From: Actinacidiphila yanglinensis
GTDB lineage: Bacteria; Actinomycetota; Actinomycetes; Streptomycetales; Streptomycetaceae
Reading direction: 5' to 3'
Assembly (NCBI RefSeq): GCF_900107965.1
Contig: NZ_FNVU01000012.1
Coordinates: 124,001 to 188,000 of the forward strand
Length of the DNA: 64,000 nucleotides
Positions 1-64,000 of the stretch are shown here, one piece after another. Each line of letters starts with the position of its first letter. Position 1 is the first letter of the stretch. A program made the position numbers and the translations under genes. The notes under the pieces were generated by a model. That model was not told where the DNA came from, did no database searches, and saw nothing but the letters and a program-made list of their open reading frames with translations.

Positions 1-65
1 TCGTCGTAGTGCGCCGATTGCCGCGCCACGACAGTTGCCCGCTCGGCCACCGCAGGAGGTCAGCA

Positions 66-1826
66 ATGGCGACCCTGCTGTCCGTCAACGTAGGAATGCC
101 GAAGGACGTCTCCTGGCAGGGGAGGACCGTCCGCACCGGAGCCTGGAAGGCGCCCGTCGAGGGGCCCCGCATGGTCCGGAGGCTGAACGTCGAGGGAGAC
201 GGCCAGGGCGACCTGGCCGGCCACGGCGGCGAGATCCGCGCGGTCCTCGTCTACCAGGCGCAGTCCCACCGCTACTGGGAGAAGCAGCTCGGCCGCGACG
301 ACCTGTCCTTCGGGATCTTCGGGGAGAACTTCACCGTCGACGGCCTGCCCGACGACGAGGTGTGCATCGGCGACCGGTACCGCATCGGGGATGCCGAGTT
401 CGAGGTCACCCAGCCCCGCGTCACCTGCTACCGGGTCGGCATGCGGCTGGGCGAGCCCACCATGGCCTCCCTCCTGGTCGCCCACCACCGCCCCGGCTTC
501 TACCTGCGCGTCCTCACCGAGGGGCAGGTCCAGGCGGGAGACGAGATCACCCTCACCCGCCGGGGCCCGCAGGAACTCAGCGTCGCCGAGACCGACGCGC
601 TGCTCTACCTGCCCGACCGCGACCCGGACAAGCTGCGCAGGGCACTGGACATCCCCGCGCTCAGCCCCGGCTGGCAGCAGTCCTTCCGCGAGCTGGTCGA
701 CGCCCAGCAGCCCCAGCAGGAGCCGGGATGGCCGGGCGAACGCGCCGGCTGCCGGCAGACCGGGGAGGCCGCGGGCTGGCCCGGCTTCAAGAGCATGCGG
801 GTGGCGCGCATCGTGCCCGAGACGCCCACCATCTCCTCGGTCTACCTCGACACGGCCGACGGCTCACCGCTGTCCGAGGCCCGCGCCGGCCAGTACCTCT
901 CGCTCCGCCTCCCGGTCGGTGACGCCGCGCCCTCGGTGCGCAGCTACTCCCTGTCGTCCGCGCCCGGGGCAGGCACCTACCGCATCAGCGTCAAGCACGA
1001 GCCGCACGGCAAGGTCAGCGGCTACATCCACGCCACCCTCCGGACCGGGGACCTGGTGGACGTCGCCAGCCCCCGCGGGACGTTCGTCCTCCAGGAGGGC
1101 ACCCGGCCGGTCGTGCTGCTGTCCGCGGGGATCGGCGCCACCCCGGTGCTCGCCATGCTCCACCGGCTCGCCGACCGCCGGGACCCGCGCCCGGTCTGGT
1201 GGATCCACACGACCCACGACCGCGCCCACCATGTGTTCGCGGGGGAGAGCCGTGCCCTGCTGGAGCGGCTCCCGCATGCCCGCGCGCACGTCTACTACAC
1301 CTCCGAGGACCCGCGTGGCGGAGAGGAGCACGCCACCCGTGGCCGCCCGACCGCCCGATCACTGGCGGCCCTGGGCATCGACACTGACGCGGACGCCTAC
1401 CTCTGCGGGCCGACCGCCTTCATGGACGCACTCGGCGGGCTGCTGCGCGACCACGGCCTGGCCGCTGAGCGCATCCACACCGAGCAGTTCAGCGCCCTGT
1501 CCGCGATCAACCCGGGCGTCACCTCGGGCACGGCGGCCCGCCCGCACCAACCGCCCGGTCCCGAGGGCACCGGCCCCCGCATCACCTTCGCCCGCAGCGG
1601 CATCTCCACGCCGTGGTCGCCCGCGCACGCGTCCCTCCTCGAACTCGCCGAGGCCTGCGACGTCCCCACCCGCTGGTCCTGCCGTACCGGGGTCTGCCAC
1701 ACTTGCGTCACCCCTCTCGTGGAGGGCGACCTCACCTACACCACCCCACCGCTCGAACCGCCCGAGGCCGGCAGCGCGCTCATCTGCTGCAGCACTCCGG
1801 TCACCGAGGTCGTCCTGGACCTGTGA
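66..1826 (+). CDS. MOSC domain / flavin reductase / [2Fe-2S] ferredoxin fusion protein
   Basis: 586 residues. Residues ~1-200 form a MOSC domain (YiiM-like, a fold linked to molybdenum-cofactor sulfur chemistry). Residues ~240-480 form an FAD/NAD(P)H reductase with the flavin-binding RSYSLSS and the nucleotide-binding SAGIGATPVL. The last ~85 residues form a plant-type 2Fe-2S ferredoxin with CRTGVCHTC plus a later Cys in ICC. Such a three-part protein should pass electrons from NAD(P)H through flavin to the Fe-S centre; the final acceptor is unknown. The start at 66 is chosen because AGGAGG lies just before it and the MOSC domain begins there; an upstream in-frame start at 9 has no ribosome site. 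Monocistronic by spacing and convergent with the next gene. Confidence 0.9.
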   Translation: MATLLSVNVGMPKDVSWQGRTVRTGAWKAPVEGPRMVRRLNVEGDGQGDLAGHGGEIRAVLVYQAQSHRYWEKQLGRDDLSFGIFGENFTVDGLPDDEVCIGDRYRIGDAEFEVTQPRVTCYRVGMRLGEPTMASLLVAHHRPGFYLRVLTEGQVQAGDEITLTRRGPQELSVAETDALLYLPDRDPDKLRRALDIPALSPGWQQSFRELVDAQQPQQEPGWPGERAGCRQTGEAAGWPGFKSMRVARIVPETPTISSVYLDTADGSPLSEARAGQYLSLRLPVGDAAPSVRSYSLSSAPGAGTYRISVKHEPHGKVSGYIHATLRTGDLVDVASPRGTFVLQEGTRPVVLLSAGIGATPVLAMLHRLADRRDPRPVWWIHTTHDRAHHVFAGESRALLERLPHARAHVYYTSEDPRGGEEHATRGRPTARSLAALGIDTDADAYLCGPTAFMDALGGLLRDHGLAAERIHTEQFSALSAINPGVTSGTAARPHQPPGPEGTGPRITFARSGISTPWSPAHASLLELAEACDVPTRWSCRTGVCHTCVTPLVEGDLTYTTPPLEPPEAGSALICCSTPVTEVVLDL

Positions 1827-1846
1827 GCGGCGGGGACCCGCGCGCG

Positions 1847-2305
1847 TCAGGCGAGGGGGAACTCGGTGCCGTGCTCCTCCTGCGGGCGCGGCCCGAAGAT
1901 GCGGCGCTCGGACACGGCGATGGCCACGTCGTTGATGCTCGCCTCGCGCCGCCGCATCAGGCCGTGCGCGTCGAACTCCCACAGCTCGTTGCCGTAGGAG
2001 CGGTACCACTGGCCGGCCGCGTCGTGGCTCTCGTACTGGAATCGCACCGCGATGCGGTCGCCGTCGAAAGCCCACAGGTTCTTCCGCAGCGCGTAGTCCA
2101 GCTCCCGCTGCCACTTGGCGGTCAGGAAGGCGACGATCGCGGCGCGACCGGTGACGAAGGTGTCCCGGTTGCGCCAGACGGAATCGGGCGTGTACGCGCC
2201 CGCGACCCGCTCGGGGTCCCGCGTGTTCCAGGCGTCCTCGGCCGCCTGGACCTTCCGCAGCGCGGACTCGCGGTCGAACGGCGGCAGCGGCGGACGGTCG
2301 GTCAT
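1847..2305 (-). CDS. NTF2-like (DUF1348/SnoaL-type) protein
   Basis: 152-residue protein of the cone-shaped NTF2-like fold. It contains [28 protein letters not shown] near the N-terminus and the family-typical [11 protein letters not shown] and RFQYE segments. The residues read agree with the DUF1348 nuclear-transport-factor-2 group common in Streptomyces, whose substrate is unknown. ATG at 2305. It ends 20 bp from the upstream plus-strand gene (convergent) and lies 109 bp from the acetyltransferase that follows on the same strand, so probably a single-gene unit. No catalytic role can be assigned. Confidence 0.85.
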
Positions 2306-2414
2306 CGTCGCGGTCTCCTCACGGCTCGGTGGCGCCCCCCTGCGCGGTGCCGGCCGGGCGGACGCGGACGATCATCATCGGTCCCCGGCACGCTAGAACC
2401 GGCAGGTGGCCGAG

Positions 2415-3026
2415 TCAAGAACGGTCCGTGACCGCGGCGCCGCCCGCTCCGGCGGGCGCGCTCCCGGCCCGGGCGTTCCGCCACTCGCGGGCGAGCACCG
2501 CGTAGACGTACTCGCTGCCCCAGCGGTCACCGTCGCGGTCGTTCTCGACGAGGTGGGCCTCGCGGCGCATCCCGAGCCGCTCGCACACGCCCACCGAGCT
2601 CCTGTTGAGCACGTCCAGCCGGGCGAAGAGCCGGTGCACGCCGAGGTGCGCGAACGCCAGCGCGGCCGCCGCCGACGCCGCCTCGGTCGCGTAACCCCGC
2701 CCGCCGTGGGCGGGGTGGAAGACCCAGCCGATCTCGGCCTGGCCGGCCTCGGCGCTCGCCAGCTTCAGGACCACCTCGCCGAGCACCCGCTCCTCGCCCG
2801 GCGGGCAGACGGCGAGGACCAGGTCGTCGCCGTCCGCGGCCCAACTCCCCTCGTCCGCACGCCGCGTGAGGGCCTGCGCGCACTGCTCGCGGGTGAGCGG
2901 CGGCCGGTAGAGGTAGCGGGCCACCTCGGGGAGGGCCTGGTAGGCGTGCAGGTCGTCGAGGTCGTCCACGGTGAACCGGCGCAGCGTGAGCCGTTCGGTG
3001 GCGACGGGCAGCGGGGGTCGGGTCAT
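2415..3026 (-). CDS. GNAT-family N-acetyltransferase (RimJ/RimL-like)
   Basis: 203 residues. The N-terminus TERLTLRRFTVDDLDDLHAYQ and the core IGWVFHPAHGGRGYATEA are typical of the RimJ/RimL branch of GNAT acetyltransferases. The R/Q-x-x-G-x-G/A acetyl-CoA loop is GGRGYA at ~110. NRSSVGVCERLGM is the usual motif-B segment. It likely transfers acetyl from acetyl-CoA to an amine or protein N-terminus; the substrate is not predictable. The open frame extends far upstream but homology begins at the ATG at 3026. The extreme C-terminus is Ala/Gly-rich and probably disordered. Confidence 0.88.
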   Translation of the reverse strand: MTRPPLPVATERLTLRRFTVDDLDDLHAYQALPEVARYLYRPPLTREQCAQALTRRADEGSWAADGDDLVLAVCPPGEERVLGEVVLKLASAEAGQAEIGWVFHPAHGGRGYATEAASAAAALAFAHLGVHRLFARLDVLNRSSVGVCERLGMRREAHLVENDRDGDRWGSEYVYAVLAREWRNARAGSAPAGAGGAAVTDRS

Positions 3027-3219
3027 CGGTGCGCGTCTCCCCTTCGTCCGATGTCCGGCCAGCCTAGTGCGGCGTGCCGCCGCTGTTCCGGTCGACGGCC
3101 ATCCGACCGGATGGCGCGCCCCGGGGGCCGGACGTACGTTATGAGGACGAGAGGGGTGCGCCGACGGTCGGGCGCCTCCGGGGGCGGGCTCGGTGACCCC
3201 CGGAAGGGAGCAGCGCCGG

Positions 3220-3666
3220 ATGGACGGAACGGCTGCCAAGGAGCGCGCGTTGCGCCTGGTGCAGAAGCACGCGGTCAACCCCGTGGTGATGTTCGCCCAC
3301 GACCTGGGCTTCCCGCCACCCGGTGACGCCCTGCTGGAGACGATCGGCCGGCGCACCGGACTGCCGCGTCGCACACCGGTCTGCGACGGGCTGGCCGGCG
3401 AGGTCTTCTGGCTGGTCGCGCAGCGCGGCCACCGCTCCGACTGGGTCCGCAACATCCGGGCGAACCCGCGGGTGCGGGTCAAGGTGCGGACGGCGTCCGG
3501 GATCCGCTGGCGGACCGGAACGGCACGCGTCCTTGAGGACGACGATCCGCGCGAGCGGCAGCGGCTGATCGGCGAGGGCGGCGTCGCGCGGCGCCTGTGC
3601 GCGGGCGCGTCCGCGGCGGCGGCCACGGACCCGCTGACGGTACGGGTCGACCTCGACGCCGTCTGA
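3220..3666 (+). CDS. Deazaflavin-dependent nitroreductase-family (DDN-like) protein
   Basis: 148 residues. The segment LLETIGRRTGLPRRTPVCDG followed by FWLVAQRGHRSDWVRNIRANPRVRVKV is the signature of the actinobacterial F420-dependent nitroreductase/DUF385 family (split-barrel fold). Members use reduced coenzyme F420 or bind it as an accessory protein. ATG at 3220 is preferred over GTG at 3193 because a GGAAGGGAG ribosome site precedes it. No partner gene nearby points to a substrate. Confidence 0.85.
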   Translation: MDGTAAKERALRLVQKHAVNPVVMFAHDLGFPPPGDALLETIGRRTGLPRRTPVCDGLAGEVFWLVAQRGHRSDWVRNIRANPRVRVKVRTASGIRWRTGTARVLEDDDPRERQRLIGEGGVARRLCAGASAAAATDPLTVRVDLDAV

Positions 3667-3744
3667 CCGCGGGCCGGCCGCTCCTCCGCCCGCGCGGCTC
3701 TCCCGGGCGGAGCCGGTCCGCCCGAGCCTCGCGGGACCGGACGC

Positions 3745-4569
3745 TCAGCGCAACCGGCCGACCTGACGCCCCAGTTCGAGCTCCACTCCGTCCGGCTGCT
3801 GGAGCCCGAGCTCGAAGAGGCGGCGCACCCGGTCGGCGTTCTCCGGGCGGCCCGAGGTGCGGAAGAACGTGTTCAGGCTGGCCGCGGACTCCTCGTCGGG
3901 GACATGGGCGGCGGCGTCGACGAGCGCCTTCGCGTCGGACACCGCCACCTTGTCGAAGCCGGCGATCCGCCGGGCGAAGGTGTCGACGAAGCCCTCCAGT
4001 TCGCCCTCCGGCAGCACCCGGTTGACGTAGCCGTACGCGGCCGCGAGGTCCGCCGGGAAGTCGTCGGCGCCCAGGACGACCTCCATCGCGCGGCCCCGGC
4101 CGATCAGCCGGACCAGCCGGCCCATCGGGTTGCCGCCGGGCACGGAGCCCATGCCGACCTCGAACTGCCCGAGGACGGCGCGGGGCCCGGCGAAGCGGAT
4201 GTCGGTGGCGAGCGCGAACTCGCTGCCCGCGCCGCGGGCCCGCCCGTTGATCTCGGTGATGGTCACCGCCGGCACCCGGCTGAGCCGGATGAAGTTGTCG
4301 GCGTAGGGGTGCAGTCCGGTCGGGCCGGGCCGCATGGCAGCCACCCGGGCCTGGTCGGAGCGCACGTCCCAGTGCGCGATGAAGAAGTCGGGGTTGTCGC
4401 TGCGGAACACCACGACGGTGAGCTCCGGGGCCTGCTCGATGCGGGTCACCAGATCTGCGAGCTGCTCGACGCTGTCGACGTCGAGCAGGTTGACCTCCCC
4501 GTTGGTGAAGGTCACTCTCCAGTAGGAGGGGGTCACCTCGTCCACCCGGAACTGCTGAGGGCTGCTCAT
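3745..4569 (-). CDS. Enoyl-CoA hydratase/isomerase (crotonase) family protein
   Basis: 274 residues of the crotonase superfamily. The oxyanion-hole regions are visible at VVFRSDNPDFFIAHWDV and ITEINGRARGAGSEFALATDIRFA, followed by GQFEVGMGSVPGGNPMGRLVRLIGRGRAMEVVLGADDF. Catalytic Glu positions of true hydratases are not clearly conserved: VGMGSVPGG replaces the usual E-x-x-x-G-x-x-P. It may therefore act on a non-standard substrate or catalyse another crotonase reaction. ATG at 4569; an upstream ATG at 4656 would add a poorly conserved leader. Stand-alone gene. Confidence 0.87.
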   Translation of the reverse strand: MSSPQQFRVDEVTPSYWRVTFTNGEVNLLDVDSVEQLADLVTRIEQAPELTVVVFRSDNPDFFIAHWDVRSDQARVAAMRPGPTGLHPYADNFIRLSRVPAVTITEINGRARGAGSEFALATDIRFAGPRAVLGQFEVGMGSVPGGNPMGRLVRLIGRGRAMEVVLGADDFPADLAAAYGYVNRVLPEGELEGFVDTFARRIAGFDKVAVSDAKALVDAAAHVPDEESAASLNTFFRTSGRPENADRVRRLFELGLQQPDGVELELGRQVGRLR

Positions 4570-4690
4570 GCCCCGACGGTAAGGGCCGGGCGCGCAGAAT
4601 CCCGTGAGGCGCGAAAGCCCGACATGCCCGCCCGGGGCGGCCTGGTTGGGCCGCACGGCCGGGCGGGCTGCCCCGGGCGGGTGACCCGGA

Positions 4691-5623
4691 CTACAGGTCG
4701 AGCTGGTACAGCAGCGAGGTGCTTGTCGGGAGGTAGCCGAGCGCGTCGTTGACGGCGCGCATGGCCCGGTTGCTCTCGGCGGTGTCCGTCGCCAGGCCGT
4801 CGAGCTCCGGGTGGCGCGCGGCGGCCTGCCTGATCGCCTCGGCCTTCATCCACCGGCCGAGGCCGTGGCCGCGGTGCTCGGGGAGGACCGCGGTGCCGTA
4901 GTGCTGGCCCTCGCCGCGGCCGTCACCGGGGACGACCAGCTCGGTGAACCCGACGATCGTGCCGTCCTGTTCGCTGACGGCGGCGACCGTGTACAGCAGG
5001 TCGCCGCGCTTCTCGACGGCCAGGGCCGCCGCCCGGACGCGGTCCACGTCCCAGACCTGGGTGCCGCAGTCGGCGTCGTCCATCGGCATGTCGTCCATGG
5101 CCCGGCGCGAGGCCGCGAAGGTCGCGGCGAGCGGGTCCGGGACGGTGCCGGCCCAGGAGGTCAGGCGGTAGCCGGGATGCGGCTGCCGGGCGGCCTCGGT
5201 GAGTGCGGGCAGGTCCGCCCGGGCCAGTGGGAGCCGGGTGTACCTCAGCCTGAGGACCGTGCGGAAGCCGCGGGCGGCGAGGAACCGGTCGCCCGGCGAG
5301 TCCGCCTCCGCCTGGGCGGTGACGCAGCGCCGGCCGGCGTCGCCTGCGGCGGCCACGGCCGCCGCCAGAAGCTGCGAGCCGGCGCCGTTTCGCCGCTCGG
5401 CCGGGTGGACGGCGAGTTCGAGTTCGGCCAGGTGGTCCTGGCCGGCCGCCGTGCGGACGCGCAGGAAGGCCGAGCCGGCGGGCGAGCCGTCGGGCAGGGA
5501 GGCCAGCCACGCCAGGCGGTGGCCGGAGGAACCGCCGTCGGGGTCGGTCAGTGCGGTGATGCGGAAGGACAAGGTGTCTCCGTCATGAGGAAGCGGGTTG
5601 GGGCAGGCCACGGGGTCCGGCAC
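4691..5623 (-). CDS. Tandem-GNAT acetyltransferase
   Basis: 310 residues with two GNAT domains in series. The first has LAELELAVHPAERRNGAGSQLLAAAVAAA at ~75-105. The second ends with YGTAVLPEHRGHGLGRWMKAEAIRQA and the NRAMRAVNDALGY motif. Tandem GNATs of this type include mycothiol synthase and antibiotic acetyltransferases; the substrate here is unknown. No ATG is available. GTG at 5623 is chosen because AGGAG sits six bases upstream. In usual tandem GNATs only one half binds acetyl-CoA well; here the second half (HRGHGLG) has the better pyrophosphate loop. Confidence 0.86.
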   Translation of the reverse strand: MPDPVACPNPLPHDGDTLSFRITALTDPDGGSSGHRLAWLASLPDGSPAGSAFLRVRTAAGQDHLAELELAVHPAERRNGAGSQLLAAAVAAAGDAGRRCVTAQAEADSPGDRFLAARGFRTVLRLRYTRLPLARADLPALTEAARQPHPGYRLTSWAGTVPDPLAATFAASRRAMDDMPMDDADCGTQVWDVDRVRAAALAVEKRGDLLYTVAAVSEQDGTIVGFTELVVPGDGRGEGQHYGTAVLPEHRGHGLGRWMKAEAIRQAAARHPELDGLATDTAESNRAMRAVNDALGYLPTSTSLLYQLDL

Positions 5624-6045
5624 GAACGGCTCCTGCGCATGTGCTGCACACCTCCTCCTCGACGGCGCCCTCCTCGCGGGGCGGCCGGGCGACGCTATCC
5701 GCCGCGCGCGTCCGCCGGCAACGGGTTTACGGCCGTCCCCTGTTCGGGGCGGCCGTGCGCGCCCTCGACGCGCCCCGCAGCGAGCGTCCGCCACCGTCCT
5801 CACGGCGGTGCCGCCTGCTGCGGCTGAACCCGGGCGGTCCGGCGGCGGTCCGGCGCGCGCCCGGCCCACGGCGTCCTTACGCTGGGGAGAGCGAGTACCT
5901 CACACCAGCCGGGTGCAGCGCGCCGCCGCCCCCGCCACGGTGGGCAGGCACCCCCGCGCAGGGGAGCGGCTCGCCGGAACGCACGGCGTGGCGGAGAACA
6001 TCGACATGTCGCCTCTGCGACCGGCCGGAGGAAGTGGCGTGGCCC
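5624..6045. other. Intergenic region between divergent genes
   Basis: About 420 bp between the minus-strand acetyltransferase and the plus-strand peroxiredoxin-like gene. Open frames cross it but resemble no protein and have no ribosome sites. A TACGCT hexamer at 5878-5883 could be a -10 element for the plus-strand gene, without a convincing -35. Nothing else recognised. Confidence 0.4.
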
Positions 6046-6636
6046 ATGCACCCCGACATCGTTCCCGGCGGCGTCCTGCCGGACTTCGCACTGCCCGACC
6101 AGACGGGCACGGTCCGCACGCTCAGCGAGCTGCAGGGCCGTGATCCGCTGGTCCTCACCCTGATGCGCGGGCACTACTGCCCCAAGGAGCACCACCAGCA
6201 CCGGGAGATGGCGACCGTACTCCAGCCGAAGGCCGCGGTGGCCTACACCCAGATCGCGACGATCTCCACCGACGACCACCACACGCTGCAGGAGTTCCGG
6301 CTGTCGGTGGGCGCCCAGTGGACCTTCCTGTCCGACCCGGAGCGGATCGTCCAGCGGCAACTCGACATCCAGGAGTACACCGACCCCGATCACGACCCGA
6401 TGATCCCGTACACCCTCGTGCTCAAACCCGGCCTGGTCGTGCACACCGTCTACAACGGCTACTGGTTCTGGGGGCGCCCGTCGGCGTACGACCTGTGGCA
6501 CGATCTGCGCGACGTCACCCGGGAGATCCGCCCGGACTGGGACCTGAGCACGCCCGGCCTGCGCGAGGCGTGGGACGGCGGGGACCACTCGCTCTTCCAC
6601 GGCTGGGACACGCGCTCCGCCGACCCGGGAAAGTAG
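6046..6636 (+). CDS. Peroxiredoxin-like (AhpC/TSA) thioredoxin-fold protein
   Basis: 196 residues. PDFALPDQTGTVRTLSELQGRDPLVLTLMRGHYCPKEHHQHREM is the start of a peroxiredoxin/thioredoxin-like fold. The single Cys in HYCPKEHHQ stands where the peroxidatic Cys normally is, but the usual T-x-x-C motif is changed to GHYCPKE. No second resolving Cys is seen. The likely role is peroxide or disulfide handling, which is not certain. ATG at 6046 follows GGAGGAAG at 6027-6034. The next gene starts 53 bp downstream on the same strand and may be co-transcribed. Confidence 0.82.
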   Translation: MHPDIVPGGVLPDFALPDQTGTVRTLSELQGRDPLVLTLMRGHYCPKEHHQHREMATVLQPKAAVAYTQIATISTDDHHTLQEFRLSVGAQWTFLSDPERIVQRQLDIQEYTDPDHDPMIPYTLVLKPGLVVHTVYNGYWFWGRPSAYDLWHDLRDVTREIRPDWDLSTPGLREAWDGGDHSLFHGWDTRSADPGK

Positions 6637-6689
6637 GCGGGCCAGGGGGGCACTCCCGGCACTCCCGGCGGACGGATGGAGGGATCGCG

Positions 6690-7076
6690 ATGGGCGACCA
6701 GGAGACGCGGGCGGCGCTGGAGCGGCACTGGGCGGCCTCCGCCGCGGGGGACCAGGACGCCGAGCACGCCATCTACCACGACGACGTCGTCACCGACTAC
6801 CCGCAGTCGGGCGAGCGCATCGTCGGCCGGCGGGATCTGCAGGCGCTGCGCTCGCACCACCCGGCGCGACTCGGCTTCACCGTCCGCCGCATCCTCGGCG
6901 GCGGGGACCTCTGGATCACCGAGTACGTGCTCGCCTACGACGGGAAGCCGACGTCGACCATCAGCATCATGGAGTTCCGGGACGGCAAGGTGGCCCACGA
7001 GACGCAGTACTTCGCGGACCCCTTCGATCCGCCCGCCTGGCGCGCCGGATGGGTGCGGTCGATGCCCGGGCGCTGA
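6690..7076 (+). CDS. SnoaL-like (NTF2-fold) protein
   Basis: 128 residues. ALERHWAASAAGDQDAEHAIYHDDVVTDYPQSGERIVGR is a typical SnoaL-like start, and IMEFRDGKVAHETQYFADPFDPPAWRA is the usual C-terminal strand with YFADPFDPP. The ribosome site GGAGGGA is at 6678-6684. These small alpha+beta cones often bind hydrophobic substrates; no residues allow a reaction to be named. It follows the peroxiredoxin-like gene by 53 bp and is probably in the same transcript. Confidence 0.85.
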   Translation: MGDQETRAALERHWAASAAGDQDAEHAIYHDDVVTDYPQSGERIVGRRDLQALRSHHPARLGFTVRRILGGGDLWITEYVLAYDGKPTSTISIMEFRDGKVAHETQYFADPFDPPAWRAGWVRSMPGR

Positions 7077-7136
7077 CGGGTCGCGATTCCGGCGCGCGCC
7101 GACCCGGCGGTGGACGGGTCGGGGCGCGCCCCGGCG

Positions 7137-8297
7137 TCAGGCGCGCGCCGCACGTGCCGCGCCCCGGCGGGCGTGCCCGGCGGCATGGACGAGCGAGTAC
7201 CCGGCGACCGCCGCCCACGCGGCGACGAGCACGGCGTACAGCCCCACCCCGCCCCAGACGAACAGCGGCGACCCGCTCCTGGCGGCCAGCGCGCTGGTGC
7301 CGGTCACGCAGGCGCCGAGCGGGAAGATGAACGACCACCAGGTCGGCGCGAACGGCAGCCCCGCGCGGAACTCCCGCAGGGTCAGCGCGACCGCGAGGGC
7401 CAGCCACAGCACGGCGAAGCCCCACAGCCCCACCCCGGCCAGCAGCGCGAGGTCGGCCGCGCCCTGCGCGGAAGGGGCCGGCAGCACCCCGCGGGCGGCC
7501 ACCGCCAGCGCTCCCAGCGCCGTGACCGCCTGGCCCAGCGCCCCCAGGCCGATCCACACCGTCGGCACGACCGCGCCCGCGGGGGCGTCGTGGTGGATGA
7601 GGCGGCTGTAGAGCATGGCGAGCACGAGGAACACGGCGACCAGGCCCAGCCCGAGCAGCGCGTAGCAGCCGAGCAGCAGGGTCTGCCGCGGCTGGCCGGC
7701 GGCCGCGTGCGGGACCAGCAGCGCCCCTGTCGCGGCGGAGACCAGCGGCGGCACCACCGGCAGCAGCCAGCCGCCGAACGCCGCGTCGGGCGCGAAGCGG
7801 TGCCGGGTGACCATCAGGTACGGCACGGCGCAGACGGCGACCAGCCCGCCGACGGTGCCGAGCGACCACAGCGACCAGCCGATGTCCAGCGCGGCCCGCG
7901 TCCCGACGACTCTCCCGCCGAGCAGGACCGTCCCGGCGCCCACCGTGAGCAGCGCCATCGGCGGTGCGCCGAGGAACTGCGCCGCCGCCGGGTCGGCGGC
8001 GTGCGCCCGCAGCGCCCGCTGCCGGAGGTAACCGGCGGCGAGCACCAGCAGCAGCACCGCGGCCGCACCCCACACCACCGTCGCGGCCGTCCGCAGCCCG
8101 GTGAAGCCGCGCGGCAGGGTGACCGCGGCGTTGGCGACGATGCCGGTGCCCATGACGGCCGCGAACCAGCCGGGACCGAGCGACCGGCGTCCGGTGTCCG
8201 TCGTCGTGGGCGGGCGCGGGCGGCCGGACGCGGAGCCGCCGGGCGCCACGTCGTCCGCGATCGGGCCGGCGGGATCGCTGCTGAGCTGGGGTGTCAC
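7137..8297 (-). CDS. TDT (tellurite-resistance/dicarboxylate, SLAC1-type) membrane transporter
   Basis: 386 residues, about ten hydrophobic segments. LGPGWFAAVMGTGIVANA near the N-terminus and FAPTWWSFIFPLGACVTGTSALA near the C-terminus match the TDT/SLAC1 family of anion or dicarboxylate channels and transporters. It should sit in the cytoplasmic membrane. The start is uncertain. GTG at 8297 fits the protein length, but no clear ribosome site precedes it and the frame stays open to 8423. The ~35-residue N-terminal tail before the first helix is Pro/Gly-rich. Confidence 0.85.
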   Translation of the reverse strand: MTPQLSSDPAGPIADDVAPGGSASGRPRPPTTTDTGRRSLGPGWFAAVMGTGIVANAAVTLPRGFTGLRTAATVVWGAAAVLLLVLAAGYLRQRALRAHAADPAAAQFLGAPPMALLTVGAGTVLLGGRVVGTRAALDIGWSLWSLGTVGGLVAVCAVPYLMVTRHRFAPDAAFGGWLLPVVPPLVSAATGALLVPHAAAGQPRQTLLLGCYALLGLGLVAVFLVLAMLYSRLIHHDAPAGAVVPTVWIGLGALGQAVTALGALAVAARGVLPAPSAQGAADLALLAGVGLWGFAVLWLALAVALTLREFRAGLPFAPTWWSFIFPLGACVTGTSALAARSGSPLFVWGGVGLYAVLVAAWAAVAGYSLVHAAGHARRGAARAARA

Positions 8298-8495
8298 GGG
8301 AGGGGACGCTTCTTTCGTGTTCCGGGGAGCGGTCGGCGCCCGGCCGGCGCAGGGCCGCCCGGCCCGGCGGCGTTCCGACCGTAGAGCGGCGCCCGGCCCC
8401 GGCCGCAGGGGCGAACGCGCCACGACCCCCTCACTTCGGGACGGCCACCTCCCAGGAGGCGCGCGCCGCCCGCGAGGACCCGGCGGGGAGCCCGG

Positions 8496-8990
8496 TCAGC
8501 GGGACCTGCGCGCGGTGCGGGGGCGATCCGGGGCGGCGGGCTCGATGCGGGGGGACCGGACGTGCTCGTAGACCATCGTCGTCTGCACGTCGGCGATCTC
8601 CCGGCGTTCGGTGAGGCGGTCGATGACGAAGGCGTAGACGCCGTCCACGTCGGGGACGGCCACGTGGATCAGGAAGTCGTGGGGGCCGGAGGTGACGAAC
8701 AGGCCGATCACCTCGGGCAGTCGCGCCGCCCATTCGCGGAACCCCTCGATGACCGGGCGGGCCGGCGGCCGCACCCGTACCGAGATCAGGGCCTGGACCG
8801 GGCGGCCGGCCACATCCAGGTCCAGGGCCGCGTGGTAGCCGGTGATCACGCCCCGCTCGCGGAGCAGCCGCACCCGCTCCAGCGAGGTCGACGGCGCGAC
8901 CCCGGTCCTGGCCGCGAGCTCACGGTTGGTCTGCCGTGCATCGTTCTGCAACTCGCGCAGCAGGGCACGGTCGAGCGCATCAAGTTCCAT
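8496..8990 (-). CDS. Lrp/AsnC-family transcriptional regulator
   Basis: 164 residues. The N-terminal HTH reads MELDALDRALLRELQNDARQ...ELAARTGVAPSTSLERVRLLRERGVI, and a C-terminal ligand-sensing (RAM) domain follows from ~70. This is the standard Lrp/AsnC layout. It is divergent from the EamA exporter gene with 73 bp between the starts, so it probably controls that exporter in response to an amino acid. A TACGGT hexamer on the minus strand (9003-8998) lies seven bases before the ATG, suggesting a leaderless transcript. Confidence 0.92.
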   Translation of the reverse strand: MELDALDRALLRELQNDARQTNRELAARTGVAPSTSLERVRLLRERGVITGYHAALDLDVAGRPVQALISVRVRPPARPVIEGFREWAARLPEVIGLFVTSGPHDFLIHVAVPDVDGVYAFVIDRLTERREIADVQTTMVYEHVRSPRIEPAAPDRPRTARRSR

Positions 8991-9063
8991 GACATCGACC
9001 GTACGCCGAACGACGTGCGGCAGACGCTGAGAGGTCGTGGACTTCTGCCTATGGTCTCCGCCC
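8991..9063. promoter_or_regulatory. Divergent promoter region, Lrp regulator / EamA exporter
   Basis: 73 bp between two divergent start codons. A minus-strand TACGGT (9003-8998) and a plus-strand TATGGT (9050-9055) are candidate -10 elements, lying seven and eight bases from their ATGs. Both transcripts would be nearly leaderless. No clear Lrp-type palindrome was identified. Confidence 0.45.
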
Positions 9064-10074
9064 ATGGACGTACGAAAGAACGGTCCGGCCCACGGCGCCG
9101 GTTCGGTGCTGGCCGCGGCGGTGCTGTGGGGCACCGTCGGCCCCGCCCAGGTGCTGGCCTCCAGCCCCATGACACCGGCTGCCCTCGGGGGCTGGCGGCT
9201 GCTCGTCGGCGGCCTGGTCCTCGGGGCGTTCACGGTGCGCCCGGCCCGGGTGCGGGCCCTCGCCGGGCGCACGGTTCTGCTCCCCTTGGTGGTCTGCGCG
9301 CTGTCGACCGGCATCTATCAGGCGGCCTTCCTGTCCTCGGTGGAGCGGACCGGCGCCGCCCTGGCCACGGTGATCGCCCTCGGTACGGCCCCGGCGGCCA
9401 CCGGCCTGTGCGCCCGGTGGGCGACCGGTGAACGCGTCGGCTCCGCCTGGCTGGTCAGCACCGCCGCCGCCGTCGCCGGCTGCGCCCTCCTGATGGCGCC
9501 GGGCAATTCCCGCGTGGACCCGCTCGGCCTGCTGCTGGCCGTGACCGCGGGCACCTGCTACGGCCTCTACACCGTCTTCGCGAAGAAGCTCGCCGCTGCC
9601 GCACCCGCCGACCGGTTGCCGGCGCTCTCCGCGCTCTCCCTGCTGGCGGGCTCCCTCCCCCTCCTGCCCTCGGTGGTCACGGACGCCGCCGCGGTGCGCC
9701 ACGGCACGACCCTGGCCCTGATCGCCTGGCTGGGCGTGGCCACGACCGCCGTCGCGTACCGGCTGTTCACCGCGGGCCTCCGCCACGTACGGGCGACCAC
9801 GGCCGGGACGCTCAGCCTCGCCGAACCCCTCGCGGCGGCCGTGATCGGGTCGCTCCTCCTGCACGAGCACCTCACCCCCGCGGCGTGGGCCGGCTGCGCG
9901 CTGATCCTCGCCGGAACCGTCCACGCCTGCCTGCCTGCGGGGCGTCGCACTCGTCAGGACGCGGGTCGCCGCGGGGACGGCACGGTGGTGACGGCGCGGA
10001 CGGTGCCGGGCGGGCCGGGCGGCGGTCAGCCGGCCGGGTGCGCCGCTCCGGTGGTGCGGAAACCGGCCCGGTAG
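9064..10074 (+). CDS. EamA/DMT-family exporter
   Basis: 336 residues with ten predicted hydrophobic helices in two EamA repeats. The first begins SVLAAAVLWGTVGPAQVLA and the second LLLAVTAGTCYGLYTVFAKK. LSLAEPLAAAVIGSLLLHEHLTPAAWAG is the usual C-terminal signature of drug/metabolite transporters. Its pairing with a divergent Lrp regulator suggests export of an amino acid or related amine. ATG at 9064; an upstream start at 9037 has no ribosome site. The last 49 bp overlap, convergently, the 3' end of the GlxA-type regulator. Confidence 0.9.
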   Translation: MDVRKNGPAHGAGSVLAAAVLWGTVGPAQVLASSPMTPAALGGWRLLVGGLVLGAFTVRPARVRALAGRTVLLPLVVCALSTGIYQAAFLSSVERTGAALATVIALGTAPAATGLCARWATGERVGSAWLVSTAAAVAGCALLMAPGNSRVDPLGLLLAVTAGTCYGLYTVFAKKLAAAAPADRLPALSALSLLAGSLPLLPSVVTDAAAVRHGTTLALIAWLGVATTAVAYRLFTAGLRHVRATTAGTLSLAEPLAAAVIGSLLLHEHLTPAAWAGCALILAGTVHACLPAGRRTRQDAGRRGDGTVVTARTVPGGPGGGQPAGCAAPVVRKPAR

Positions 10075-11024
10075 GCGCCGGGGGTGACCCCCAAGTGCCG
10101 GACGAAGGCCCGGCGGAGGGACTCGGGGGAGCCGAAGCCGGTGCGCCGGGCGATCGCGGCCTGCGGGTCGTCGCCGCTCTCCAGCAGGGCCTGCGCCGCC
10201 TCCAGCCGGACCTGCTCGACGTAGCGGGCCGGACTGACGCCCACCTCGTCGCAGAAGAGCCGGGTCACGTGCCGCGCGCTGAGGCTGGCCCGGCGGGCCA
10301 TCGCCGACAGGGTGTGATCGGCGCCGGGGTCCTGCGCGACCGCGTCCAGCACCCGGCGCAGCGCGTCCTGGCGCGTGTGCGGGGTGCGGGCACGCGCGCT
10401 GAACTGCGACTGCCCGCCGGGGCGTTGCATGAAGACGACCATGTCCTTGGCCACGGACCGGGCCACCTCGCCCCCGAAGTGCTCCTCCACCAGGGCCAGC
10501 GACAGGTCGATGCCGGCGCTGACCCCGGCCGAGGTCACCACCGTGCCGTCCCGGACGAAGATCGCGTCGGGGTCGACCGTGACGGCGGGGAAGCGCAGGG
10601 CGAGTTCGCGGGCGTTGCGCCAGTGGGTGGTCGCGCGCCGGCCGTCCAGGAGGCCGGCGGCGGCCAGCAGGAAGGCGCCGGTGCAGATGGACGCGGTGCG
10701 CCGGGAGCGCGCGTGCAGGGCGCGCACCTGGTCCAGCAGCGCGTCGTCCTTGATCAGCCGGTCCCACTCGGGGCCGCCGGGTACCACCAGCACGTCGCTC
10801 GTCCCGGTTGCCCGGTCGACCGACATGTCGACGCCGAGACGGGTGCCCGAGGCGGTCGTCACCTCAAGGCCGTCGGACGAGACCACCCGCACCCGGTACC
10901 GGCCGCCGAAGTCGTTCGCCGAGCTGAACACCTCGATCGGGCCGGTCACGTCCAGAAGGCGCACGCCGGGGAAGACGAGGACGGTCACCTGGAGGGGGCC
11001 GGTTGCGGCCTGGCTGCGGTTCAT
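10026..11024 (-). CDS. GlxA-like AraC-family regulator with DJ-1/PfpI domain
   Basis: 332 residues. Residues ~8-190 form a DJ-1/PfpI-like domain with the elbow ASICTGAFLLAAAGLLDGRRATTHW (Cys in SICTGA). Residues ~220-320 hold two AraC helix-turn-helix motifs, LSAMARRASLSARHVTRLF and AAIARRTGFGSPESLRRAF. This is the GlxA architecture; the ligand is unknown. ATG at 11024 has GGAGGA six bases upstream and is preferred over 11057. It overlaps the convergent exporter by 49 bp and is divergent from the HxlR gene. Confidence 0.92.
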   Translation of the reverse strand: MNRSQAATGPLQVTVLVFPGVRLLDVTGPIEVFSSANDFGGRYRVRVVSSDGLEVTTASGTRLGVDMSVDRATGTSDVLVVPGGPEWDRLIKDDALLDQVRALHARSRRTASICTGAFLLAAAGLLDGRRATTHWRNARELALRFPAVTVDPDAIFVRDGTVVTSAGVSAGIDLSLALVEEHFGGEVARSVAKDMVVFMQRPGGQSQFSARARTPHTRQDALRRVLDAVAQDPGADHTLSAMARRASLSARHVTRLFCDEVGVSPARYVEQVRLEAAQALLESGDDPQAAIARRTGFGSPESLRRAFVRHLGVTPGAYRAGFRTTGAAHPAG

Positions 11025-11075
11025 CGGATCCTCCGGACCGGGTGGCGGTGCGGTCATCCATGCTATCCGAGGTGA

Positions 11076-11100
11076 GTTTGCAAACCAAACCGACTACCCT
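11076..11100 (+). promoter_or_regulatory. HxlR promoter with GTTTGCAAAC palindrome and -10
   Basis: A perfect ten-base palindrome GTTTGCAAAC (11076-11085) lies just upstream of a TACCCT -10 hexamer (11095-11100). The hexamer ends six bases before the ATG of the HxlR gene, the geometry of a leaderless transcript. HxlR regulators usually bind palindromes in their own promoters, so self-control is inferred. Confidence 0.5.
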
Positions 11101-11106
11101 GGTCGC

Positions 11107-11550
11107 ATGCCCGATGTCCAGCCGCGTGCGTGCCCCATCGCCGGAACCCTCGACCTCGTCGGAGAGCGCTGGGCGCTCTTGGCCCTGCGCGAGGTGTTCA
11201 TGGGGGTGCGGCGCTTCGCCGACATCCAGGCCAACACGGGGGCGCCGCGTGACGTGCTCACCAAGCGGCTGAGGTCCCTGGAGGCCGGCGGCGTGCTGGA
11301 GCGCCGCCGCTACCTGGAGCGCCCGCCCCGCTTCGAGTACCACCTGACGCCCGCGGGGCAGGCCCTGGAGCCGGTCCTGATCGGCCTGCGGGAGTGGGGC
11401 CTGCGCCACCTCGCGGACCCGCCGCCCGCGCCGCGGTTCGTCCACACCTGCGGCGCCGACGTCGTGACGCGGGTGGTCTGCGCGGCGTGCGGGCAACCGC
11501 TCGAAGGGGGCGGGCTGGTGAGCGTGGTGGAGCGGGAAGTTCTGGAGTGA
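11107..11550 (+). CDS. HxlR-family transcriptional regulator
   Basis: 147 residues. RACPIAGTLDLVGERWALLALREVFMGVRRFADIQANTGAPRDVLTKRLRSLEAGGVLERR is the HxlR winged helix with the family Cys near the N-terminus (ACPIA). Unusually long for the family, it continues with a tail containing HTCG and CAACG, four Cys/His ligands that could form a small metal-binding ribbon. ATG at 11107 without a ribosome site fits leaderless start. Its target may be the divergent GlxA-type gene or itself. Confidence 0.9.
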   Translation: MPDVQPRACPIAGTLDLVGERWALLALREVFMGVRRFADIQANTGAPRDVLTKRLRSLEAGGVLERRRYLERPPRFEYHLTPAGQALEPVLIGLREWGLRHLADPPPAPRFVHTCGADVVTRVVCAACGQPLEGGGLVSVVEREVLE

Positions 11551-11681
11551 GAGGGGTGGGGCCGGACTGGGGAGGGCCGGGCCGGGCCGGGCTCGGCGAA
11601 GCGGGGTGAGGGCGTGGGCCCCCGGACGTCGGCCGGGCGGGGTGGGGGCGAGGCGGCGAGTGCCGGACCGGTCAGGCCGCT

Positions 11682-12089
11682 TCAAACGAGGCCGAGTTGC
11701 CGCATCATGCCGAGCTCGTCGCTGCTGCCCCAGCGCTCCACGAGCTTGCCGCCCTCGAAACGGCTGATCTGCATGCCGCGGAAGCGCACGGACCTGCCGG
11801 TCGGCGCGTGCCCCAGGAGCTCGCCGCGGTGGGTGCCGGTGATGGTGTAGGCGAAGGCCAGCTCGTCCTCGGTCGCCAGCAGGTGCTCGACCTCGACGTG
11901 CAGGTCGGGGAAGGCGTTCCTGAGCACCTGGAACATGGCCTGGTACCCCTCCGGCCCGGGGCCCTGCCCGGGGGCGGCGTCGTGGTCGACCGAGCCGGGG
12001 GCGACCACGTCCGCGAGGGCGGCGAGGTTCCCGCTGTTGACCGCCTCGCCGAAGGCGGTCTGGGCGGCGATGTTGTCCTGCTGGGACAT
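11682..12089 (-). CDS. SnoaL-like polyketide-cyclase-family (ester cyclase) protein
   Basis: 135 residues. AFGEAVNSGNLAALADVVAPGSVDHDAAPGQGPGPEGYQAMFQVLRNAFPDLHVEVEHLLATEDELAFAYTITGTHRG is the SnoaL polyketide-cyclase/ester-cyclase pattern. It also has GRSVRFRGMQISRFEGGKLVERW. Most such stand-alone members have unknown substrates. ATG at 12089 follows GAGGAG closely. No polyketide genes are adjacent. Confidence 0.87.
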   Translation of the reverse strand: MSQQDNIAAQTAFGEAVNSGNLAALADVVAPGSVDHDAAPGQGPGPEGYQAMFQVLRNAFPDLHVEVEHLLATEDELAFAYTITGTHRGELLGHAPTGRSVRFRGMQISRFEGGKLVERWGSSDELGMMRQLGLV

Positions 12090-12442
12090 GGCACTCCTCG
12101 GTCGGTGAAGGCGTCGCCGGGCGGGCCGGGTCCGCTCGGCGGACCCGCTGTGGCCACCGATCCTCCGGGGCGGGGCCGCGCGCGCCACCCGACACGCCAG
12201 CGACGCCCCCCTTACGGCCCGCCCTGTCCGCCCGTCCGCCCCAACGGCGGGTGCTGCGGGGGTGGGCGCGGCTTCCGGGTCCGCGTGCCGCGGGGGGAGT
12301 GGGGGCGTTTCACCTGGGGTGCCCGGCGGCTGGCCCACCCGGCGCCGGGCCGGGCGGGGGCGGTGCGCCAACTCGCCGCGCCCCGTGGTGCGATGGGGAC
12401 CGGACCCTTGTTCGTACATTATCGGATGGATATCTTTCCCCG
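12090..12442. other. Intergenic region ahead of the epimerase operon
   Basis: About 350 bp between divergent genes. It carries the promoter listed at 12408-12436. The rest is G/C-rich with no credible gene; the frame from 12251 that runs into the epimerase has no ribosome site and no conserved sequence. Confidence 0.45.
12408..12436 (+). promoter_or_regulatory. Vegetative-type promoter, leaderless
   Basis: TTGTTC (12408-12413), a 17-base spacer and TATCTT (12431-12436) fit a sigma-70-type promoter. The -10 ends six bases before the ATG at 12443, so transcription should begin at or next to the start codon. It lies in a locally A/T-richer pocket, unlike the flanks. Confidence 0.6.
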
Positions 12443-13234
12443 ATGAGGATCATCGGTTCGGGCTTCCTGGCCCGGAACTTGGCCGCTCGGGCGGACCGGC
12501 ACCCCGGCGTCGTGGTCTACGCCGCCGGCCCGTCCGGCGGGTCCGCCGACGACGCCGGCGCCTTCGCCCGCGACGCGGAACGCCTCTGCGCGGCGCTGGC
12601 GGAATGCCGCACCGACGGCAGCCGGCTGGTCTACGTGTCGACCTCGTCCGTCGGGTTGTACGGCCGGCCGGGCCCGCGCCTGGTCGAGTCGGGGCCGGTG
12701 TACCCGTGTTCCGCGTACGGGCGGCACAAACTCGCCATGGAGGGCGTCGTCCGGGCGAGCGGGCCGGACCACCTGATCCTGCGACTCGCCTACCCCGTCG
12801 GCCCGTTCCAGCCGGCCCACCAGGTCGTGCCCGCGCTGACCGCCCAGGTGCGCGCCGGGCAGGTCACGATCCTGCGCGGCGCGCGGCGCGACCTCCTCGA
12901 CGTCGCCCACTTCACCGCGATCGTCGACGCCCTGCTCATCGCGGGCGTCGCCGGCGAGGTGGTCAACGTGGCCTCCGGGACCGCGGTTCCCGCCGAGCGG
13001 ATCGTCGACCACATCGCCGAACGCCTGGGCGTGCGGCCGCGGAAGCGGATCGTCGAGACACCGCCGGAGTCCGGGATCAGCGTCGACCGGCTGCGGGAGC
13101 TGGTGCCCGAGACGGCCGGATTCGGCTTCGGGCCGGGGTACTTCCGGGACGTGCTCGACCGCTACGTGCCGGTCACGCCGGTCGTACCGGAGGCGCCGGT
13201 CGGCGGCGCGTCCGGCGGGGCGGTCGGCCGGTGA
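12443..13234 (+). CDS. NAD(P)-dependent epimerase/dehydratase (extended SDR)
   Basis: 263 residues. A Rossmann start MRIIGSGFLARNLA gives a shortened glycine motif (GSGFLA). VYVSTSSVGLYG and the catalytic pair in YGRHK at ~90-100 match the Ser/Tyr/Lys triad of extended short-chain dehydrogenases. It is shorter than typical sugar-nucleotide epimerases (~310-340). It likely modifies a sugar nucleotide for the glycosyltransferase that follows, whose GTG start overlaps its stop by four bases. Candidate first gene of the four-ORF operon, with a leaderless ATG. Confidence 0.85.
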   Translation: MRIIGSGFLARNLAARADRHPGVVVYAAGPSGGSADDAGAFARDAERLCAALAECRTDGSRLVYVSTSSVGLYGRPGPRLVESGPVYPCSAYGRHKLAMEGVVRASGPDHLILRLAYPVGPFQPAHQVVPALTAQVRAGQVTILRGARRDLLDVAHFTAIVDALLIAGVAGEVVNVASGTAVPAERIVDHIAERLGVRPRKRIVETPPESGISVDRLRELVPETAGFGFGPGYFRDVLDRYVPVTPVVPEAPVGGASGGAVGR

Positions 13235-14271
13235 CCGCCAGTATCGGGGTGGTGGTCCCGGCGATGAACTCCCTCGAGTTCCTCGACCAGGCGCTCGGGT
13301 CCGTCGCCGCCCAGACCGTGCCGGTCGACGAGATCGTGGTGGTCGACGACTGCTCCGACGACGACACCGAGGCGCACGCGCGCCGCTGGACGTCCGTCCT
13401 GCCGCTGAAGGTGCTCAGCACCGGGCAGCGGACGGGCATCTGGGGCGGCCGGCGCGCCGGGCTCGCCGCCCTCGGCACGGACCTGGTGATGCAACTCGAC
13501 GCCGACGACATGTTCGCGCCCCACCATGTCGAGGTGATGCGCGACGCCTACGCCGCACGCCCCGGGCTGATCAGCCCGCGCCCCCTCACCTGGACCGGGC
13601 GGGGGCCCTGGCGGCCCGCCGATTACACCAAGGCGCGCTTCCCGCTGCCCGGCGACCAGCTCGCCCAGCTCCTGGTCACCAACTACGTCCTGGTCGGCGC
13701 GATGTACCCCCGGCGGCTGTACGAGCGGATCGGCGGCTACCGGCCGACCCGTTTCGGCGAGGACTGGGACCTGTGGGTGCGGCTGGTGGCGGCCGGCGCG
13801 GAGGTGTCCAAGCCGGACGACCCGAGCTACGTCTACCGGGTCCGCGTGTCCAGCTACTCCAGCCTGTTCGACAAGGACGTCGCGCAGACCGAGGTGCTCC
13901 GCCGCTTCCTCGACGAGTGCGACAGCCCGGTCCACCGCCGCGCGGCGAAGCTGGCGATCCTGCAGCGGATCGGTCCGGCGTTCACCGAGGGACTGCCGCC
14001 GGCCCAGGTGAGCGCGGACCGGCGGCGGCTGCTCGCCGAGGCCGGGTGGGACCCGGACCGGGTGGCGGACGCGCACACCGATGCCGAACTCGGTCTCGTC
14101 GTACGGATGGTGGCGGACGACGGCGAGGAGCGCGTCGCGGTGATCGGCGGCGTCCCCGAACGGATCGTGCTCGCCGGCCCGGTGCGCGGCGGCGGGTGGA
14201 TCGAGGCCGACGTCGTCGAGGACGGGACGCTGCGCCGGGACCGTTCCTCGCTGCGGGACATCCTCCGGTGA
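13231..14271 (+). CDS. Family 2 glycosyltransferase
   Basis: 346 residues. IGVVVPAMNSLEFLDQALGSVAAQTVPVDEIVVVDDCSDD is a GT2 (GT-A fold) start. The metal-binding acidic motif is QLDADDMF at ~85-92. GGYRPTRFGEDWDLWVRLVAAG contains the ED pair expected for the catalytic base. A C-terminal ~90-residue extension with no obvious family follows. GTG at 13231 overlaps the epimerase stop (GTGA), indicating translational coupling. It probably transfers a sugar to a small-molecule or peptide scaffold; acceptor unknown. Confidence 0.88.
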   Translation: MTASIGVVVPAMNSLEFLDQALGSVAAQTVPVDEIVVVDDCSDDDTEAHARRWTSVLPLKVLSTGQRTGIWGGRRAGLAALGTDLVMQLDADDMFAPHHVEVMRDAYAARPGLISPRPLTWTGRGPWRPADYTKARFPLPGDQLAQLLVTNYVLVGAMYPRRLYERIGGYRPTRFGEDWDLWVRLVAAGAEVSKPDDPSYVYRVRVSSYSSLFDKDVAQTEVLRRFLDECDSPVHRRAAKLAILQRIGPAFTEGLPPAQVSADRRRLLAEAGWDPDRVADAHTDAELGLVVRMVADDGEERVAVIGGVPERIVLAGPVRGGGWIEADVVEDGTLRRDRSSLRDILR

Positions 14272-14354
14272 CCGTCCTCCCGGCGGTCGGGACCCGTGTT
14301 CCGGAGCCCTCGGCGCGGCCGGCGTACGCGCCGGTCCCGGTGGTGCTGCCATGA
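14268..14354 (+). CDS. Putative 28-residue micro-ORF between coupled genes
   Basis: A GTG at 14268 overlaps the glycosyltransferase stop (GTGA), and the frame ends at a TGA overlapping the next ATG (ATGA, 14351-14354). The frame thus has four-base couplings at both ends. It encodes 28 residues, starting VTVLPAVGTR and ending YAPVPVVLP, rich in Pro and Val, with 25 of 28 sense codons ending in G or C. It may be a real peptide or a translational bridge that carries ribosomes to the condensation gene. The start of the next protein (MTVLAFDG) resembles its own start. No family recognised. Confidence 0.4.
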   Translation: MTVLPAVGTRVPEPSARPAYAPVPVVLP

Positions 14355-15667
14355 CCGTGCTGGCCTTCGACGGCATGCGCTCCGTACGGGGCCCGCTGAC
14401 CCTCGGGCAGCGGATCGTGCGCGAGAGCCTCGCCCAGCGCAGCGCCGACGCCGACTACACCTACAACATCGACCGGGTGGTGCAGGTCCCGCCCGGCACG
14501 GAGCCGGCCGCCGTGTACGCCGCGGTGCACGCGCTGGTGCGCCGGCACGAGTCGCTGCGGACGCGGTTCCCCGCGGGGGCGGGGGAGCAGGTCGTCGACG
14601 GCGACGGGTCCCTCGCGGTGCGGTCGGCGGACGGTGTCGCGCGGGCGCGCGCCGAACTGGCAGCGCAGCCCTTCGACATCGCGGCCGAGTGGGGGATACG
14701 GGTCGCGATCGTCTCCCGGCGGGACCGGCCGCGTGCGGTGGTGCTGTGCCTGTCCCACCTGGCGGTGGACGCCTGGGCGGCCAACCTGGTGGCCGACGAA
14801 CTGGCGGCGCTGCTGCGCGGATCGGCGCGGGGCGGTGCGACCCCTGGGGCGGGAGCGGGGCCGGCCGCGGGGCCTGAGCCGAAGCCCGTCCTGCAGCCGG
14901 TGGACCAGGCCGCGATCGAGGCGGAACCGGAGAACGTCGCGCGGCGCGCGGACGCGCTGGCCCATCTGCGGCAGGTGCTGCTGGCCGCACCCGCCGAGCC
15001 CGATGACGCGGGCGCCGACCCCGACGCCTGGCACCTGGGCGAGTTGCGCTCGACGGCGGTCGACCCCGCCGCCCGGGAGGTGGCGGCGCGCTGCCGTACC
15101 ACCGCCGCGGTCGTGTACCTGGCCGCCGCGGGAACGGCGCTGGGCGACGGGCCGCACGTGCTGAAGTCGATCACCCACAACCGGGTGAGCCCGGCCGAGA
15201 CGACGTGCGTGGCGCCGTTCGCCCTCGACCTGTTCGTGCCGGTCGACGCGACGGGCGGGACGCTGGAGGCGGTGGTGGCCCGTACCTGGGCGGCCTACGT
15301 CGAGGCGGCCCGCCACAGCCGCTACGACCCGGCCGCCGTACGGCCGCTCGTCGCGGAGGCGGCCGCCGAACGCGGCACACGCCCCGACCTGTCCGTCCTG
15401 GTCAACGACCTGCGGGCGGGGCCGCGTCCACCGGCCCCGGCGCACCCCGCCGCGAGCACCTTCCGCTGGGGCGAGCCCTTCCGGCTGCCCGGCCTGACCC
15501 GCTACCTCGCGCTCGCCGACGACGGGGACGCCGTGGTCCTCTCCCTCCTGGCCAACGGCACCGCCCTCTCCCGCGAGCGCATCCCGGCGTTCCTGCGCCG
15601 CATGGAGCAGGCGATCCTGACGGCGGCGGAGACCGCCGTCACGCCGGCCGGCCCCGGCGGGCCGTGA
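14351..15667 (+). CDS. Stand-alone NRPS condensation-domain protein
   Basis: 438 residues. LTLGQRIVRESLAQ, NIDRVVQVP, LVRRHESLRTRFP and LCLSHLAVDAWAANLVADELAALL match the condensation-domain core motifs. The active-site motif reads S-H-L-A-V-D-A in place of H-H-x-x-x-D-G: the catalytic second His and the Asp remain, the first His and the Gly are changed. No carrier or adenylation domain is attached. It could join two free substrates or act in trans on a carrier of the NRPS operon ~3 kb away. It overlaps the preceding micro-ORF by four bases. Confidence 0.85.
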   Translation: MTVLAFDGMRSVRGPLTLGQRIVRESLAQRSADADYTYNIDRVVQVPPGTEPAAVYAAVHALVRRHESLRTRFPAGAGEQVVDGDGSLAVRSADGVARARAELAAQPFDIAAEWGIRVAIVSRRDRPRAVVLCLSHLAVDAWAANLVADELAALLRGSARGGATPGAGAGPAAGPEPKPVLQPVDQAAIEAEPENVARRADALAHLRQVLLAAPAEPDDAGADPDAWHLGELRSTAVDPAAREVAARCRTTAAVVYLAAAGTALGDGPHVLKSITHNRVSPAETTCVAPFALDLFVPVDATGGTLEAVVARTWAAYVEAARHSRYDPAAVRPLVAEAAAERGTRPDLSVLVNDLRAGPRPPAPAHPAASTFRWGEPFRLPGLTRYLALADDGDAVVLSLLANGTALSRERIPAFLRRMEQAILTAAETAVTPAGPGGP

Positions 15668-15816
15668 ACGTACCGTCCCGGGCGCAACGGATACGGCCGT
15701 GACGAACAGCCCTGCCGGGGCGGGGAGTCGGGCCGGAGAGCGCGTGTTTCGGGAGCCACCGCGAGATGGTCGGGCGGCGGGGTGCCGGCCCTGGTGGTCG
15801 AGGTGGCAGCGGGCGG

Positions 15817-15921
15817 TCAGGCGTCAGGGTCGACCTCGGGGTGCGTGAACCGCACCGGCCTGCCCAGTGACCGGGCGTAGGCGATTTCGGCCCGGGTGCT
15901 GTCTCCGATGTAGCCGCCGAC
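15817..15921 (-). pseudogene. C-terminal tail of a DUF4406/deoxyribosyltransferase-like protein (separated half)
   Basis: The last ~34 codons read VGGYIGDSTRAEIAYARSLG then RPVRFTHPE, the end of the family whose N-terminal part is at 18115-18546. In that family this segment directly follows an LVLVV strand. Here it is preceded by unrelated sequence (a frame that can start at 16059). Both pieces lie on the minus strand in the right order, so this looks like the displaced 3' end of one gene split by the island at 15922-18258. Confidence 0.6.
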
Positions 15922-16066
15922 CAAAGCGCCTGAGTTCGCGAATACTGAGCACTCGGCGCCCCGAACCTGGGCGTTCGTCGCGTGTCGGTTGGCGATCATC
16001 GACGTTCTTTCATCCAGCAGGCGGGGCACATGTCGCGGCCATCGCGGGTCCAGTGCCATTGGCTTG

Positions 16067-16246
16067 TCATTTATCCCGTCGGCGGGGCTTGGTGCCCTTC
16101 TTGTGATGGGCGGGTCCGGTGTACGCCTCGCCGGGCGAGGACCCGTCCCACGTCGTGACGGTTCCCGAACGGCTGTTTCTTGAACCGAGTGGGCGGCCGG
16201 GGCCAGGTCGGGAGGGTTTGGGCGCACGCGCTGGCGTCGGGATCCG
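16067..16246 (-). pseudogene. Transposase C-terminal remnant
   Basis: The frame ends with PTPARAPKPSRPGPGRPLGS followed by a basic tail including HHKKGTKPRRRDK. From memory, this Pro/Arg-rich tail is typical of a Streptomyces transposase family (NF041680-type). No upstream DDE domain is present; the piece is cut at about 16246. Confidence 0.45.
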
Positions 16247-16434
16247 AGGTGGAGGTTTCTGAACCCGGTTCAGGCGGGGGTCGTGGTCACCCGCGCAGTG
16301 TGCCGCCCGGCCTCGGCGGTCCGGCCGGTTCACCGGCGGTAGCAGTGGCTTGACCGCTCTGTTCTGGTGAGCTGAAACAACCAGCCTGGCCCTGCTGGCC
16401 GGGGCCAGAGCACTATCACCGCTGATAGCGGCCT

Positions 16435-16452
16435 GGCCCTACCCGCAGGGCC
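16435..16452. terminator. Short G/C hairpin in the island
   Basis: GGCCCT (16435-16440) pairs with AGGGCC (16447-16452) around a six-base loop. Two more small inverted repeats lie just upstream: CCGCT/AGCGG around 16419-16431 and CTGGCCC/GGGCCAG around 16385-16408. It may end transcription entering from the left or belong to the remnant element. No T-tract. Confidence 0.3.
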
Positions 16453-16473
16453 GGACCTGGGAGACCAGGGATC

Positions 16474-16696
16474 ATGACCGACCGTCGACCGCTCTCGCCT
16501 CTCGCCGCCCGCCTTCTCCGAGCCCGCTTCCGACGCTCCCGTACCCGCCCAGGCGGGTGGGCGCCGGCTGATGCCGGTCGAGCAGGGCGCCGACTTCCGC
16601 CAGCCGCCCGGCGAGACCGAGCCCGCACCCGCCCCGGCCCGACGTCCGCTCGCCCCCGGCGGCCTCACCTTCTCAGACCCGGACCGCCATATCTGA
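16474..16696 (+). pseudogene. Frameshifted small ORF
   Basis: From ATG 16474 the frame encodes a helical, basic start (RPLSPLAARLLRARF). It then loses protein-like character, while the next frame reads DAPVPAQAGGRRLMPVEQGA, continues as an acidic/Pro-rich sequence and stops at 16694-16696. Joining the two frames gives a plausible ~70-residue protein, suggesting a single-base indel. Family not identified. Confidence 0.3.
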
Positions 16697-16871
16697 GCGC
16701 TATTACCACGCGCCACGTCCAGGACCAGCTCACACCTAGCCCTACCGCCCGGTGTGCCAGCGCCTCCACCTGGACAGTGGTCGGAGCCGGCCCGGCTCCC
16801 GCCTCGGATACCGTGTTCCTCTACGGGGTGCCATAACGGATGTGACGCCCCCCACCGGAGGTAGTCAGCGT

Positions 16872-17261
16872 ATGAGTTCAAAGCGCAGCAAGAATCCAGC
16901 CCTGCCCGTACTCGACGACGCATTCCGACTCGCGTCGGTCAAGGACGCCGAAGAGTCCACCCGTGACTTGGCCGCGCGGCTGGCCACCACCGAGCTGCGC
17001 CGCGTTTCCCACCCGGGCCGGGTCACCTGGGAGCCCACCGATCAGGCCGAGCCCGTACCGGTCCCGCCGACCGTGGTCGACGGTGACGGGGACCTGTGGC
17101 TGCGGGACCGGGGCGCTGGCACCTGGACCATGCCCGAGTTCAACCCGAAGGAGTTCCCGGCCCGCTGTGGCGAGGTTCTGACGTGGAACGAGCTTGCCCG
17201 CGAGTTCGGCCCGCTTACCGCACTGGCCGACGACCGCCGCATCGGCGGCGGCCGGCGCTGA
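16872..17261 (+). CDS. Hypothetical protein in the mobile island
   Basis: 129 residues, no family recognised. GGAGGT at 16857-16862 stands nine bases before the ATG, so it is probably expressed. The N-terminal half is charged and helical (SVKDAEESTRDLAARLATTE). The C-terminal half contains a two-stranded motif VVDGDGDLWLRDRGAGTW followed by PARCGEVLTWNELAREFGPL, similar in style to small proteins on actinobacterial integrative elements. It is the only apparently intact gene in the island. Confidence 0.65.
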   Translation: MSSKRSKNPALPVLDDAFRLASVKDAEESTRDLAARLATTELRRVSHPGRVTWEPTDQAEPVPVPPTVVDGDGDLWLRDRGAGTWTMPEFNPKEFPARCGEVLTWNELAREFGPLTALADDRRIGGGRR

Positions 17262-17375
17262 CCGCGCAGCCTTCTGGGATGACCGCGCCCCTGAAGCGCC
17301 CGTTACGGGTAGCTGGGAGCTCCAGCTCACCGCCGAGCTCGACGATGGCGGCGCGTAGGTGAGCGTGGTGGTCGG

Positions 17376-18080
17376 TCACGATGTCTCCATGGTGCAGCCG
17401 GATACTTCGTCGCTGTCCGTGGGGTCGGGGTGGAAGAAGCGGGTGTAGTGGAGCCCGGTCTCCGGAGTGATGTTGAACACCGCGCACAGGTGCTGCGGGT
17501 CGCCGCCGGTGACGGCGGCCTCTTCGAGGATTCGGTCCTCGCGAAGTTGCTGGGCGGTGACCGGGAGGCCGCGCAGCAGAGGCTGCATCCAGCCGGTTGT
17601 GACCGGGGCCCGGGTGTGCGCGGTCTGCGAGCCGATGAACACCTGAGGGTTGCGGGTATGTGGCCAGCGCTGGCGCCGCGGGCCGATGAGGCCGGCCAGG
17701 CGACATGCGGTGTAGTTGCGGACGGTCGGCGCGTACTTCCGAGCCGTGTGCAGGTCGTCGCGCCGGTCAGCGAAGAGTCGGTCGACGTCCGCGGCCGGCG
17801 GCTGCGCCTTGCGCACCTTCGTCAGCGTGGCCAGTCGGCGCTGGTGCTCGCCGACGAACCGGTCGAGGTCGGTGGGAACCAGCTCCCAAAGCGGTCCGCC
17901 GAACCAACCTCGGACCTCCATCAGGGCATCCACGTCGCCGGAGATCGTCTCGTCGGCGAGTCCGGCCGCCGCCCGTGCGAGCACGAACTCCGACAGCAGG
18001 TCCTGCTCGAAGTCCGTGACGTCCTGCGGTGACTGCAGCAGCGGTCGAGGCCGGATCGGTGCAACGACTGCGAGCGACAT
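17376..18080 (-). pseudogene. Chimeric/deleted tyrosine recombinase
   Basis: 234 codons from ATG 18080. The first ~140 residues (DFEQDLLSEFVLARAAAGLADETISGDVDAL ... ARKYAPTVRNYTACRLAGLIG) match the N-terminal core-binding region of an actinobacterial phage integrase. The protein then jumps to RWPHTRNPQVFIGSQTAHTRAPV and PLLRGLPVTAQQLREDRILEEAAVTGGDPQHL, which resembles the C-terminal tail of a different recombinase group. The R-H-x-x-R-Y catalytic core that should lie between is absent. The frame is intact, so a truncated DNA-binding protein could be made, but recombination is not expected. Confidence 0.6.
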
Positions 18081-18114
18081 CCGCCCCCTCAACTCCCTGA
18101 AACCATAAGGAATC

Positions 18115-18546
18115 TCAGGCTGCTAGAAGAAGGCTCACAAATTCCGAGGTTCCCTCACTCTTCACCCGTAGAGGTGACAGGGACCCATCGATGCACAACG
18201 CAGGGCCACTGGGGAGGTGCCCACGGGCACCGTGTGCGGGGGAACTCGGGCGCACATTCACCACGAGCACGTCATCAGCGAGCCGGATCTTCGCCCGGTG
18301 CAGAGCGTCGAGTCGCACCTTCAGTGCCTCGGCCTCGCCAGGATCGGACCACAGCTCGTGTGGCGACTTCAGGTCACAGCCCGGTTTGACGACGATCCTT
18401 CCGGCTGTGGTCTCGCGCAGATCGGCCTCGTTCATCTCGGTCATGAAGCGGGTGGGGCCGCAGATCACGACGATGCGCGGGAGGCTCAGCAGCTTCTTGG
18501 CGTCGGCGAGTTTTTCCTCGGGGGTGAGCAGGTGCGGGGATGACAC
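18115..18546 (-). pseudogene. N-terminal half of a DUF4406/deoxyribosyltransferase-like protein
   Basis: 143 codons from GTG 18546, with AGGAGG five bases upstream. Residues ~22-96 are well conserved for the family: RIVVICGPTRFMTEMNEADL, GRIVVKPGCDLKSPHELWSD, LDALHRAKIRLADDVLVV. After residue ~96, where the family has the GGYIG-S-T-R-E-IAYAR segment, the frame continues with unrelated Pro/Ser-rich sequence to a stop at 18115. The missing end is at 15817-15921. Without the GYIG/Glu region the nucleoside-binding site would be incomplete. Confidence 0.65.
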
Positions 18547-18855
18547 CGGTTCCTCCTGGTGGCGAGGTCCAAGGGGCGCCTGCCGAGACAGGAACAGGGT
18601 GTCCAGGATCGTATTGCGGCGAATGACGTGGACACCCTCGCGACGGCACTCTGTGCGACGACCGACGACATGCCGAAGGAGTACGCGACCCGGCTCCAAT
18701 GACGCCCGCCAGTCGGCATGACGCCCTTCCTGAGCGACGTCGAACCGGTCACCCTCGCCACGACGCAGGCCGTACTCGGCTGCACACCTCCGAGGCCACA
18801 TGGCTCCGCCCCCCGCCCTCCCGCCGCCGGGCCACTCCGTCGCCGACCGCGCGGC

Positions 18856-21800
18856 TCAGTGAGGCGGGTCGGAGGACCTCGCGAGGGCTTCCAGGCCGAC
18901 CAGGTCGTCCGGTGCCGCGTCCGGCACCTCCTCGTCGAAGCCCGCCAGCCGGCTGCGGAGGGCGACGGCCGCCACCGCCACGATGGCGGCGCCGAGGAGC
19001 AGGTAGAGGAAGCCGATGCCGCGGCCCGGGCCGGTGCCGATCAGCCGGCCGACCGTGGGTGCCAGGGCGCCGCCGTGCCGCAGCAGCGGTTCCAGCAGCC
19101 GGCCGCCGTACGGCGCGACGAGCCCGAAGCCGATCGGCAGCGTGGACCACGCGACCAGCGTGTTGAGCGCCAGGACCCGGCCATGGAACCGCTGCGGCAC
19201 CTTGACCTGCACGATGGTGTTGTAGATGCCGTTGAGCAGGGTGAGACACAGCCCCATCCCGAAGACGCCCGCGCCGATCACCGGCAGGCTCGGCCGCACC
19301 CCGGTCGCCTCGGCGCACACCGCCAGCGCGAGCGCGCACAGGAGCACCGCCCGCATGCGGCGGCGCCGGGGCCCGCCCCAGGCGACCATTACGGTGGCAC
19401 CCAGCACCACCCCGAGCCCGCCGACGAACGACATCACGCCCAGGTCGCCGATCGTGCCGAAGGCCAGCACCAGCGGCTGCGTCATCAGGAACAGCGGCGA
19501 CAGGAACACGTTGAGGCAGGCGAAGAACACCAGCATCCGGCGGAAGCCCGGATGCCGCCAGGAGTACGCGAACCCGGCCCGGATCTCGGTGAGGACCGGC
19601 TCTCGGCGCCGCCAGGCCATCGTCCGGGGGAACCGCACCGCCAGCGTCACCAGGACGGCGCACGCGTACGTGGCGACGTCGATCGCGAGGACACCCCGGA
19701 GCCCGATCGCCGCCATCAGGCCGGCGGCGGCCAGCGGGCCGGCCAATTGCGCGCTGCCACCGGCGAGTTGGACGATCCCGTTGGCGTGGCCCAGGAAGCG
19801 CTTCGGCACGAGTTGCGGCACGGCGGAGGTGTACGCGACCCGCTGGAAGGTGAGCGCGGCGGACAGCAGCGCCAGCGCGGGATAGAGGTGCCAGACCGCC
19901 AGGTGGCCGGTCCACAGCAGCACCCCGAGCAGCAACTGCACGCATCCAGCGGCGCCGTCGCCCCACAGCATCACCGCCCGCCGCGACGAGCGGTCCACGA
20001 CGGCGCCGGCCAGCGGCGCGACGAGCAGGCCCGGCACCAGGCCGACCACCGCGAAGAGGGCGAACTGGGCGAGGGACCCGGTGGTCCGGTAGATCCACAG
20101 CGGCAGCGCGAACTGGGTCAGCACCGACCCGGTGAGCGAGACCAACTGCCCCCCGGCGACCGCGAGGAAGCGCCGCATGCTCGGCCGGGGACCTGGGGGC
20201 GCGACGGGCGTCGCCGACCGGGAGGTGGCATGCAGCCGCCAGTGCTCGCCGGACGGAGCTGGTCCGTCCGCGGCGGCGGCCGGCCGCGTGCGCGCGAGGA
20301 CCGCCGGGTGCACGCGGGTGAGGACGGCGGCCAGCTCCTCGGCGCGGTGCCGCGGGAAGAAGTGGCCCGCCTCGTCCAGCACGACGACGCCGGCGCTGTC
20401 GGACAGCAGATGCCACTCGCGGAAGCGCTCCTGGTAGTACTCGGTCGCCGGGTCGCGGTCGCCGGCCACCGCGACGACCGGGGCGCGCAACCGCGGGCCG
20501 GGATCGTCGAACAGGGCGGTGAAGTACTCCTCGGCCGCCTCGGTGTCCAGCCGCATGGTGCGGACGATCCGCCGGGCCTGCTCGGGCCCGATGTCGTGCA
20601 GGTCGACGCCCATCGAGGTCAGCCAGTTGGCGTAGGTGCGGTCGCCGCGCAGCGCGTCCAGCCGCGGCAGGCGGGCGAACCGGCGGCCACCGGGCCGCCC
20701 GAAGGGGAAGGCCGCACCGAGGTGGACGGCGTCGACGGTCCTTCCGGCCGCCTCCAGCAGGCGGGCGATCTCCACCGCCAGCGCCGTCCCGATACCGGAG
20801 TGGCCGTACAGCACCAGCGGGCCCCGTACCGTCGCCAGGATCTCGGCGGTGCACCGGGCGGCGACCTCCGCGAACGGCTGCCGCTCCTCGGCGAGTCCGG
20901 CGTCGTGGCCCGGGATCGCCACCGACCACAGCGCACAGTCCGCGGGCAGGGCGTCCGCCAGCGGCTGGTACACGATGGCGCCGGCGCCGCCGTAGGGCAC
21001 GCAGACGAAGCTGGTGGCGACCGCGCGCGGCGGGGTGAGGCGGTGCAGCAGCCCGCGCTCGGCGACCGCCGGGCCGGCGGTGAACGCGGCCAGCCAGCGC
21101 ACCGTCGGGTGCTGGAAGAGGTCCATGACCGCGACCGGCCGGCCCAGCGCCCGGCCGGTACGGGTCGCCGCCCGCACCGCGAGCAGGGAGTGCCCGCCCA
21201 GGTCGAAGAAGTCGTCGTCCACGCCCAGCTGTTCGGCGTCGAGCAGCTCGGCCCACACGGCGGCGATGGCCCGTTCGGTGTCGGTGCGCGGCGGCGTGCC
21301 GGGCCCGGACCGGACCGGCTGCGGGGCCGGCAGGCGGGAGCGGTCCACCTTGCCGCTGACGGTGAGCGGCAGCTCGGCCAGGTGCACCACTGCGGTGGGG
21401 ACCAGGTGGGCGGGCAGCAACTCCGCGACGTGAGACCGCAGTTCGGCCGGGCCGGGCGGGTCGCCGGCTGCCACCACGTAGGCGGCGAGGGACTCCCCGT
21501 CGGTGGTGACCGTCGCCGCGGTCACGGCCGGGTGGGTGAGCAGCGCCGCCTCGACCTCGCCGGGCTCGACCCGGAACCCGCGCACCTTGAACTGGTCGTC
21601 GACCCGGCCGAGGAACTCCAGCCGCCCGTCGGGGCGCCACCGCACCCGGTCGCCCGTGCGGTACAGGCGGGCGCCCGGCGGACCCCACGGGTCCGCGGTG
21701 AACCGACCGGCGGTCAGCTCAGGGCGCCCGAGGTAGCCGCGCGCCACTCCCGCGCCGCCGACCGCGAGTTCACCGGGCGCGCCGGGCGGCGCGAGCCCGC

Positions 21801-24800
21801 CGTCCTCGTCCAGCACCCACGCCGTCGTCGCGGCGATCGGCCGGCCGATGTGCACGTCGTCGTGCAACTCGCCCGCGGTGGCCACGATCGTGGTCTCCGT
21901 CGGGCCGTAGGTGTTCAGCAGCCGGACCGCGCCGCCGAAGTGCGCGCGCCAACCGGCCACCGCGGCGGCCCGCACCTGCTCGCCGCCGATCACCACCAGC
22001 CGCAGCCCGTCCGGCCACGGCACCTCGTCGGCCATGTCGGCGAGCCGGTGGAAGTACGCCGTCGGCAGGTCGAGGACGGTGATGTCCCGCCGTGCCGCGA
22101 GCAGTTCGGGCAGCCGCGTTCCGCCGCCGGGCAGCAGCACCACGGCGGCGCCGGCCGCGAGGGCCGGGTAGATCTCCTCGGCGTGCGTGTCGAAGCTCAC
22201 CGACGCGAACTGCACCACCCGGTCGGCGCCGGTGAGTTCGTAGGCGTCCCGCATCCACACCACCCGCGCGGCGAGGCTGCCGTGCTCGACCACCACGCCC
22301 TTCGGGGTGCCCGTCGAGCCGGAGGTGTAGATGACGTAGGCGGCGTCGCCCGGCGTGACCTCGACCGCCGGAGCGGGGCCGTCGGCCGGCCGGTAGCGCT
22401 CGTCCACCACGAGCGCGGCCGCACTGTCCGCGACGAGGTGCGCCCTGCGGGCCGGCGGGAGTTCCGGGTCGAGGGGCAGGTAGGCGGCCCCGGCCCGCCA
22501 CACCGCGAGCAGCGCCACGACCGCGTCGACGGACCTGGGCAGGCAGACGCCGACGACGCTGCCGCGGCGCACCCCGCCGCGGCGCAGCGCGGCGGCCAAC
22601 ATTCCTGCGCGGCGGTCGAGTTCGGCGTAGCTGATCTCCGTGCCGCCGCAGATCAGCGCGGTCGCGTCCGGGTGGGCGTGCACCGACGCGGCGATCAGGG
22701 CGGGGACCGTGGTGGCCGGCGCGGGCCCGCCGGTGCCGGCGAGCGCGGCCAGGTGGGTGTGGTCGCCCGCGGTGAGCACCGGCAGTGCCGCCAGTGCGGC
22801 CGAGGGCGTCGCGGCGATCCCGGCCAGCAGCGTCACGAACCGGTCGGCGAGCGCCGCCGCGCTGCGGTCGGAGATCCGGCCGGTGTCGTGGGCGAACGCG
22901 AGCAGCAGCCCCTCCGGACGGCGCCAGGCCTCGAGGAGCAGGTCGAACTTCGCCTGCCGGTAGCCGGAGTCGAACGGTTCCAGGCGCAGGTCACCGAAGG
23001 TGGCCTGGTCGGTGTCGTCCTGGCTGTGCAGGATGGCCATCGTCCGGAAGAGCGGGGTCCGCCCGACGTCCCGCCGCACGCCCAGCTCCGTCAGCAACTC
23101 CTCGAACGGCAACTGCTGATGGGCCATGGCCTCCAGCACGGTGTCGCGGGTGCGGTGCAGGAGATCGGTGAAGGTGTCCCCGGCGCGCAGGGTCGCGCGC
23201 AGCACCACGGTGTTGCTGAGGTAGCCGATGACCGGCTCGGCCTCGACCCGGTCGCGGCCCGCCGTCGCCGAGCCGACCAGGAGGTCGCGTTGGCCGGTGT
23301 GCCGGGCCAGGAGCAGCTGGTAGGCCGCCAGCAGCGTCATGAACGGGGTGACGCCCGCGTCCCGGGACACCCGGTCGAGCGCGTCGGCGAGGTCGGCGGG
23401 GACCTGCCGGGTCTGGAACGCGCCGGGCAGGTCCGGGCCGGAGTTCCCGCCGCGGGGGCCGGAGCCGGATTCCTCGCCGCGGGGGCCCGGGCCGGAGCCC
23501 GAGCCCGTGCCGCCGTCGCGGGGCAGGTCGAGCTCGGGCGGGTCGGCGAGCTGCTCCCTCCAGTACGCCAGCGCCGCGCCGTTGTCGCGCTCGCGCTGCC
23601 ACAGCGCGATGTCGCCGTGCTGCACGGGCAGCGGCGGCAGCAGGTCACCGCGGTAGAGGGCGGACAGCTCGGCCAGCAGGGTGGTCAGCGACCAGCCGTC
23701 GGCGACGATGTGGTCGAGCACCACGCACAGCACGTGCTCCTGCGCGCCGGTGCGGATCAGGGTGAACCGCACCGGCGGCGCGCCGGCCAGGTCGAGCGCG
23801 GCGTTCACCCGCTCCGCGACCAGTTGCCGCGCCTCTTCCGTACCGGCCGCCACCAGGTGTTCCACCCGCACCGGCGACGGGGGCTCCACGACGGCGACCG
23901 GGCGCCCGTCGTCGTCGGGGAAGCGGGTGCGCAGCGCCTCGTGCCGGGACACCAGCCCAGTGCAGGCGTTCGTCAAGGCGGTGGTGTCCAGCGGGCCGAG
24001 CAACCGCCGGACCAGGTACATCGTGTACGACGCGTCGTCCGGGTCGAGGCGGTGCAGGAACCACAGCCGCTCCTGGGCGGGGGAGAGCGGCGGCGGACGG
24101 TCCCCCCGCGGCCGCGGCCCCCCGGCGTCGTCGGTGTGCCCGCCGAGCGCGGAGGCGAGCGCGGACACCGTCGGATGCGTGAACAGGGTGCGCACCGGGA
24201 TCGCGCCGAGCCGGGCGGCGACCCGGGTGGCGAGCAGCGAGTGGCCGCCGAGCGCGAAGAAGTCGTCGTCCGCGCCCACCGCCTCCAGGTCCAGGACCTC
24301 CGCGAACACCGCCGCGACCCGCCGTTCGGCATCGGTGCGCGGCGGTCCGCCGCGCGAGCGCACCCGCCCGGGGGCCGGCAGGGCCCTGCGGTCCACCTTG
24401 CCGTTGGGGGTGAGCGGCAACGCGTCCAGCTCGCGCACGGTGTCCGGCACGAGGTAGCCGGGCAGCACCGTCGACAGGCGGGCGAGCACGCCGTCCGCGG
24501 ATCCCACGACGTAGGCGACCAGCCGCTCCTCGCGCACCGCCACCACGGCGCGGCGGACGGAGGGCAGCGCCTCCAGCGCGGCCTCGATCTCCCCGGGCTC
24601 CACCCGGTGGCCGCGCACCTTGACCTGATCGTCGAGGCGGCCGAGGTACTCCAGCTCGCCGTCGGGACGCCGCCGGACGCGGTCGCCGGTGCGGTACCAG
24701 CGGGTGCCGTCGGCGTCGCGGACGAACCGCTCCGCGGTCAGCTCGGGCCGGGCGTGGTAGCCGTTCGCCAGGCCGGCGCCGCCGATCAGCAACTCGCCGT

Positions 24801-27093
24801 CCACGACGGTCAGCCGCGTGTCGAGCAGCGGCCGGCCGAGGGAGACGTGCACGGGGTCGTGCGGCACCTCCCACGCGGTGGACCAGATCGTGGTCTCCGT
24901 CGGCCCGTACACGTTGAGCAGGCGGGCGACCCGGGCGCGCAACTCCGTGGCCAGCGCCAGCGGGAGGGCCTCGCCGCCGGCGAGCGCGGTGAGCGCGGCC
25001 GCCTCGACGCCGCCGTCCAGCAGATTGCGCCATCCGGACGGGGTCGCCTGCACGTGGGTGACCCCGCGCGCGGCCACCAGCCGGGCGAGTGCGCCGCCGT
25101 CGCGGACGGTCGCGCCGTCGGCCACCACCACCCGGCCGCCGTTGACCAGCGGCAGGAACAGCTCCAGCGCCGAGATGTCGAACGACAGCGACGTCGCGGC
25201 GAGCCACACGTCCCGCGGACCGGTGTCCAGCAACCCGCCCAGCGCGGCCAGCAGATGGGACAGCGCGCGGTGCGGGACCACCACCCCCTTGGGCCGGCCG
25301 GAGGAGCCGGAGGTGTAGATGAGGTAGGCGGCGTCCCCGGCGTCCCCGGCGTCCCCGGCGTCCGCGGAACCCCGGCTCCCGCCCAGCCGCCGCAGCCAGT
25401 CGTCGGTGAGCTCGGCGCGGGCGCCGGAGTCCTCCCGCACGTAGGTGATCCGCGCGTCCGGGTAGTCGGGGTCGATCGGCAGGTACGCCGCGCCGGCCAG
25501 CATCACCCCCAGCAGGGCGCCCACCGCCTGCGCGGACCGGCTCAGCCGGACCGCGACCACGTCGCCGGTGCCGACGCCCTCGGCCAGCAGCCCCGCCGCC
25601 ACCCGCTCGGCGAGCGCGACCAGCCCGGCGTAGCTGATCCGGGTGTCCCCGCACTCCACCGCGATCGCGTCCGGCCGCCGCCGCGCCTGCCGCCGTACGA
25701 GGTCGGCGACGGTGGCGTCCGGCACGGTCACCGACGCCGCCCCCGGCTCCGCCGCCACCTCGGGGGTGCTCGCCGGGGACGGCCACAGCGCCGACAGCCG
25801 GGCCTGCGGGTCGGCGACCACCGCGGCGAGCAGACGGGTGAACCACCGGGCCAGGTGCTCGGCCGTGCCGGCGTCGAACAGGTCGGTGCGATAGGTCAGT
25901 TCGCAGTGGTACCCGTCCGGCTGCGGCCACATCTCCAGCGACAGGTCCACCTTGGCGCGGTGGCATCCGTGCGGGAAGGGCGTCGCCACCGTACCGGCCA
26001 GGCCGACGTCGTCGCCGTAGCCGCCCGCGGTGGTGTGCAGCGCGAACACCGCCTGGTAGAGCGGGTTCCGGCTCAGGTCGCGCGGCAGGTCCAGGGCGTC
26101 GACGAGGTGTTCCAGCGGCGCCGGGCCGTGGGTGAAGGCGCCCAGCGCCACCTTCCGTACCCGGCGGACCAGTTCGGAGAAGGCGGGGTCCCCGCCCGGC
26201 TCCGGCCGCAGCACCAGGATGCCGGCCAGCGGCCCGATCATCGGCTCGAGTTCCACCCGGTCACGGGCGGCGACCGGCGATCCGAGGCAGAAGTCCGGCT
26301 GCCCGCCGAGGTGGTTGAGCAGCGTGTGGCACACCGCGAACAGCACCATGAACGGCGTCGCCCGGCACTGCCGCGCCAGCGCCTTGATCCCGGCCGCCGC
26401 CTGCTGATCGAGGCGGAAGGCGTGCACGCCGGCCGCGCTGTCCGCCGCGGCCGGGCGGGGCCGGTCGGTGGGCAGGTCCAGCGCGGGCACCCCGTCGAGC
26501 TGCTCCGTCCAGTACGCCAGGTGCTCGGTGGCGGCGGTCGCGTGCGCCACCTCGGCGTACTGCAACGGGAGTTCGGGCAGCTCCGGCGGCTCGCCGCGAA
26601 GCCGGGCCGCATAGTGTGCGGCGAGTTCACGCCGCCACACGTACAGCGACCAGCCGTCGGCGACCATGTGGTGCAGCACCAGGCACAGGACGTGGTCCTC
26701 GTCGCCCAGCCGGATCAGCGCCACCCGCAGCGGCGGCGCGGCGGCCAGGTCGAACGGCGCGTTCGTCCGCACGGCGACCGCCTCGCGGGCGTGTTCCTCG
26801 CGGGTTTCGGGCGGCGCACCGGTCAGGTCGACGCGGTCGATCGGCACCGGCGCGGGCGGCAGTACCTCCTGGCACGGCTGCCCGTCGGGCGCGGGGAAGC
26901 GGGTGCGCAGGATCTCGTGCCGGGCCACCACCGCGTCGACGGCCGCGCCCAGGGCAGCGGCGTCCAGCGGCCCGCGCAACCGGTCGACCAGGAACATGTG
27001 GTAGGCGGGGTCGCCCGGGGTCAGCTGGTCGAGGAACCACATGCGGCGCTGTGCAGGCGAGGCCGCCACGCGCGCGTCGGCGGGGGTCAGCAC
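18856..27093 (-). CDS. Two-module NRPS with thioesterase and fused MFS exporter (C-A-T-C-A-T-TE-MFS)
   Basis: 2745 residues. C1 has HHMVADGW (~141). A1 has IYTSGSSGRPKG (~598) and T1 GGHSLL (~949). C2 has DHIVADGW (~1129; first His is Asp). A2 has IYTSGSTGTPKG (~1594) and T2 GGHSLL (~1966). The TE has YGHSGIG (~2098) with later GDRDP and AGHFF. From ~2305 (MRRFLAVAGGQLVSLTGS) to the end is a complete MFS transporter with about 12 helices. Pocket residues read by eye: A1 D-I-L-Q-L-G-V-I-W-K (glycine-like), A2 D-T-E-D-V-G-T-I-V-K (acidic, suits a basic amino acid, possibly beta-lysine). GTG at 27093 overlaps the upstream module by seven bases. It should assemble, release and export a peptide. 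Confidence 0.9.
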   Translation of the reverse strand: MLTPADARVAASPAQRRMWFLDQLTPGDPAYHMFLVDRLRGPLDAAALGAAVDAVVARHEILRTRFPAPDGQPCQEVLPPAPVPIDRVDLTGAPPETREEHAREAVAVRTNAPFDLAAAPPLRVALIRLGDEDHVLCLVLHHMVADGWSLYVWRRELAAHYAARLRGEPPELPELPLQYAEVAHATAATEHLAYWTEQLDGVPALDLPTDRPRPAAADSAAGVHAFRLDQQAAAGIKALARQCRATPFMVLFAVCHTLLNHLGGQPDFCLGSPVAARDRVELEPMIGPLAGILVLRPEPGGDPAFSELVRRVRKVALGAFTHGPAPLEHLVDALDLPRDLSRNPLYQAVFALHTTAGGYGDDVGLAGTVATPFPHGCHRAKVDLSLEMWPQPDGYHCELTYRTDLFDAGTAEHLARWFTRLLAAVVADPQARLSALWPSPASTPEVAAEPGAASVTVPDATVADLVRRQARRRPDAIAVECGDTRISYAGLVALAERVAAGLLAEGVGTGDVVAVRLSRSAQAVGALLGVMLAGAAYLPIDPDYPDARITYVREDSGARAELTDDWLRRLGGSRGSADAGDAGDAGDAAYLIYTSGSSGRPKGVVVPHRALSHLLAALGGLLDTGPRDVWLAATSLSFDISALELFLPLVNGGRVVVADGATVRDGGALARLVAARGVTHVQATPSGWRNLLDGGVEAAALTALAGGEALPLALATELRARVARLLNVYGPTETTIWSTAWEVPHDPVHVSLGRPLLDTRLTVVDGELLIGGAGLANGYHARPELTAERFVRDADGTRWYRTGDRVRRRPDGELEYLGRLDDQVKVRGHRVEPGEIEAALEALPSVRRAVVAVREERLVAYVVGSADGVLARLSTVLPGYLVPDTVRELDALPLTPNGKVDRRALPAPGRVRSRGGPPRTDAERRVAAVFAEVLDLEAVGADDDFFALGGHSLLATRVAARLGAIPVRTLFTHPTVSALASALGGHTDDAGGPRPRGDRPPPLSPAQERLWFLHRLDPDDASYTMYLVRRLLGPLDTTALTNACTGLVSRHEALRTRFPDDDGRPVAVVEPPSPVRVEHLVAAGTEEARQLVAERVNAALDLAGAPPVRFTLIRTGAQEHVLCVVLDHIVADGWSLTTLLAELSALYRGDLLPPLPVQHGDIALWQRERDNGAALAYWREQLADPPELDLPRDGGTGSGSGPGPRGEESGSGPRGGNSGPDLPGAFQTRQVPADLADALDRVSRDAGVTPFMTLLAAYQLLLARHTGQRDLLVGSATAGRDRVEAEPVIGYLSNTVVLRATLRAGDTFTDLLHRTRDTVLEAMAHQQLPFEELLTELGVRRDVGRTPLFRTMAILHSQDDTDQATFGDLRLEPFDSGYRQAKFDLLLEAWRRPEGLLLAFAHDTGRISDRSAAALADRFVTLLAGIAATPSAALAALPVLTAGDHTHLAALAGTGGPAPATTVPALIAASVHAHPDATALICGGTEISYAELDRRAGMLAAALRRGGVRRGSVVGVCLPRSVDAVVALLAVWRAGAAYLPLDPELPPARRAHLVADSAAALVVDERYRPADGPAPAVEVTPGDAAYVIYTSGSTGTPKGVVVEHGSLAARVVWMRDAYELTGADRVVQFASVSFDTHAEEIYPALAAGAAVVLLPGGGTRLPELLAARRDITVLDLPTAYFHRLADMADEVPWPDGLRLVVIGGEQVRAAAVAGWRAHFGGAVRLLNTYGPTETTIVATAGELHDDVHIGRPIAATTAWVLDEDGGLAPPGAPGELAVGGAGVARGYLGRPELTAGRFTADPWGPPGARLYRTGDRVRWRPDGRLEFLGRVDDQFKVRGFRVEPGEVEAALLTHPAVTAATVTTDGESLAAYVVAAGDPPGPAELRSHVAELLPAHLVPTAVVHLAELPLTVSGKVDRSRLPAPQPVRSGPGTPPRTDTERAIAAVWAELLDAEQLGVDDDFFDLGGHSLLAVRAATRTGRALGRPVAVMDLFQHPTVRWLAAFTAGPAVAERGLLHRLTPPRAVATSFVCVPYGGAGAIVYQPLADALPADCALWSVAIPGHDAGLAEERQPFAEVAARCTAEILATVRGPLVLYGHSGIGTALAVEIARLLEAAGRTVDAVHLGAAFPFGRPGGRRFARLPRLDALRGDRTYANWLTSMGVDLHDIGPEQARRIVRTMRLDTEAAEEYFTALFDDPGPRLRAPVVAVAGDRDPATEYYQERFREWHLLSDSAGVVVLDEAGHFFPRHRAEELAAVLTRVHPAVLARTRPAAAADGPAPSGEHWRLHATSRSATPVAPPGPRPSMRRFLAVAGGQLVSLTGSVLTQFALPLWIYRTTGSLAQFALFAVVGLVPGLLVAPLAGAVVDRSSRRAVMLWGDGAAGCVQLLLGVLLWTGHLAVWHLYPALALLSAALTFQRVAYTSAVPQLVPKRFLGHANGIVQLAGGSAQLAGPLAAAGLMAAIGLRGVLAIDVATYACAVLVTLAVRFPRTMAWRRREPVLTEIRAGFAYSWRHPGFRRMLVFFACLNVFLSPLFLMTQPLVLAFGTIGDLGVMSFVGGLGVVLGATVMVAWGGPRRRRMRAVLLCALALAVCAEATGVRPSLPVIGAGVFGMGLCLTLLNGIYNTIVQVKVPQRFHGRVLALNTLVAWSTLPIGFGLVAPYGGRLLEPLLRHGGALAPTVGRLIGTGPGRGIGFLYLLLGAAIVAVAAVALRSRLAGFDEEVPDAAPDDLVGLEALARSSDPPH
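23413..23520. repeat. Low-complexity Gly/Pro/Ser-rich insert in the C2 domain
   Basis: Imperfect copies of CCGCGGGGGCC and GGGCCGGAG-type words encode a Gly/Ser/Pro/Arg linker (SGSGPGPRGEE, SGSGPRGGN). It lies between ELDLPRDG and FQTRQVPADL, inside condensation domain 2. This is usually a short surface loop, so the insert is probably a slippage expansion. Confidence 0.55.
25333..25368. repeat. 9-bp tandem repeat (GTCCCCGGC, three exact copies plus one degenerate)
   Basis: Three exact GTCCCCGGC units (25333-25359) and a degenerate fourth encode a D-A-G-D-A-G-D run just before the ATP-binding IYTSGSSG of A1. Copy-number change would keep frame and alter this loop by three residues per unit. 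Confidence 0.7.
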
Positions 27094-30000
27094 GCCGCGG
27101 ACCCGCCCAGCTTCTCCACCACCGCGGCGATCTCGGCGAGGGTCGGCGCGTCGTAGAAGTGGTCCAGCGGCACGTCGACGCCGAGCCGGTCCCGGATGCG
27201 GGCGGCGATCTGCGCGATCACCAGGGAGTGGCCGCCGAGGTCGAACAGGTCGTCGTCGGGCCCGACGGCCTCCACCCGCAGGACCTCGCACCAGATGTCG
27301 CCGATGCGGGTGAGCGTCGTGCCGGCGCCGTCCTCCGGGTCCCCGGGTGTGTCGGTCGAAGTTCCGGCCGAGGTTCCTGCCGAGGGGGCGGGTGTGTCCG
27401 CCGCCGGGTGCAGCGGCGGCGGCTCCGGCAGCGCATCCCGGTCGAGCTTGCCGTTGGGCGTGGTCGGCCATTCCGACACGGCCACGAACCGGGCCGGGAG
27501 CATGGGTGCGGGCAGCGTCCGCGCCAACTGCCCGCGCAGGTCGGCGGGGTCAGCCGTGCCCTCGACGTAGCCGACGAGCACGTCGCCGCGCAACACCACC
27601 GCGGCGGCCCGCACGTCCGGGAGTTCGGCCAGCCGTGCTTCGACCTCGCCCAGCTCGACGCGGTGCCCGCGCACCTTCACCTGGGTGTCGGTCCGCCCGA
27701 CGAACTCCAACTCCCCGTCCCGCAGGCGCACCAGGTCACCGGTCCGGTAGCGTCGCCCGCCCTGGCCGGTGGGGAACCGGCGCGCGGTGAGGTCGTCGTC
27801 GCCGAGGTAGCCGGTGGCCAGACCGAGGCCGCCGATCCACAACTCGCCGACCACGCCCTCGGGTACGGGCGAGCCGTCCTCGGCGTGCACCGAGACGGTG
27901 GTGTTGGCGAGCGGCCGGCCGATGGGGACGGTGAACGGTGCGGTGGCGGCGGGTTCTGCCGCGGACCGTTCTTCCGTGGACGGTTCGGCGGGGGAACCTT
28001 CGTCCGTGGACGGTTCATCCGCGGGCGGGCCCGCGGGTACCTCCCAGCAGGTGGACCAGATCGTGGTCTCGGTCGGCCCGTACATGTTGACCAACCGGCC
28101 CAGCCGCGGGCGCAGTTCCCGCGCGAGCGCCGGCGTCAGCGTCTCTCCGCCGGTCAGCGCCGTCACCCCCGGCCACCGCACGTCCGCGGCCAGCAGCAGC
28201 CGCCACCCGGTGGGGGTCGCCTGCACGTGGGTCACGCCCTCGCGGGCGACCTGAGCGGCCACCGCCGCGCCGTCCCGCCCCGCGCCGTCGCCGGCCAGCA
28301 CCACCCGGCCCCCGTTCACCAGCGGGAGGAACAGCTCCAGCCCGGCGATGTCGAACGACAGCGGGGTCAGCGCCAGCCAGCGGTCCTCGGCGGACGAGCC
28401 GACCACGTCTCCGACGGCGCCCACGACGTTGACGAGCGCGCGGTGGGGCACCGCGACGCCCTTGGGCCGACCGGTGGAGCCGGACGTGTGGATGACGTAG
28501 GCGAGCCCGTCGGGGGTGGCACGCGAGGCGGGCTCGGGTGCCTGCGACCACGCGTCCTCGACGTGCCACACCGGCACCCGGTCGCCGGCCCCCGGCCCGT
28601 CCCCGTCCTCGCCGCCGTCCTCGCCCTCGGTCACCACGAGCACCGCCCCGCTGTCCCGCACCACGAACGACCGCCGCTCCAGCGGGTGTTCGGGGTCGAG
28701 CGGCACGTACGCGGCTCCGGCCCGCCATGCGCCCAGCACCGCGGCCACCAGCGCGGGACCGCGCCGCAGGCTCAGTGCGACCAGGGCGCCCGGGGCCACA
28801 CCGGCGCCGCGCAGCCCGGCGGCGATCCGCCCGGCCCACGCGTCGAGTTCCGCGTAGCTCAGCCGCGTGCCGTCCGGCCCCACCACCGCGACCGCGTCGG
28901 GCGCCTTCGCCGCGCGGGCCGCGACCAGGTCCGGCACGGTGACGTCCGGCACCGGCCGGACCGGCCCCCGGAGCGCCCCGGCGGTGCCGGTCCCGCCCAG
29001 CGGCGCGTCGGGGCGGCCGTGGACCTCCGCCAGCAGCGCCGCGAGGTCCGCCGCGATCCGCGTGGCCTCGGCGGCGCCGAACCTCGCGGTCCGGTAGTGG
29101 AGTCGGGCGACCGGCCCGCCGGGGCCGTCGACCACCTGGAGGTGCACGAGGGCGCGCACCGCGTGCGGGGGCAGCGCCCAGTCGACGGTCGAGGCCAGCC
29201 CGTCGAAGACCGGATCGCCCGCGCGCTTGCGGTAGCTCACCGACGTGGGTGCCACGGACGGCCGCGGCGCGAGTCCCGGCACGGCCCGGCCGAGCGGCAC
29301 CGCGCGGAACGGGTAGGTCGCCCGGAGCCGGGCCCGCGTCGCCGCGGCGGTCTCCCGGAACGTGGCATGCCGCCCGACACCGACCGGGAGTTCGTTCACG
29401 AACGGCCCGACCGCGGACCGGGTCGCGCCGGTGCGCGTGCCGAGGTCGACGCCGACCACCGGCGCGCCGTCGCCGTAGCGGTGCAGCAGCGCGAACCAGC
29501 CGGCCAGCAGCAGTTCGAACGTCGTGACGCCGAGGGCCGCCGCGGCGTCCGGGAGCCCGCCGGGGAGGCCGACGGCCACGGTGCCGGCCGCCGGGTCGTC
29601 GACGCCGGGGCGCAGACCGGGCAGGACCGGCTCGGTGCGGCCGTGCCGGTGCCCGGCCCAGAACTCCCGTGCCGCGCTCAGCTCCGACGCGGCGCGGTCG
29701 TCCGGCCCGGCCGCGAGCGGCAGCGACTCGGTGTCGAGGGCGCCCCGGTACGCGGCGGCCAGGTCGTGCACCAGCACATCCTTCGACGTGCCGTCGAACA
29801 CGACGTGGTGCGCGACGACGATCAGCGAGACCCCGCCCGGCCGCCGGACGAGCGTGAACCGGGCGAGCGGGCCCGCCGCGAGGTCGAACGGCCGCAGCGA
29901 CTCCGCGCGCAGGACGTCGTCGGGGTCCCCGTCCGCCTCGGCCAGGGACGGCGGGACCGGGGCGGGGACCAGGTACGGTTCCCCGTCGCGCTCCACCACC

Positions 30001-30173
30001 GCCCGGCCCAGCACCGGATGCCGGACCAGCACCGCGGCGACGGCGGCGCGCAGCGCCGGGACGTCCACGGCGCCGTCGAGGTGCACCGCCAGCGGCATGT
30101 GGTAGGCCGCGCCGAGCCCCCACGTCCGCTGCGCGAACCACATACCCTGCTGTGCCCAAGTCGCCGGTGTCAC
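27087..30173 (-). CDS. NRPS module C-A-T
   Basis: 1028 residues. The condensation domain has AHHVVFDGTSKD (~125), an intact H-H-x-x-x-D-G. Adenylation has IHTSGSTGRPKG (~566), SFDIAGLELF, MYGPTETTIW, YRTGDLVR and GKLDRDAL. The carrier has DDLFDLGGHSL (Ser ~981). Pocket residues read as D-I-L-Q-L-G-M-I-W-K, almost the same as A1 of the next protein, so glycine is expected. An acidic Pro/Ser/Thr insert sits in the A domain after TTIWST. GTG at 30173 overlaps the loader stop (GTGA). This module should join the loaded acyl group to the first Gly and pass it to the 2745-residue protein. Confidence 0.9.
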   Translation of the reverse strand: MTPATWAQQGMWFAQRTWGLGAAYHMPLAVHLDGAVDVPALRAAVAAVLVRHPVLGRAVVERDGEPYLVPAPVPPSLAEADGDPDDVLRAESLRPFDLAAGPLARFTLVRRPGGVSLIVVAHHVVFDGTSKDVLVHDLAAAYRGALDTESLPLAAGPDDRAASELSAAREFWAGHRHGRTEPVLPGLRPGVDDPAAGTVAVGLPGGLPDAAAALGVTTFELLLAGWFALLHRYGDGAPVVGVDLGTRTGATRSAVGPFVNELPVGVGRHATFRETAAATRARLRATYPFRAVPLGRAVPGLAPRPSVAPTSVSYRKRAGDPVFDGLASTVDWALPPHAVRALVHLQVVDGPGGPVARLHYRTARFGAAEATRIAADLAALLAEVHGRPDAPLGGTGTAGALRGPVRPVPDVTVPDLVAARAAKAPDAVAVVGPDGTRLSYAELDAWAGRIAAGLRGAGVAPGALVALSLRRGPALVAAVLGAWRAGAAYVPLDPEHPLERRSFVVRDSGAVLVVTEGEDGGEDGDGPGAGDRVPVWHVEDAWSQAPEPASRATPDGLAYVIHTSGSTGRPKGVAVPHRALVNVVGAVGDVVGSSAEDRWLALTPLSFDIAGLELFLPLVNGGRVVLAGDGAGRDGAAVAAQVAREGVTHVQATPTGWRLLLAADVRWPGVTALTGGETLTPALARELRPRLGRLVNMYGPTETTIWSTCWEVPAGPPADEPSTDEGSPAEPSTEERSAAEPAATAPFTVPIGRPLANTTVSVHAEDGSPVPEGVVGELWIGGLGLATGYLGDDDLTARRFPTGQGGRRYRTGDLVRLRDGELEFVGRTDTQVKVRGHRVELGEVEARLAELPDVRAAAVVLRGDVLVGYVEGTADPADLRGQLARTLPAPMLPARFVAVSEWPTTPNGKLDRDALPEPPPLHPAADTPAPSAGTSAGTSTDTPGDPEDGAGTTLTRIGDIWCEVLRVEAVGPDDDLFDLGGHSLVIAQIAARIRDRLGVDVPLDHFYDAPTLAEIAAVVEKLGGSAAC
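27955..28025. repeat. Imperfect direct repeat coding an acidic insert in the A domain
   Basis: The word CGTGGACGGTTC occurs twice, with related flanks, within ~70 bp. It encodes an approximately 30-residue run of Glu, Pro, Ser, Thr and Ala (PSTDEGSPAEPSTEERS) between the A5 and A6 regions. The other two A domains of the cluster lack it. Confidence 0.5.
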
Positions 30174-31894
30174 CTGGCTGATCCCCCGCCGCGTATCTCG
30201 TCGAGCCGGGCCGCCTGTCCGGCCAGCTCGGGAACATCGAAGGCGAACGTGGTGGGCACCTCGACGCCGAACTCCTCGGCGACCGCCGCGGCCAGCTGCG
30301 CGGCACGGAAGGAGTCGCCGCCGAGCGCGAAGAAGTTCGCGTCCGCCGCTATCTCCCGTACCGCCAGCACCTGTTCCCAGACCGCGGCCAGCGTCCGGGC
30401 GTTCGTGACGCGTGGTGCCACGGGCGTGTCGAACAGGCCCACCAGGTCCCGCTTGACGACCTTTCCGCCGTCGTTGCGCGGCAGCGCCTCCACCACCACG
30501 ACGCGCGCGGGCACCTCGGCCTCGGTCAGCCGGGCCCGGACGAAGGCACGTAGTTCCCCGGTGTCCAGGCGGGCACCGGGGAGCGCCACCACCGCCGCGG
30601 CCACCACCGTGCCCAGCACCGGGTCGGGGACGCCCACCACCGCCGCGTCGGTGACGTCCGGGTGGGCGAACAGCGCCGCCTCCACCCCGATCGTGGCCAC
30701 CTTGAAGCCGCCGACCTGCACCATGTCGGTCTCCCGGTCCAGCAGGTGCAGGTACCCGTCCGCGTCGAGCCGGCCGACGTCGCCCATCCGCGTCCAGCCG
30801 TCCCGGAACACGGGCGCGCCCTCACCGGCCGCGCCGAGGTACGTGCGGGTCGCGGTGGGGGACGCGAGCCACACGTCGCCCGCCTCCCCGGGCGGCAGCG
30901 CCCGCCCCGCGGCGTCCCGGACCTCGATCCGCCCGGCGCTGGGCCGCCCCACGGAGGAGGGCCGGGCCGGGTCGTAGACCATCGTGGTCTGGGCGGGCGC
31001 GGCCTCGGTCGAGGTGTAGTAGTTGACCACCGCGGCGCGGGGGAACAGCGTGGTGAGCGCGTCGGCCACCGGCGGCGGCAGGGCCGCCCCGGTGCAGCCG
31101 ACCAGCAGCACACCGGGAGCTGCCGGCATGCACGCCTCGGGCGCCTCGGTTGCCCGGGCCGCCAGTGCGGCGGCCATCGCCGGGACGAGGAAGACGGTGC
31201 CCGCCGCGTAGCGCGCGACCGCGCCGAGGAACGCGTCGGGCCGGAACCGCGGCACCATCACGGCGGTCGGTGCCGCCCCCAGCGCGTTGAACAGCATCGT
31301 CTGCGCGGCGTTGGTGCCGAGCGGGAAGCTGTGCAGGAAGTGCCGGGAATGGGCCAGCGGCCGGTGCCGCGGGCGCGCCGCCCATCCGTGGCCGAGGTTC
31401 GCGTGGCAGGCGAGCACCGCCTTGGGCGTGCCGGTGGTGCCCGAGGTGAAGAGGATCTGCGCCGGGTCGCCCGGCGCCACCGGCACCGGATCGGCCACCG
31501 GCCCGCCCTCGACCAGGTCGTCCAGTGCCGCGGTCCAGGGGGCCGGCGGCGGCTGGCCGCCGTGCACGGCACCGACCGCCCCGCAATGCTCCAGCGCCCG
31601 CGCGGTGGTCCCGGCCGACATCCCGCCGGGCAGCGGCACCGCGACGCCGCCGGCGGCCAGCACCCCGACGTACGCGACGGCGAAGCCGTCCCAGCGGTCC
31701 TCGCCGAACGCCAGCGCCACCCGGTCGCCGGGGCGGACCCCGCGGGCCAGGAGCGCCCCGGCCACCCGCCGCGCGCCGTCACGCCACCGGGCGAAGGTCA
31801 GCGACCCGCCGCCTTCGACCTCCAGCGCGCACCGGTCCGGCTCGCTCGCGGCGCGGGCGTCCAGCAGGCCGTACGCGGGCGTGAACGCGTCCAT
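30170..31894 (-). CDS. Loading AMP-ligase with C-terminal carrier domain
   Basis: 574 residues. ILFTSGTTGTPKAV is the AMP-binding P-loop, and YYTSTEAAPAQTTMVYDP and GWTRMGDVGRLDADGYLHLLDRETDMVQVGGFKV are acyl-CoA-ligase-type core motifs rather than amino-acid A-domain ones. GGKVVKRDL holds the catalytic Lys. A carrier domain follows (ANFFALGGDSF, Ser ~526). This is a typical loading unit that activates a carboxylic acid (fatty, aryl or other) and holds it as a thioester; the substrate cannot be read. ATG at 31894 follows GGAGG. First gene of the three-gene NRPS operon, coupled to the next by GTGA. Confidence 0.87.
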   Translation of the reverse strand: MDAFTPAYGLLDARAASEPDRCALEVEGGGSLTFARWRDGARRVAGALLARGVRPGDRVALAFGEDRWDGFAVAYVGVLAAGGVAVPLPGGMSAGTTARALEHCGAVGAVHGGQPPPAPWTAALDDLVEGGPVADPVPVAPGDPAQILFTSGTTGTPKAVLACHANLGHGWAARPRHRPLAHSRHFLHSFPLGTNAAQTMLFNALGAAPTAVMVPRFRPDAFLGAVARYAAGTVFLVPAMAAALAARATEAPEACMPAAPGVLLVGCTGAALPPPVADALTTLFPRAAVVNYYTSTEAAPAQTTMVYDPARPSSVGRPSAGRIEVRDAAGRALPPGEAGDVWLASPTATRTYLGAAGEGAPVFRDGWTRMGDVGRLDADGYLHLLDRETDMVQVGGFKVATIGVEAALFAHPDVTDAAVVGVPDPVLGTVVAAAVVALPGARLDTGELRAFVRARLTEAEVPARVVVVEALPRNDGGKVVKRDLVGLFDTPVAPRVTNARTLAAVWEQVLAVREIAADANFFALGGDSFRAAQLAAAVAEEFGVEVPTTFAFDVPELAGQAARLDEIRGGGSAR

Positions 31895-32034
31895 CCGCTC
31901 CGCGCCTCCTTCGGTCGCTCCGGGGCCCCAATGATCAGATAGGAGGCGCTCAGGAGGCAATGCTTCCGGATACTTTTGCCGTCGCGGCAGCTCAACCGCT
32001 GTGTCGGCGCGCGTCGTTGCCGGGGGGCGAGCGC

Positions 32035-32071
32035 GGCGCAGGCCGCCCGCTCGTGGCGGACGGCCTGCGCC
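32035..32071 (-). terminator. Terminator hairpin after the phospholipase gene
   Basis: GGCGCAGGCCG (32035-32045) and CGGCCTGCGCC (32061-32071) form a perfect 11-bp stem. The loop can pair further (CCGCC/GGCGG). It lies 54 bp downstream of the minus-strand phospholipase stop and upstream of the NRPS loader, so it should separate the two transcripts. Confidence 0.7.
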
Positions 32072-32124
32072 GGTGCGAGGTCCCGGGTGGGGCCCCCGCG
32101 CTCAGAATCCGGTGGCTCCCGGGG

Positions 32125-33711
32125 TCAGTTCCCACCCCCGTGGCCGTGCGTCTGCTTCGGGATGCTCTGGGTGGCACCCGGGCGGGACGGCATGGGCTGC
32201 GTCGAGGCCGTGGTCTGCGCGGCGAGGTTGGCCGCGGTGGTGCCGGGCTCGAACTGCGGGTTGCTCGGGGCCGGTTTGCGGTCGTGCAGGCGCAGGGCGC
32301 CGGAGAAGTCACCGAACGTCCGGCGCCGCCACTTGCTGATCGGGGAGAAGGTCACCGGCCCGTTGCCGGACAGCCCGCCCGCGGCGGTGACGGTCTCGAT
32401 GAACTGCAGGCCGGAGGTGTGGTCGGAGACCTCGGAGAACACCCGGCCGCCCACCGTCCACGGGGAGACGATGATGCACGGCACCCGGAAGCCCGCGCCC
32501 ACCGGCAGCCCGCCGCCGGGGGTGCCCTTCGGCGAGGGCATGTCGACGTACTCCTCGGGGTACTGGCCGCGGTTCGGGATCGGCGGCGGGACGTGGTCGA
32601 AGAACCCGTCGTTCTCGTCGTAGTTGAGCACGAACACCGTCGAGTTCCACAGGTCCTCGTTGGCGGCGAGCGCCTCCAGCTTCGACGCGAGGTACTGCGC
32701 GCCGGCCGCCGGGAGGTTCGGCGGGTGCTCGTCGGCCTCGCTCGGCATGTACAGCCAGGACACGTCCGCGAGCACCCCGTTGGCGCAGTCCTCCTCGAAG
32801 CCGAGCGTCGGGTCCGTCGCCGGGGTGGGGATGGCGGGGTTGCCGGACCGGCCGGGCGTGCCGTCGCCGTACAGCGTGCCGCCGGTCATGACCGAGTTGT
32901 AGAGCTCGGGCGGCAGGCTGGTCCGGTTCTGGAAGTTGGCGAACCAGGCGAAGACGTTGAATCCGCTGGTCGCCCCGGAGAAGTACGTCTTGACGCTGTA
33001 CCCCGCGTCGTACAGGACCTCCGCCGCCGACGGGTAGGTCAGCGGGTTCGGCGTCACGGTCTCCAGCACCGGGCCGCCGTACTTGCCCTGCGGGTCGTTG
33101 GTGCCGGACATCCACACCAGCCGGTTCGGGTCCGTCGGGCCCAGGATCGAGCAGTGGTAGTTGTCCAGCAGGGTGAACGACTCGGCCAGCGCCCAGTGGA
33201 ACGGTATGTCCTCACGGGTGAAGTACCCCATCGTGAAGGAGCCGTTGACATCGCCGTCCGAGGCGAGGTGGGTGGTCATCCAGCCGTCCATCGCGCCCTG
33301 GTTCCACGAGGCGTGCTGGTCGCGCCAGTCGTGGGACAGCGACGGGACCGCGGCGGCGCCCGTGCTGAGGGTCGACATGTGGAACGGCTCCAGGTACCCG
33401 TCCGGGTTGGCCGGATCGGGCTGCTGGAAGACCGAGTTGCCGTTCGGCAGCCGCATCGCCTTCGGGTCGCTGAACCCGCGGACGCCGGGGAAGGTGCCGA
33501 AGTAGTGGTCGAACGACCGGTTCTCCATCATCACGTACACGACGTGCTTGACCTGGGACAGGCTGCCCTTGGCCGGGCTGGCGGCCGCGGCTCTGGCGAG
33601 GTTCTCGGGCAGGAAGCCGGCCGCGCCGGCGGCGCCGGCCAGGGTCGCCGCGCTGGTGATGAACCGGCGGCGGGACATCCCCGCACGGGGGGAGGGAGTG
33701 CTGCTCATCAT
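32125..33711 (-). CDS. Tat-exported phosphoesterase (phospholipase C / acid phosphatase family)
   Basis: 528 residues. The N-terminus has a Tat signal with SRRRFITS followed by a hydrophobic stretch and AAAAS. The mature protein starts VKHVVYVMMENRSFDHYFGTFPGV, the signature of PF04185-type phosphoesterases. Further metal-site motifs are NYDENDGFFDHVPPP, SPWTVGGRV and SDHTSGLQFIE. It should hydrolyse phosphate esters or phospholipids outside the cell. Two adjacent ATGs (33711, 33708) are possible starts. The gene ends near a strong hairpin; the NHL protein upstream is 26 bp away on the same strand and may be co-transcribed. Confidence 0.92.
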   Translation of the reverse strand: MMSSTPSPRAGMSRRRFITSAATLAGAAGAAGFLPENLARAAAASPAKGSLSQVKHVVYVMMENRSFDHYFGTFPGVRGFSDPKAMRLPNGNSVFQQPDPANPDGYLEPFHMSTLSTGAAAVPSLSHDWRDQHASWNQGAMDGWMTTHLASDGDVNGSFTMGYFTREDIPFHWALAESFTLLDNYHCSILGPTDPNRLVWMSGTNDPQGKYGGPVLETVTPNPLTYPSAAEVLYDAGYSVKTYFSGATSGFNVFAWFANFQNRTSLPPELYNSVMTGGTLYGDGTPGRSGNPAIPTPATDPTLGFEEDCANGVLADVSWLYMPSEADEHPPNLPAAGAQYLASKLEALAANEDLWNSTVFVLNYDENDGFFDHVPPPIPNRGQYPEEYVDMPSPKGTPGGGLPVGAGFRVPCIIVSPWTVGGRVFSEVSDHTSGLQFIETVTAAGGLSGNGPVTFSPISKWRRRTFGDFSGALRLHDRKPAPSNPQFEPGTTAANLAAQTTASTQPMPSRPGATQSIPKQTHGHGGGN

Positions 33712-33737
33712 CTCTCTTCTTCGTGTCAGGGGCCGGG

Positions 33738-36700
33738 TCAGGACGTCGCGGAGGCCACCGGGCCCGGCGCGTCGCCGGACCGGGCGACGCCGAGCACCTG
33801 GGCGATGGCGTTGTTGTGCGTGTCGGCGATGTACAGCAGGTGCGTCGACGGGTCGACCGTGATCGCCGACGGCGTGTGCAGCTTCGACGCGGAAGGCGCC
33901 GCGCCGCTGCTCTCGCCGCCCGCCACTGCCGAGGAGTTGACCACGGTGCTGATGGTCCCGTCCGGGGTGATCATGCGGATCGCGTTGTTGAAGGTGTCGG
34001 CGACGAACAGGTCGCCGGCGCTGTCGACGGTCACGCCCTGCGGGTCGTTGAGCCGGGCCGAGGTCGCCGCGCCGCCGTCGCCGGCGAACCCGCCGAGGCC
34101 GTCGGATGCCTGGTCCGCCGTGTAGTTGCCGGCCACCGTGGTGATGGTCCCGCTCTTCGCGTCCACCCGGCGGATCAGGTTGTTCGCGGAGTCCGCGATG
34201 TACAGGTTGCCGTCGGAGTCCAGCGCCAGCCCGGTGGGCTGGTTCAGCCGGGCGTGCGAGGCGGACTTCCCGTCGCCGGCGTATCCGGCCCGGCCGTCGC
34301 CGACCACGCGGACGACGGTGCCCTTCGAGGACACCTCGATCACCTGGTTGTTGCGGGTGTCGGAGATCCAGACGTTCTTCGACGCGTCGACGGCCACCGC
34401 CGCCGGCCCGTTGAGCCGGTGGTCCAATGCCTTGGAGGACCCGTTGCTGCCGGCGGTGCCGGTTCCCGCGAACCGGTGGATCGTGCCGTCCGACGTGACC
34501 TCGCGCACCACGTTGTTGCCGCTGTCGGCGATGAAGAGGTCGCCGTCGGCGTCCGCCGCGGTGCCGGCGGGCTGGTACAGCGTGGCCTTGTCGGCCTTGC
34601 CGTGGTCGCCCTTGTCGCCGTAGTCCTCCAGGGAGCCGGCAAGGATCGAGGTGTCGCCGTTCCGCAGCTGGGCCACCACGTTGTCACCGGTGTTCGACAC
34701 GTAGAGGGAGCCGCCGTCGACCTCCTGGAGCTCCGTGCGCACGGTGGCCTTGGTGTTCGCCGCGTGCGCCGAGCCGATGCCGACGGACAGGCCCACCGGG
34801 CGGTACAGGGAACCGGGGGTGACGTTGGGGACGACCGCGCCGGTGCCCGGGTCCACGTGCGTGCCGGGAGCGTCGCCCACCGAGGAGTACGGCATCGTCT
34901 GCAGGATCGGACCCGACGGGACCGCGTCCGACCCGACGGTCAGGCTCAGGTTGTCGGCCGTGCCGTCGCTGTTGGCGCCGCTGCTGACGCCGACCGTGGC
35001 CACCGTGATGACGATCTTCGCGGTGCCGTCGGGAACCGTGCCGTACCAGGCCTGGTGGATCAGGCTGGAGATGTTGTTGCGCTGGATCGCCGTCACCGGG
35101 CCGATCACGCCCGAGCCGAGCGAGGTGCCCTTGGCGTCCTGGAACGCGGCCGTGACGGTCGCATAGTCGCCCTGCGTCGCGTAGCCGCCGAGGTCACCGG
35201 ACAGCTTGAACGGCTGGTTGCCGGTGCCGAGCGCACTCACGTCGATCGACTGGGTGTCGGTGGTGGTGACGCCCGGGATCGAGACGGTGCTGGGGTTCGT
35301 CCCGCCGTAGAAGACCCGGCTTCCGGTCACGCCCGGGTACGTCGACGTGCGCGACTCCTGGGTGCCGTCCGGAGGGTTCAGCGGGGAGTTGCTGGTCCAG
35401 CAGTCCGCGATGGTCTGGTCGTCGCCCAGGGGCGCGCCGAGCGCGGTCGCCGCGGTGTAGTCCTCGGCGCCGGGGTTGGCGATCAGGTTGGCGTTCAGCG
35501 CCGGGGTGACCTGGTCGGCGGCCGGGCAGCTCGCGGTGTAGGTCTGGCCGGTCGACTTCTGACCGATCGTCAGGTTCAGGTCGTCCGCCGTGCCGTCGCT
35601 GCTGTGGTCGTTGTCGACGGCCACCGTGAGGATCGTGACGAGGATCTTCTGGGTGCCCGCCGGGATGGTGCCGTACGTGCCGTCGGAGAGCAGCTTGGTG
35701 GCGTTGCCGCGCTGGGCCGCGCCGGCCGGGCCGATGCCGGCCGTGCCGAGGCTCGCGCCCGACGCGTTCTGGAACGTGGCGACGACCTGCGCGAAGTCGC
35801 CCTGCGCCGCGGTGCCGCCCACGTCGCCGGTGAACTTGAACGGCTGCCCGTCCGCCTTCAGTTGGCTGATGTCGATGACCTGGCTGCCGCTGGTGACCAC
35901 GCCGGCGACCTGGGTGGTGGCGGGACTCGTGCCGCCGGAGAACACCCGGCTGCCGGTCGACCCGGGATCGCTCGACGCCACCGACTCCTGGGTGCCGTCA
36001 GGGGCGTTGAGCGGGGAGGTGCTGGTCCAGCAGTCCGCGATCGTCTGGTCGTCGCCCGCGGGCGCGCCCAGCGTGGTGGCCGCGGTGGAGTCCTCGGCGC
36101 CGGGGTTGGCGATCAGGTTGGCGTTCAGCGCCGGGGTGACCTGGTCGGCGGCGGGGCAGGGCGCGGTGTAGTTCTGGCCCGTTCCGCTCGCGGTGATCGT
36201 CAGGTTCAGGTTGTCGGCGCGGCCGTCGATGCCGTAGCCGGCGCTGACTCCGGTCGAGGCCACGGTGACGACGACCTGCGCGGTGCCGGCCGGGACGGTG
36301 CCCGCCGCGGCCTCCGGCACGAGGCTGGTGACGTTGCCGCGCTGGGCGGCGTCGACCGGACCGATGACCGCCGAGCCGAGGGTGGTGCCCTTGGCGTCCT
36401 CGAACGCGGCGGTGACGGTGGCGTAGTCGGCCTGCGTCGTGTAGCCGCCGATCGCTCCGGTCAGCGTGAACGCCTTGCCGCCCGCGTCCAGCGAGCTGAC
36501 GTCGATCGTCTGGGCGGCGGTGGTGCTGATGCCCACGATGGACAGTTGCGGCGAGTCGTAGTCGTAGCCGCCGTAGAAGGTGCGGCTCCCGGTCTGGCCG
36601 GGAACCGACGACGACAGCGACTCCAGGACGGCGCCCGGCGCGTCCATGGGGGAGGACGCCACCCAGCAGTCGGGCACGTCCTGGGTGTCGCCGTCCGGCG

Positions 36701-36932
36701 CGCCGAGCGAGGTGACCGCGGTGTGGTCCTCGGCGCCGGGGTTGGCGATCAGGTTGGCGTTCAGGGCGGGGGCGACCTGGTCCGCGGCCGGGCAGGCGAC
36801 GGAGTACTTCTGGCCGGTGGTGGCCGCGGTGGCGCTCCCGCCGATGGCGTAGGCCGCCGCGAGACCGAGCACGGTCAGGGCGACGGCGATCGCCGCCACG
36901 GGTCTCCAGCGGACCTTCAGATTGGGGATCAT
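33738..36932 (-). CDS. Secreted NHL-repeat protein with three N-terminal ~210-residue repeats
   Basis: 1064 residues. A signal anchor (PVAAIAVALTVLGLAAAYAIGG) is followed by three tandem repeats. Each begins CPAADQV-x-PALNANLIANPGAED and contains DCW, GSR-FYGG and D-LNLTI. The C-terminal ~330 residues contain five or six NHL-type beta-propeller blades with repeats of DSDGNLYIADSANNLIRRVD form. It is likely an extracellular binding scaffold. Start uncertain: ATG 36932 or 36944, neither with a good ribosome site. It precedes the phospholipase gene by 26 bp on the same strand. Confidence 0.85.
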   Translation of the reverse strand: MIPNLKVRWRPVAAIAVALTVLGLAAAYAIGGSATAATTGQKYSVACPAADQVAPALNANLIANPGAEDHTAVTSLGAPDGDTQDVPDCWVASSPMDAPGAVLESLSSSVPGQTGSRTFYGGYDYDSPQLSIVGISTTAAQTIDVSSLDAGGKAFTLTGAIGGYTTQADYATVTAAFEDAKGTTLGSAVIGPVDAAQRGNVTSLVPEAAAGTVPAGTAQVVVTVASTGVSAGYGIDGRADNLNLTITASGTGQNYTAPCPAADQVTPALNANLIANPGAEDSTAATTLGAPAGDDQTIADCWTSTSPLNAPDGTQESVASSDPGSTGSRVFSGGTSPATTQVAGVVTSGSQVIDISQLKADGQPFKFTGDVGGTAAQGDFAQVVATFQNASGASLGTAGIGPAGAAQRGNATKLLSDGTYGTIPAGTQKILVTILTVAVDNDHSSDGTADDLNLTIGQKSTGQTYTASCPAADQVTPALNANLIANPGAEDYTAATALGAPLGDDQTIADCWTSNSPLNPPDGTQESRTSTYPGVTGSRVFYGGTNPSTVSIPGVTTTDTQSIDVSALGTGNQPFKLSGDLGGYATQGDYATVTAAFQDAKGTSLGSGVIGPVTAIQRNNISSLIHQAWYGTVPDGTAKIVITVATVGVSSGANSDGTADNLSLTVGSDAVPSGPILQTMPYSSVGDAPGTHVDPGTGAVVPNVTPGSLYRPVGLSVGIGSAHAANTKATVRTELQEVDGGSLYVSNTGDNVVAQLRNGDTSILAGSLEDYGDKGDHGKADKATLYQPAGTAADADGDLFIADSGNNVVREVTSDGTIHRFAGTGTAGSNGSSKALDHRLNGPAAVAVDASKNVWISDTRNNQVIEVSSKGTVVRVVGDGRAGYAGDGKSASHARLNQPTGLALDSDGNLYIADSANNLIRRVDAKSGTITTVAGNYTADQASDGLGGFAGDGGAATSARLNDPQGVTVDSAGDLFVADTFNNAIRMITPDGTISTVVNSSAVAGGESSGAAPSASKLHTPSAITVDPSTHLLYIADTHNNAIAQVLGVARSGDAPGPVASATS
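34935..36792. repeat. Three tandem ~630-bp coding repeats in the NHL protein
   Basis: The word TCCTCGGCGCCGGGGTTGGC recurs at 35461, 36091 and 36727, a period of 630-636 bp. Parallel words recur elsewhere in each unit. Nucleotide-level similarity is high, so duplication is recent or homogenised. Confidence 0.8.
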
Positions 36933-37179
36933 GGGCCCAATCATGTGCAGGGCAACGGACGCCGCGCGGACCACTTCTGTCGAAATGGCGGCTTCCAGGT
37001 GAACAGTCGTCAGACATGCCGCGAATGCGGCTCGTTCTGTCCGGTTGCCGCCGGTGTGGGCTCCCCGGTGCGGCGCCCGTAACGAACCCGAAACGTCGCC
37101 GGAACGGGGCCCGCCCCGCGGCCCCGGTGAGGAGGGGCGGCGGGGCGGGTGTTGGGGATGCGGTGCCCTACGGGTCGGT

Positions 37180-37995
37180 CTAGTAGGGGCCGTTGACGTT
37201 GTCGATCGAGCCGTACACGTGGTACGCGTAGTTGCACGCGGCGGTGATGTTCGCGACCGGGTCGTAGATGTTGGTCGAGGTGCCGGCCACGTGGTAGGCG
37301 TCGAACGTCGGCTGGATGACCTGCAGCAGGCCGATCGACGGGGTGCCGGCGGCCGCGTTGGAGTCCCACAGGTTGATGGCGTTCGGGTTGCCCGACGACT
37401 CGCGGATGATGTTGCGGTAGATGCCGTCGTAGCTGCCGGGGATGCCGTCGGCCTTCATGATCGCCAGCGAGTGGTTGATCCAGCCGTCCAGGTTGTCCGC
37501 GTACGTCGCGGTCGCGGCGGTCGTGGTGGACGTCGCCGTGGTCGACGCGGCGGCCGGGGCCGCCTTCTCGGTGGACGCGGTCGACGTGGTGGACGTGGTG
37601 GATGCCGTCGAAGAGGTCGACGCGGTCTTCTCGGCCTCGGCGGGCTTCGTCACGTGGGCCCACTTGGTGGGGACCTTGAGGACCTGGCCCGGGTGGATGA
37701 TGTACGGGCTGTGGATCTTGTTGGCCCATGCGAGGGCGTGCCAGCCGCCCGGGTTCTTGTGGGCGCGGGCGATGGCGATCAGGTAGTCGCCCTTCTTGAC
37801 CGTGTACTTCGTGAACGCGGCATGGTGCCGGCTGTCGGCGGTGTGCGGCGCGCTCTTGGCGGCGGAGGGCTCGGCAGCCTGAGCGGTACCGGTCAGGGCG
37901 CCACAGGCCAGTGCGGCGACGGTCCCGACGACAACGGCTCCGCCGACGGAGACCAGGCGCTTCTTTGCCAGGCGGTTGTGGGACTGCTTGGGCAT
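37180..37995 (-). CDS. LysM lytic-transglycosylase-like secreted protein
   Basis: 271 residues. A Sec signal (LVSVGGAVVVGTVAALACGALTGTAQA) is followed by a LysM domain (YTVKKGDYLIAIARAH ... IHPGQVLKVP, ~60-108). A Ser/Thr/Ala-rich linker leads to a C-terminal SLT-type domain with NIIRESSGNPNAINLWDSNA and GTPSIGLLQVIQPTFDAYHV. The Glu of RESSG is the expected catalytic acid. It should bind and cut peptidoglycan in the wall. GGAAGAGG precedes ATG 37995. Long upstream region with a promoter and palindromes (see 38093-38146). Confidence 0.92.
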   Translation of the reverse strand: MPKQSHNRLAKKRLVSVGGAVVVGTVAALACGALTGTAQAAEPSAAKSAPHTADSRHHAAFTKYTVKKGDYLIAIARAHKNPGGWHALAWANKIHSPYIIHPGQVLKVPTKWAHVTKPAEAEKTASTSSTASTTSTTSTASTEKAAPAAASTTATSTTTAATATYADNLDGWINHSLAIMKADGIPGSYDGIYRNIIRESSGNPNAINLWDSNAAAGTPSIGLLQVIQPTFDAYHVAGTSTNIYDPVANITAACNYAYHVYGSIDNVNGPY

Positions 37996-38092
37996 GGTGC
38001 GGACCTCTTCCAGGATTGCTTGTCCGCAGTGACAGGGCCCCCCCTCGTCATTCAGACCCGCATTTCGTTTAGCGAGCGCTGCGGCGAGCACA

Positions 38093-38146
38093 TTGTTAGC
38101 AGCCGATAAATGGCTGCACAATTCCCTCACGTGCTAAGCCGCTTAG
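38093..38146 (-). promoter_or_regulatory. LysM gene promoter with two inverted repeats
   Basis: On the minus strand TTGTGC (38121-38116), a 17-base spacer and TAACAA (38098-38093) fit a promoter ~100 bp before the LysM ATG. GCAGCC-N7-GGCTGC (38099-38117) fills the spacer, and the palindrome CTAAGC-C-GCTTAG (38134-38146) lies just upstream of the -35. Both are candidate operators. Confidence 0.5.
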
Positions 38147-38235
38147 TAGCCGCTTTTGCGGTCCGCGTTCCCGAACGCCGGATTTCGGCGAGAAATGCGC
38201 GGGAAGGGCAATCCTGGAAATCTACTAACCTGCTT

Positions 38236-38429
38236 CGTAGGTGACCTACGTCCTATGCTGTGCATCACCCCGAGGGGCCGGGAGGGCGAACACGGTGTAA
38301 GGGTGCGGTCCCGGAAAGTGCGGAGGAAATTCAGCCGTAAAGTATTTCTTTTCCTTGCAAAGAGAACAAACTATTGCACAAGGTGTGGAAACGGGCATAA
38401 GGCAGTAATATTCCGGCCCTGCGGGCCGG
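38236..38429 (+). promoter_or_regulatory. Possible orphan transcription unit (palindrome, -10, hairpin)
   Basis: Perfect palindrome CGTAGGT-G-ACCTACG (38236-38250), then TATGCT (38254-38259) as a possible -10, an A/T-richer stretch, and a tight hairpin CCGGCCC-TGC-GGGCCGG (38413-38429). This could define a ~160-nt RNA. No convincing ORF ends before the hairpin. Confidence 0.3.
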
Positions 38430-38445
38430 TGCCGCCGGGTGACAT

Positions 38446-38486
38446 GCCACCGCCCCGCTGCCCGGATCGGGCAGCGGGGCGGTGGC
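38446..38486 (-). terminator. Strong terminator of the MarR/efflux operon
   Basis: A perfect 19-bp stem (38446-38464 with 38468-38486) around a three-base GAT loop begins 29 bp beyond the minus-strand transporter stop. There is no T-tract, as is common in Streptomyces. Confidence 0.85.
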
Positions 38487-38514
38487 GCGGGGCGAGCGGC
38501 CCCTGGCGGGTGCG

Positions 38515-40278
38515 TCAGCCGCGCGCCTGGTCACTCCCGGAGCCGGCGCGCGGAGCGGTGTCGTCCGTGGCCGGGCCGGCCGCTGCGTCCTGGCCCGCAC
38601 CGGCGGCGTCTGCCGCCGGCCGGGGGGCGTTCGAGGCCGCCGCGGCGGCGGTCTCCGCCTCGGAGCGGGCCTGGTTGCCCGAGACCATCCGCAGCGGCAC
38701 CTCCTTCAGGCGGGTCGAGAGCACGATCGCGCCCAGCAGCAGGATGGCCACGATCGCGAACACCACGTCCCCGGCCGCGGAGAACCCGGCGAAGAAGGGG
38801 TGGCTGAGCGGCTTGGCCAGCCCGTTCAGGAACGAGGTGTCGTCCAGGCCGGCGCCCAGGTGCTGGTGCAGCGCCGTCAGCTGGTCCGGGTGCGCCTTGG
38901 CCGCGGCGAGGAAGGACGGGTCGCTGGCCGCCTTCGTGTACTCGTGGCTGATCTTGGTGCCGGCCAGCGAGAACAGCACGGACAGGAAGATCGCGGTGCC
39001 CAGCGTGCCGCCGATGGAGCGGAAGAACGTCGACGAGGCCGAGGCGACGCCCATGTCCTTGGCGGGCACGGCGTTCTGCATCGCCAGCACCAGGCTCTGC
39101 ATGTTGAGCCCGAGGCCGATGCCGAAGACCGCCATGTAGATGTCGGTCTGCCACAGCGGCGTGTCCGCGCCGATCAGGATCAGCAGCCCCATGCCGATGA
39201 CCATGAGCACCGAACCGACGACCGGGAAGATCTTGTACCGGCCGGTGCGGGCGACGAGCTGGCCCGAGGCGAGGGAGGCGAGCATCAGCCCGGCGACCAG
39301 GGGGAGCAGCAGCAGGCCGGACTTCGTGGGCGAGGCGCCCTTGACGATCTGCAGGTAGAGCGGGATCACCGACAGCCCGCCGAACATCGCCATACCGATG
39401 ATCGTGACCTGGGCCGAGGCGACCGAGAAGGTGCTGCTGCGGAAGAGCCGCAGCGGGAGCAGCGCGTCGTCGCCCATCCGGTGCTGGACCCAGATGAACA
39501 GGGCGATCCCGGCCGCGCCGGTGAAGTAGCAGGCGAACGAGCCGGCCGAGGCCCAGCCCCAGCTCTGCCCCTGCTCGGCGACGACCAGCAGCGGCACCAG
39601 GCCGACCGCGAGCAGGACCGAACCCCACCAGTCGATCCGCCGTTCGCGGCGGACGTGGTCGAGGTGCAGGACCTTGGCGATGACCACCAGCGCGAAGGCC
39701 GCGATGGGGACGTTGATGTAGAAGATCCAGCGCCAGCCGGCGGCGCCCAGGAAGCTGTCGGTGCCGGAGAGCAGACCGCCCAGCACCGGGCCCAGCACGG
39801 AGGCGCTGGCGAAGACCGCCATCATGTAGCCCTGGTAGCGGGCACGCTCGCGCGGCGGGATGATGTCGCCGATCACCGCCAGCGCGAGCGGCATTATGCC
39901 GCCGGCGCCGATGCCCTGGAAGGCGCGGAAGGCGGCCAGCTCGTACATCGACTGGGCCAGACCGCACAGGGCCGAGCCGATCACGAAGATCACGATCGCG
40001 AGCATGAACAGCCGCTTGCGCCCGTAGATGTCCGACAGCTTGCCGAACAGCGGCGCGGCGATCGTCGACGTGATCAGGAACGCGGTGGTGACCCATGCCT
40101 GCGCGGACAGGTCGTTGAGGTCGTTGCCGATCGTCTTGATCGCGGTCGAGACGATCGTCTGGTCCAGCGCCGCGAGGAACATGCCCAGGACGAGGCCGGA
40201 CAGGATCGTCAGGATCTGGCGGTGGGAGAGCGCGCCGTCCGGCGGCGTGTCCGTCGGCCGGGTTGCGGTGGCGGTCAT
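38515..40278 (-). CDS. DHA2-type (14-helix) MFS drug exporter
   Basis: 587 residues. LVLGMFLAALDQTIVSTAIKTIGNDL is the first helix with the D-x-T-I-V signature, LFGKLSDIYGRKRLFM is motif A, and GGWRWIFYINVPIA-like AGWRWIFYINVPIAAFAL marks 14-helix (EmrB/QacA) transporters. A long Ala-rich C-terminal tail is cytoplasmic. ATG at 40278 overlaps the MarR stop (ATGA), so it is co-translated with and probably controlled by that regulator. A large extracytoplasmic loop (SHEYTKAASDPSFLAAAKAHP) lies before the last helix, as in the family. Confidence 0.93.
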   Translation of the reverse strand: MTATATRPTDTPPDGALSHRQILTILSGLVLGMFLAALDQTIVSTAIKTIGNDLNDLSAQAWVTTAFLITSTIAAPLFGKLSDIYGRKRLFMLAIVIFVIGSALCGLAQSMYELAAFRAFQGIGAGGIMPLALAVIGDIIPPRERARYQGYMMAVFASASVLGPVLGGLLSGTDSFLGAAGWRWIFYINVPIAAFALVVIAKVLHLDHVRRERRIDWWGSVLLAVGLVPLLVVAEQGQSWGWASAGSFACYFTGAAGIALFIWVQHRMGDDALLPLRLFRSSTFSVASAQVTIIGMAMFGGLSVIPLYLQIVKGASPTKSGLLLLPLVAGLMLASLASGQLVARTGRYKIFPVVGSVLMVIGMGLLILIGADTPLWQTDIYMAVFGIGLGLNMQSLVLAMQNAVPAKDMGVASASSTFFRSIGGTLGTAIFLSVLFSLAGTKISHEYTKAASDPSFLAAAKAHPDQLTALHQHLGAGLDDTSFLNGLAKPLSHPFFAGFSAAGDVVFAIVAILLLGAIVLSTRLKEVPLRMVSGNQARSEAETAAAAASNAPRPAADAAGAGQDAAAGPATDDTAPRAGSGSDQARG

Positions 40279-40853
40279 GCAGGGTCGCTTTCTTCCGGGT
40301 TGCCGGAGCGGGTGGCGGTCTGCCGCGCCGCGTCGGTCATCCAATGGATGTGTGTCGTGTCGTAGGCAGCGGTGAACCGCTCCAGCAGGTGGGCGAACTG
40401 GTCCCGCTCCTGCGGCGACCAGTCGCTCACCACCTGCTCGAAGAAGGCCATGCGGGCCTGCTCGTGCTCGGCGACCACGGCCCGGCCGGCGGCGGTGACC
40501 ACCAGCAGGCTGGCCCGGCCGTCCTCGGGGTCGGCCTGCCGCTCCAGCAGCCCGCGGGTCACCAGCACGGTGACCTGGCGGCTGACCGTCGACAGGTCGG
40601 ACTGGACGCAGGCGGCCAGCGTGCTCGCCCGGGTGGGGCCCTCCAGCGCGGCGGTGCGCAGCAGGATCTGCGTGGCGGAGTCGACGTCGTCGCTCGCCGC
40701 GGCGAGCAGCCGGGCCTTGGAGCGCCGCACCGTCCGCAGCAGCTCGACCACGGCGTTCGCGACCGAGGCCACTCCGGCCGCGGGTTCGTCCCCGTCGGCG
40801 CGGCAGCCCTGGGCGGCTCGCCCGGTAACCGGCACGGTGCCTGTCTTGTTCAT
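40275..40853 (-). CDS. MarR-family regulator of the adjacent exporter
   Basis: 192 residues. The winged helix TQILLRTAALEGPTRASTLAACVQSDLSTVSRQVTVLVTRGLLERQADPEDGRASLLVVTAAG includes the D-x-R wing (EDGRAS). A ~25-residue N-terminal tail and C-terminal dimer helices complete the protein. The ribosome site GAGGTGATC precedes ATG 40853. First gene of a two-gene operon with the exporter (ATGA overlap). It likely binds the palindrome at 40879-40895 and releases it when a drug is present. Confidence 0.92.
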   Translation of the reverse strand: MNKTGTVPVTGRAAQGCRADGDEPAAGVASVANAVVELLRTVRRSKARLLAAASDDVDSATQILLRTAALEGPTRASTLAACVQSDLSTVSRQVTVLVTRGLLERQADPEDGRASLLVVTAAGRAVVAEHEQARMAFFEQVVSDWSPQERDQFAHLLERFTAAYDTTHIHWMTDAARQTATRSGNPEESDPA

Positions 40854-40878
40854 CGTCGATCACCTCGGTTCGCTTATT

Positions 40879-40895
40879 ACTTGTGTAACACAAGT
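40879..40895. promoter_or_regulatory. MarR operator palindrome over the operon promoter
   Basis: ACTTGTG-TAA-CACAAGT is a perfect inverted repeat 26 bp upstream of the MarR start. On the minus strand TTGCGC, 17 bases and TACACA form a possible promoter whose -10 lies inside the repeat, so a bound repressor would block RNA polymerase. Confidence 0.6.
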
Positions 40896-40976
40896 GCTTG
40901 GGGTGCGCAAGTAAATCCCGGGCGGCCCCCGCCTGGGCGGGGACGGGTCGGGGCGGCCCCCGTACCGCCCGGAACG

Positions 40977-41020
40977 CGCGCAGCGCCCGGACGGCCGGCG
41001 GGCCGCCCGGGCGCTGCGCG
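40977..41020 (-). terminator. Terminator of the amidase gene
   Basis: CGCGCAGCGCCCGG (40977-40990) pairs perfectly with CCGGGCGCTGCGCG (41007-41020), and the loop itself pairs (CGGCC/GGCCG). It starts six bases after the minus-strand amidase stop at 41027. Confidence 0.85.
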
Positions 41021-41026
41021 GCTCGG

Positions 41027-44000
41027 TCAGGCCGTGTAGAAGCCCGTGATGTCGGCGAGCAGGTTGACGCTGCCCGAGTTGTTGTAGAAGTCGACCTTGC
41101 CGTTCACCACCGGGACGACCACCAGGTTCGGCATGGTCTGTCCGGCGGGGAAGTTGAGGTTCGACGTGGCCGGCCGGGTCGCGCCGTCCGGGAAGACGCT
41201 CACGTAGCTGTTCGCGGTCGGCCCGACGGCGGTGACGTTGAGCACCACCGCGGTCACCCCGCTCGCGGGCAGGCCGCCGTGGCCGGTCAGCCCCAGCGTG
41301 ATCGTCTTGCCGCCGGCCACCGCGCCCTTGACGCCGCCGGTGCCGTTGCGGGTGTCCAGCAGCCGGGTCGGCCCGGTGGAGTGGAAGACCGAACCGGTCG
41401 ACGAGAACCAGCCGGTCACGTCGGCGACGATGTCCAGGTCACCGACGTTGTGGAAGAAGTCGACCTTGCCGTCCACGACCGGGACGACCACCAGGTTGGG
41501 GATGGTCTGTCCGGCGGGGAAGTTGAGGTTCGACGTGGCCGGCCGGGTCGCGCCGTCCGGGAAGACGGTCAGGTAGCCGCCCGCGGTCGGGCGGACCGCG
41601 GTGACGTTCACGACCACCGCGGTGACCCCGGAGTCCGGGACGCCGCCGACCCCTTCGACCTGGAGCGGAACGGTCGCACCGGCCGGGATCGGCCCGGTGG
41701 TGCCGCCGGTGCCGTTGCGGGTGTCCATCAGCCGGGTCGGGGTCAGCGGGGTGAAGCGCGAACCGCTGTCCGAGGAGGTGTAGTAGCCGGTGACGTCGGC
41801 GGCGATCTGCACGCTGCCGGCGTTGTTGTAGAAGTCGACCTTGCCGTTCACCACCGGGACCACCACCAGGTTGGCGATGGTGCGGCCGGCGGGGAAGTTG
41901 AGGTTCGACGTGGCCGGCCGGGCCGAGCCGTCCGGGTAGACCATCACGTAGCCGGACGTGGTCGGCTGGACCGCGGTGACGTTCATGACCACCCCGGTCA
42001 CGCCGCTCGCCGGCACCCCGCCGACCCCGTCGACCTGGAGCGCGACGGACTTGCCCGCGCCCAGCGCGCCCTTGGCCACGCCGGTGCCGTTGCGGGTGTC
42101 CATGATCCGGGTCGGCCCGACCGGCGTGAAGGTCCCGGACGGCGGCGTCACCGCCGCGCCCGCGGTGACGTCGCTCGCCTTGACGAAGCCCAGCCGGTGA
42201 TTGAAGCGGATCGGGTAGTACTCCGTGCTGCCGACCACCCGCGTCTGGTCGCCGGGCGCGGACTGGTCGATGTTCTTCGCGTAGTAGTAGTCGGAGGCCA
42301 CCGGGTCGTCGGCGACGTAGGACTGCCCGGCGGGGATGGTGTAGCCGAGCGGCGCCACGATCTGGGTGGACTCCGTCGCCACGTCGGCGATCACCGACGG
42401 GTACGCGGACGCCTCCGGGTACGCACGGCCGTACACCGGGATCGCGCTGGTGCCGGCCGGGGTCACCACGTGCCGGGCGGTGTTCCCGTTGGCCACCGCG
42501 AAGGTGCCGCCCGGGTTGGAGAACCACGCTTTCTGGCCGCCGAACCAGATCGCGGTCCAGTCGCCCTGCACGCCGGCCACCACGAAGGTCTGGCCGGCCA
42601 CCGCCTTGTCGGTGACGTCCGCCGCGTTGGTGCTGCCGTTGGCCACCCCCTGGCCGGCCATCACGGAGTCCTTGATCAGCGCGGCCGACGACGAGGGCGA
42701 ACTGCGCAGGTAGACGAAGCTGGTCGGCTGCGCCTTGCACGGGTCGGTGCTGCACCCGGTGACGGTGGGCTCGTTGGCGGAGGTGAAGGGCGGGCGGATG
42801 GTGATCTCGCCGCCGACCACCGGGGTGCCGCCCCCGCCGAGCGAGGCGCCGAGCAGGTCCATGTAGTGCGACCAGTTCCAGTACGGTCCCGGGTCCCAGT
42901 GCATGTCGGCCAGTTGGGCGACCTGCGGGGACGACACGTCGTCATGGCCGAGGATGTGCTCGCGGTCCAGCGGGACGCCGAAGCGGTTCGCGAGGTAGCG
43001 GACCAGGGCGGCGGAGGACTCGTAGAGCGACTCGCTGTACCAGGACGCGCCGGAGATCGCGAAGCCCTCGTGCTCGATGCCGACCGAGTGCATGTTGACG
43101 TAGTAGTTGCCTGCGTGCCAGGCGACGTTCTTGGTCTGCACGACCTGCGTCACCAGACCGTCCGAGGACCGCACGATGTAGTGCGGGGTGGCGAGCTTCG
43201 TGGAGTTCTGGAAGACCCCCAGCGCGCTGCTGTAGCTGCCCTCGGTGTCGTGGATGACGATGTACTGGATCTTGTCGCCGTCGGCCGGCCGGTTCGCCAG
43301 GTCGTAGTTGCCGTACTTCGACTTGTCGGTGCTGCTGTTCTGCTTGTACGCCGCCGGGACGTAGTTGCAGGTCAGGCCGGACGGGCACTCGGGCGTCGGG
43401 TTCGCGGCCGGCGTGGCGGCGCCGCTCGCGCCGGTCGTCTCGCTGCGGGCCTCGGCCGTGGCGGAGACCAGCCCCAGGCGCTTGACCGCCGAGGTCTGCG
43501 GCACCACGTCCGGTTCCGCGGCCAGCGACACCGCCTGGCCGGCGTCGGTGGTACGGGAGACGCCGGCCTTCAAGGTGGCGTAGACGCGGTCGGCGTACTG
43601 GCTCGCGCCCTGGGTGTCGGAGGACTGGCTGAAGCGGGCGACCGCGCCGTACCACGCGCCCGGGTCCGCGGGCAGCGTGTGCGCCAACTGCCCCTCGTAG
43701 TGCGCGAGCAGGGCGGCTCCGCCGCGCACGCTCTGCGCCGGGTCGGTGCGCAGCCCCGCCGCGGAGATGCCGGTCAGCGCCGACGCCGCGTCGAGGGTGC
43801 GGTAGGGCGCGACGGAGGTGGTGCCGGCCGGGGCGGCCTTACCGCTGCCGCCCGTCGCCGCCGGGCCGCCCTCGCCGCGCTGCGACGTCTCCTGGGCGCC
43901 CTGCGCGGCCCGCAGCGTCGCGGTGTCCACGTGGGTCAGGCCCATCACGTTGTAGTTGCCGGTGGTGCTCGGCAGGCCGTCGTGGGAGTCCCACAACGAC

Positions 44001-44254
44001 TGGTGGTACGCGACGGCCATCAACACGCCCGCCGGCACGTGGTACTCCGCGGCCGCGGCGGCGAAGTCCCGCTGCAGCGCGCCCGACGTGCTCGCCTTCG
44101 TGGTGGTCTGCCCGCCGTCGGCGACGCGCCCCCCGGGCGCCGCCTGTGCCGCCGTGGCCCAGCACAGCGCGGCGGCGGTCAGCGCCGCCGCCACCGCCGT
44201 TCCGCGCTTTGCGCGCCGCCGTGGCCGGCCCCGTTCGTGCTGTTTTCCTTGCAT
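41027..44254 (-). CDS. Large secreted N-acetylmuramoyl-L-alanine amidase with C-terminal repeats
   Basis: 1075 residues. After a signal peptide (TAVAAALTAAALCWATAAQAA) comes a transglycosylase-like/helical region (~50-240). An Amidase_2 domain follows with IQYIVIHDTEGSYSS, HYIVRSSDG, WHAGNYYVN, VGIEHEG and HILGHDDVSSP, giving the zinc His residues. A central SH3-like region (LRSSPSSSAALI) precedes three ~123-residue C-terminal repeats with TPTRLMDTRNGTG and SNLNFPAGQT-x-NLVVVPV-GKVDF. It should cleave peptidoglycan amide bonds outside the cell; the repeats probably bind wall polymers. ATG 44254 has only a weak ribosome site. Confidence 0.9.
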   Translation of the reverse strand: MQGKQHERGRPRRRAKRGTAVAAALTAAALCWATAAQAAPGGRVADGGQTTTKASTSGALQRDFAAAAAEYHVPAGVLMAVAYHQSLWDSHDGLPSTTGNYNVMGLTHVDTATLRAAQGAQETSQRGEGGPAATGGSGKAAPAGTTSVAPYRTLDAASALTGISAAGLRTDPAQSVRGGAALLAHYEGQLAHTLPADPGAWYGAVARFSQSSDTQGASQYADRVYATLKAGVSRTTDAGQAVSLAAEPDVVPQTSAVKRLGLVSATAEARSETTGASGAATPAANPTPECPSGLTCNYVPAAYKQNSSTDKSKYGNYDLANRPADGDKIQYIVIHDTEGSYSSALGVFQNSTKLATPHYIVRSSDGLVTQVVQTKNVAWHAGNYYVNMHSVGIEHEGFAISGASWYSESLYESSAALVRYLANRFGVPLDREHILGHDDVSSPQVAQLADMHWDPGPYWNWSHYMDLLGASLGGGGTPVVGGEITIRPPFTSANEPTVTGCSTDPCKAQPTSFVYLRSSPSSSAALIKDSVMAGQGVANGSTNAADVTDKAVAGQTFVVAGVQGDWTAIWFGGQKAWFSNPGGTFAVANGNTARHVVTPAGTSAIPVYGRAYPEASAYPSVIADVATESTQIVAPLGYTIPAGQSYVADDPVASDYYYAKNIDQSAPGDQTRVVGSTEYYPIRFNHRLGFVKASDVTAGAAVTPPSGTFTPVGPTRIMDTRNGTGVAKGALGAGKSVALQVDGVGGVPASGVTGVVMNVTAVQPTTSGYVMVYPDGSARPATSNLNFPAGRTIANLVVVPVVNGKVDFYNNAGSVQIAADVTGYYTSSDSGSRFTPLTPTRLMDTRNGTGGTTGPIPAGATVPLQVEGVGGVPDSGVTAVVVNVTAVRPTAGGYLTVFPDGATRPATSNLNFPAGQTIPNLVVVPVVDGKVDFFHNVGDLDIVADVTGWFSSTGSVFHSTGPTRLLDTRNGTGGVKGAVAGGKTITLGLTGHGGLPASGVTAVVLNVTAVGPTANSYVSVFPDGATRPATSNLNFPAGQTMPNLVVVPVVNGKVDFYNNSGSVNLLADITGFYTA
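41030..42150. repeat. Three tandem ~370-bp coding repeats in the amidase
   Basis: The word GTGCCGTTGCGGGTGTCCA recurs at about 41340, 41709 and 42083 (period 369-374 bp). The words GGGGAAGTTGAGGTTCGACG and AAGTCGACCTTGCCG also recur in each unit. Confidence 0.85.
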
Positions 44255-44392
44255 GTGATCCTGCAAAGCCCCTCCCCTGCTCGTACGTTGCCTCCGGCCC
44301 GGGCAGCGCCCGGGCCGAAACAGGAAAGGTAACAGCCCGGACGGACAGCGGCCTCATGCCGTTCGGAACGCGTTCACCGGGAGGGCGGCGGC

Positions 44393-45262
44393 TCAGCCGG
44401 CGATGCCGTCCAGCACGGCGATCGCCTCGGCGGGCAGGGCCAGTTGGGCAGCGGCCACGTTGGCCCGCAGGTGCTCCACGGACGAGGTGCCGGGGATGAG
44501 GACCATGGCCGGCGAGCGCTGCAGCAGCCAGGCGAGGGCGACCTGCTGGCGGGAGGTGCCGAGGCCGTCGGCGACCTCGCTCAGCTCCTGTGACTGCAGC
44601 GGGGTGAAGCCGCCCAGCGGGAAGAAGGCCGCATAGGCGATGTTCTCCGCGGCGCAGCGGTCGACCAGGTCGTCGTCGGATCGCTGGGCGAGGTTGTACA
44701 TGTTCTGCACGGTGACCACGGGGGCGATCGCCTGCGCCTCGGTGAGCTGGGCGCCCGTGACCCCGCTCAGGCCGAGGTGGCGGATCAGGCCCTGCTCGCG
44801 CAGCTCGGCCAGGGCGCCGAACTGCTCGGCGACGGAGTCGTCGCTGCCGCCCTCGTGCGCGGCCGTGCGCAGGTTGACCACGTCCAGGGCCTCCAGGCCG
44901 AGGTGCCGCAGGTTCTCGTGCACCTGCGCCTTGAGGTCGGCGGGCTCCTGAGAGGGGATCCAGCCGCCCTTGTCGTCGCGGCGGGCGCCGACCTTGGTGA
45001 CGATGTGCAGGTCGGCGGGGTAGGGGTGCAGCGCCTCCTTGATCAGCTCGTTGACGACGGCGGGGCCGTAGAAGTCGCTGGTGTCGATGTGGGTGAGGCC
45101 GAGCGCGACCGCCTCGCGGAGCACGGCGATCGCCTGGTCGCGGTCCGTGGGAGGTCCGAAGACGCCCGGTCCGGCCAGTTGCATCGCGCCGTATCCCATG
45201 CGGGTGATCGTGAGGTCGTCGGCGAGGGCGAGGGTCTGGAGCGGGGAGCCGGTGGGGGTCAC
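44393..45262 (-). CDS. Aldo/keto reductase
   Basis: 289 residues. MGYGAMQLAGPGVFGPP, THIDTSDFYGPAVVN (catalytic Asp and Tyr), IVTKVGARR (Lys), RHLGLSGVTGAQL and VQNMYNLAQR are aldo/keto reductase motifs of the NADPH-dependent YakC/YhdN-like branch. The substrate is not known. GTG at 45262, preceded by GGAAAGGA. It is divergent from a TetR regulator across 110 bp holding a palindrome. A second paralog with the same motifs lies at 55243-56118. Confidence 0.92.
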   Translation of the reverse strand: MTPTGSPLQTLALADDLTITRMGYGAMQLAGPGVFGPPTDRDQAIAVLREAVALGLTHIDTSDFYGPAVVNELIKEALHPYPADLHIVTKVGARRDDKGGWIPSQEPADLKAQVHENLRHLGLEALDVVNLRTAAHEGGSDDSVAEQFGALAELREQGLIRHLGLSGVTGAQLTEAQAIAPVVTVQNMYNLAQRSDDDLVDRCAAENIAYAAFFPLGGFTPLQSQELSEVADGLGTSRQQVALAWLLQRSPAMVLIPGTSSVEHLRANVAAAQLALPAEAIAVLDGIAG

Positions 45263-45295
45263 GGGGAGGTCCTTTCCGGGGGATATCGGATGTTC

Positions 45296-45313
45296 TATCT
45301 AACTGGATAGATA
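45296..45313. promoter_or_regulatory. TATCTA-N6-TAGATA operator between AKR and TetR
   Basis: A perfect six-base inverted repeat with six-base spacer in an A/T-rich pocket, 34 bp from the reductase start. A weaker inverted repeat (GGTAAGT...AGTTACC) lies at 45334-45355 close to the TetR start. TetR proteins commonly bind such sites in divergent promoters. Confidence 0.55.
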
Positions 45314-45372
45314 TATAGTGGGCTCGATCCCCGGGTAAGTCAAAAGTTAGTTACCTGCGCTACGGTGGGGGC

Positions 45373-46020
45373 ATGACGACGGGACCGAACGACGCGGACC
45401 GCAAGGCCGCGCGCCCGCGGAACTCCCGCGCCACCAAGGAACTCCTGCTCGCCGCCGCCACCGCGGAGTTCGCGCAGTACGGCCTGGCCGGCGCCCGGAT
45501 CGACCGCATCGCGGAGCGGGCGGGCGCCAACAAGCGGCTGCTCTACGTGTACTTCGGGGACAAGGACCAGCTCTTCGAGGCGGTGCTCCAGCACGAGATC
45601 GGCCGGCTGTTCGAGGAGGCGTCGCTGGCCGGAGGCGATCTCGTCGCCTTCGCGGGCAACCGCTTCGACTACATGCTCGCCCACCCCGACACGGCCCGGC
45701 TGGCCGCCTGGCGGCGCTTCGAGCGCGACCGGCACACCGACGCCGAGATCGACAGCTACCGCGTCAAGGTCGACGCGGTGGCCGCAGCCCAGCGCGAGGG
45801 CCGTACGGACGCCTCGCTCCCGGCGATCGACCTGTTCGCGATGGTGCTGCGGATCACCGAGAGCTGGCTGGACGCGCCGCCCGCCCTGCAGGCACTGACC
45901 GGCACCGACCCGCGGTCGGCGGAGCGGCTGGCCGAGCACCGCGCCGCACTGATCGAGGCTGTACGCCGCATCACCGCGCCCCGCACCGGCCCGGAGGGCG
46001 ACGACGCACCACGCCGGTAG
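45373..46020 (+). CDS. TetR-family regulator
   Basis: 215 residues. ATKELLLAAATAEFAQYGLAGARIDRIAERAGANKRLLYVYFGDKDQLFEAVL is a TetR N-terminal HTH. The C-terminal ligand domain resembles TetR_C-type helical bundles (LFAMVLRITESWLDAPPA). A TACGGT hexamer (45361-45366) ends six bases before the ATG, suggesting a leaderless mRNA. It is divergent from an aldo/keto reductase and probably represses it. Confidence 0.92.
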   Translation: MTTGPNDADRKAARPRNSRATKELLLAAATAEFAQYGLAGARIDRIAERAGANKRLLYVYFGDKDQLFEAVLQHEIGRLFEEASLAGGDLVAFAGNRFDYMLAHPDTARLAAWRRFERDRHTDAEIDSYRVKVDAVAAAQREGRTDASLPAIDLFAMVLRITESWLDAPPALQALTGTDPRSAERLAEHRAALIEAVRRITAPRTGPEGDDAPRR

Positions 46021-46196
46021 GCGTCGCTCCGCCGGCGACCCGGCCGGTTCTCCTCGCGGCGCCCCCTTGGGCGTCCCTTCGCGGTGCCGTCCCTCCACCT
46101 CACTCCGATGCCCGGGTCCGGCTGCAGGCTCACCGGGCCGCGCCCACGCTGGTGGCACGGACAGACCGACGCGCGCCGAGAAAGGGCGGAACGACC

Positions 46197-46493
46197 ATGA
46201 GAGTGCTGCTGATGGCCCAGATGGACACGGAGAAGGCGAACAAGGCGATCACGGAGGACTCGCTGGCCCGGACCCTGAAGTCGGTGTTCGACCGGATCCG
46301 GCCGGAGGCCGCGTACTTCGGCGCCAAGGAGGGCATGCGCACCGGGTTCATCGTGTTCGACCTCAAGGACGCGTCGGACATCCCGACCGTGGCCGAGCCG
46401 TTCTTCCAGGAACTCGGGGCGAAGGTGACCCTCCTGCCGGTGATGAATCTCGACGACGTCCAGGCCGGGCTGAAGAAGTTCGCCTCCAACTGA
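46197..46493 (+). CDS. DUF3303-like small protein
   Basis: 98 residues: MRVLLMAQMDTEKANKAITE, PEAAYFGAKEGMRTGFIVFDLKDASDIPTVAEPFFQ and LLPVMNLDDVQAGL. These match, from memory, a small ferredoxin-like-fold family common in Streptomyces (DUF3303-type) of unknown function. GGGCGGAACGACC upstream gives only a weak ribosome site. Convergent with the kinase-like gene. Confidence 0.8.
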   Translation: MRVLLMAQMDTEKANKAITEDSLARTLKSVFDRIRPEAAYFGAKEGMRTGFIVFDLKDASDIPTVAEPFFQELGAKVTLLPVMNLDDVQAGLKKFASN

Positions 46494-46542
46494 TCCGCGG
46501 CGGCGGCAATGCGGGTGCCCGCTCGGCACTGACGGGATCGGT

Positions 46543-47634
46543 TCAGCCGTGCCGGGACCGGTCCTCGCGCAGCGCCCGGAGCAGCTCCTCCGACGGGTAG
46601 GGGATCTCCCGGCTCTCGTCCAGGACCCTGCCGTAGAAGTCCGTCATCATCGCGGCGATCGGTGCGTGGCGGATGAGGATCGCCCTGGCCCCGGGCGGAC
46701 CGTCCGGCGGTTCCTCGCCTTGCGCGCAGGCGCGGATGAGTGCCTCGCGTTCCTTCCGCTCGTAGCCGTAGAGCTCCGTGATCATCCGGTTCACCAGCCA
46801 ACTGCGGGTGTAGCAGGGATCGTAGGTGCGGTGGTGCAGGGCGAAGAATCCGGCCTCGGACGGGGACAGATCGAATTGCGACGACAGGGCGAGGCCGTAA
46901 TCGGTGAAGTAGAGGCGCCGGCCGTCGGCCAGGATGTTCTGGAAATGGGCGTCGAAATGCAGGAGCCCGCGGGCATTCATGAAGGACGTGCCGGCCGCCA
47001 ACTCCCTTTCCACCAGGGAGCAGGCCCGGTCGGCGGACTCCGCACCCTCCCGTATCCGGTCGGCGAGCCACACGTGGACCGTCTGGGGGATGTACTCCAG
47101 GAAGAGCACCATTCTCGCGGTGGCCCCCCGGATCTCCTCGATACGACGGCCCACCTCCTGGCTGCCGCCCCAGTAGGCGACCATCCCCGCCACGTCCGCG
47201 AGTTCCGCCGGAAGCTCGGCCGGTGTGCCGGGCAGCACACGCCAGTGGTACATCAGCGGGAATCCCTCGTACTGCCCGGCGAGCACCCAGTTCGTCGTCA
47301 TGGTCTGGACGGCGAGCTCGCGCCACGCCCCAAAGCCGGGGCCGCCGACGCCGTAGTGGCAGAGGTCGGGAATCCCGGACAGGTTGGCCGTGGACCGGAC
47401 ATGCCGCGGCAGCCGCTCGGTGTCCGTGAGCGGCAGCTGCTTCACGAAGACCTGGGTGCCGTCGACCTCCAGCAGCGCGGACCTTCCGCCGATCCCGGTG
47501 CCGAGCGGTGCGGCGGCGTCCACGAGCGCGCCCAGCCGGTCGTCGCTGCACAGCGCGAGGGAGGTGGCGGCGCTGCTGTAGGCGGTGAGGCGCGCCTCGC
47601 GGGACCTGCCGGGGGGATCGGACGCTACCCGCAT
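46543..47634 (-). CDS. Protein-kinase/aminoglycoside-phosphotransferase-like protein
   Basis: 363 residues. The kinase-like fold is visible from ALLEVDGTQVFVKQLPLTD (putative nucleotide-binding Lys in VFVKQ), ARMVLFLEYIPQTVHVWL (hinge), the catalytic loop LLHFDAHFQNIL (Asp and Asn present) and the metal motif YFTDYGLAL (Asp of the D-F-G position). A Gly-rich loop is not obvious. Such proteins phosphorylate small molecules or proteins; the partner is unknown. ATG 47634 is chosen over GTG 47691 for its position just before conserved sequence; a GAGG lies 11 bases upstream. Divergent from the membrane-protein operon. Confidence 0.75.
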   Translation of the reverse strand: MRVASDPPGRSREARLTAYSSAATSLALCSDDRLGALVDAAAPLGTGIGGRSALLEVDGTQVFVKQLPLTDTERLPRHVRSTANLSGIPDLCHYGVGGPGFGAWRELAVQTMTTNWVLAGQYEGFPLMYHWRVLPGTPAELPAELADVAGMVAYWGGSQEVGRRIEEIRGATARMVLFLEYIPQTVHVWLADRIREGAESADRACSLVERELAAGTSFMNARGLLHFDAHFQNILADGRRLYFTDYGLALSSQFDLSPSEAGFFALHHRTYDPCYTRSWLVNRMITELYGYERKEREALIRACAQGEEPPDGPPGARAILIRHAPIAAMMTDFYGRVLDESREIPYPSEELLRALREDRSRHG

Positions 47635-47750
47635 CGGACTGCCGACCTCGATTCCGCGGTGCCCTCGCGTGTCCGCAAGCCGCCATCGCACTCTACGGGA
47701 CGATCAGCGGGGCGGCGAGAAGATCGGCGAGCGCGGTGGGGAGGCGCCCG

Positions 47751-48491
47751 GTGAGCCCGACTGCCCTGTTCCTCACGGTGTTCCTCGCCTGCGCGGTGGA
47801 GGCCGTCGAGGCGCTGACGGTGGTGCTGGCCGCCGGGACGGGCCGGCACTGGCCGTCCGCCCTGCAGGGCGCGGGGGCGGCGCTGGTCGCGCTGGCCGTG
47901 GTGGTCGGGGCGCTCGGCTCGGCGGTGACACACCTCCCGATCGGCGTGCTGCGGGCCGTGGTCGGCACCCTCCTGCTGCTGTTCGGCCTGCAGTGGCTGC
48001 GCAAGTCCGTGCTGCGGGCGTCGGGTTGGAAGGCGCGGCGTGACGAGGCCGCGGCCTTCGCCCGGGGCGTCGCGGCGGCGGAGCAGGTACCGGCCGAGCG
48101 GCGCGGCAAGGTCGCGGACTGGTACGCCTTCACCGTGGCCTTCAAGGGGGTCGCGCTCGAAGGGCTCGAAGTCGCTTTCATCGTCGCGACCTTCGGCGGG
48201 AACCAGCACGACGTGCCCGTGGCGGTGCTGGGCGCCGTGGCGGCCGCGGTGGTGGTCGGCGCCGCGGGTTTCGCGATCCGGGCACCGCTGTCCCGGGTGC
48301 CGGAGAACGCGGTGAAGTTCGTGGTCGGCACGCTGCTGACGGCGTTCGGCCTGTTCTGGTCGGCCGAGGGCGTCCAGGTGGACTGGCCGGGTTCGGACGC
48401 GGCGCTGCTGGTGCTGGTCCCAGGGGTCGCGCTGCTCGCCCTGGCGTACGCGTGGGTCCTGCGCCGCGGCGCGTGGGTGGGCCCGCGGTGA
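47751..48491 (+). CDS. Integral membrane protein with duplicated E-x-x-E motif
   Basis: 246 residues, about six or seven helices. Two halves each carry an acidic helix motif: CAVEAVEALTVVLA near residue 15 and ALEGLEVAFIVATFGG near 145. Each is followed by a helix pattern ending in VVGTLLLLFGLQWLRKS or VVGTLLTAFGLFWSAEG, so the protein is an internal duplication. Paired acidic helices of this kind are seen in cation transporters (compare UPF0016 and FTR1), but the exact family (possibly COG4280) is uncertain. GTG 47751 has GGGGAGG six bases upstream. It overlaps the next small gene (GTGA). Confidence 0.75.
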   Translation: MSPTALFLTVFLACAVEAVEALTVVLAAGTGRHWPSALQGAGAALVALAVVVGALGSAVTHLPIGVLRAVVGTLLLLFGLQWLRKSVLRASGWKARRDEAAAFARGVAAAEQVPAERRGKVADWYAFTVAFKGVALEGLEVAFIVATFGGNQHDVPVAVLGAVAAAVVVGAAGFAIRAPLSRVPENAVKFVVGTLLTAFGLFWSAEGVQVDWPGSDAALLVLVPGVALLALAYAWVLRRGAWVGPR

Positions 48492-48700
48492 GGCGGCTCC
48501 GGGCGTTCGGGCGGTTCTGGTACGACTTCGTGATCGGCGACGACTGGCGGATCGCCTGCTGGGTGGTGCCGGCCCTCGGCGCGACCGCGGGACTGGCCGC
48601 CGCCGGTGTGAACGCGTGGTGGCTGCCGCCGCTCGCCGTGGCCGGGGCGCTCGCCCATTCGTTGCACCGCGCGGTGAAGTCGACGCGCGGACCAGGGTGA
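48488..48700 (+). CDS. Small membrane protein coupled to the preceding gene
   Basis: 70 residues starting GTG 48488, overlapping the upstream stop by four bases. It has RAFGRFWYDFVIGDDWRIACWVVPALGATAGLAAAG and a second hydrophobic stretch WWLPPLAVAGALAHSL. Two membrane helices with an amphipathic start are likely. The strict coupling suggests it is a partner or subunit of the duplicated membrane protein. Confidence 0.75.
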   Translation: MRRLRAFGRFWYDFVIGDDWRIACWVVPALGATAGLAAAGVNAWWLPPLAVAGALAHSLHRAVKSTRGPG

Positions 48701-48761
48701 CCGACGTCGAGGGGCCGGCAGCCGCTCCCTTGACCTCAACCGCGCTTGAAGGAGCACCGTG

Positions 48762-49172
48762 GTGGGCATGAACACGCATTCCCCTGCGCACGCCGCGGAC
48801 ATCGAGGCGATCCACCGGGTGGTGGCCACCGTCGAGCACTCTCAGCAGCACAAGGACCCCGACGAGTTCCTCGCCCTCTTCCACCAGGACGCGGTCTGGA
48901 CGACGAGTGGGGGCAAGGTCCTGGTCGGGCTCGGTGCGATCTCCGACTTCACCCGCGAGGTCCTTCCCGCGGACGACTGGGACGTCAAGGTCAGCTACGA
49001 GGTGGTCCACGTGCTCCTCATCCGTCCCGATGTCGCGGCGGTCAAGGTCCGTCAGCTCTACCTGGCCCCGGGCGACACGAGCGAGGGGAGCCCGCTGTAC
49101 GTGATGTCCAAGCAGGACGACGGCCGCTGGTTGCTGACCGCCTGCCAGAACACCGCGGTCGCCTCCGGCTGA
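48762..49172 (+). CDS. SgcJ/EcaC-type NTF2-fold protein (DUF4440-like)
   Basis: 136 residues. IEAIHRVVATVEHSQQHKDPDEFLALFHQDAVWTTSGGKVLVGLGAISDF and VKVRQLYLAPGDT with RWLLTACQNTAV are typical of the SgcJ/EcaC/DUF4440 group. Function unknown. Start uncertain: GTG 48762 stands seven bases after GAAGGAG; GTG 48759 and ATG 48768 are alternatives. Confidence 0.85.
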   Translation: MGMNTHSPAHAADIEAIHRVVATVEHSQQHKDPDEFLALFHQDAVWTTSGGKVLVGLGAISDFTREVLPADDWDVKVSYEVVHVLLIRPDVAAVKVRQLYLAPGDTSEGSPLYVMSKQDDGRWLLTACQNTAVASG

Positions 49173-49224
49173 TCGCTTCCACGGGGCCCAACGGCGCCGC
49201 CCGGAAAGGCCGTCCCGCGCGCAC

Positions 49225-49743
49225 TCACTGCCCGGGTTCGCCGGCCCCTTGGAGCCGGTCGTCCGGGCGCGCGGCGCCGGACGGGGCGGGGAAGGGGGAG
49301 CGGAAGGTGAACGCGAGGGGGCCGGGGCCCTGTTCGCGGATCATCGCGACCCGCTCCATCGCCTCGGCGACGCTCGGCAGGTGGCCGGCGGGGATCCACC
49401 ACAGGGCCTGGTACGCCTCGGCCACGCGGTGGAACCACTCGCGGCGGCGGCTCAGGACCCGCAGGTGGTCGGAGTGGTAGGTGAAGTCCCGCAGGGCCTC
49501 GACCGACTCCCAGACCGAGCAGTTGATCAGGAGCATGTCGTCGGCCCCGTCGGGCCGGAAACCGGTCGCGTCCTCACCCGCGTCGTCGACCATCCGCCAG
49601 ACGAATCCGGGGCTCGCCTCGGCGAGCGCGTTGATCTCGGGGAGTTGGGCCATGAAGTCGGCCAACTCGGGGCTGTCCAGCGGGGCGACGATGCGGCCGA
49701 CGTTGACCTGCGCGAGGTGATGGCCCGTCATGAAGTCCGTCAT
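49225..49743 (-). CDS. DUF3291 family protein
   Basis: 172 residues. HHLAQVNVGRIVAPLDSPELADFMAQLPEINALAEASPGFVWRM and INCSVWESVEALRDFTYHSDHLRVLSRRREWF are signatures of the DUF3291 (monooxygenase-like ABM-fold) family, function unknown. Start ATG 49743; a TTG at 49779 would overlap the upstream regulator stop and could give coupled translation. It follows the Cys-rich HTH regulator on the same strand, 32 bp after its stop, so it is probably co-transcribed with it. Confidence 0.85.
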   Translation of the reverse strand: MTDFMTGHHLAQVNVGRIVAPLDSPELADFMAQLPEINALAEASPGFVWRMVDDAGEDATGFRPDGADDMLLINCSVWESVEALRDFTYHSDHLRVLSRRREWFHRVAEAYQALWWIPAGHLPSVAEAMERVAMIREQGPGPLAFTFRSPFPAPSGAARPDDRLQGAGEPGQ

Positions 49744-49775
49744 GGGGTCAGCATGGCCCGGCCGCGTTTCTATAG

Positions 49776-50414
49776 TCAATCACTTTTGCCTTTAGAAAGT
49801 GCCACGCAGCACCAGCCGGGCCGTGCGTCCATCGCCGCGGACCACGGCCCGGCCGCCAGGCCCTCCAGCAGCGCGAGGTTCATCCCGCAGACCAGGGCGG
49901 AGAACTCCCCGGCCAGCGCGTGGAACGGGCAGTTGCGCAGCCGCAGCGTCTCCCCGTCCCAGAAGGGCTCGTAGCCGCGGGTCCGCAGCACCTCGACCAG
50001 GTCGCCGGCGGCGGCGTCCGGATCCGCCGCCCCCGCGGCCCGCGCCGCCGCCTGCAACTCCCGGTCCAGGCCCGCGTTCTCCACCACCTCGGCGAGCAGC
50101 CGCCCCGCCGTGTCGTAGCTGCGCGGCGGGACGGACACCGCGTGCTCGCCCTCCGCGCGCCGGTACAGCTTCGCCGGGCGTCCCGCGCCCGGGCCGGTGC
50201 GCCCGGACAGCCGCCGGAAGGACACCGCCAGCAGCCCCGCCTCGACCAGCTTGTCCAGGTGGAAGGCCGCCAGCGACCGGGAGACGCCGGCCGCCTCCGC
50301 GGCCGCGTCGCGCCCCACCTCGTCCGGGGCGGCGGCGACATGCCGGTACAGCCGGCGGCGTACGGGGTCGGCCAGCACACCCAGCGTCTCGAAGGCGGAG
50401 TCCTCAGCAGTCAC
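49776..50414 (-). CDS. Winged-helix regulator with C-terminal cysteine cluster (SufR/ArsR-like)
   Basis: 212 residues. The HTH reads ETLGVLADPVRRRLYRHVAAAPDEVGRDAAAEAAGVSRSLAAFHLDKLVEAGLLAV, followed by GRPAKLYRR, the pattern of ArsR/SufR-type winged helices. The C-terminus has Cys in RNCPFH, Cys 14 residues on in LVCGMN, and a CC pair in GWCCVAL, a spacing compatible with a metal or Fe-S site. It may sense iron, oxygen or thiols. GTG 50414. Upstream of and probably co-transcribed with the DUF3291 gene. Confidence 0.85.
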   Translation of the reverse strand: MTAEDSAFETLGVLADPVRRRLYRHVAAAPDEVGRDAAAEAAGVSRSLAAFHLDKLVEAGLLAVSFRRLSGRTGPGAGRPAKLYRRAEGEHAVSVPPRSYDTAGRLLAEVVENAGLDRELQAAARAAGAADPDAAAGDLVEVLRTRGYEPFWDGETLRLRNCPFHALAGEFSALVCGMNLALLEGLAAGPWSAAMDARPGWCCVALSKGKSD

Positions 50415-50527
50415 CCGGCGATCCTATGACCGGCGGGTCACGCCCAGGTGGTGCGCCTCGTGCGTCGGACCGCCACCCGAAGCAACTGTGACCTGGGATT
50501 TCGTGGCAGGCCGCGGCGGCGAAGGCG

Positions 50528-51205
50528 TCAGACCGTGCCCACCGCGGTGGCACCGACCGCGGCGAGGGCGGCCCGCAGGGTGAGGTCGGCGGCGCTGCCG
50601 AGGACGAGGTCCGCCGAGGCGAAGCGCGCGGGGTCGGCGAAGGGGTTCGGGACGGCGATGCACGCGAGCCCCGCGGCCTGCGCGGCGGCCACGCCGTGCG
50701 GTGTGTCCTCGACCGCGACCGCCCGTGCCGGTTCGAGCCCGAGCCGTTCGAGTGCGAGCCGGTAGACATCGGGAGCGGGCTTGGGGGAGCGCACCTCGTT
50801 CCCGAAGGCGAGGACCGCGAACGCGTCGAGGCGGTCGACGCGCGCCAGCATGCCGGTCACCCACTCCTCGGCGGAACTGCTGGCCACCGCGCAGCGCAGG
50901 CCGGCGCTCGCCGCCTGCGCCAGCCACGCGTCGATGCCGTCGCGAAGTCCCAGGCCGGTGTGGAGCGTTTCGCGGTAGGCCAGTCGGCGGGCGTGGCTGG
51001 CGTCCCGGTCGAACCCGGGGCCGACGGCCGCCGCGAGCCGCCGGTAGTGCTCGGCGGTCACGTCGCCGCCGTGATCCGCGAAGAACGTGGCCGGATCGAG
51101 TTCGAGCCCGTGCTGCCGCCACTCGTACCGCCAGCACTCCAGGAGCGTGGTCTCGGTGTCCATGAGCAGGCCGTCGAAGTCGAACACGATCGCGTCTGTT
51201 TGCAC
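50528..51205 (-). CDS. HAD-superfamily phosphatase (beta-phosphoglucomutase-like)
   Basis: 225 residues. DAIVFDFDGLLMDTETTLLECWRYEW is HAD motif I with both catalytic Asp residues. AVASSSAEEWVTGML is motif II, KPAPDVYRLALERLGL motif III (Lys) and AVEDTPHGVAAAQAAGL motif IV. The capped arrangement suits small phosphorylated sugars or metabolites. GTG 51205 has only a weak ribosome site. Stand-alone gene. Confidence 0.92.
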   Translation of the reverse strand: MQTDAIVFDFDGLLMDTETTLLECWRYEWRQHGLELDPATFFADHGGDVTAEHYRRLAAAVGPGFDRDASHARRLAYRETLHTGLGLRDGIDAWLAQAASAGLRCAVASSSAEEWVTGMLARVDRLDAFAVLAFGNEVRSPKPAPDVYRLALERLGLEPARAVAVEDTPHGVAAAQAAGLACIAVPNPFADPARFASADLVLGSAADLTLRAALAAVGATAVGTV

Positions 51206-51330
51206 CTGCCCAGTCAACCAGCCCGAAGGCGCGTCGCCCGAACGGTCCGTCGTCGCCGCTCGGCGTGCGGAAACGGTGCCGCCGGCCGGCGCTGCCCGGC
51301 GGGAACGGGGCCGGGGGAGGGCACTGCCGA

Positions 51331-51945
51331 TCAGCGGACGTCGTAGGTCAGGTGGGTCGCGGTCGAGGTCGGGACGACCGTCCGCTGCACCAGGGTGCGC
51401 CGGACGCCGCCGGTGAACAGCGGTGTGCCGGAGCCGAGGACGACGGGTGCGAGGTGCAGCGACAACTCGTCCACCAGGCCGGCGTCGAGTGCGGTGCCGA
51501 TCGTGGCCCCGCCGCCCATGAGCACCACGTCGAGATCCTTGCCGCCGGCGGAGGACGCCGCCTCGGCGCGTGCGCGCGCGGCGGCGACGGCGTCGGGCAG
51601 CCCGGTGGTGACGAAGGTCCAGTCCAGGCCGGTGAGCCGCATCGACTCCGGCGGCGCACTCGTGACGACGACGAACGCGGGCCTGCCCACCTCCCGGGCG
51701 CCGTAGCCGGTCGCGTCGTCCCAGCCGTGCGGCCCGTCGACGACGTCGAACAGATGCCGGCCGAGGACGACGGCGCCCGAGCGGGCGGTCGCCTCGCGCA
51801 GGATCCGGCGGTCGTCGGGGTCGTCGGAGAACGCCCAGGTGTGCAGCGCCTCGCCGCCGGCGCCCAGCCCGCTGTCGGGGCCCGCGCCGGGCCCGGTGAC
51901 GAAGCCGTCCAGGGAGACGGAGATGTCCGCGATGATTCGAGTCAT
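51331..51945 (-). CDS. Dihydrofolate-reductase-like (RibD C-terminal) protein
   Basis: 204 residues. MTRIIADISVSLDGFVTGP and SGAVVLGRHLFDVVDGPHGWDD with VLMGGGATIGTALDAGLVDELSLHLAPVVLGSGTPLF are typical of the RibD C-terminal/DHFR-like reductase group widespread in actinobacteria. An NADPH-dependent reduction is likely; substrate unknown. ATG 51945. Confidence 0.9.
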   Translation of the reverse strand: MTRIIADISVSLDGFVTGPGAGPDSGLGAGGEALHTWAFSDDPDDRRILREATARSGAVVLGRHLFDVVDGPHGWDDATGYGAREVGRPAFVVVTSAPPESMRLTGLDWTFVTTGLPDAVAAARARAEAASSAGGKDLDVVLMGGGATIGTALDAGLVDELSLHLAPVVLGSGTPLFTGGVRRTLVQRTVVPTSTATHLTYDVR

Positions 51946-52040
51946 GCCGGGGCAGACCGGAATCGCCGCCCGAAGTCATCGCTCCCGCGCGCACCGGTGA
52001 ACCCCCGGTGACCGCACGGCCGGGTTGCGGCGGGACGCTC

Positions 52041-52082
52041 CCCGGTCGGTGCGCGCCGGACGAGCGCGGCGCACCGACCGGG
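52041..52082 (-). terminator. Terminator of the arabinofuranosidase gene
   Basis: CCCGGTCGGTGCGC (52041-52054) pairs perfectly with GCGCACCGACCGGG (52069-52082). It lies 33 bp beyond the minus-strand stop at 52115. Confidence 0.82.
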
Positions 52083-52114
52083 TGCCCGGGAGTGGGGCTC
52101 CCGACCGCGTGGGG

Positions 52115-53185
52115 CTACTTGCCGTAGCCGGTGGCGGTGATGTTGCTCTGGACGGCGTTCTCCGTGGCGTCCGAGGGGTAGCCGGAGGTCATCACGCCCT
52201 CGTAGAAGGTGCCTTGGGCCCCCTTGCTGTTGTCGCCGCCGATGCCGAGGATGATCGCGCCCTCCTTGTGCATCGGGTTGTAGCCGGAGACGTTGGGCCG
52301 CACGCCGTTGTAGAAGGTGGACAGGCCGCCGGACTGGGCGTTGCCGCCGCGGATCGCCCAGTGGTTGGGCTGGCCCTTCACGACGGCGGTGGTGTACCGG
52401 TAACTGATGCTCGGGTCACCGGAGTTCAGGTGCTGGTTGACCCCGGAGAACAGGCCGTTCTCCAGATCCGCCATGATCCAGGGGCCGCTGCCCGAACCGT
52501 AGCCCCACACCTTGATGTTGCCGAAGTAGATGGCTTCCATGTGGCCGTTGCCGGTGTCGTTGTTGCTGGTCTCGGCGTTGCCGTAGTCGAAGCAGCAACC
52601 GCCGTTGTAGTGGGTGCCGTCCAGGACGGCGTACATACCCTCGGCGTTGTCGCCGGTCGCGATGCCGGAGGTGCTGTCGTCGCGGTATCCGGTGCCGGGT
52701 GCCACGTAGACGCCGTAGACCTTGTGGCCGGCCAGGGTGGTGGGGGCCGCGGTGGCGTTCGCGAGGTTGTCCGGACCGCCGGCGGCGCCCCCAGCCGGGG
52801 CCTGGACCAGGTCGTTGCCCCGCCCGGACTGGTCGTAGATCCGGGTGATGACGCACGTGGTGCCGGCGCAGAACGAGTCCTGCGCCGCGGCGTTGGCGTA
52901 GCCGCCGGCGGCGACCGGGTGGATGCTCAGGTACGTGTTGTCCGACGAGCGGCGGACCTGGTAGAGCGACCCGGTGTAGGAGGAGTACAGCGCGCGGGTG
53001 GTGCTGTGCGCGGCCACGCACGGGGTCCCGCCGGAGGCGTACAGGTCGCAGGGCAGGGAGCCGGCCGCCTGCGAACTCTGCGCGCCGCCGATCGTCGCCC
53101 CGGCGACGAGGACGGCCGCACCGGCGGTGGAGAGCGCCCACCTCCTGAGCCGGCGGCGGAGCGGGGGTGCTGCGGATGGGGACAT
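52115..53185 (-). CDS. Secreted alpha-L-arabinofuranosidase, GH54 catalytic domain only
   Basis: 356 residues. After a signal peptide (RRWALSTAGAAVLVAGATIGGAQSSQAA) the mature part begins SLPCDLYASGGTPCVAAHSTTRALYSSYTG, the GH54 start. The vicinal disulfide Cys pair is in GGCCFDYGNAE, where the Glu is the expected nucleophile, and LGIGGDN holds the expected acid Asp. GH54 enzymes usually carry a C-terminal arabinose-binding CBM42; this protein stops after the catalytic domain. It should release arabinose from plant arabinan or arabinoxylan. AAGGAGG precedes ATG 53185. Two LacI-type operators lie upstream. Confidence 0.92.
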   Translation of the reverse strand: MSPSAAPPLRRRLRRWALSTAGAAVLVAGATIGGAQSSQAAGSLPCDLYASGGTPCVAAHSTTRALYSSYTGSLYQVRRSSDNTYLSIHPVAAGGYANAAAQDSFCAGTTCVITRIYDQSGRGNDLVQAPAGGAAGGPDNLANATAAPTTLAGHKVYGVYVAPGTGYRDDSTSGIATGDNAEGMYAVLDGTHYNGGCCFDYGNAETSNNDTGNGHMEAIYFGNIKVWGYGSGSGPWIMADLENGLFSGVNQHLNSGDPSISYRYTTAVVKGQPNHWAIRGGNAQSGGLSTFYNGVRPNVSGYNPMHKEGAIILGIGGDNSKGAQGTFYEGVMTSGYPSDATENAVQSNITATGYGK

Positions 53186-53318
53186 GGGTCCTCCTTGGGT
53201 GGGGGGTGGTGCCGAGCGGCGCCCGGCCGGTCGGGGAGGGGCCGTTGGCGTCGAAGCCGCGGCCGTGGGGGGGAGGGCGTGCGGAAGCCACCAGACGCGT
53301 GAGGACGCCTCGGCTTCT

Positions 53319-53332
53319 TGATAGCGCTCACA
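53319..53332. promoter_or_regulatory. LacI-family operator, proximal to GH54 gene
   Basis: TGATAGCGCTCACA, centred on AGCGCT, matches the AGCGCT-core operators of actinobacterial LacI-type sugar regulators. It lies 134 bp upstream of the arabinofuranosidase start. Confidence 0.65.
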
Positions 53333-53551
53333 TCGGGGCGCGCGGCAGGTGGGTGCGCAACTCGCAGCGTGGGCCCGGCCCGGCGGCGCGAGCGGGCAGA
53401 GCGGTCAGGGCGGGCGCCACCAGCGGACCGGGCGAGGACCGCCGGTTATACGGAGCGGGGGGCGTGGTGGGGAGGGGCCCGCCGCACGCACGATTCGACG
53501 ACTGGCACGAGGTGCTCCTGGCAGATGTGGGGGGTGATGCCGAGGCTGTTT

Positions 53552-53565
53552 TGTTAGCGCTCACA
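53552..53565. promoter_or_regulatory. LacI-family operator, distal
   Basis: TGTTAGCGCTCACA, the same site with a better palindrome, 233 bp from the proximal copy. Two copies this far apart could allow repression by looping. The site is also 246 bp from the divergent SUKH gene. Confidence 0.65.
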
Positions 53566-53811
53566 ATCTGCGCCGTAAGATGACGCGCGCGATTCCGGGG
53601 ACAGGCAACGCCCGAACGCGGGACCGTTGCCGCATTCGAGGCTGGCACACCCCACAGCCCGCTCACAAGAGGCGTGACGCCACCGATCGGAAATCCGCTC
53701 GCCATCTTCGGACGCCAACGTCCTTGCCCCGCAAGGAAAGTGGGCCGGCCGCCGCTCTCACCGGGCGCGACGCCAAGGCGGTTGTCGGTGCGGTGCGCTT
53801 CACTGGCGGCC

Positions 53812-54618
53812 ATGGAACTCACCCAGGCGGCCCTCGACGACCTGCTCGCGCACCTCGGTCCGGGGGACGCACCGGTGTATCTGCCCGGCGAGGTGGGCCG
53901 GCATGAGCTGACCGAACTGCTCGCCGGGAGGTACGGAGCGCCCCGGACCCTCGTCCTGAACGGCGCCACCGATCCGACGGTGGACGACTCCAAGGGTGCC
54001 GCGCTTCTCGCCCCCTTCGCCGGACGGGCCGTGACGATACGGGCCTGGGCGGACGGCGCCCGGTGGATCGGTGCGGGCTCGGCGCTGGACGGTGAGGGGG
54101 TGGAGCGGGCGGTACTGACGGCCACCCCCAGGGCACTCCCGGAGGTCCTGGCGGTCGCTCCGGGGCAGGCCCCGGAGGACGTCGACTGGATGGCCCGGCT
54201 CGTGCGGGTCACCGGGTGGGAGCGCCCCGAGCGGCGGCCGGACCCGGACTGGGCGGAGATCGAGACGCGCCTGGGCACCCCGCTGCCGGACGACTACAAG
54301 CGGATGGTCGGAACGTTCGGCCGGGGTGCCTTCGACGGCTGGCTGGACCTGAACGCGGAGCCGTGGACCTCTCTGCGGGAGGACGGCCTGCTGATCTGGG
54401 CGAGCACGGAGCACGAGGACCTGTACGGCTGGCGCTTGGACGGCGACGATCCGGACCGCTGGCCCGTCGTGGTCCGCTCCTTCGACAACGTCGACACCTC
54501 TTTCCCCTACGGCGCCGCCGCGTTCGTCTGCCGCGTCCTGGTCGACCCGCACCACCGGTACTCGATGGCCCGCTTCTCCGAGACCCACTGGTTCGCGGGT
54601 GAGGAGGTCGAGGACTGA
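53812..54618 (+). CDS. SMI1/KNR4 (SUKH) family protein
   Basis: 268 residues. The C-terminal ~140 residues carry the SUKH pattern DWAEIETRLGTPLPDDYKRMVGTFGRGAFDGWL and DGLLIWASTEHEDLYGWRLDGDDPDRWPVVVRSFD. SUKH proteins are often immunity proteins against polymorphic toxins, but many are household proteins; no toxin gene is next to this one. The N-terminal ~110 residues (LTQAALDDLLAHLGPGDAPVYLP) are unassigned. ATG 53812; no ribosome site is obvious. Its right side abuts two gene remnants. Confidence 0.8.
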   Translation: MELTQAALDDLLAHLGPGDAPVYLPGEVGRHELTELLAGRYGAPRTLVLNGATDPTVDDSKGAALLAPFAGRAVTIRAWADGARWIGAGSALDGEGVERAVLTATPRALPEVLAVAPGQAPEDVDWMARLVRVTGWERPERRPDPDWAEIETRLGTPLPDDYKRMVGTFGRGAFDGWLDLNAEPWTSLREDGLLIWASTEHEDLYGWRLDGDDPDRWPVVVRSFDNVDTSFPYGAAAFVCRVLVDPHHRYSMARFSETHWFAGEEVED

Positions 54619-54691
54619 TCCGGCGGGAGCGGCCGCGGTCCGTCCCCGTAGCAGCGTGATGCCGGGTCGGGCACCGCTGTGCCTTCGCGCG

Positions 54692-54990
54692 TCAGATATT
54701 GAGACGTCTTTTCCCATGGTGAGGCAGTGGTGCTGTCGGCGGCTGTACATCTGACCAGCCGGCTTTGTTCGAGAACGACTCGTAGCTGTATTGGGTGCTG
54801 CGCTCCCACTCGTCGCCGGTGAGGTACTCGTAGGCTCTGTCGGGTACACAGAGCAGTGCCTCGGCCCAGACGAGGTCGCTGACGAACGGCATGAAACGTA
54901 CGGGGTCCTGACGTACGTTCTCGTACTCCTCACGGCCAGCCGCGACGACCGCGGCTCGGGTGTACAGGAACGCATCGCCCGACAGTCCCT
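54692..54990 (-). pseudogene. 5'-truncated DUF4240-like gene remnant
   Basis: The minus-strand frame reads GDAFLYTRAAVVAAGREEYE (from ~54972), then DPVRFMPFVSDLVWAEALLC and YLTGDEWERSTQYSYESFSN before stopping at 54692. This has the style of the C-terminal half of DUF4240-type proteins. The N-terminal half is missing: the frame loses similarity at ~54990 where an opposite-strand remnant begins. Translation could start only at an internal ATG (54892). Confidence 0.5.
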
Positions 54991-54993
54991 CTC

Positions 54994-55113
54994 CGTTACG
55001 TCGACCTGTTCGAGCGGGTCACCGGTCTCGCGTTCGAGGCACCGGATGCCGAGACCCCGGTGCGGCAGCGGATCCGGCGCGCGCTGGCGACCGAGCTGCC
55101 CGAGTACTTCTGA
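54994..55113 (+). pseudogene. C-terminal remnant of an enzyme gene
   Basis: The frame YVDLFERVTGLAFEAPDAET followed by IRRALATELPEYF and a stop at 55111-55113 looks like the well-conserved end of an enzyme. From weak memory it resembles SAICAR-synthetase-like proteins. Everything upstream is missing and the frame upstream of 54994 is the antisense of another remnant. Confidence 0.35.
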
Positions 55114-55242
55114 TCACGGCGCGACCGCTCCGCTCGTGACCGGTGAAGGCCCCCCGCCGCCCCGCCGTACGCGCAGGGCGGCGGGCTGATGGACGGCGGG
55201 CGCAGGCTTCACCCGGTCGGCACGTCGAGCCGCACGCGACGC

Positions 55243-56118
55243 TCAGCGGCCGATCCGGTCCAGCTCGGCGAGTTCCTCGTCGCCGAGGCGGAGTCCCGCG
55301 CCCGTGACGTTGTCGCGCAGGTGCGCCACCGAGGAAGTGCCGGGGATGAGCAGGATGTTCGGCGAGCGCCGCAGCAGCCAGGCCAGGGCGACCGCCATCG
55401 GTGTCGCGTCCAGCCGGACGGCCACGGCGGACAGCTCCGCGGACTGCAGCGGGGTGAACCCGCCGAGCGGGAAGAAGGGCACGTAGGCGATGCCCTGGCC
55501 GGCGAGGTCGTCGATCAGCTCGTCGTCGCGGCGGTGCGCGAGGTTGTACATGTTCTGCACGCACACGATCGGTGCGATCGCCTGCGCCTCGGCGACCTGC
55601 TCCTCCGTCGCGTTGCTCACGCCGAGGTGCCGGATCAGGCCCTGCCGCTGGAGTTCGGCGAGGGTCTCGAAGGGTTCGGCGAGCGAGCCGGGCCTGGGGC
55701 CCAGGGCGTCGCCCAGCCGGAGGTTGACCAGGTCGAGCGTGTCGAGGCCGAGGTCCGCCAGGTTCTCCTGGACGGCGCGGCGCAGGTCCTCGGGTCGCCG
55801 GGCGGGGGGCCAGCCGCCCTGCGCGTCGCGGACCGCGCCGACCTTGGTCACGAGGTGCAGCGAGGCGGGATAGGGGTGCAGCGCCTCGCGGATCAGCCGG
55901 TTGGTGACGCGGGGACCGTACGCGCCGGCGGTGTCGATGTGGGTGATACCGAGGGCGGCCGCCTCGCGCAGGACGGCGAGCGCGCCGTCGTGGTCGGCGG
56001 GCGGGCCCATGACGCCGGGGCCGGCGAGTTGCATGGCGCCGTAACCGAAGCGGGTGACGGTCAGGTCGCCCAGGTTCCAGGTGCCGCCGGGCAGTGCGGG
56101 TGCGTTCATGTCGTTCAT
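55243..56118 (-). CDS. Aldo/keto reductase (paralog of the one at 44393)
   Basis: 291 residues. FGYGAMQLAGPGVMGPPADHD, THIDTAGAYGPRVTN (Asp and Tyr), LVTKVGAVRD (Lys), RHLGVSNATEEQ and VQNMYNLAHRRDDELID follow the other reductase in this window motif by motif. Both share FFPLGGFTPLQS and LIPGTSSV-HLR-NV. NADPH-dependent reduction of a carbonyl is expected. ATG 56118 or 56109, neither with a clear ribosome site. Divergent from a LysR regulator 92 bp away. Confidence 0.92.
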   Translation of the reverse strand: MNDMNAPALPGGTWNLGDLTVTRFGYGAMQLAGPGVMGPPADHDGALAVLREAAALGITHIDTAGAYGPRVTNRLIREALHPYPASLHLVTKVGAVRDAQGGWPPARRPEDLRRAVQENLADLGLDTLDLVNLRLGDALGPRPGSLAEPFETLAELQRQGLIRHLGVSNATEEQVAEAQAIAPIVCVQNMYNLAHRRDDELIDDLAGQGIAYVPFFPLGGFTPLQSAELSAVAVRLDATPMAVALAWLLRRSPNILLIPGTSSVAHLRDNVTGAGLRLGDEELAELDRIGR

Positions 56119-56175
56119 GCCGTCGATGCTCGCTCGCGGACGTGCGGCGCTCCAACACCGACTCGGTGCCCTGTC

Positions 56176-56190
56176 ATACCCGGTGGGTAT
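56176..56190. promoter_or_regulatory. LysR-type operator ATACCC-N3-GGGTAT
   Basis: Perfect inverted repeat in the 92-bp gap between aldo/keto reductase and LysR genes. It contains the T-N11-A spacing of LysR boxes. TACGCT (56199-56204), six bases before the LysR ATG, is the candidate -10, so a bound regulator would sit over its -35 region. Confidence 0.6.
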
Positions 56191-56210
56191 CACCGAGGTA
56201 CGCTCGGGTC

Positions 56211-57074
56211 ATGGACACGTTGGAGTCCCGCGAGCTGAGGTACTTCGTCGCCGTGGCCGAGGAACTGCACTTCGGCCGGGCCGCCGAACGCCTCGGCATG
56301 GCGCAGCCGCCGCTGTCCCGGGCGATCCAGCAGCTCGAACGGCGGCTCGGCGTTCGCCTGCTGGAGCGCAACCGCCGCGGTGTCGCGCTGACCGGCGCCG
56401 GGGAGACGCTGCTGCACGAGGGCCGCGCCGCCCTCGACGCGACGACCGCCGCCGCCCGCCGCACCCGCCGGGCCGGCGGCGCCGACGGTTCGGGTCGCCC
56501 CCGCAACCGGCTGGTGCTCGCGGTGAAGGCCGCCTCCTCCCACGAGCTGCTGCAGAAACTCCTCGACGCCTACGCGGCCGAGCCCGGCGCCGCCGAGGTC
56601 GAGGTGCTGCCGAGCGGCACGTGCGAGCAGGGGGAGATGCTGCGCGACGGCCGCGCCGACGTGGCGCTGATGCACGCGCCGTTCAACTCCCTGGCCGGGT
56701 TCGACGGCGAGGAGCTGATGACGGAGGGGCAGATCGCCGTCCTGCCCGCCGGGCATCCCCTGGCGGCGCGCGCGACCCTGACCCTGGCCGAGGTCGGCGC
56801 CGTCCCCGGTCTTCCGCTCGCCCGCTGGTCCCGCGACGGCGCCTACCCGCCCGGTCCGGGTCCCGAGATCCACGACCAGAGGCAGCTGGCCCAGTTGATC
56901 GCCCTCGGCCGTACCGCGGCCGTCTTCCCCGAGTCCGCCCGCGCCTGGCTGTGGGCCGAGCACGCCGCCGTGCCCCTGAGCGACGCGCCGCCCGTCGTCA
57001 CCCACATCGCCTGGCCCGCGCACAGCCGTTCCCTCGCCCTCGCGGAACTGGTCCGCACGGCCACCCGGCTGTGA
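56211..57074 (+). CDS. LysR-family regulator
   Basis: 287 residues. ELRYFVAVAEELHFGRAAERLGMAQPPLSRAIQQLERRLGVRLLERNRRGVALTGAG is the LysR winged HTH. A periplasmic-binding-like effector domain follows (LVLAVKAASSHELLQKLLDAY ... ADVALMHAPFNSLAGFDGEELM). ATG 56211 without a ribosome site but with a -10 six bases upstream fits a leaderless mRNA. It likely controls the divergent aldo/keto reductase. Confidence 0.93.
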   Translation: MDTLESRELRYFVAVAEELHFGRAAERLGMAQPPLSRAIQQLERRLGVRLLERNRRGVALTGAGETLLHEGRAALDATTAAARRTRRAGGADGSGRPRNRLVLAVKAASSHELLQKLLDAYAAEPGAAEVEVLPSGTCEQGEMLRDGRADVALMHAPFNSLAGFDGEELMTEGQIAVLPAGHPLAARATLTLAEVGAVPGLPLARWSRDGAYPPGPGPEIHDQRQLAQLIALGRTAAVFPESARAWLWAEHAAVPLSDAPPVVTHIAWPAHSRSLALAELVRTATRL

Positions 57075-57116
57075 TCCTGCGGCGCGATCGGGTCCGCGGC
57101 CGCCCCGGGTCATCCG

Positions 57117-57195
57117 GTGCCGAGCGCGCTCCCGGGTGATCCCGTGCCGTGTGCGCTCCCGGGTGATCCCGTGCCGTGCGCGCCCGGGTGGATCC
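57117..57195. repeat. 27-bp tandem repeat, about three copies
   Basis: GTGCCGAGCGCGCTCCCGGG then TGATCCC at 57117-57143, a near-identical copy at 57144-57170 and a shortened, diverged copy at 57171-57195. They lie in the 350-bp gap between the LysR and MarR genes, where no gene is convincing. Confidence 0.75.
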
Positions 57196-57210
57196 GTATC
57201 GAGCGAGTCC

Positions 57211-57242
57211 CCGGCTTCACCTGCGCCCGGCTTCACCTGCGC
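57211..57242. repeat. 16-bp exact direct repeat
   Basis: CCGGCTTCACCTGCGC twice in tandem (57211-57226, 57227-57242), close to the 27-bp array. Non-coding. Confidence 0.75.
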
Positions 57243-57396
57243 CCGGCCCCTTCCGCGCCCGGTCTCCACCGCGGCTCGCGCACCCCGACCCCGCGGCTCC
57301 GTACCCACACCCACGCCGCCGCACCCCACTCCCGCCTGCCCCGGTCGCCCCTCGATGGCGCCGCCCCGACCGCGGACCACCGACCCCGGAATGTAC

Positions 57397-57425
57397 TAAG
57401 GCTGCTTGATAAAGTAGCCTTATCA
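57397..57425. promoter_or_regulatory. Nested operator palindromes before the MarR gene
   Basis: TAAGGCT-N12-AGCCTTA (57397-57422) and, inside and offset, TGATAA-N6-TTATCA (57408-57425). The sites end three bases before the MarR ATG, in an A/T-rich pocket. MarR proteins typically bind such repeats and block their own operon. Confidence 0.6.
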
Positions 57426-57427
57426 TT

Positions 57428-57868
57428 ATGAGCGATGACCTCGACCCCGGTGCCGTCTCCGCCGCCCTGCTGGCAAGCCTCAGCGTGCTGCTGCGACGGG
57501 TGCGCCACGTACCGGTCGACGGCGGGCTGACGATGCCCGAGCGGACCGCGCTGTCGCAGCTGGAACGTTCGGGTCCCACCACCTCCTCGGCGCTGGCCCG
57601 GGAGGTGCAGATCACCGCGCAGGCCATGGGGGCGACCCTCGGCGCGCTGCGCTCCCGCGGCCTGGTCGACCGCCGCCCCGACCCGGACGACCGCAGGCGC
57701 GTGGTGCTCACGGTGACCGACGCCGGGCGGCAGGCGCTGAAGGACAAGCGCAACGCGCGGGTCGAACTCGTCGCCCAGGCCCTGACCAGCGGCGCGTTCA
57801 GTCCGGAGGAGCTGGAGCAACTCGCGGCGGCCGCCGCGCTGCTGGAGCGACTGGCACAGCACATCTGA
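57428..57868 (+). CDS. MarR-family regulator
   Basis: 146 residues. LTMPERTALSQLERSGPTTSSALAREVQITAQAMGATLGALRSRGLVDRRPDPDDRRRVVLTVTDAG is a MarR winged helix with the D-D-R-R wing. ATG 57428 lies directly after an operator palindrome with little room for a ribosome site. The MFS exporter starts 30 bp downstream on the same strand, so this is a self-controlled efflux operon. Confidence 0.93.
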   Translation: MSDDLDPGAVSAALLASLSVLLRRVRHVPVDGGLTMPERTALSQLERSGPTTSSALAREVQITAQAMGATLGALRSRGLVDRRPDPDDRRRVVLTVTDAGRQALKDKRNARVELVAQALTSGAFSPEELEQLAAAAALLERLAQHI

Positions 57869-57898
57869 CACCGACCGAACGCTGGGGGAAGCAAGCCG

Positions 57899-59635
57899 AT
57901 GACCGACCCTCCGAAGGTGCGCGCCGAGCGGCGCTCGCCCGCCGACCGCTACAAGTGGACGGCACTGACGAACACGACCGCCGCGGTCTTCATGTCCGCG
58001 CTGGACGGCTCCATCGTGCTGATCGCCCTGCCGGCGGTCTTCCGCGGCGTGCACCTGGACCCGCTGGCCCCGGGCAACATCGCCTACCTGCTGTGGATGA
58101 TCATGGGCTACCGGCTGGTCCAGGCCGTCCTGGTGGTCACCGTGGGCCGGCTGGGCGACATGTACGGCCGGGTCCGGATCTACAACTCCGGGTTCGCGGT
58201 CTTCACCTTCGCCTCGATCCTGCTGTCCTTCGACCCCTTCGACGGCGGCCACGGAGCGATGTGGCTGATCGCCTGGCGCGTGGTGCAGGCCGTCGGCGGC
58301 TCGATGCTCACCGCCAACTCGGCCGCCATCCTGACCGACGCCTTCCCCGAGGAGCAGCGCGGCTTCGCTCTGGGCATCAACCAGGTCGCCGGGCTGGCCG
58401 GGATGTTCATCGGCCTGGTCGCCGGCGGACTGCTGTCCGCCTGGGACTGGCGCGCGGTGTTCTGGGTGAACGTCCCCGTCGGCGTGTTCTTCACGCTGTG
58501 GGCCTACCGCACCCTGCGCGAGACCGGGAAGCGCGGCGGCGGCCGGATCGACTGGTGGGGCAACATCACCTTCGCGGTGGGCCTCAGCGCGGTCCTGATC
58601 GCGGTGACCTTCGGCCTGCAGCCGTACCACGGGCACACCATGGGCTGGACCGATCCGCTGGTCGACGGGCTGATATCCGGCGGGCTCGTCCTGCTGGCGG
58701 CGTTCGTCGCCATCGAGCGACGGGTCTCCGCGCCGATGATCCAGCTGGGTCTCTTCCGCCTGCGGGCCTTCACTTTCGGCAACCTGGCGGGCCTGGCCAT
58801 CTCGATCGGCCGGGGCGGGATGCAGTTCGTGCTCATCATCTGGCTGCAGGGCATCTGGCTCCCGCTGCACGGCTACGACTACAGCGACACCCCGTTGTGG
58901 GCCAGCATCTTCATGCTGCCGCTGACCGCCGGCTTCCTCGCCGCCGGCCCGGTCTCCGGCTACCTGTCCGACCGGCTCGGCTCCCGGGGCCTGGCCACCG
59001 GCGGCGCGCTGCTGTTCGGCGCCAGCTTCGTGGGGCTGATGCTGCTGCCGATCGACTTCAGCTACTGGATCTTCGCGGTGCTGATCGCGCTCAACGGCAT
59101 CGCCAGCGGCATGTTCGCGTCGCCCAACTCCTCGTCGATCATGGGCAGCGTGCCCGCGCCCCTGCGCGGTGTGGCCTCCGGCATGCGCGCCACCTTCCAG
59201 AACTCCGGCACCGCGGTCTCCATCGGGGTGTTCTTCTCCCTCATGATCGCCGGGCTGGCCGGCAGCCTCCCGCACACGCTCACGGCAGGGCTGCGGCAGC
59301 AGGGCGTACCCGCCCACGTCGCCACCCAGGTCGGCGGCCTGCCCCCGGTCTCGTCGCTGTTCGCCGCCCAGTTGGGGGTGAACCCGGTCCGGCACCTGCT
59401 CCAGCCCAGCGGCGCGCTGGCCCACCTGACCGCCGCCCAGCAACGGACCCTGACCGGGCGGGAGTTCTTCCCGTCCCTGATCGCCGGCCCCTTCCACTCC
59501 GGCCTGGTCATCGTGTTCGGCTTCGGCGCGAGCCTCGCGGTCCTCGCCGCGATCGCGTCCCTGCTGCGCGGGGCCCGGCCCGCCGCCAAGGCCGCGGCGC
59601 CGCGGGAGGCCGCCACCGCCGCTGACCGTCGCTGA
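57899..59635 (+). CDS. MFS (DHA2-type) drug exporter
   Basis: 578 residues. TNTTAAVFMSALDGSIVLIALPAVF is helix 1 (D-G-S-I variant of D-x-T-I-V). VGRLGDMYGRVRIYN is motif A, DWRAVFWVNVPVGVFFTLWAYRTLRE is the 14-helix subfamily motif, and MGSVPAPLRGVASGMRATFQNSG is typical near helix 12. A Pro/Gln-rich loop (PVSSLFAAQLGVNPVRHLLQ) precedes the last helix. It is expected to export a drug or toxic metabolite by proton antiport, controlled by the preceding MarR regulator. Confidence 0.93.
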   Translation: MTDPPKVRAERRSPADRYKWTALTNTTAAVFMSALDGSIVLIALPAVFRGVHLDPLAPGNIAYLLWMIMGYRLVQAVLVVTVGRLGDMYGRVRIYNSGFAVFTFASILLSFDPFDGGHGAMWLIAWRVVQAVGGSMLTANSAAILTDAFPEEQRGFALGINQVAGLAGMFIGLVAGGLLSAWDWRAVFWVNVPVGVFFTLWAYRTLRETGKRGGGRIDWWGNITFAVGLSAVLIAVTFGLQPYHGHTMGWTDPLVDGLISGGLVLLAAFVAIERRVSAPMIQLGLFRLRAFTFGNLAGLAISIGRGGMQFVLIIWLQGIWLPLHGYDYSDTPLWASIFMLPLTAGFLAAGPVSGYLSDRLGSRGLATGGALLFGASFVGLMLLPIDFSYWIFAVLIALNGIASGMFASPNSSSIMGSVPAPLRGVASGMRATFQNSGTAVSIGVFFSLMIAGLAGSLPHTLTAGLRQQGVPAHVATQVGGLPPVSSLFAAQLGVNPVRHLLQPSGALAHLTAAQQRTLTGREFFPSLIAGPFHSGLVIVFGFGASLAVLAAIASLLRGARPAAKAAAPREAATAADRR

Positions 59636-59727
59636 CCCCCACGCGCGGCCGGACGGGTGCACCGCCGGCCGGGCCACCCCACCGTACGGCCGGCACCCGG
59701 CCGGCAACCTCAGGAGAGACCACCACC

Positions 59728-60297
59728 ATGGCACTGACCGCGATCGACCCCACCCCCGCGCTGGTCGTCATCGACCTGCAGAAGGGCATCGTCCAACCCG
59801 GGGACGGCGGCGGCCCGTTCGCCGGCGCCGTCACGCGGGCGAGCCGGCTGGCCGCCGAATTCCGGCGGCACGAACTGCCGGTGATCCTGGTCAACGTGAC
59901 CGGGCGCGCGCCCGGGCGCACCGAGACCGTACGGTCCCGTGGCGCAGCGATCCCGCCGGACGGCTGGGCCGACCTCGTCGACGAACTCGACGTCCGGCCG
60001 GGCGACCACCTGATCACCAAGCGGCGGCGCAGCGCGTTCCACGACACCGGTCTCGACACCCTGCTGCGGGATCTGGGCGCCACCCAGGTCGTGCTCGCCG
60101 GCATCTCCACCAGCTCGGGCGTCGAGTCGACCGCGCGCTCGGCCTCCGACCACGGCTACCACGTGGTGCTGGCCACCGACGCCATGGACGATCCCGACGC
60201 CGCCGCCCACCGGCACAGCGTCGAGCACGTCTTCCCCAAGCTCGGCGAGACCGCCACCTCCGCCGACGTCGCCGCGATGGTGGAGGCGACCCGATGA
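59728..60297 (+). CDS. Isochorismatase-family hydrolase-like protein lacking the nucleophilic Cys
   Basis: 189 residues. ALVVIDLQKGIV provides the catalytic Asp and HLITKRRRSAFHDTGLDTLLRDLGATQVVLAGISTSSGVESTAR the catalytic Lys region. In cysteine hydrolases of this family a Cys occurs seven residues into the G-x-x-T motif; here that position is Gly (GISTSSGVEST). The protein may bind substrate without hydrolysis or act like isochorismatases that do not use Cys. AGGAGAGACC precedes the ATG. It overlaps the PEBP gene (ATGA) and is ~90 bp after the exporter. Confidence 0.88.
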   Translation: MALTAIDPTPALVVIDLQKGIVQPGDGGGPFAGAVTRASRLAAEFRRHELPVILVNVTGRAPGRTETVRSRGAAIPPDGWADLVDELDVRPGDHLITKRRRSAFHDTGLDTLLRDLGATQVVLAGISTSSGVESTARSASDHGYHVVLATDAMDDPDAAAHRHSVEHVFPKLGETATSADVAAMVEATR

Positions 60298-60866
60298 CGC
60301 TGCTCGGCCGCCTCCTCCGCAACCGCAGGTCGGGCGCGACCCACCTGGCCTGGAACCTGCCCAACCTCCAGGGCCCCGAACAACTCGCCGTCACCAGCGC
60401 GCACTTCGGCGATGGCGAGACGATGCCGCGGGAGACCGGTGCGAAGAACATCGGCGGCGACAACCTCTCGCCCCAGCTGTCCTGGACCGCGCCGCCCTCC
60501 GGCACCGTCCAACTCCTGCTGGTCGTCGAGGACATCGACGTCCCCATGGCCAAGCCCGCCGTGCACTGCGTCGCCCTCATCGACCCGGCCGCCGGCGAGC
60601 TCGGCGCAGGCGCCCTCGCCGCGCGGCGGCCCGCCGCCGGGGTGCGGGTGCTGCGCGCCACCATCGGCCGCGGCTACCACGGTCCCGGGCCGATCAAGGG
60701 TCACGGGCCGCACCGCTACGTCTTCCAACTGTTCGCGCTCGGGGCGCCGTTGGATGAAGCAGCCGGCACGGTACCGGTGGACCGGGCGCGGCCGCGCACC
60801 CTCCTGCCCGCCGTCACCGCACCCGTTCTCGCCCGCGGCCGGCTGACCGGCGTCTACGAACGCTGA
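60294..60866 (+). CDS. YbhB/YbcL (PEBP) family protein
   Basis: 190 residues. GAKNIGGDNLSPQLSWTAPPSGTVQLLLVVEDIDVPMAKPAVHC is the conserved phosphatidylethanolamine-binding-protein segment (D-x-D-x-P and the H of the ligand site). HGPHRYVFQLFALGAPLD is the C-terminal G-P-H-R-Y motif. Bacterial PEBPs may inhibit kinases or bind small anions; the role is unknown. ATG 60294 overlaps the isochorismatase-like stop, so the two are co-translated. Confidence 0.92.
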   Translation: MTLLGRLLRNRRSGATHLAWNLPNLQGPEQLAVTSAHFGDGETMPRETGAKNIGGDNLSPQLSWTAPPSGTVQLLLVVEDIDVPMAKPAVHCVALIDPAAGELGAGALAARRPAAGVRVLRATIGRGYHGPGPIKGHGPHRYVFQLFALGAPLDEAAGTVPVDRARPRTLLPAVTAPVLARGRLTGVYER

Positions 60867-60894
60867 CCCGCACGGCACCCCGGGTCCCGTCCCG

Positions 60895-60922
60895 GCCCCG
60901 GCGCTCGAAGCGAGGCCGGGGC
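60895..60922. terminator. Bidirectional terminator hairpin
   Basis: GCCCCGGC (60895-60902) pairs with GCCGGGGC (60915-60922), with a further CTCG/CGAG pairing in the loop. It lies between the convergent PEBP and isochorismatase-like genes, so can serve both. Confidence 0.65.
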
Positions 60923-60965
60923 AGGGCGGGGCAGGGCCGGCGGGCGCAGCTGCCGAAGCGGGGCG

Positions 60966-61547
60966 CTACCGGGAGCCGATCGCGGCGAGCCACGCGTCGA
61001 CGGAGAGCACGTCCCCCCACAGCGGGAAGAGGTTCTCGGTGACCACCCGGTGGAGTTCCGGGTCGGTGTCGAGGCACGCGTCCGCGAGGACGGTGAGCCC
61101 GAGGTCGAGGTCGATCGCGCGGCACGCGGTGGACAGCACCACCGCGCTGGTGGCGATGCCGGCGAGCACGAGGTGGTCGATGTCGCGCGCCCTGAGCACC
61201 AGGTCGAGGTCACTGCCCGAGAACGCGCTCGCCCTGCGCTTAGCCACCACCACCTCGCCGGGCTCCGGCGCGACGTCGGGGTGGATCTCGGTGCCGGGCG
61301 CCCCCTCGGCGAACAGGCCGGCCCGCACCACGGTGGCCATGACCTTGCTGCGGGCACTGGCCCGCGGGTCGCCCGCCGGCAACCGCATCACCACGTAGAT
61401 CACCGGAACCCCCGCCGCGCGGGCGCCGTCGATCGCTCGCCGCAGCCGCGGGAGGTAGCCCGCCCCGCTGCCGGCGCTGTCGGCGACGCCGACGATGTCC
61501 ACGACGTCCCGCTGGACGTCCATCACGAGCAGCGCGCTGCCGGCCAT
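60966..61547 (-). CDS. Isochorismatase-family protein, also without the Cys
   Basis: 193 residues. ALLVMDVQRDVVDIVG has the catalytic Asp position, VVVAKRRASAFSGSDLDLVLRARDIDHLVLAGIATSAVVLSTACRAIDLDLG the Lys region. The Cys position in the G-I-A-T motif is Val; the later Cys in STACRA is elsewhere. GAGGAGG six bases before ATG 61547 is a strong ribosome site. Convergent with the isochorismatase/PEBP pair but only distantly similar to it. Confidence 0.88.
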   Translation of the reverse strand: MAGSALLVMDVQRDVVDIVGVADSAGSGAGYLPRLRRAIDGARAAGVPVIYVVMRLPAGDPRASARSKVMATVVRAGLFAEGAPGTEIHPDVAPEPGEVVVAKRRASAFSGSDLDLVLRARDIDHLVLAGIATSAVVLSTACRAIDLDLGLTVLADACLDTDPELHRVVTENLFPLWGDVLSVDAWLAAIGSR

Positions 61548-62154
61548 GTCCGACCTCCTCCGTACCACTGGAAACCTGCGAACCCTGCGAACCCCTGTTG
61601 AACACGGTCGAGTATGGAGTCCCCGCGCCCCCGTCCGCGCGCCGTTTCCGTCTCGGGTCCCCTGATCGACGCCCGGTTGGCCAAAACGATTCAACCAAGG
61701 ACGGGATCGTGAACTCCCTGGTGGCGGCCCTTCGGCGCAGGGCCCACCTTCGGAGACCTCCACCCGATGAACCGTTCAACCCGGTTCCGATCCTGTGGAG
61801 TTGGCTGCGGGCCTGCGAGGAGTATTGACGAGGCAATCGGTGTGTGATTTCTTTCGGGATTGCGGCGCCCTGGCGTTCGTTCACGTTCTTGTTTGCTGAT
61901 TTCTGTTCAGTTGCCACTCCGTTGAACCGTGTTGCCACGGCCCTCCCTCGCCCACGGACCGGAAGTCCGTCCGTCGGAGGTCCGTGCATCCCTGAAGCAG
62001 TCCGATACGTGACGATCCCGGGAGGGGAGACGCATGCGTGAAAACCTTTCCAATGGTTCGGCGGCGCGAACTCCCGAGCGCCCGCGGCATCGCCGCGCAC
62101 CGGTCCGCCCGGGTCACGCATCAGCCACTCCCAGCTATCCACCAAGGAGAGCCT
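61548..62154. other. Long upstream region of the GH35 gene with TTGAAC-type sites
   Basis: About 600 bp, unusually A/T-rich for this window around 61820-61925. CCAAAACGATTCAA (61681-61694) resembles LacI-family operators of the TTGAA-CG-TTCAA form at 11 of 14 positions. The odd palindrome TGAAC-C-GTTCA lies at 61768-61778, and further TTGAAC words occur at about 61598 and 61922. Frames here (for example 61598-61828) do not look like proteins. Confidence 0.4.
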
Positions 62155-64000
62155 GTGTCCCTGTCCCGCCGTACGTTCGCGGCGCTCACCGGGGCGGCGA
62201 CCGCCTCGCTGGCCCTGCCGCACAGTGCCGGAGCCGCCACCCCCGGCTCCGCCGTGTCCCCGGCCGTCCGCCCGCAGGCCGGGCCGTCCGGCGCGACCCA
62301 CACCGTCACCTTCGACCGGTACTCCCTGATCGTCGACGGTGAGCGGGTGCCCCTGTGGTCCGGTGAGGTCCACCCGTTCCGGCTGCCGAGCCCGTCGCTG
62401 TGGCGGGACATCCTGCAGAAGCTGGCCGCGAGCGGCTACAACGCGGTGTCGATCTACGCCAGTTGGAACTACCACTCGCCCGCGCCGGGCACCTACGACT
62501 TCACCGGCGTGCGCGACATCGGGCGCTTCCTGGACATGGCCGCCGAGGAGGGGCTGTACGTGATCGTACGGCCGGGGCCGTACATCAACGGCGAGACGGA
62601 CGCGGGCGGTTACCCGGGCTGGCTGACGGCGACCACCGGCCGCGCCCGCACCAACGACCCCACCTACCTGGGGTACGCCGACGAGTGGCTCACCGCGCTG
62701 AACGCGGAGGTCGCCCCGCGCCAGTACAGCGGGGGCGGCGGCACCGTCGTGCTCTACCAGCTGGAGAACGAGTACGCCTCGTTCGTCACCAGCGCGACGG
62801 GCAAGGACTACATGGCGCACCTGTACGCGAAGGTGCGGTCGGACGGCATCGAGGTGCCGCTGTTCCACAACGACAAGGGCCGCAACGGCTACTGGGTCCC
62901 GGGCAGTTTCGACACCGGCGGGGAGACCGGCCGGTACCTGTACGCGTTCGACGGCTACCCCTCGGCCAGCGGGAACCCGCCGGACTGGGGCGTCTTCGGC
63001 ACCGGCGGCGCCACGGGCGGCTCCACCGCCAGCCCCGACACCCCCGGTTTCATGGCGGAGTTCGGCGGCGGCTGGTTCGACTGCTGGGGCGGCGCGGAGT
63101 TCGCCGGCCAGGGGTACGCCGGCTCCCGGGCCGCCCGCAACGCGGCCTACGAGCGGCGGTTCTACCTGACGAACCTCGCCAACGGCATCAGGATCCACAA
63201 CGTCTACATGACGTTCGGCGGCACCTCGTGGGGCTGGCTGCCCGCCCCCGTCGTCTACACCTCCTACGACTACGGGGCGGCGATCGACGAGGCCCGCAAC
63301 CTGACCGACAAGGTCACCCCGATGAAGCAGATCGGGTCGCTGCTCTCGGCGTTCCCCGACCTCGCCGAACTCGACCGGGCGGCGGACACGGCCGCGAGCA
63401 GCACGTCGGTGCACGTCTACCACCTGTCCAACTCCGACCGCGGCTCGCACCTGTACCTGCTGCGCAACGACACCACGAAGGACGCCTTCTGCACGCTGCC
63501 GGTCGACACGGCGGCCGGCCCGCTCACCGTCCCGGCCGCGGCCGGCGGGCTCAAGGTGAGCGCCAAGGACGGCACCATGCTCGCCACCAACCTCTCGCTG
63601 GGGAGACGGGCGCTGCTCTACGCGACCGCGCAGCCGATGTGGCGGGCCTCCGGCGACGCCCAGGACATCGCGGTGTTCACCGGCCGGCCCGGTGACCCGG
63701 TGGAGATCGTGCTGCTCAGCCAGTCCGCGCCCCGCGTCAGCGTCACGTCCGGCGCCGCCGACACGGCGTACGACACGGCCGCCGGCACCCTGCGGATCAA
63801 CGCCGTGCTCGACGGGCTCACGGTGGTCCGGCTCGACGGCGGCGGCTACGCGACCCCCCTCGTGGTCGTCCTCGCCGACGACGCCGCCGCGGCCACGCTG
63901 TGGCCGCGCGACACCGACGCCGGCTCCGTGCTCGTCAGCGGCCCCGCCCTGGTGCGCGGCGTCCGCGTCACCGGCCGCAGCGTGCACCTCACCGGCGACA
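62155..64000 (+). CDS. Secreted GH35 beta-galactosidase (3' end beyond the window)
   Basis: At least 615 residues; no stop before the edge. The Tat signal is LSRRTFAALTGAATASLALP. The catalytic domain begins TVTFDRYSLIVDGERVPLWSGEVHPFRLP, typical of GH35. The acid/base Glu lies in VLYQLENEYASF (~200) and the nucleophile Glu probably in GFMAEFGGGWFDCWGG (~300), with TSYDYGAAIDEARNLTDK after it. It should release terminal galactose from polysaccharides outside the cell. GTG 62155 has AGGAG five bases upstream. Sites upstream suggest LacI-type sugar control. Confidence 0.9.
   Translation, partial: MSLSRRTFAALTGAATASLALPHSAGAATPGSAVSPAVRPQAGPSGATHTVTFDRYSLIVDGERVPLWSGEVHPFRLPSPSLWRDILQKLAASGYNAVSIYASWNYHSPAPGTYDFTGVRDIGRFLDMAAEEGLYVIVRPGPYINGETDAGGYPGWLTATTGRARTNDPTYLGYADEWLTALNAEVAPRQYSGGGGTVVLYQLENEYASFVTSATGKDYMAHLYAKVRSDGIEVPLFHNDKGRNGYWVPGSFDTGGETGRYLYAFDGYPSASGNPPDWGVFGTGGATGGSTASPDTPGFMAEFGGGWFDCWGGAEFAGQGYAGSRAARNAAYERRFYLTNLANGIRIHNVYMTFGGTSWGWLPAPVVYTSYDYGAAIDEARNLTDKVTPMKQIGSLLSAFPDLAELDRAADTAASSTSVHVYHLSNSDRGSHLYLLRNDTTKDAFCTLPVDTAAGPLTVPAAAGGLKVSAKDGTMLATNLSLGRRALLYATAQPMWRASGDAQDIAVFTGRPGDPVEIVLLSQSAPRVSVTSGAADTAYDTAAGTLRINAVLDGLTVVRLDGGGYATPLVVVLADDAAAATLWPRDTDAGSVLVSGPALVRGVRVTGRSVHLTGD

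Follow-up and report, generated by a model that had tools for sequence, protein, structure and literature searches.

The split gene and the island between its halves

The window is a 64,000-nucleotide stretch of Actinacidiphila yanglinensis (contig NZ_FNVU01000012.1, positions 124,001 to 188,000). Between positions 15,817 and 18,546, it contains two parts of a putative nucleoside-2-deoxyribosyltransferase-like gene, which are separated by an island with recombinase remnants. The features are listed below.

18263..18546, minus strand: 5' part of the nucleoside-2-deoxyribosyltransferase-like gene (94 codons plus 2 nt), with 95% identity to the intact paralogue of the same genome; junction placed by alignment
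15923..18262, minus strand: degraded inserted element, 2,340 bp; its orientation, taken from the recombinase genes, is that of the target gene; an end-to-end relative lies at the homologous site of pSTRVI01, and the ends are common to other copies
18242..18262, minus strand: recA-side terminus, GGTGAA spacer + TGT + GCGCCCGAGTTC; TGTGAATGTGCGCCYGAGTTC in most other copies
17676..18080, minus strand: remnant of the tyrosine recombinase recA (region of residues 1-181, with an internal deletion and without the catalytic half); tblastn with the S. alanosinicus recA, E 5e-63
17379..17696, minus strand: remnant of recB, C-terminal residues 472-577; tblastn E 1e-41
16872..17261, plus strand: cargo ORF of 129 aa; related proteins are mostly 93-98% identical, with a match in 50 of 395 family genomes
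16002..16430, no strand assigned: nested segment with an IS transposase tail, absent from the pSTRVI01, G011 and G028 copies, as judged from contiguity in these relatives
15923..15937, plus strand: distal terminus, AAA + GCGCCTGAGTTC, an inverted repeat of the recA-side terminus
15920..15923, no strand assigned: ACCA, repeated at 18260-18263; native triplet ACC plus an element base, not a target duplication
15817..15922, minus strand: 3' part of the nucleoside-2-deoxyribosyltransferase-like gene, with the stop; about 89-92% identity to intact relatives, running on without a break into the 3' flank conserved among them, and joined in frame to the 5' part

When 18546-18263 is joined to 15922-15817, the result is an open frame of 390 nt (129 aa and a stop), which matches the homologues. 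A protein query spanning both halves matched the window twice (residues 2-98 and 98-131). This query also identified an intact paralogue in the strain's own genome (C43:40790-41173, 95% identity), along with full-length genes (86-91%) in six congeners (G033, G008, G027, G032, G002, and G011). DNA alignment showed that both window pieces abut at one base of the intact copies; the 3' flank is conserved to about 15754, and the 5' flank is conserved too. The split gene is presumably inactive, with the intact paralogue present elsewhere in the genome.

An earlier, sequence-only reading had described one gene in two halves, in the right order and strand, around an island of about 2.3 kb, and had explained the reciprocal ends by insertion. 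The intact copies and the in-frame junction bear this out, and the alignment across an uninterrupted homologue that it proposed is provided by the own-genome and congener copies, in which one gene covers the junction and both flanks are continuous. Its breakpoints (18258 and 15921) lie within 5 bp of the real limits, 18263 and 15922. The expected content of integrase remnants, a transposase, and one small gene corresponds to the integrase remnants, the transposase tail, and the 129-aa ORF. Its suggestion of direct repeats at the breakpoints held only in part: ACCA occurs at both, but it is not a target-site duplication, and no other repeat was found there.

The target gene product matched no Pfam family above cut-off. 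There was a weak match to PHROG 355 (E 0.007), and Foldseek on a model with pLDDT 90 gave NDT and DNPH1 as top matches, also weak (E 0.003-0.01, TM ~0.55). Relatives of the target gene (67-89%) were found in 24 viral contigs, and homologues in about 100 plasmid records. The insertion point lies just ahead of a conserved G-D/G-Y-I-G-x-S-T-x-x-E motif. The gene recurs in phage-like contigs (L194-L217), where a near-invariant LADEVLVVGDYIGDSTRAEI motif contains the insertion site. Adjoining the split gene, a very long minus-strand frame (18856-27471) appears by eye to encode a peptide synthetase of several domains that ends in a transporter-like part at the C-terminus; the equally long frame opposite is probably a GC artefact.

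The Pfam and NCBIfam search of the island gave no match besides a weak one to the C-terminus of the NF041680 transposase (about 16169-16249, minus strand, E 0.0034), within the 16070-16438 frame. The 129-aa cargo ORF has no Pfam, NCBIfam or PHROG match; the 50 family genomes with a match belong to four genera, and the ORF lies mostly away from the element. That this ORF is a defined mobile unit in its own right was considered and is unsupported, as the shared boundaries differ between loci. Element pieces also occur at other loci in congeners.

A relative of the insert lies on the plasmid pSTRVI01 (NC_015951, S. violaceusniger Tu 4113). This element is 95% identical, spans both ends, and has the 129-aa cargo gene as well; on either side of it stands one half of a homologous gene, split at the homologous codon. 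Compared with the window, the pSTRVI01 copy has a host gene of only 44-57% identity, lacks the nested IS segment, and keeps more of recA. Measured against it, the window copy lacks two stretches, of about 906 and about 117 bp; it also carries some 430 additional bp (16002-16430), in which the transposase tail lies. There is no further close recA in the genome of the window strain. The window copy is dead and no longer mobile by itself.

Recurrence at one codon and the junctions

The search for element ends covered 395 genomes of the family, plasmid sequences, and 84,980 species genomes. Distinct distal ends fall in the target gene in 14 of 17 cases: the window, pSTRVI01, the NBC_01455 plasmid, the S. 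goshikiensis NBC_00909 plasmid, G247, G198, S. cellulosae (the same as G213), S. pseudovenezuelae (the same as G321, at a contig end), TRM68367, S. blattellae, S. lincolnensis L4, CB02980, S. alanosinicus, and A1136. In two further copies, G257 and the NBC_00053 plasmid, the gene contains just the recA-side end. The insertions at this codon are spread over many Streptomyces chromosomes and plasmids. Since the same junctions recur in other copies of the host gene, the split is not a chance event. The other three distal ends (the shared G011/G028 locus, YIM 130001, and CC208A) lie outside the gene, so either the target choice is less than strict or those ends were relocated by rearrangement. At the shared locus, an element fragment stands beside a gyrB/parE-like gene (L014, G011:C46, 6997-8280; L041 in G028), and G011 also has an intact target gene, some 1.4 kb from the element fragment. 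Of the 55 matches in a pattern scan of genome contigs, about 45 look like chance hits in other taxa. The element search in viral contigs found only an unrelated phage gene and no recA relatives.

The identities of host gene and element are discordant among the copies. Between the window and pSTRVI01, the 3' host part is 57% identical and the element end 97%; on the 5' side, the values are 44% and 94%. S. alanosinicus and TRM68367 likewise share 55% in the host and 96% in the element. The reverse is found between pSTRVI01 and S. alanosinicus, with 92% and 98% in the host and 65% and 68% in the element. The 5' host parts of pSTRVI01, S. alanosinicus, and NBC_00053 are 97-98% identical, whereas the elements there share just 57-68%. 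This discordance shows that the gene was struck repeatedly; as judged from these comparisons, several element subtypes entered several host-gene lineages at one codon. Some pairs (among the window, G247, and CB02980) could share descent, so the insertion events are fewer than the copies.

Intact V-type genes read CTCGT-NGT-CGGCGAC at the site (GGT, AGT, TGT, or CGT), and P-type genes read GTCAA-CCC-nGGCGG. The element is positioned between ..CTCGT and NGTnGGCGRYTACATC in the V type, or between ..GTCAA and CCCnGGCGG in the P type. Interrupted genes have ..GTCAA or CTCGT, then TGTGAATGTGCGCCYGAGTTC .. GAACTCAGGCGCTTT, then the native triplet. The junctions of pSTRVI01 are GTCAA/TGTGAATG...GCGCTTT/CCCTGGCGGG, and its intact relatives have GTCAACCCTGGCGGG. 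Comparison with the near-identical intact genes of NZ_CP129127 and NZ_CP109493 showed that no target base was duplicated or lost in pSTRVI01. The terminal inverted repeat is modest, being reached by 14 of 4000 random pairs.

On the recA side, pSTRVI01, G257, G198, NBC_00053, S. alanosinicus, and S. lincolnensis carry the triplet TGT, and the window carries GGT; TGTGAA is constant on this side in six of seven copies, with GGTGAA in the window. If this triplet were native, six TGT in seven copies would have a chance of about 2e-7 (native frequency 2/35, copies assumed independent). TGT is therefore very unlikely to be the native triplet, which again argues that no target base was duplicated or lost. 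The ACCA repeat of the window is the native ACC plus the first A of the element, matched across the insert by chance or by spacer exchange. As the first spacer base is G in the window and T in the six others, a short spacer exchange is indistinguishable from a point mutation. A 4-bp target duplication was dropped, because other copies insert without duplication or loss. Donor-derived triplets at the distal end, by a Tn554-like coupling, were also dropped, because intact genes show that the triplets are native.

Complete relatives and the origin of the island

S. alanosinicus and S. lincolnensis L4 have complete relatives of 5.2-5.7 kb, inserted into the target gene at that same codon. The S. 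alanosinicus element (L145, 1350-7080) contains recA (353 aa; Phage_integrase, E 8e-25), an HTH protein of 106 aa (HTH_26, E 7e-12), and recB (577 aa), followed by an inositol-monophosphatase-like gene and a GNAT gene as cargo. The S. lincolnensis L4 element has recA at 98%, the HTH gene, and recB; its cargo, named by inspection alone, comprises TetR-like and methyltransferase-like genes, and its target gene has an additional internal deletion. The cargo is exchangeable and differs between the complete copies. The catalytic motif RHRY is kept in recA. In recB, Arg-I and His are lost, the second Arg (Arg-II) and Tyr are invariant, and there are zinc-ribbon-like cysteines; because of the missing Arg-I and His, the role of recB is putative. 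No DDE transposase was seen in the complete relatives. Modules of recA, HTH gene, and recB are widespread on actinobacterial plasmids, such as pNOCA01 (L180), the NBC_00842 plasmid (L181), FB24 plasmid 2 (L183), and pNF2 (L184). In some of these plasmids, recB is annotated with a start far downstream of the open frame encoding its cysteine-rich N-terminus.

The island is very probably a decayed site-specific tyrosine-recombinase element related to Tn554, of a kind that was inserted repeatedly at one codon. Intact members consist of recA with RHRY, a small HTH protein, the long and partly degenerate partner recB, variable cargo, and 12-bp inverted termini. The three proteins might form a circle, ..GGCGCTTT-TGTGAA-TGTGCGCC.., and would insert it by recombination at the codons of the conserved glycine loop in the target gene. 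The insertion in the window is an old event, followed by truncation of both recombinases and insertion of an IS fragment.

Other explanations were compared with this one. A single ancient insertion that travelled with the gene, by descent or by spread, and was homogenised later, is the least improbable of them and still very unlikely. It would suit the window, L099, and L144, which are similar in both host (89-91%) and element (95-100%), but not the near-identical 5' hosts of pSTRVI01, S. alanosinicus, and NBC_00053 beside diverged elements, nor the reverse pattern between the window and pSTRVI01; moreover, each lineage has intact, uninterrupted genes. Slightly less probable again is an ordinary DDE insertion sequence that made a 4-bp ACCA target duplication, owned the transposase tail (16070-16333), and then decayed. 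The ACCA at both ends, the short inverted repeats, and the NF041680 tail inside the island might be read in this way. However, the transposase segment is missing from other copies that hold both neighbouring segments, pSTRVI01 has no duplication, the complete relatives carry tyrosine recombinases with no DDE transposase seen, and repeated use of a single codon is not IS-like.

A spliced or programmed insert, such as an intein, a self-splicing intron, or a developmentally excised element restoring the gene, has still less probability. The insert lies in a conserved motif, its removal restores the frame exactly, and its recombinase genes point in the direction of the host gene, all of which such an insert might show. 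Against it, the window copy lacks the catalytic half of recA and most of recB, the cargo varies among the copies, and there is no Rfam intron match; an intron or other RNA feature was rejected as a candidate for lack of any Rfam match of note. The most improbable explanation is that two independent truncated paralogues face each other across mobile debris, which the sequence-only reading had named as the alternative to its own. A second, intact copy in the same genome might be taken to favour it, but the pieces fit together exactly, with the frame kept, both flanks are as in single genes, and the identical split with the same insert ends is present elsewhere. It is excluded by the relatives, which hold a single uninterrupted gene.

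A broader, tentative proposal can be added. These copies may represent a Streptomyces branch of Tn554-related elements, which uses as attB an NDT-like gene circulating on phages and plasmids, could ride this gene between hosts, and has a polarity opposite to that of Tn554 and the SEs, with the element spacer fixed on the recA side and the native core at the distal end.

Relationship to known elements

Taken alone, the window copy is an ordinary dead insertion, and its value lies in the family that it exposes. In Actinobacteria, Tn554-like elements have been recognised chiefly by their genes. The present family also shows its termini, target gene, empty sites, complete copies, and exchangeable cargo, which makes the site and the mechanism directly testable. 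As a caution, the short target gene may be annotated as two fragments. No report of this gene as an insertion site was found in the open-access papers searched, and the novelty is provisional. Within the open-access literature, the Streptomyces branch is apparently undescribed as to its target gene, termini, HTH gene, and spacer polarity.

Tn554-related recombinase pairs of Actinobacteria, including that of pNOCA01, were grouped as Famint36/41 by Van Houdt et al. 2012 (PMC3414803). The pNOCA01 pair (NC_008697) shares 45.9% with recA (E 8e-88) and 30% with recB (E 2e-38). As in the Famint36/41 pairs, a short recombinase (about 350 aa) and a long one are adjacent and co-oriented, mostly on actinobacterial plasmids (PMC3414803). 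The long partner has 611-828 aa in the Famint36/41 class (PMC3414803), and recB here has 577 aa. The sections of that paper on these families give no termini, attB, or third gene, whereas the termini and the target gene are defined here; an HTH gene lies between the recombinases both here and in pNOCA01, FB24 plasmid 2, pNF2, and NBC_00842.

The staphylococcal elements Tn554, Tn553, and Tn552-II are site-specific, make no target duplication, and encode two recombinases, one ordinary and one large, along with a small additional protein, TnpC in the Tn554 family (PMC10214605, PMC12486829). The present elements resemble them in the absence of target-site duplication (pSTRVI01) and in the preferred single site (14 of 17 distal ends). 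Imperfect inverted termini, a 6-bp spacer, few target sites, and the use of tyrosine recombinases only are shared with the SEs, strand-biased circularizing integrative elements (PMC10214605). However, the genes of SEs are intA, tfp, intB, and srap, and reports of SEs are confined to Gammaproteobacteria (PMC10214605), whereas the complete copies here have recA, the HTH gene, and recB. SEs and Tn554-like elements place a 6-7-bp core, in the Tn554 family that of the donor, at their distal end (Idola et al. 2023, PMC10214605; Wan et al. 2025, PMC12486829). Unlike in Tn554 and the SEs, the distal end here abuts native target bases, and the nearly constant TGTGAA stays on the recA side.
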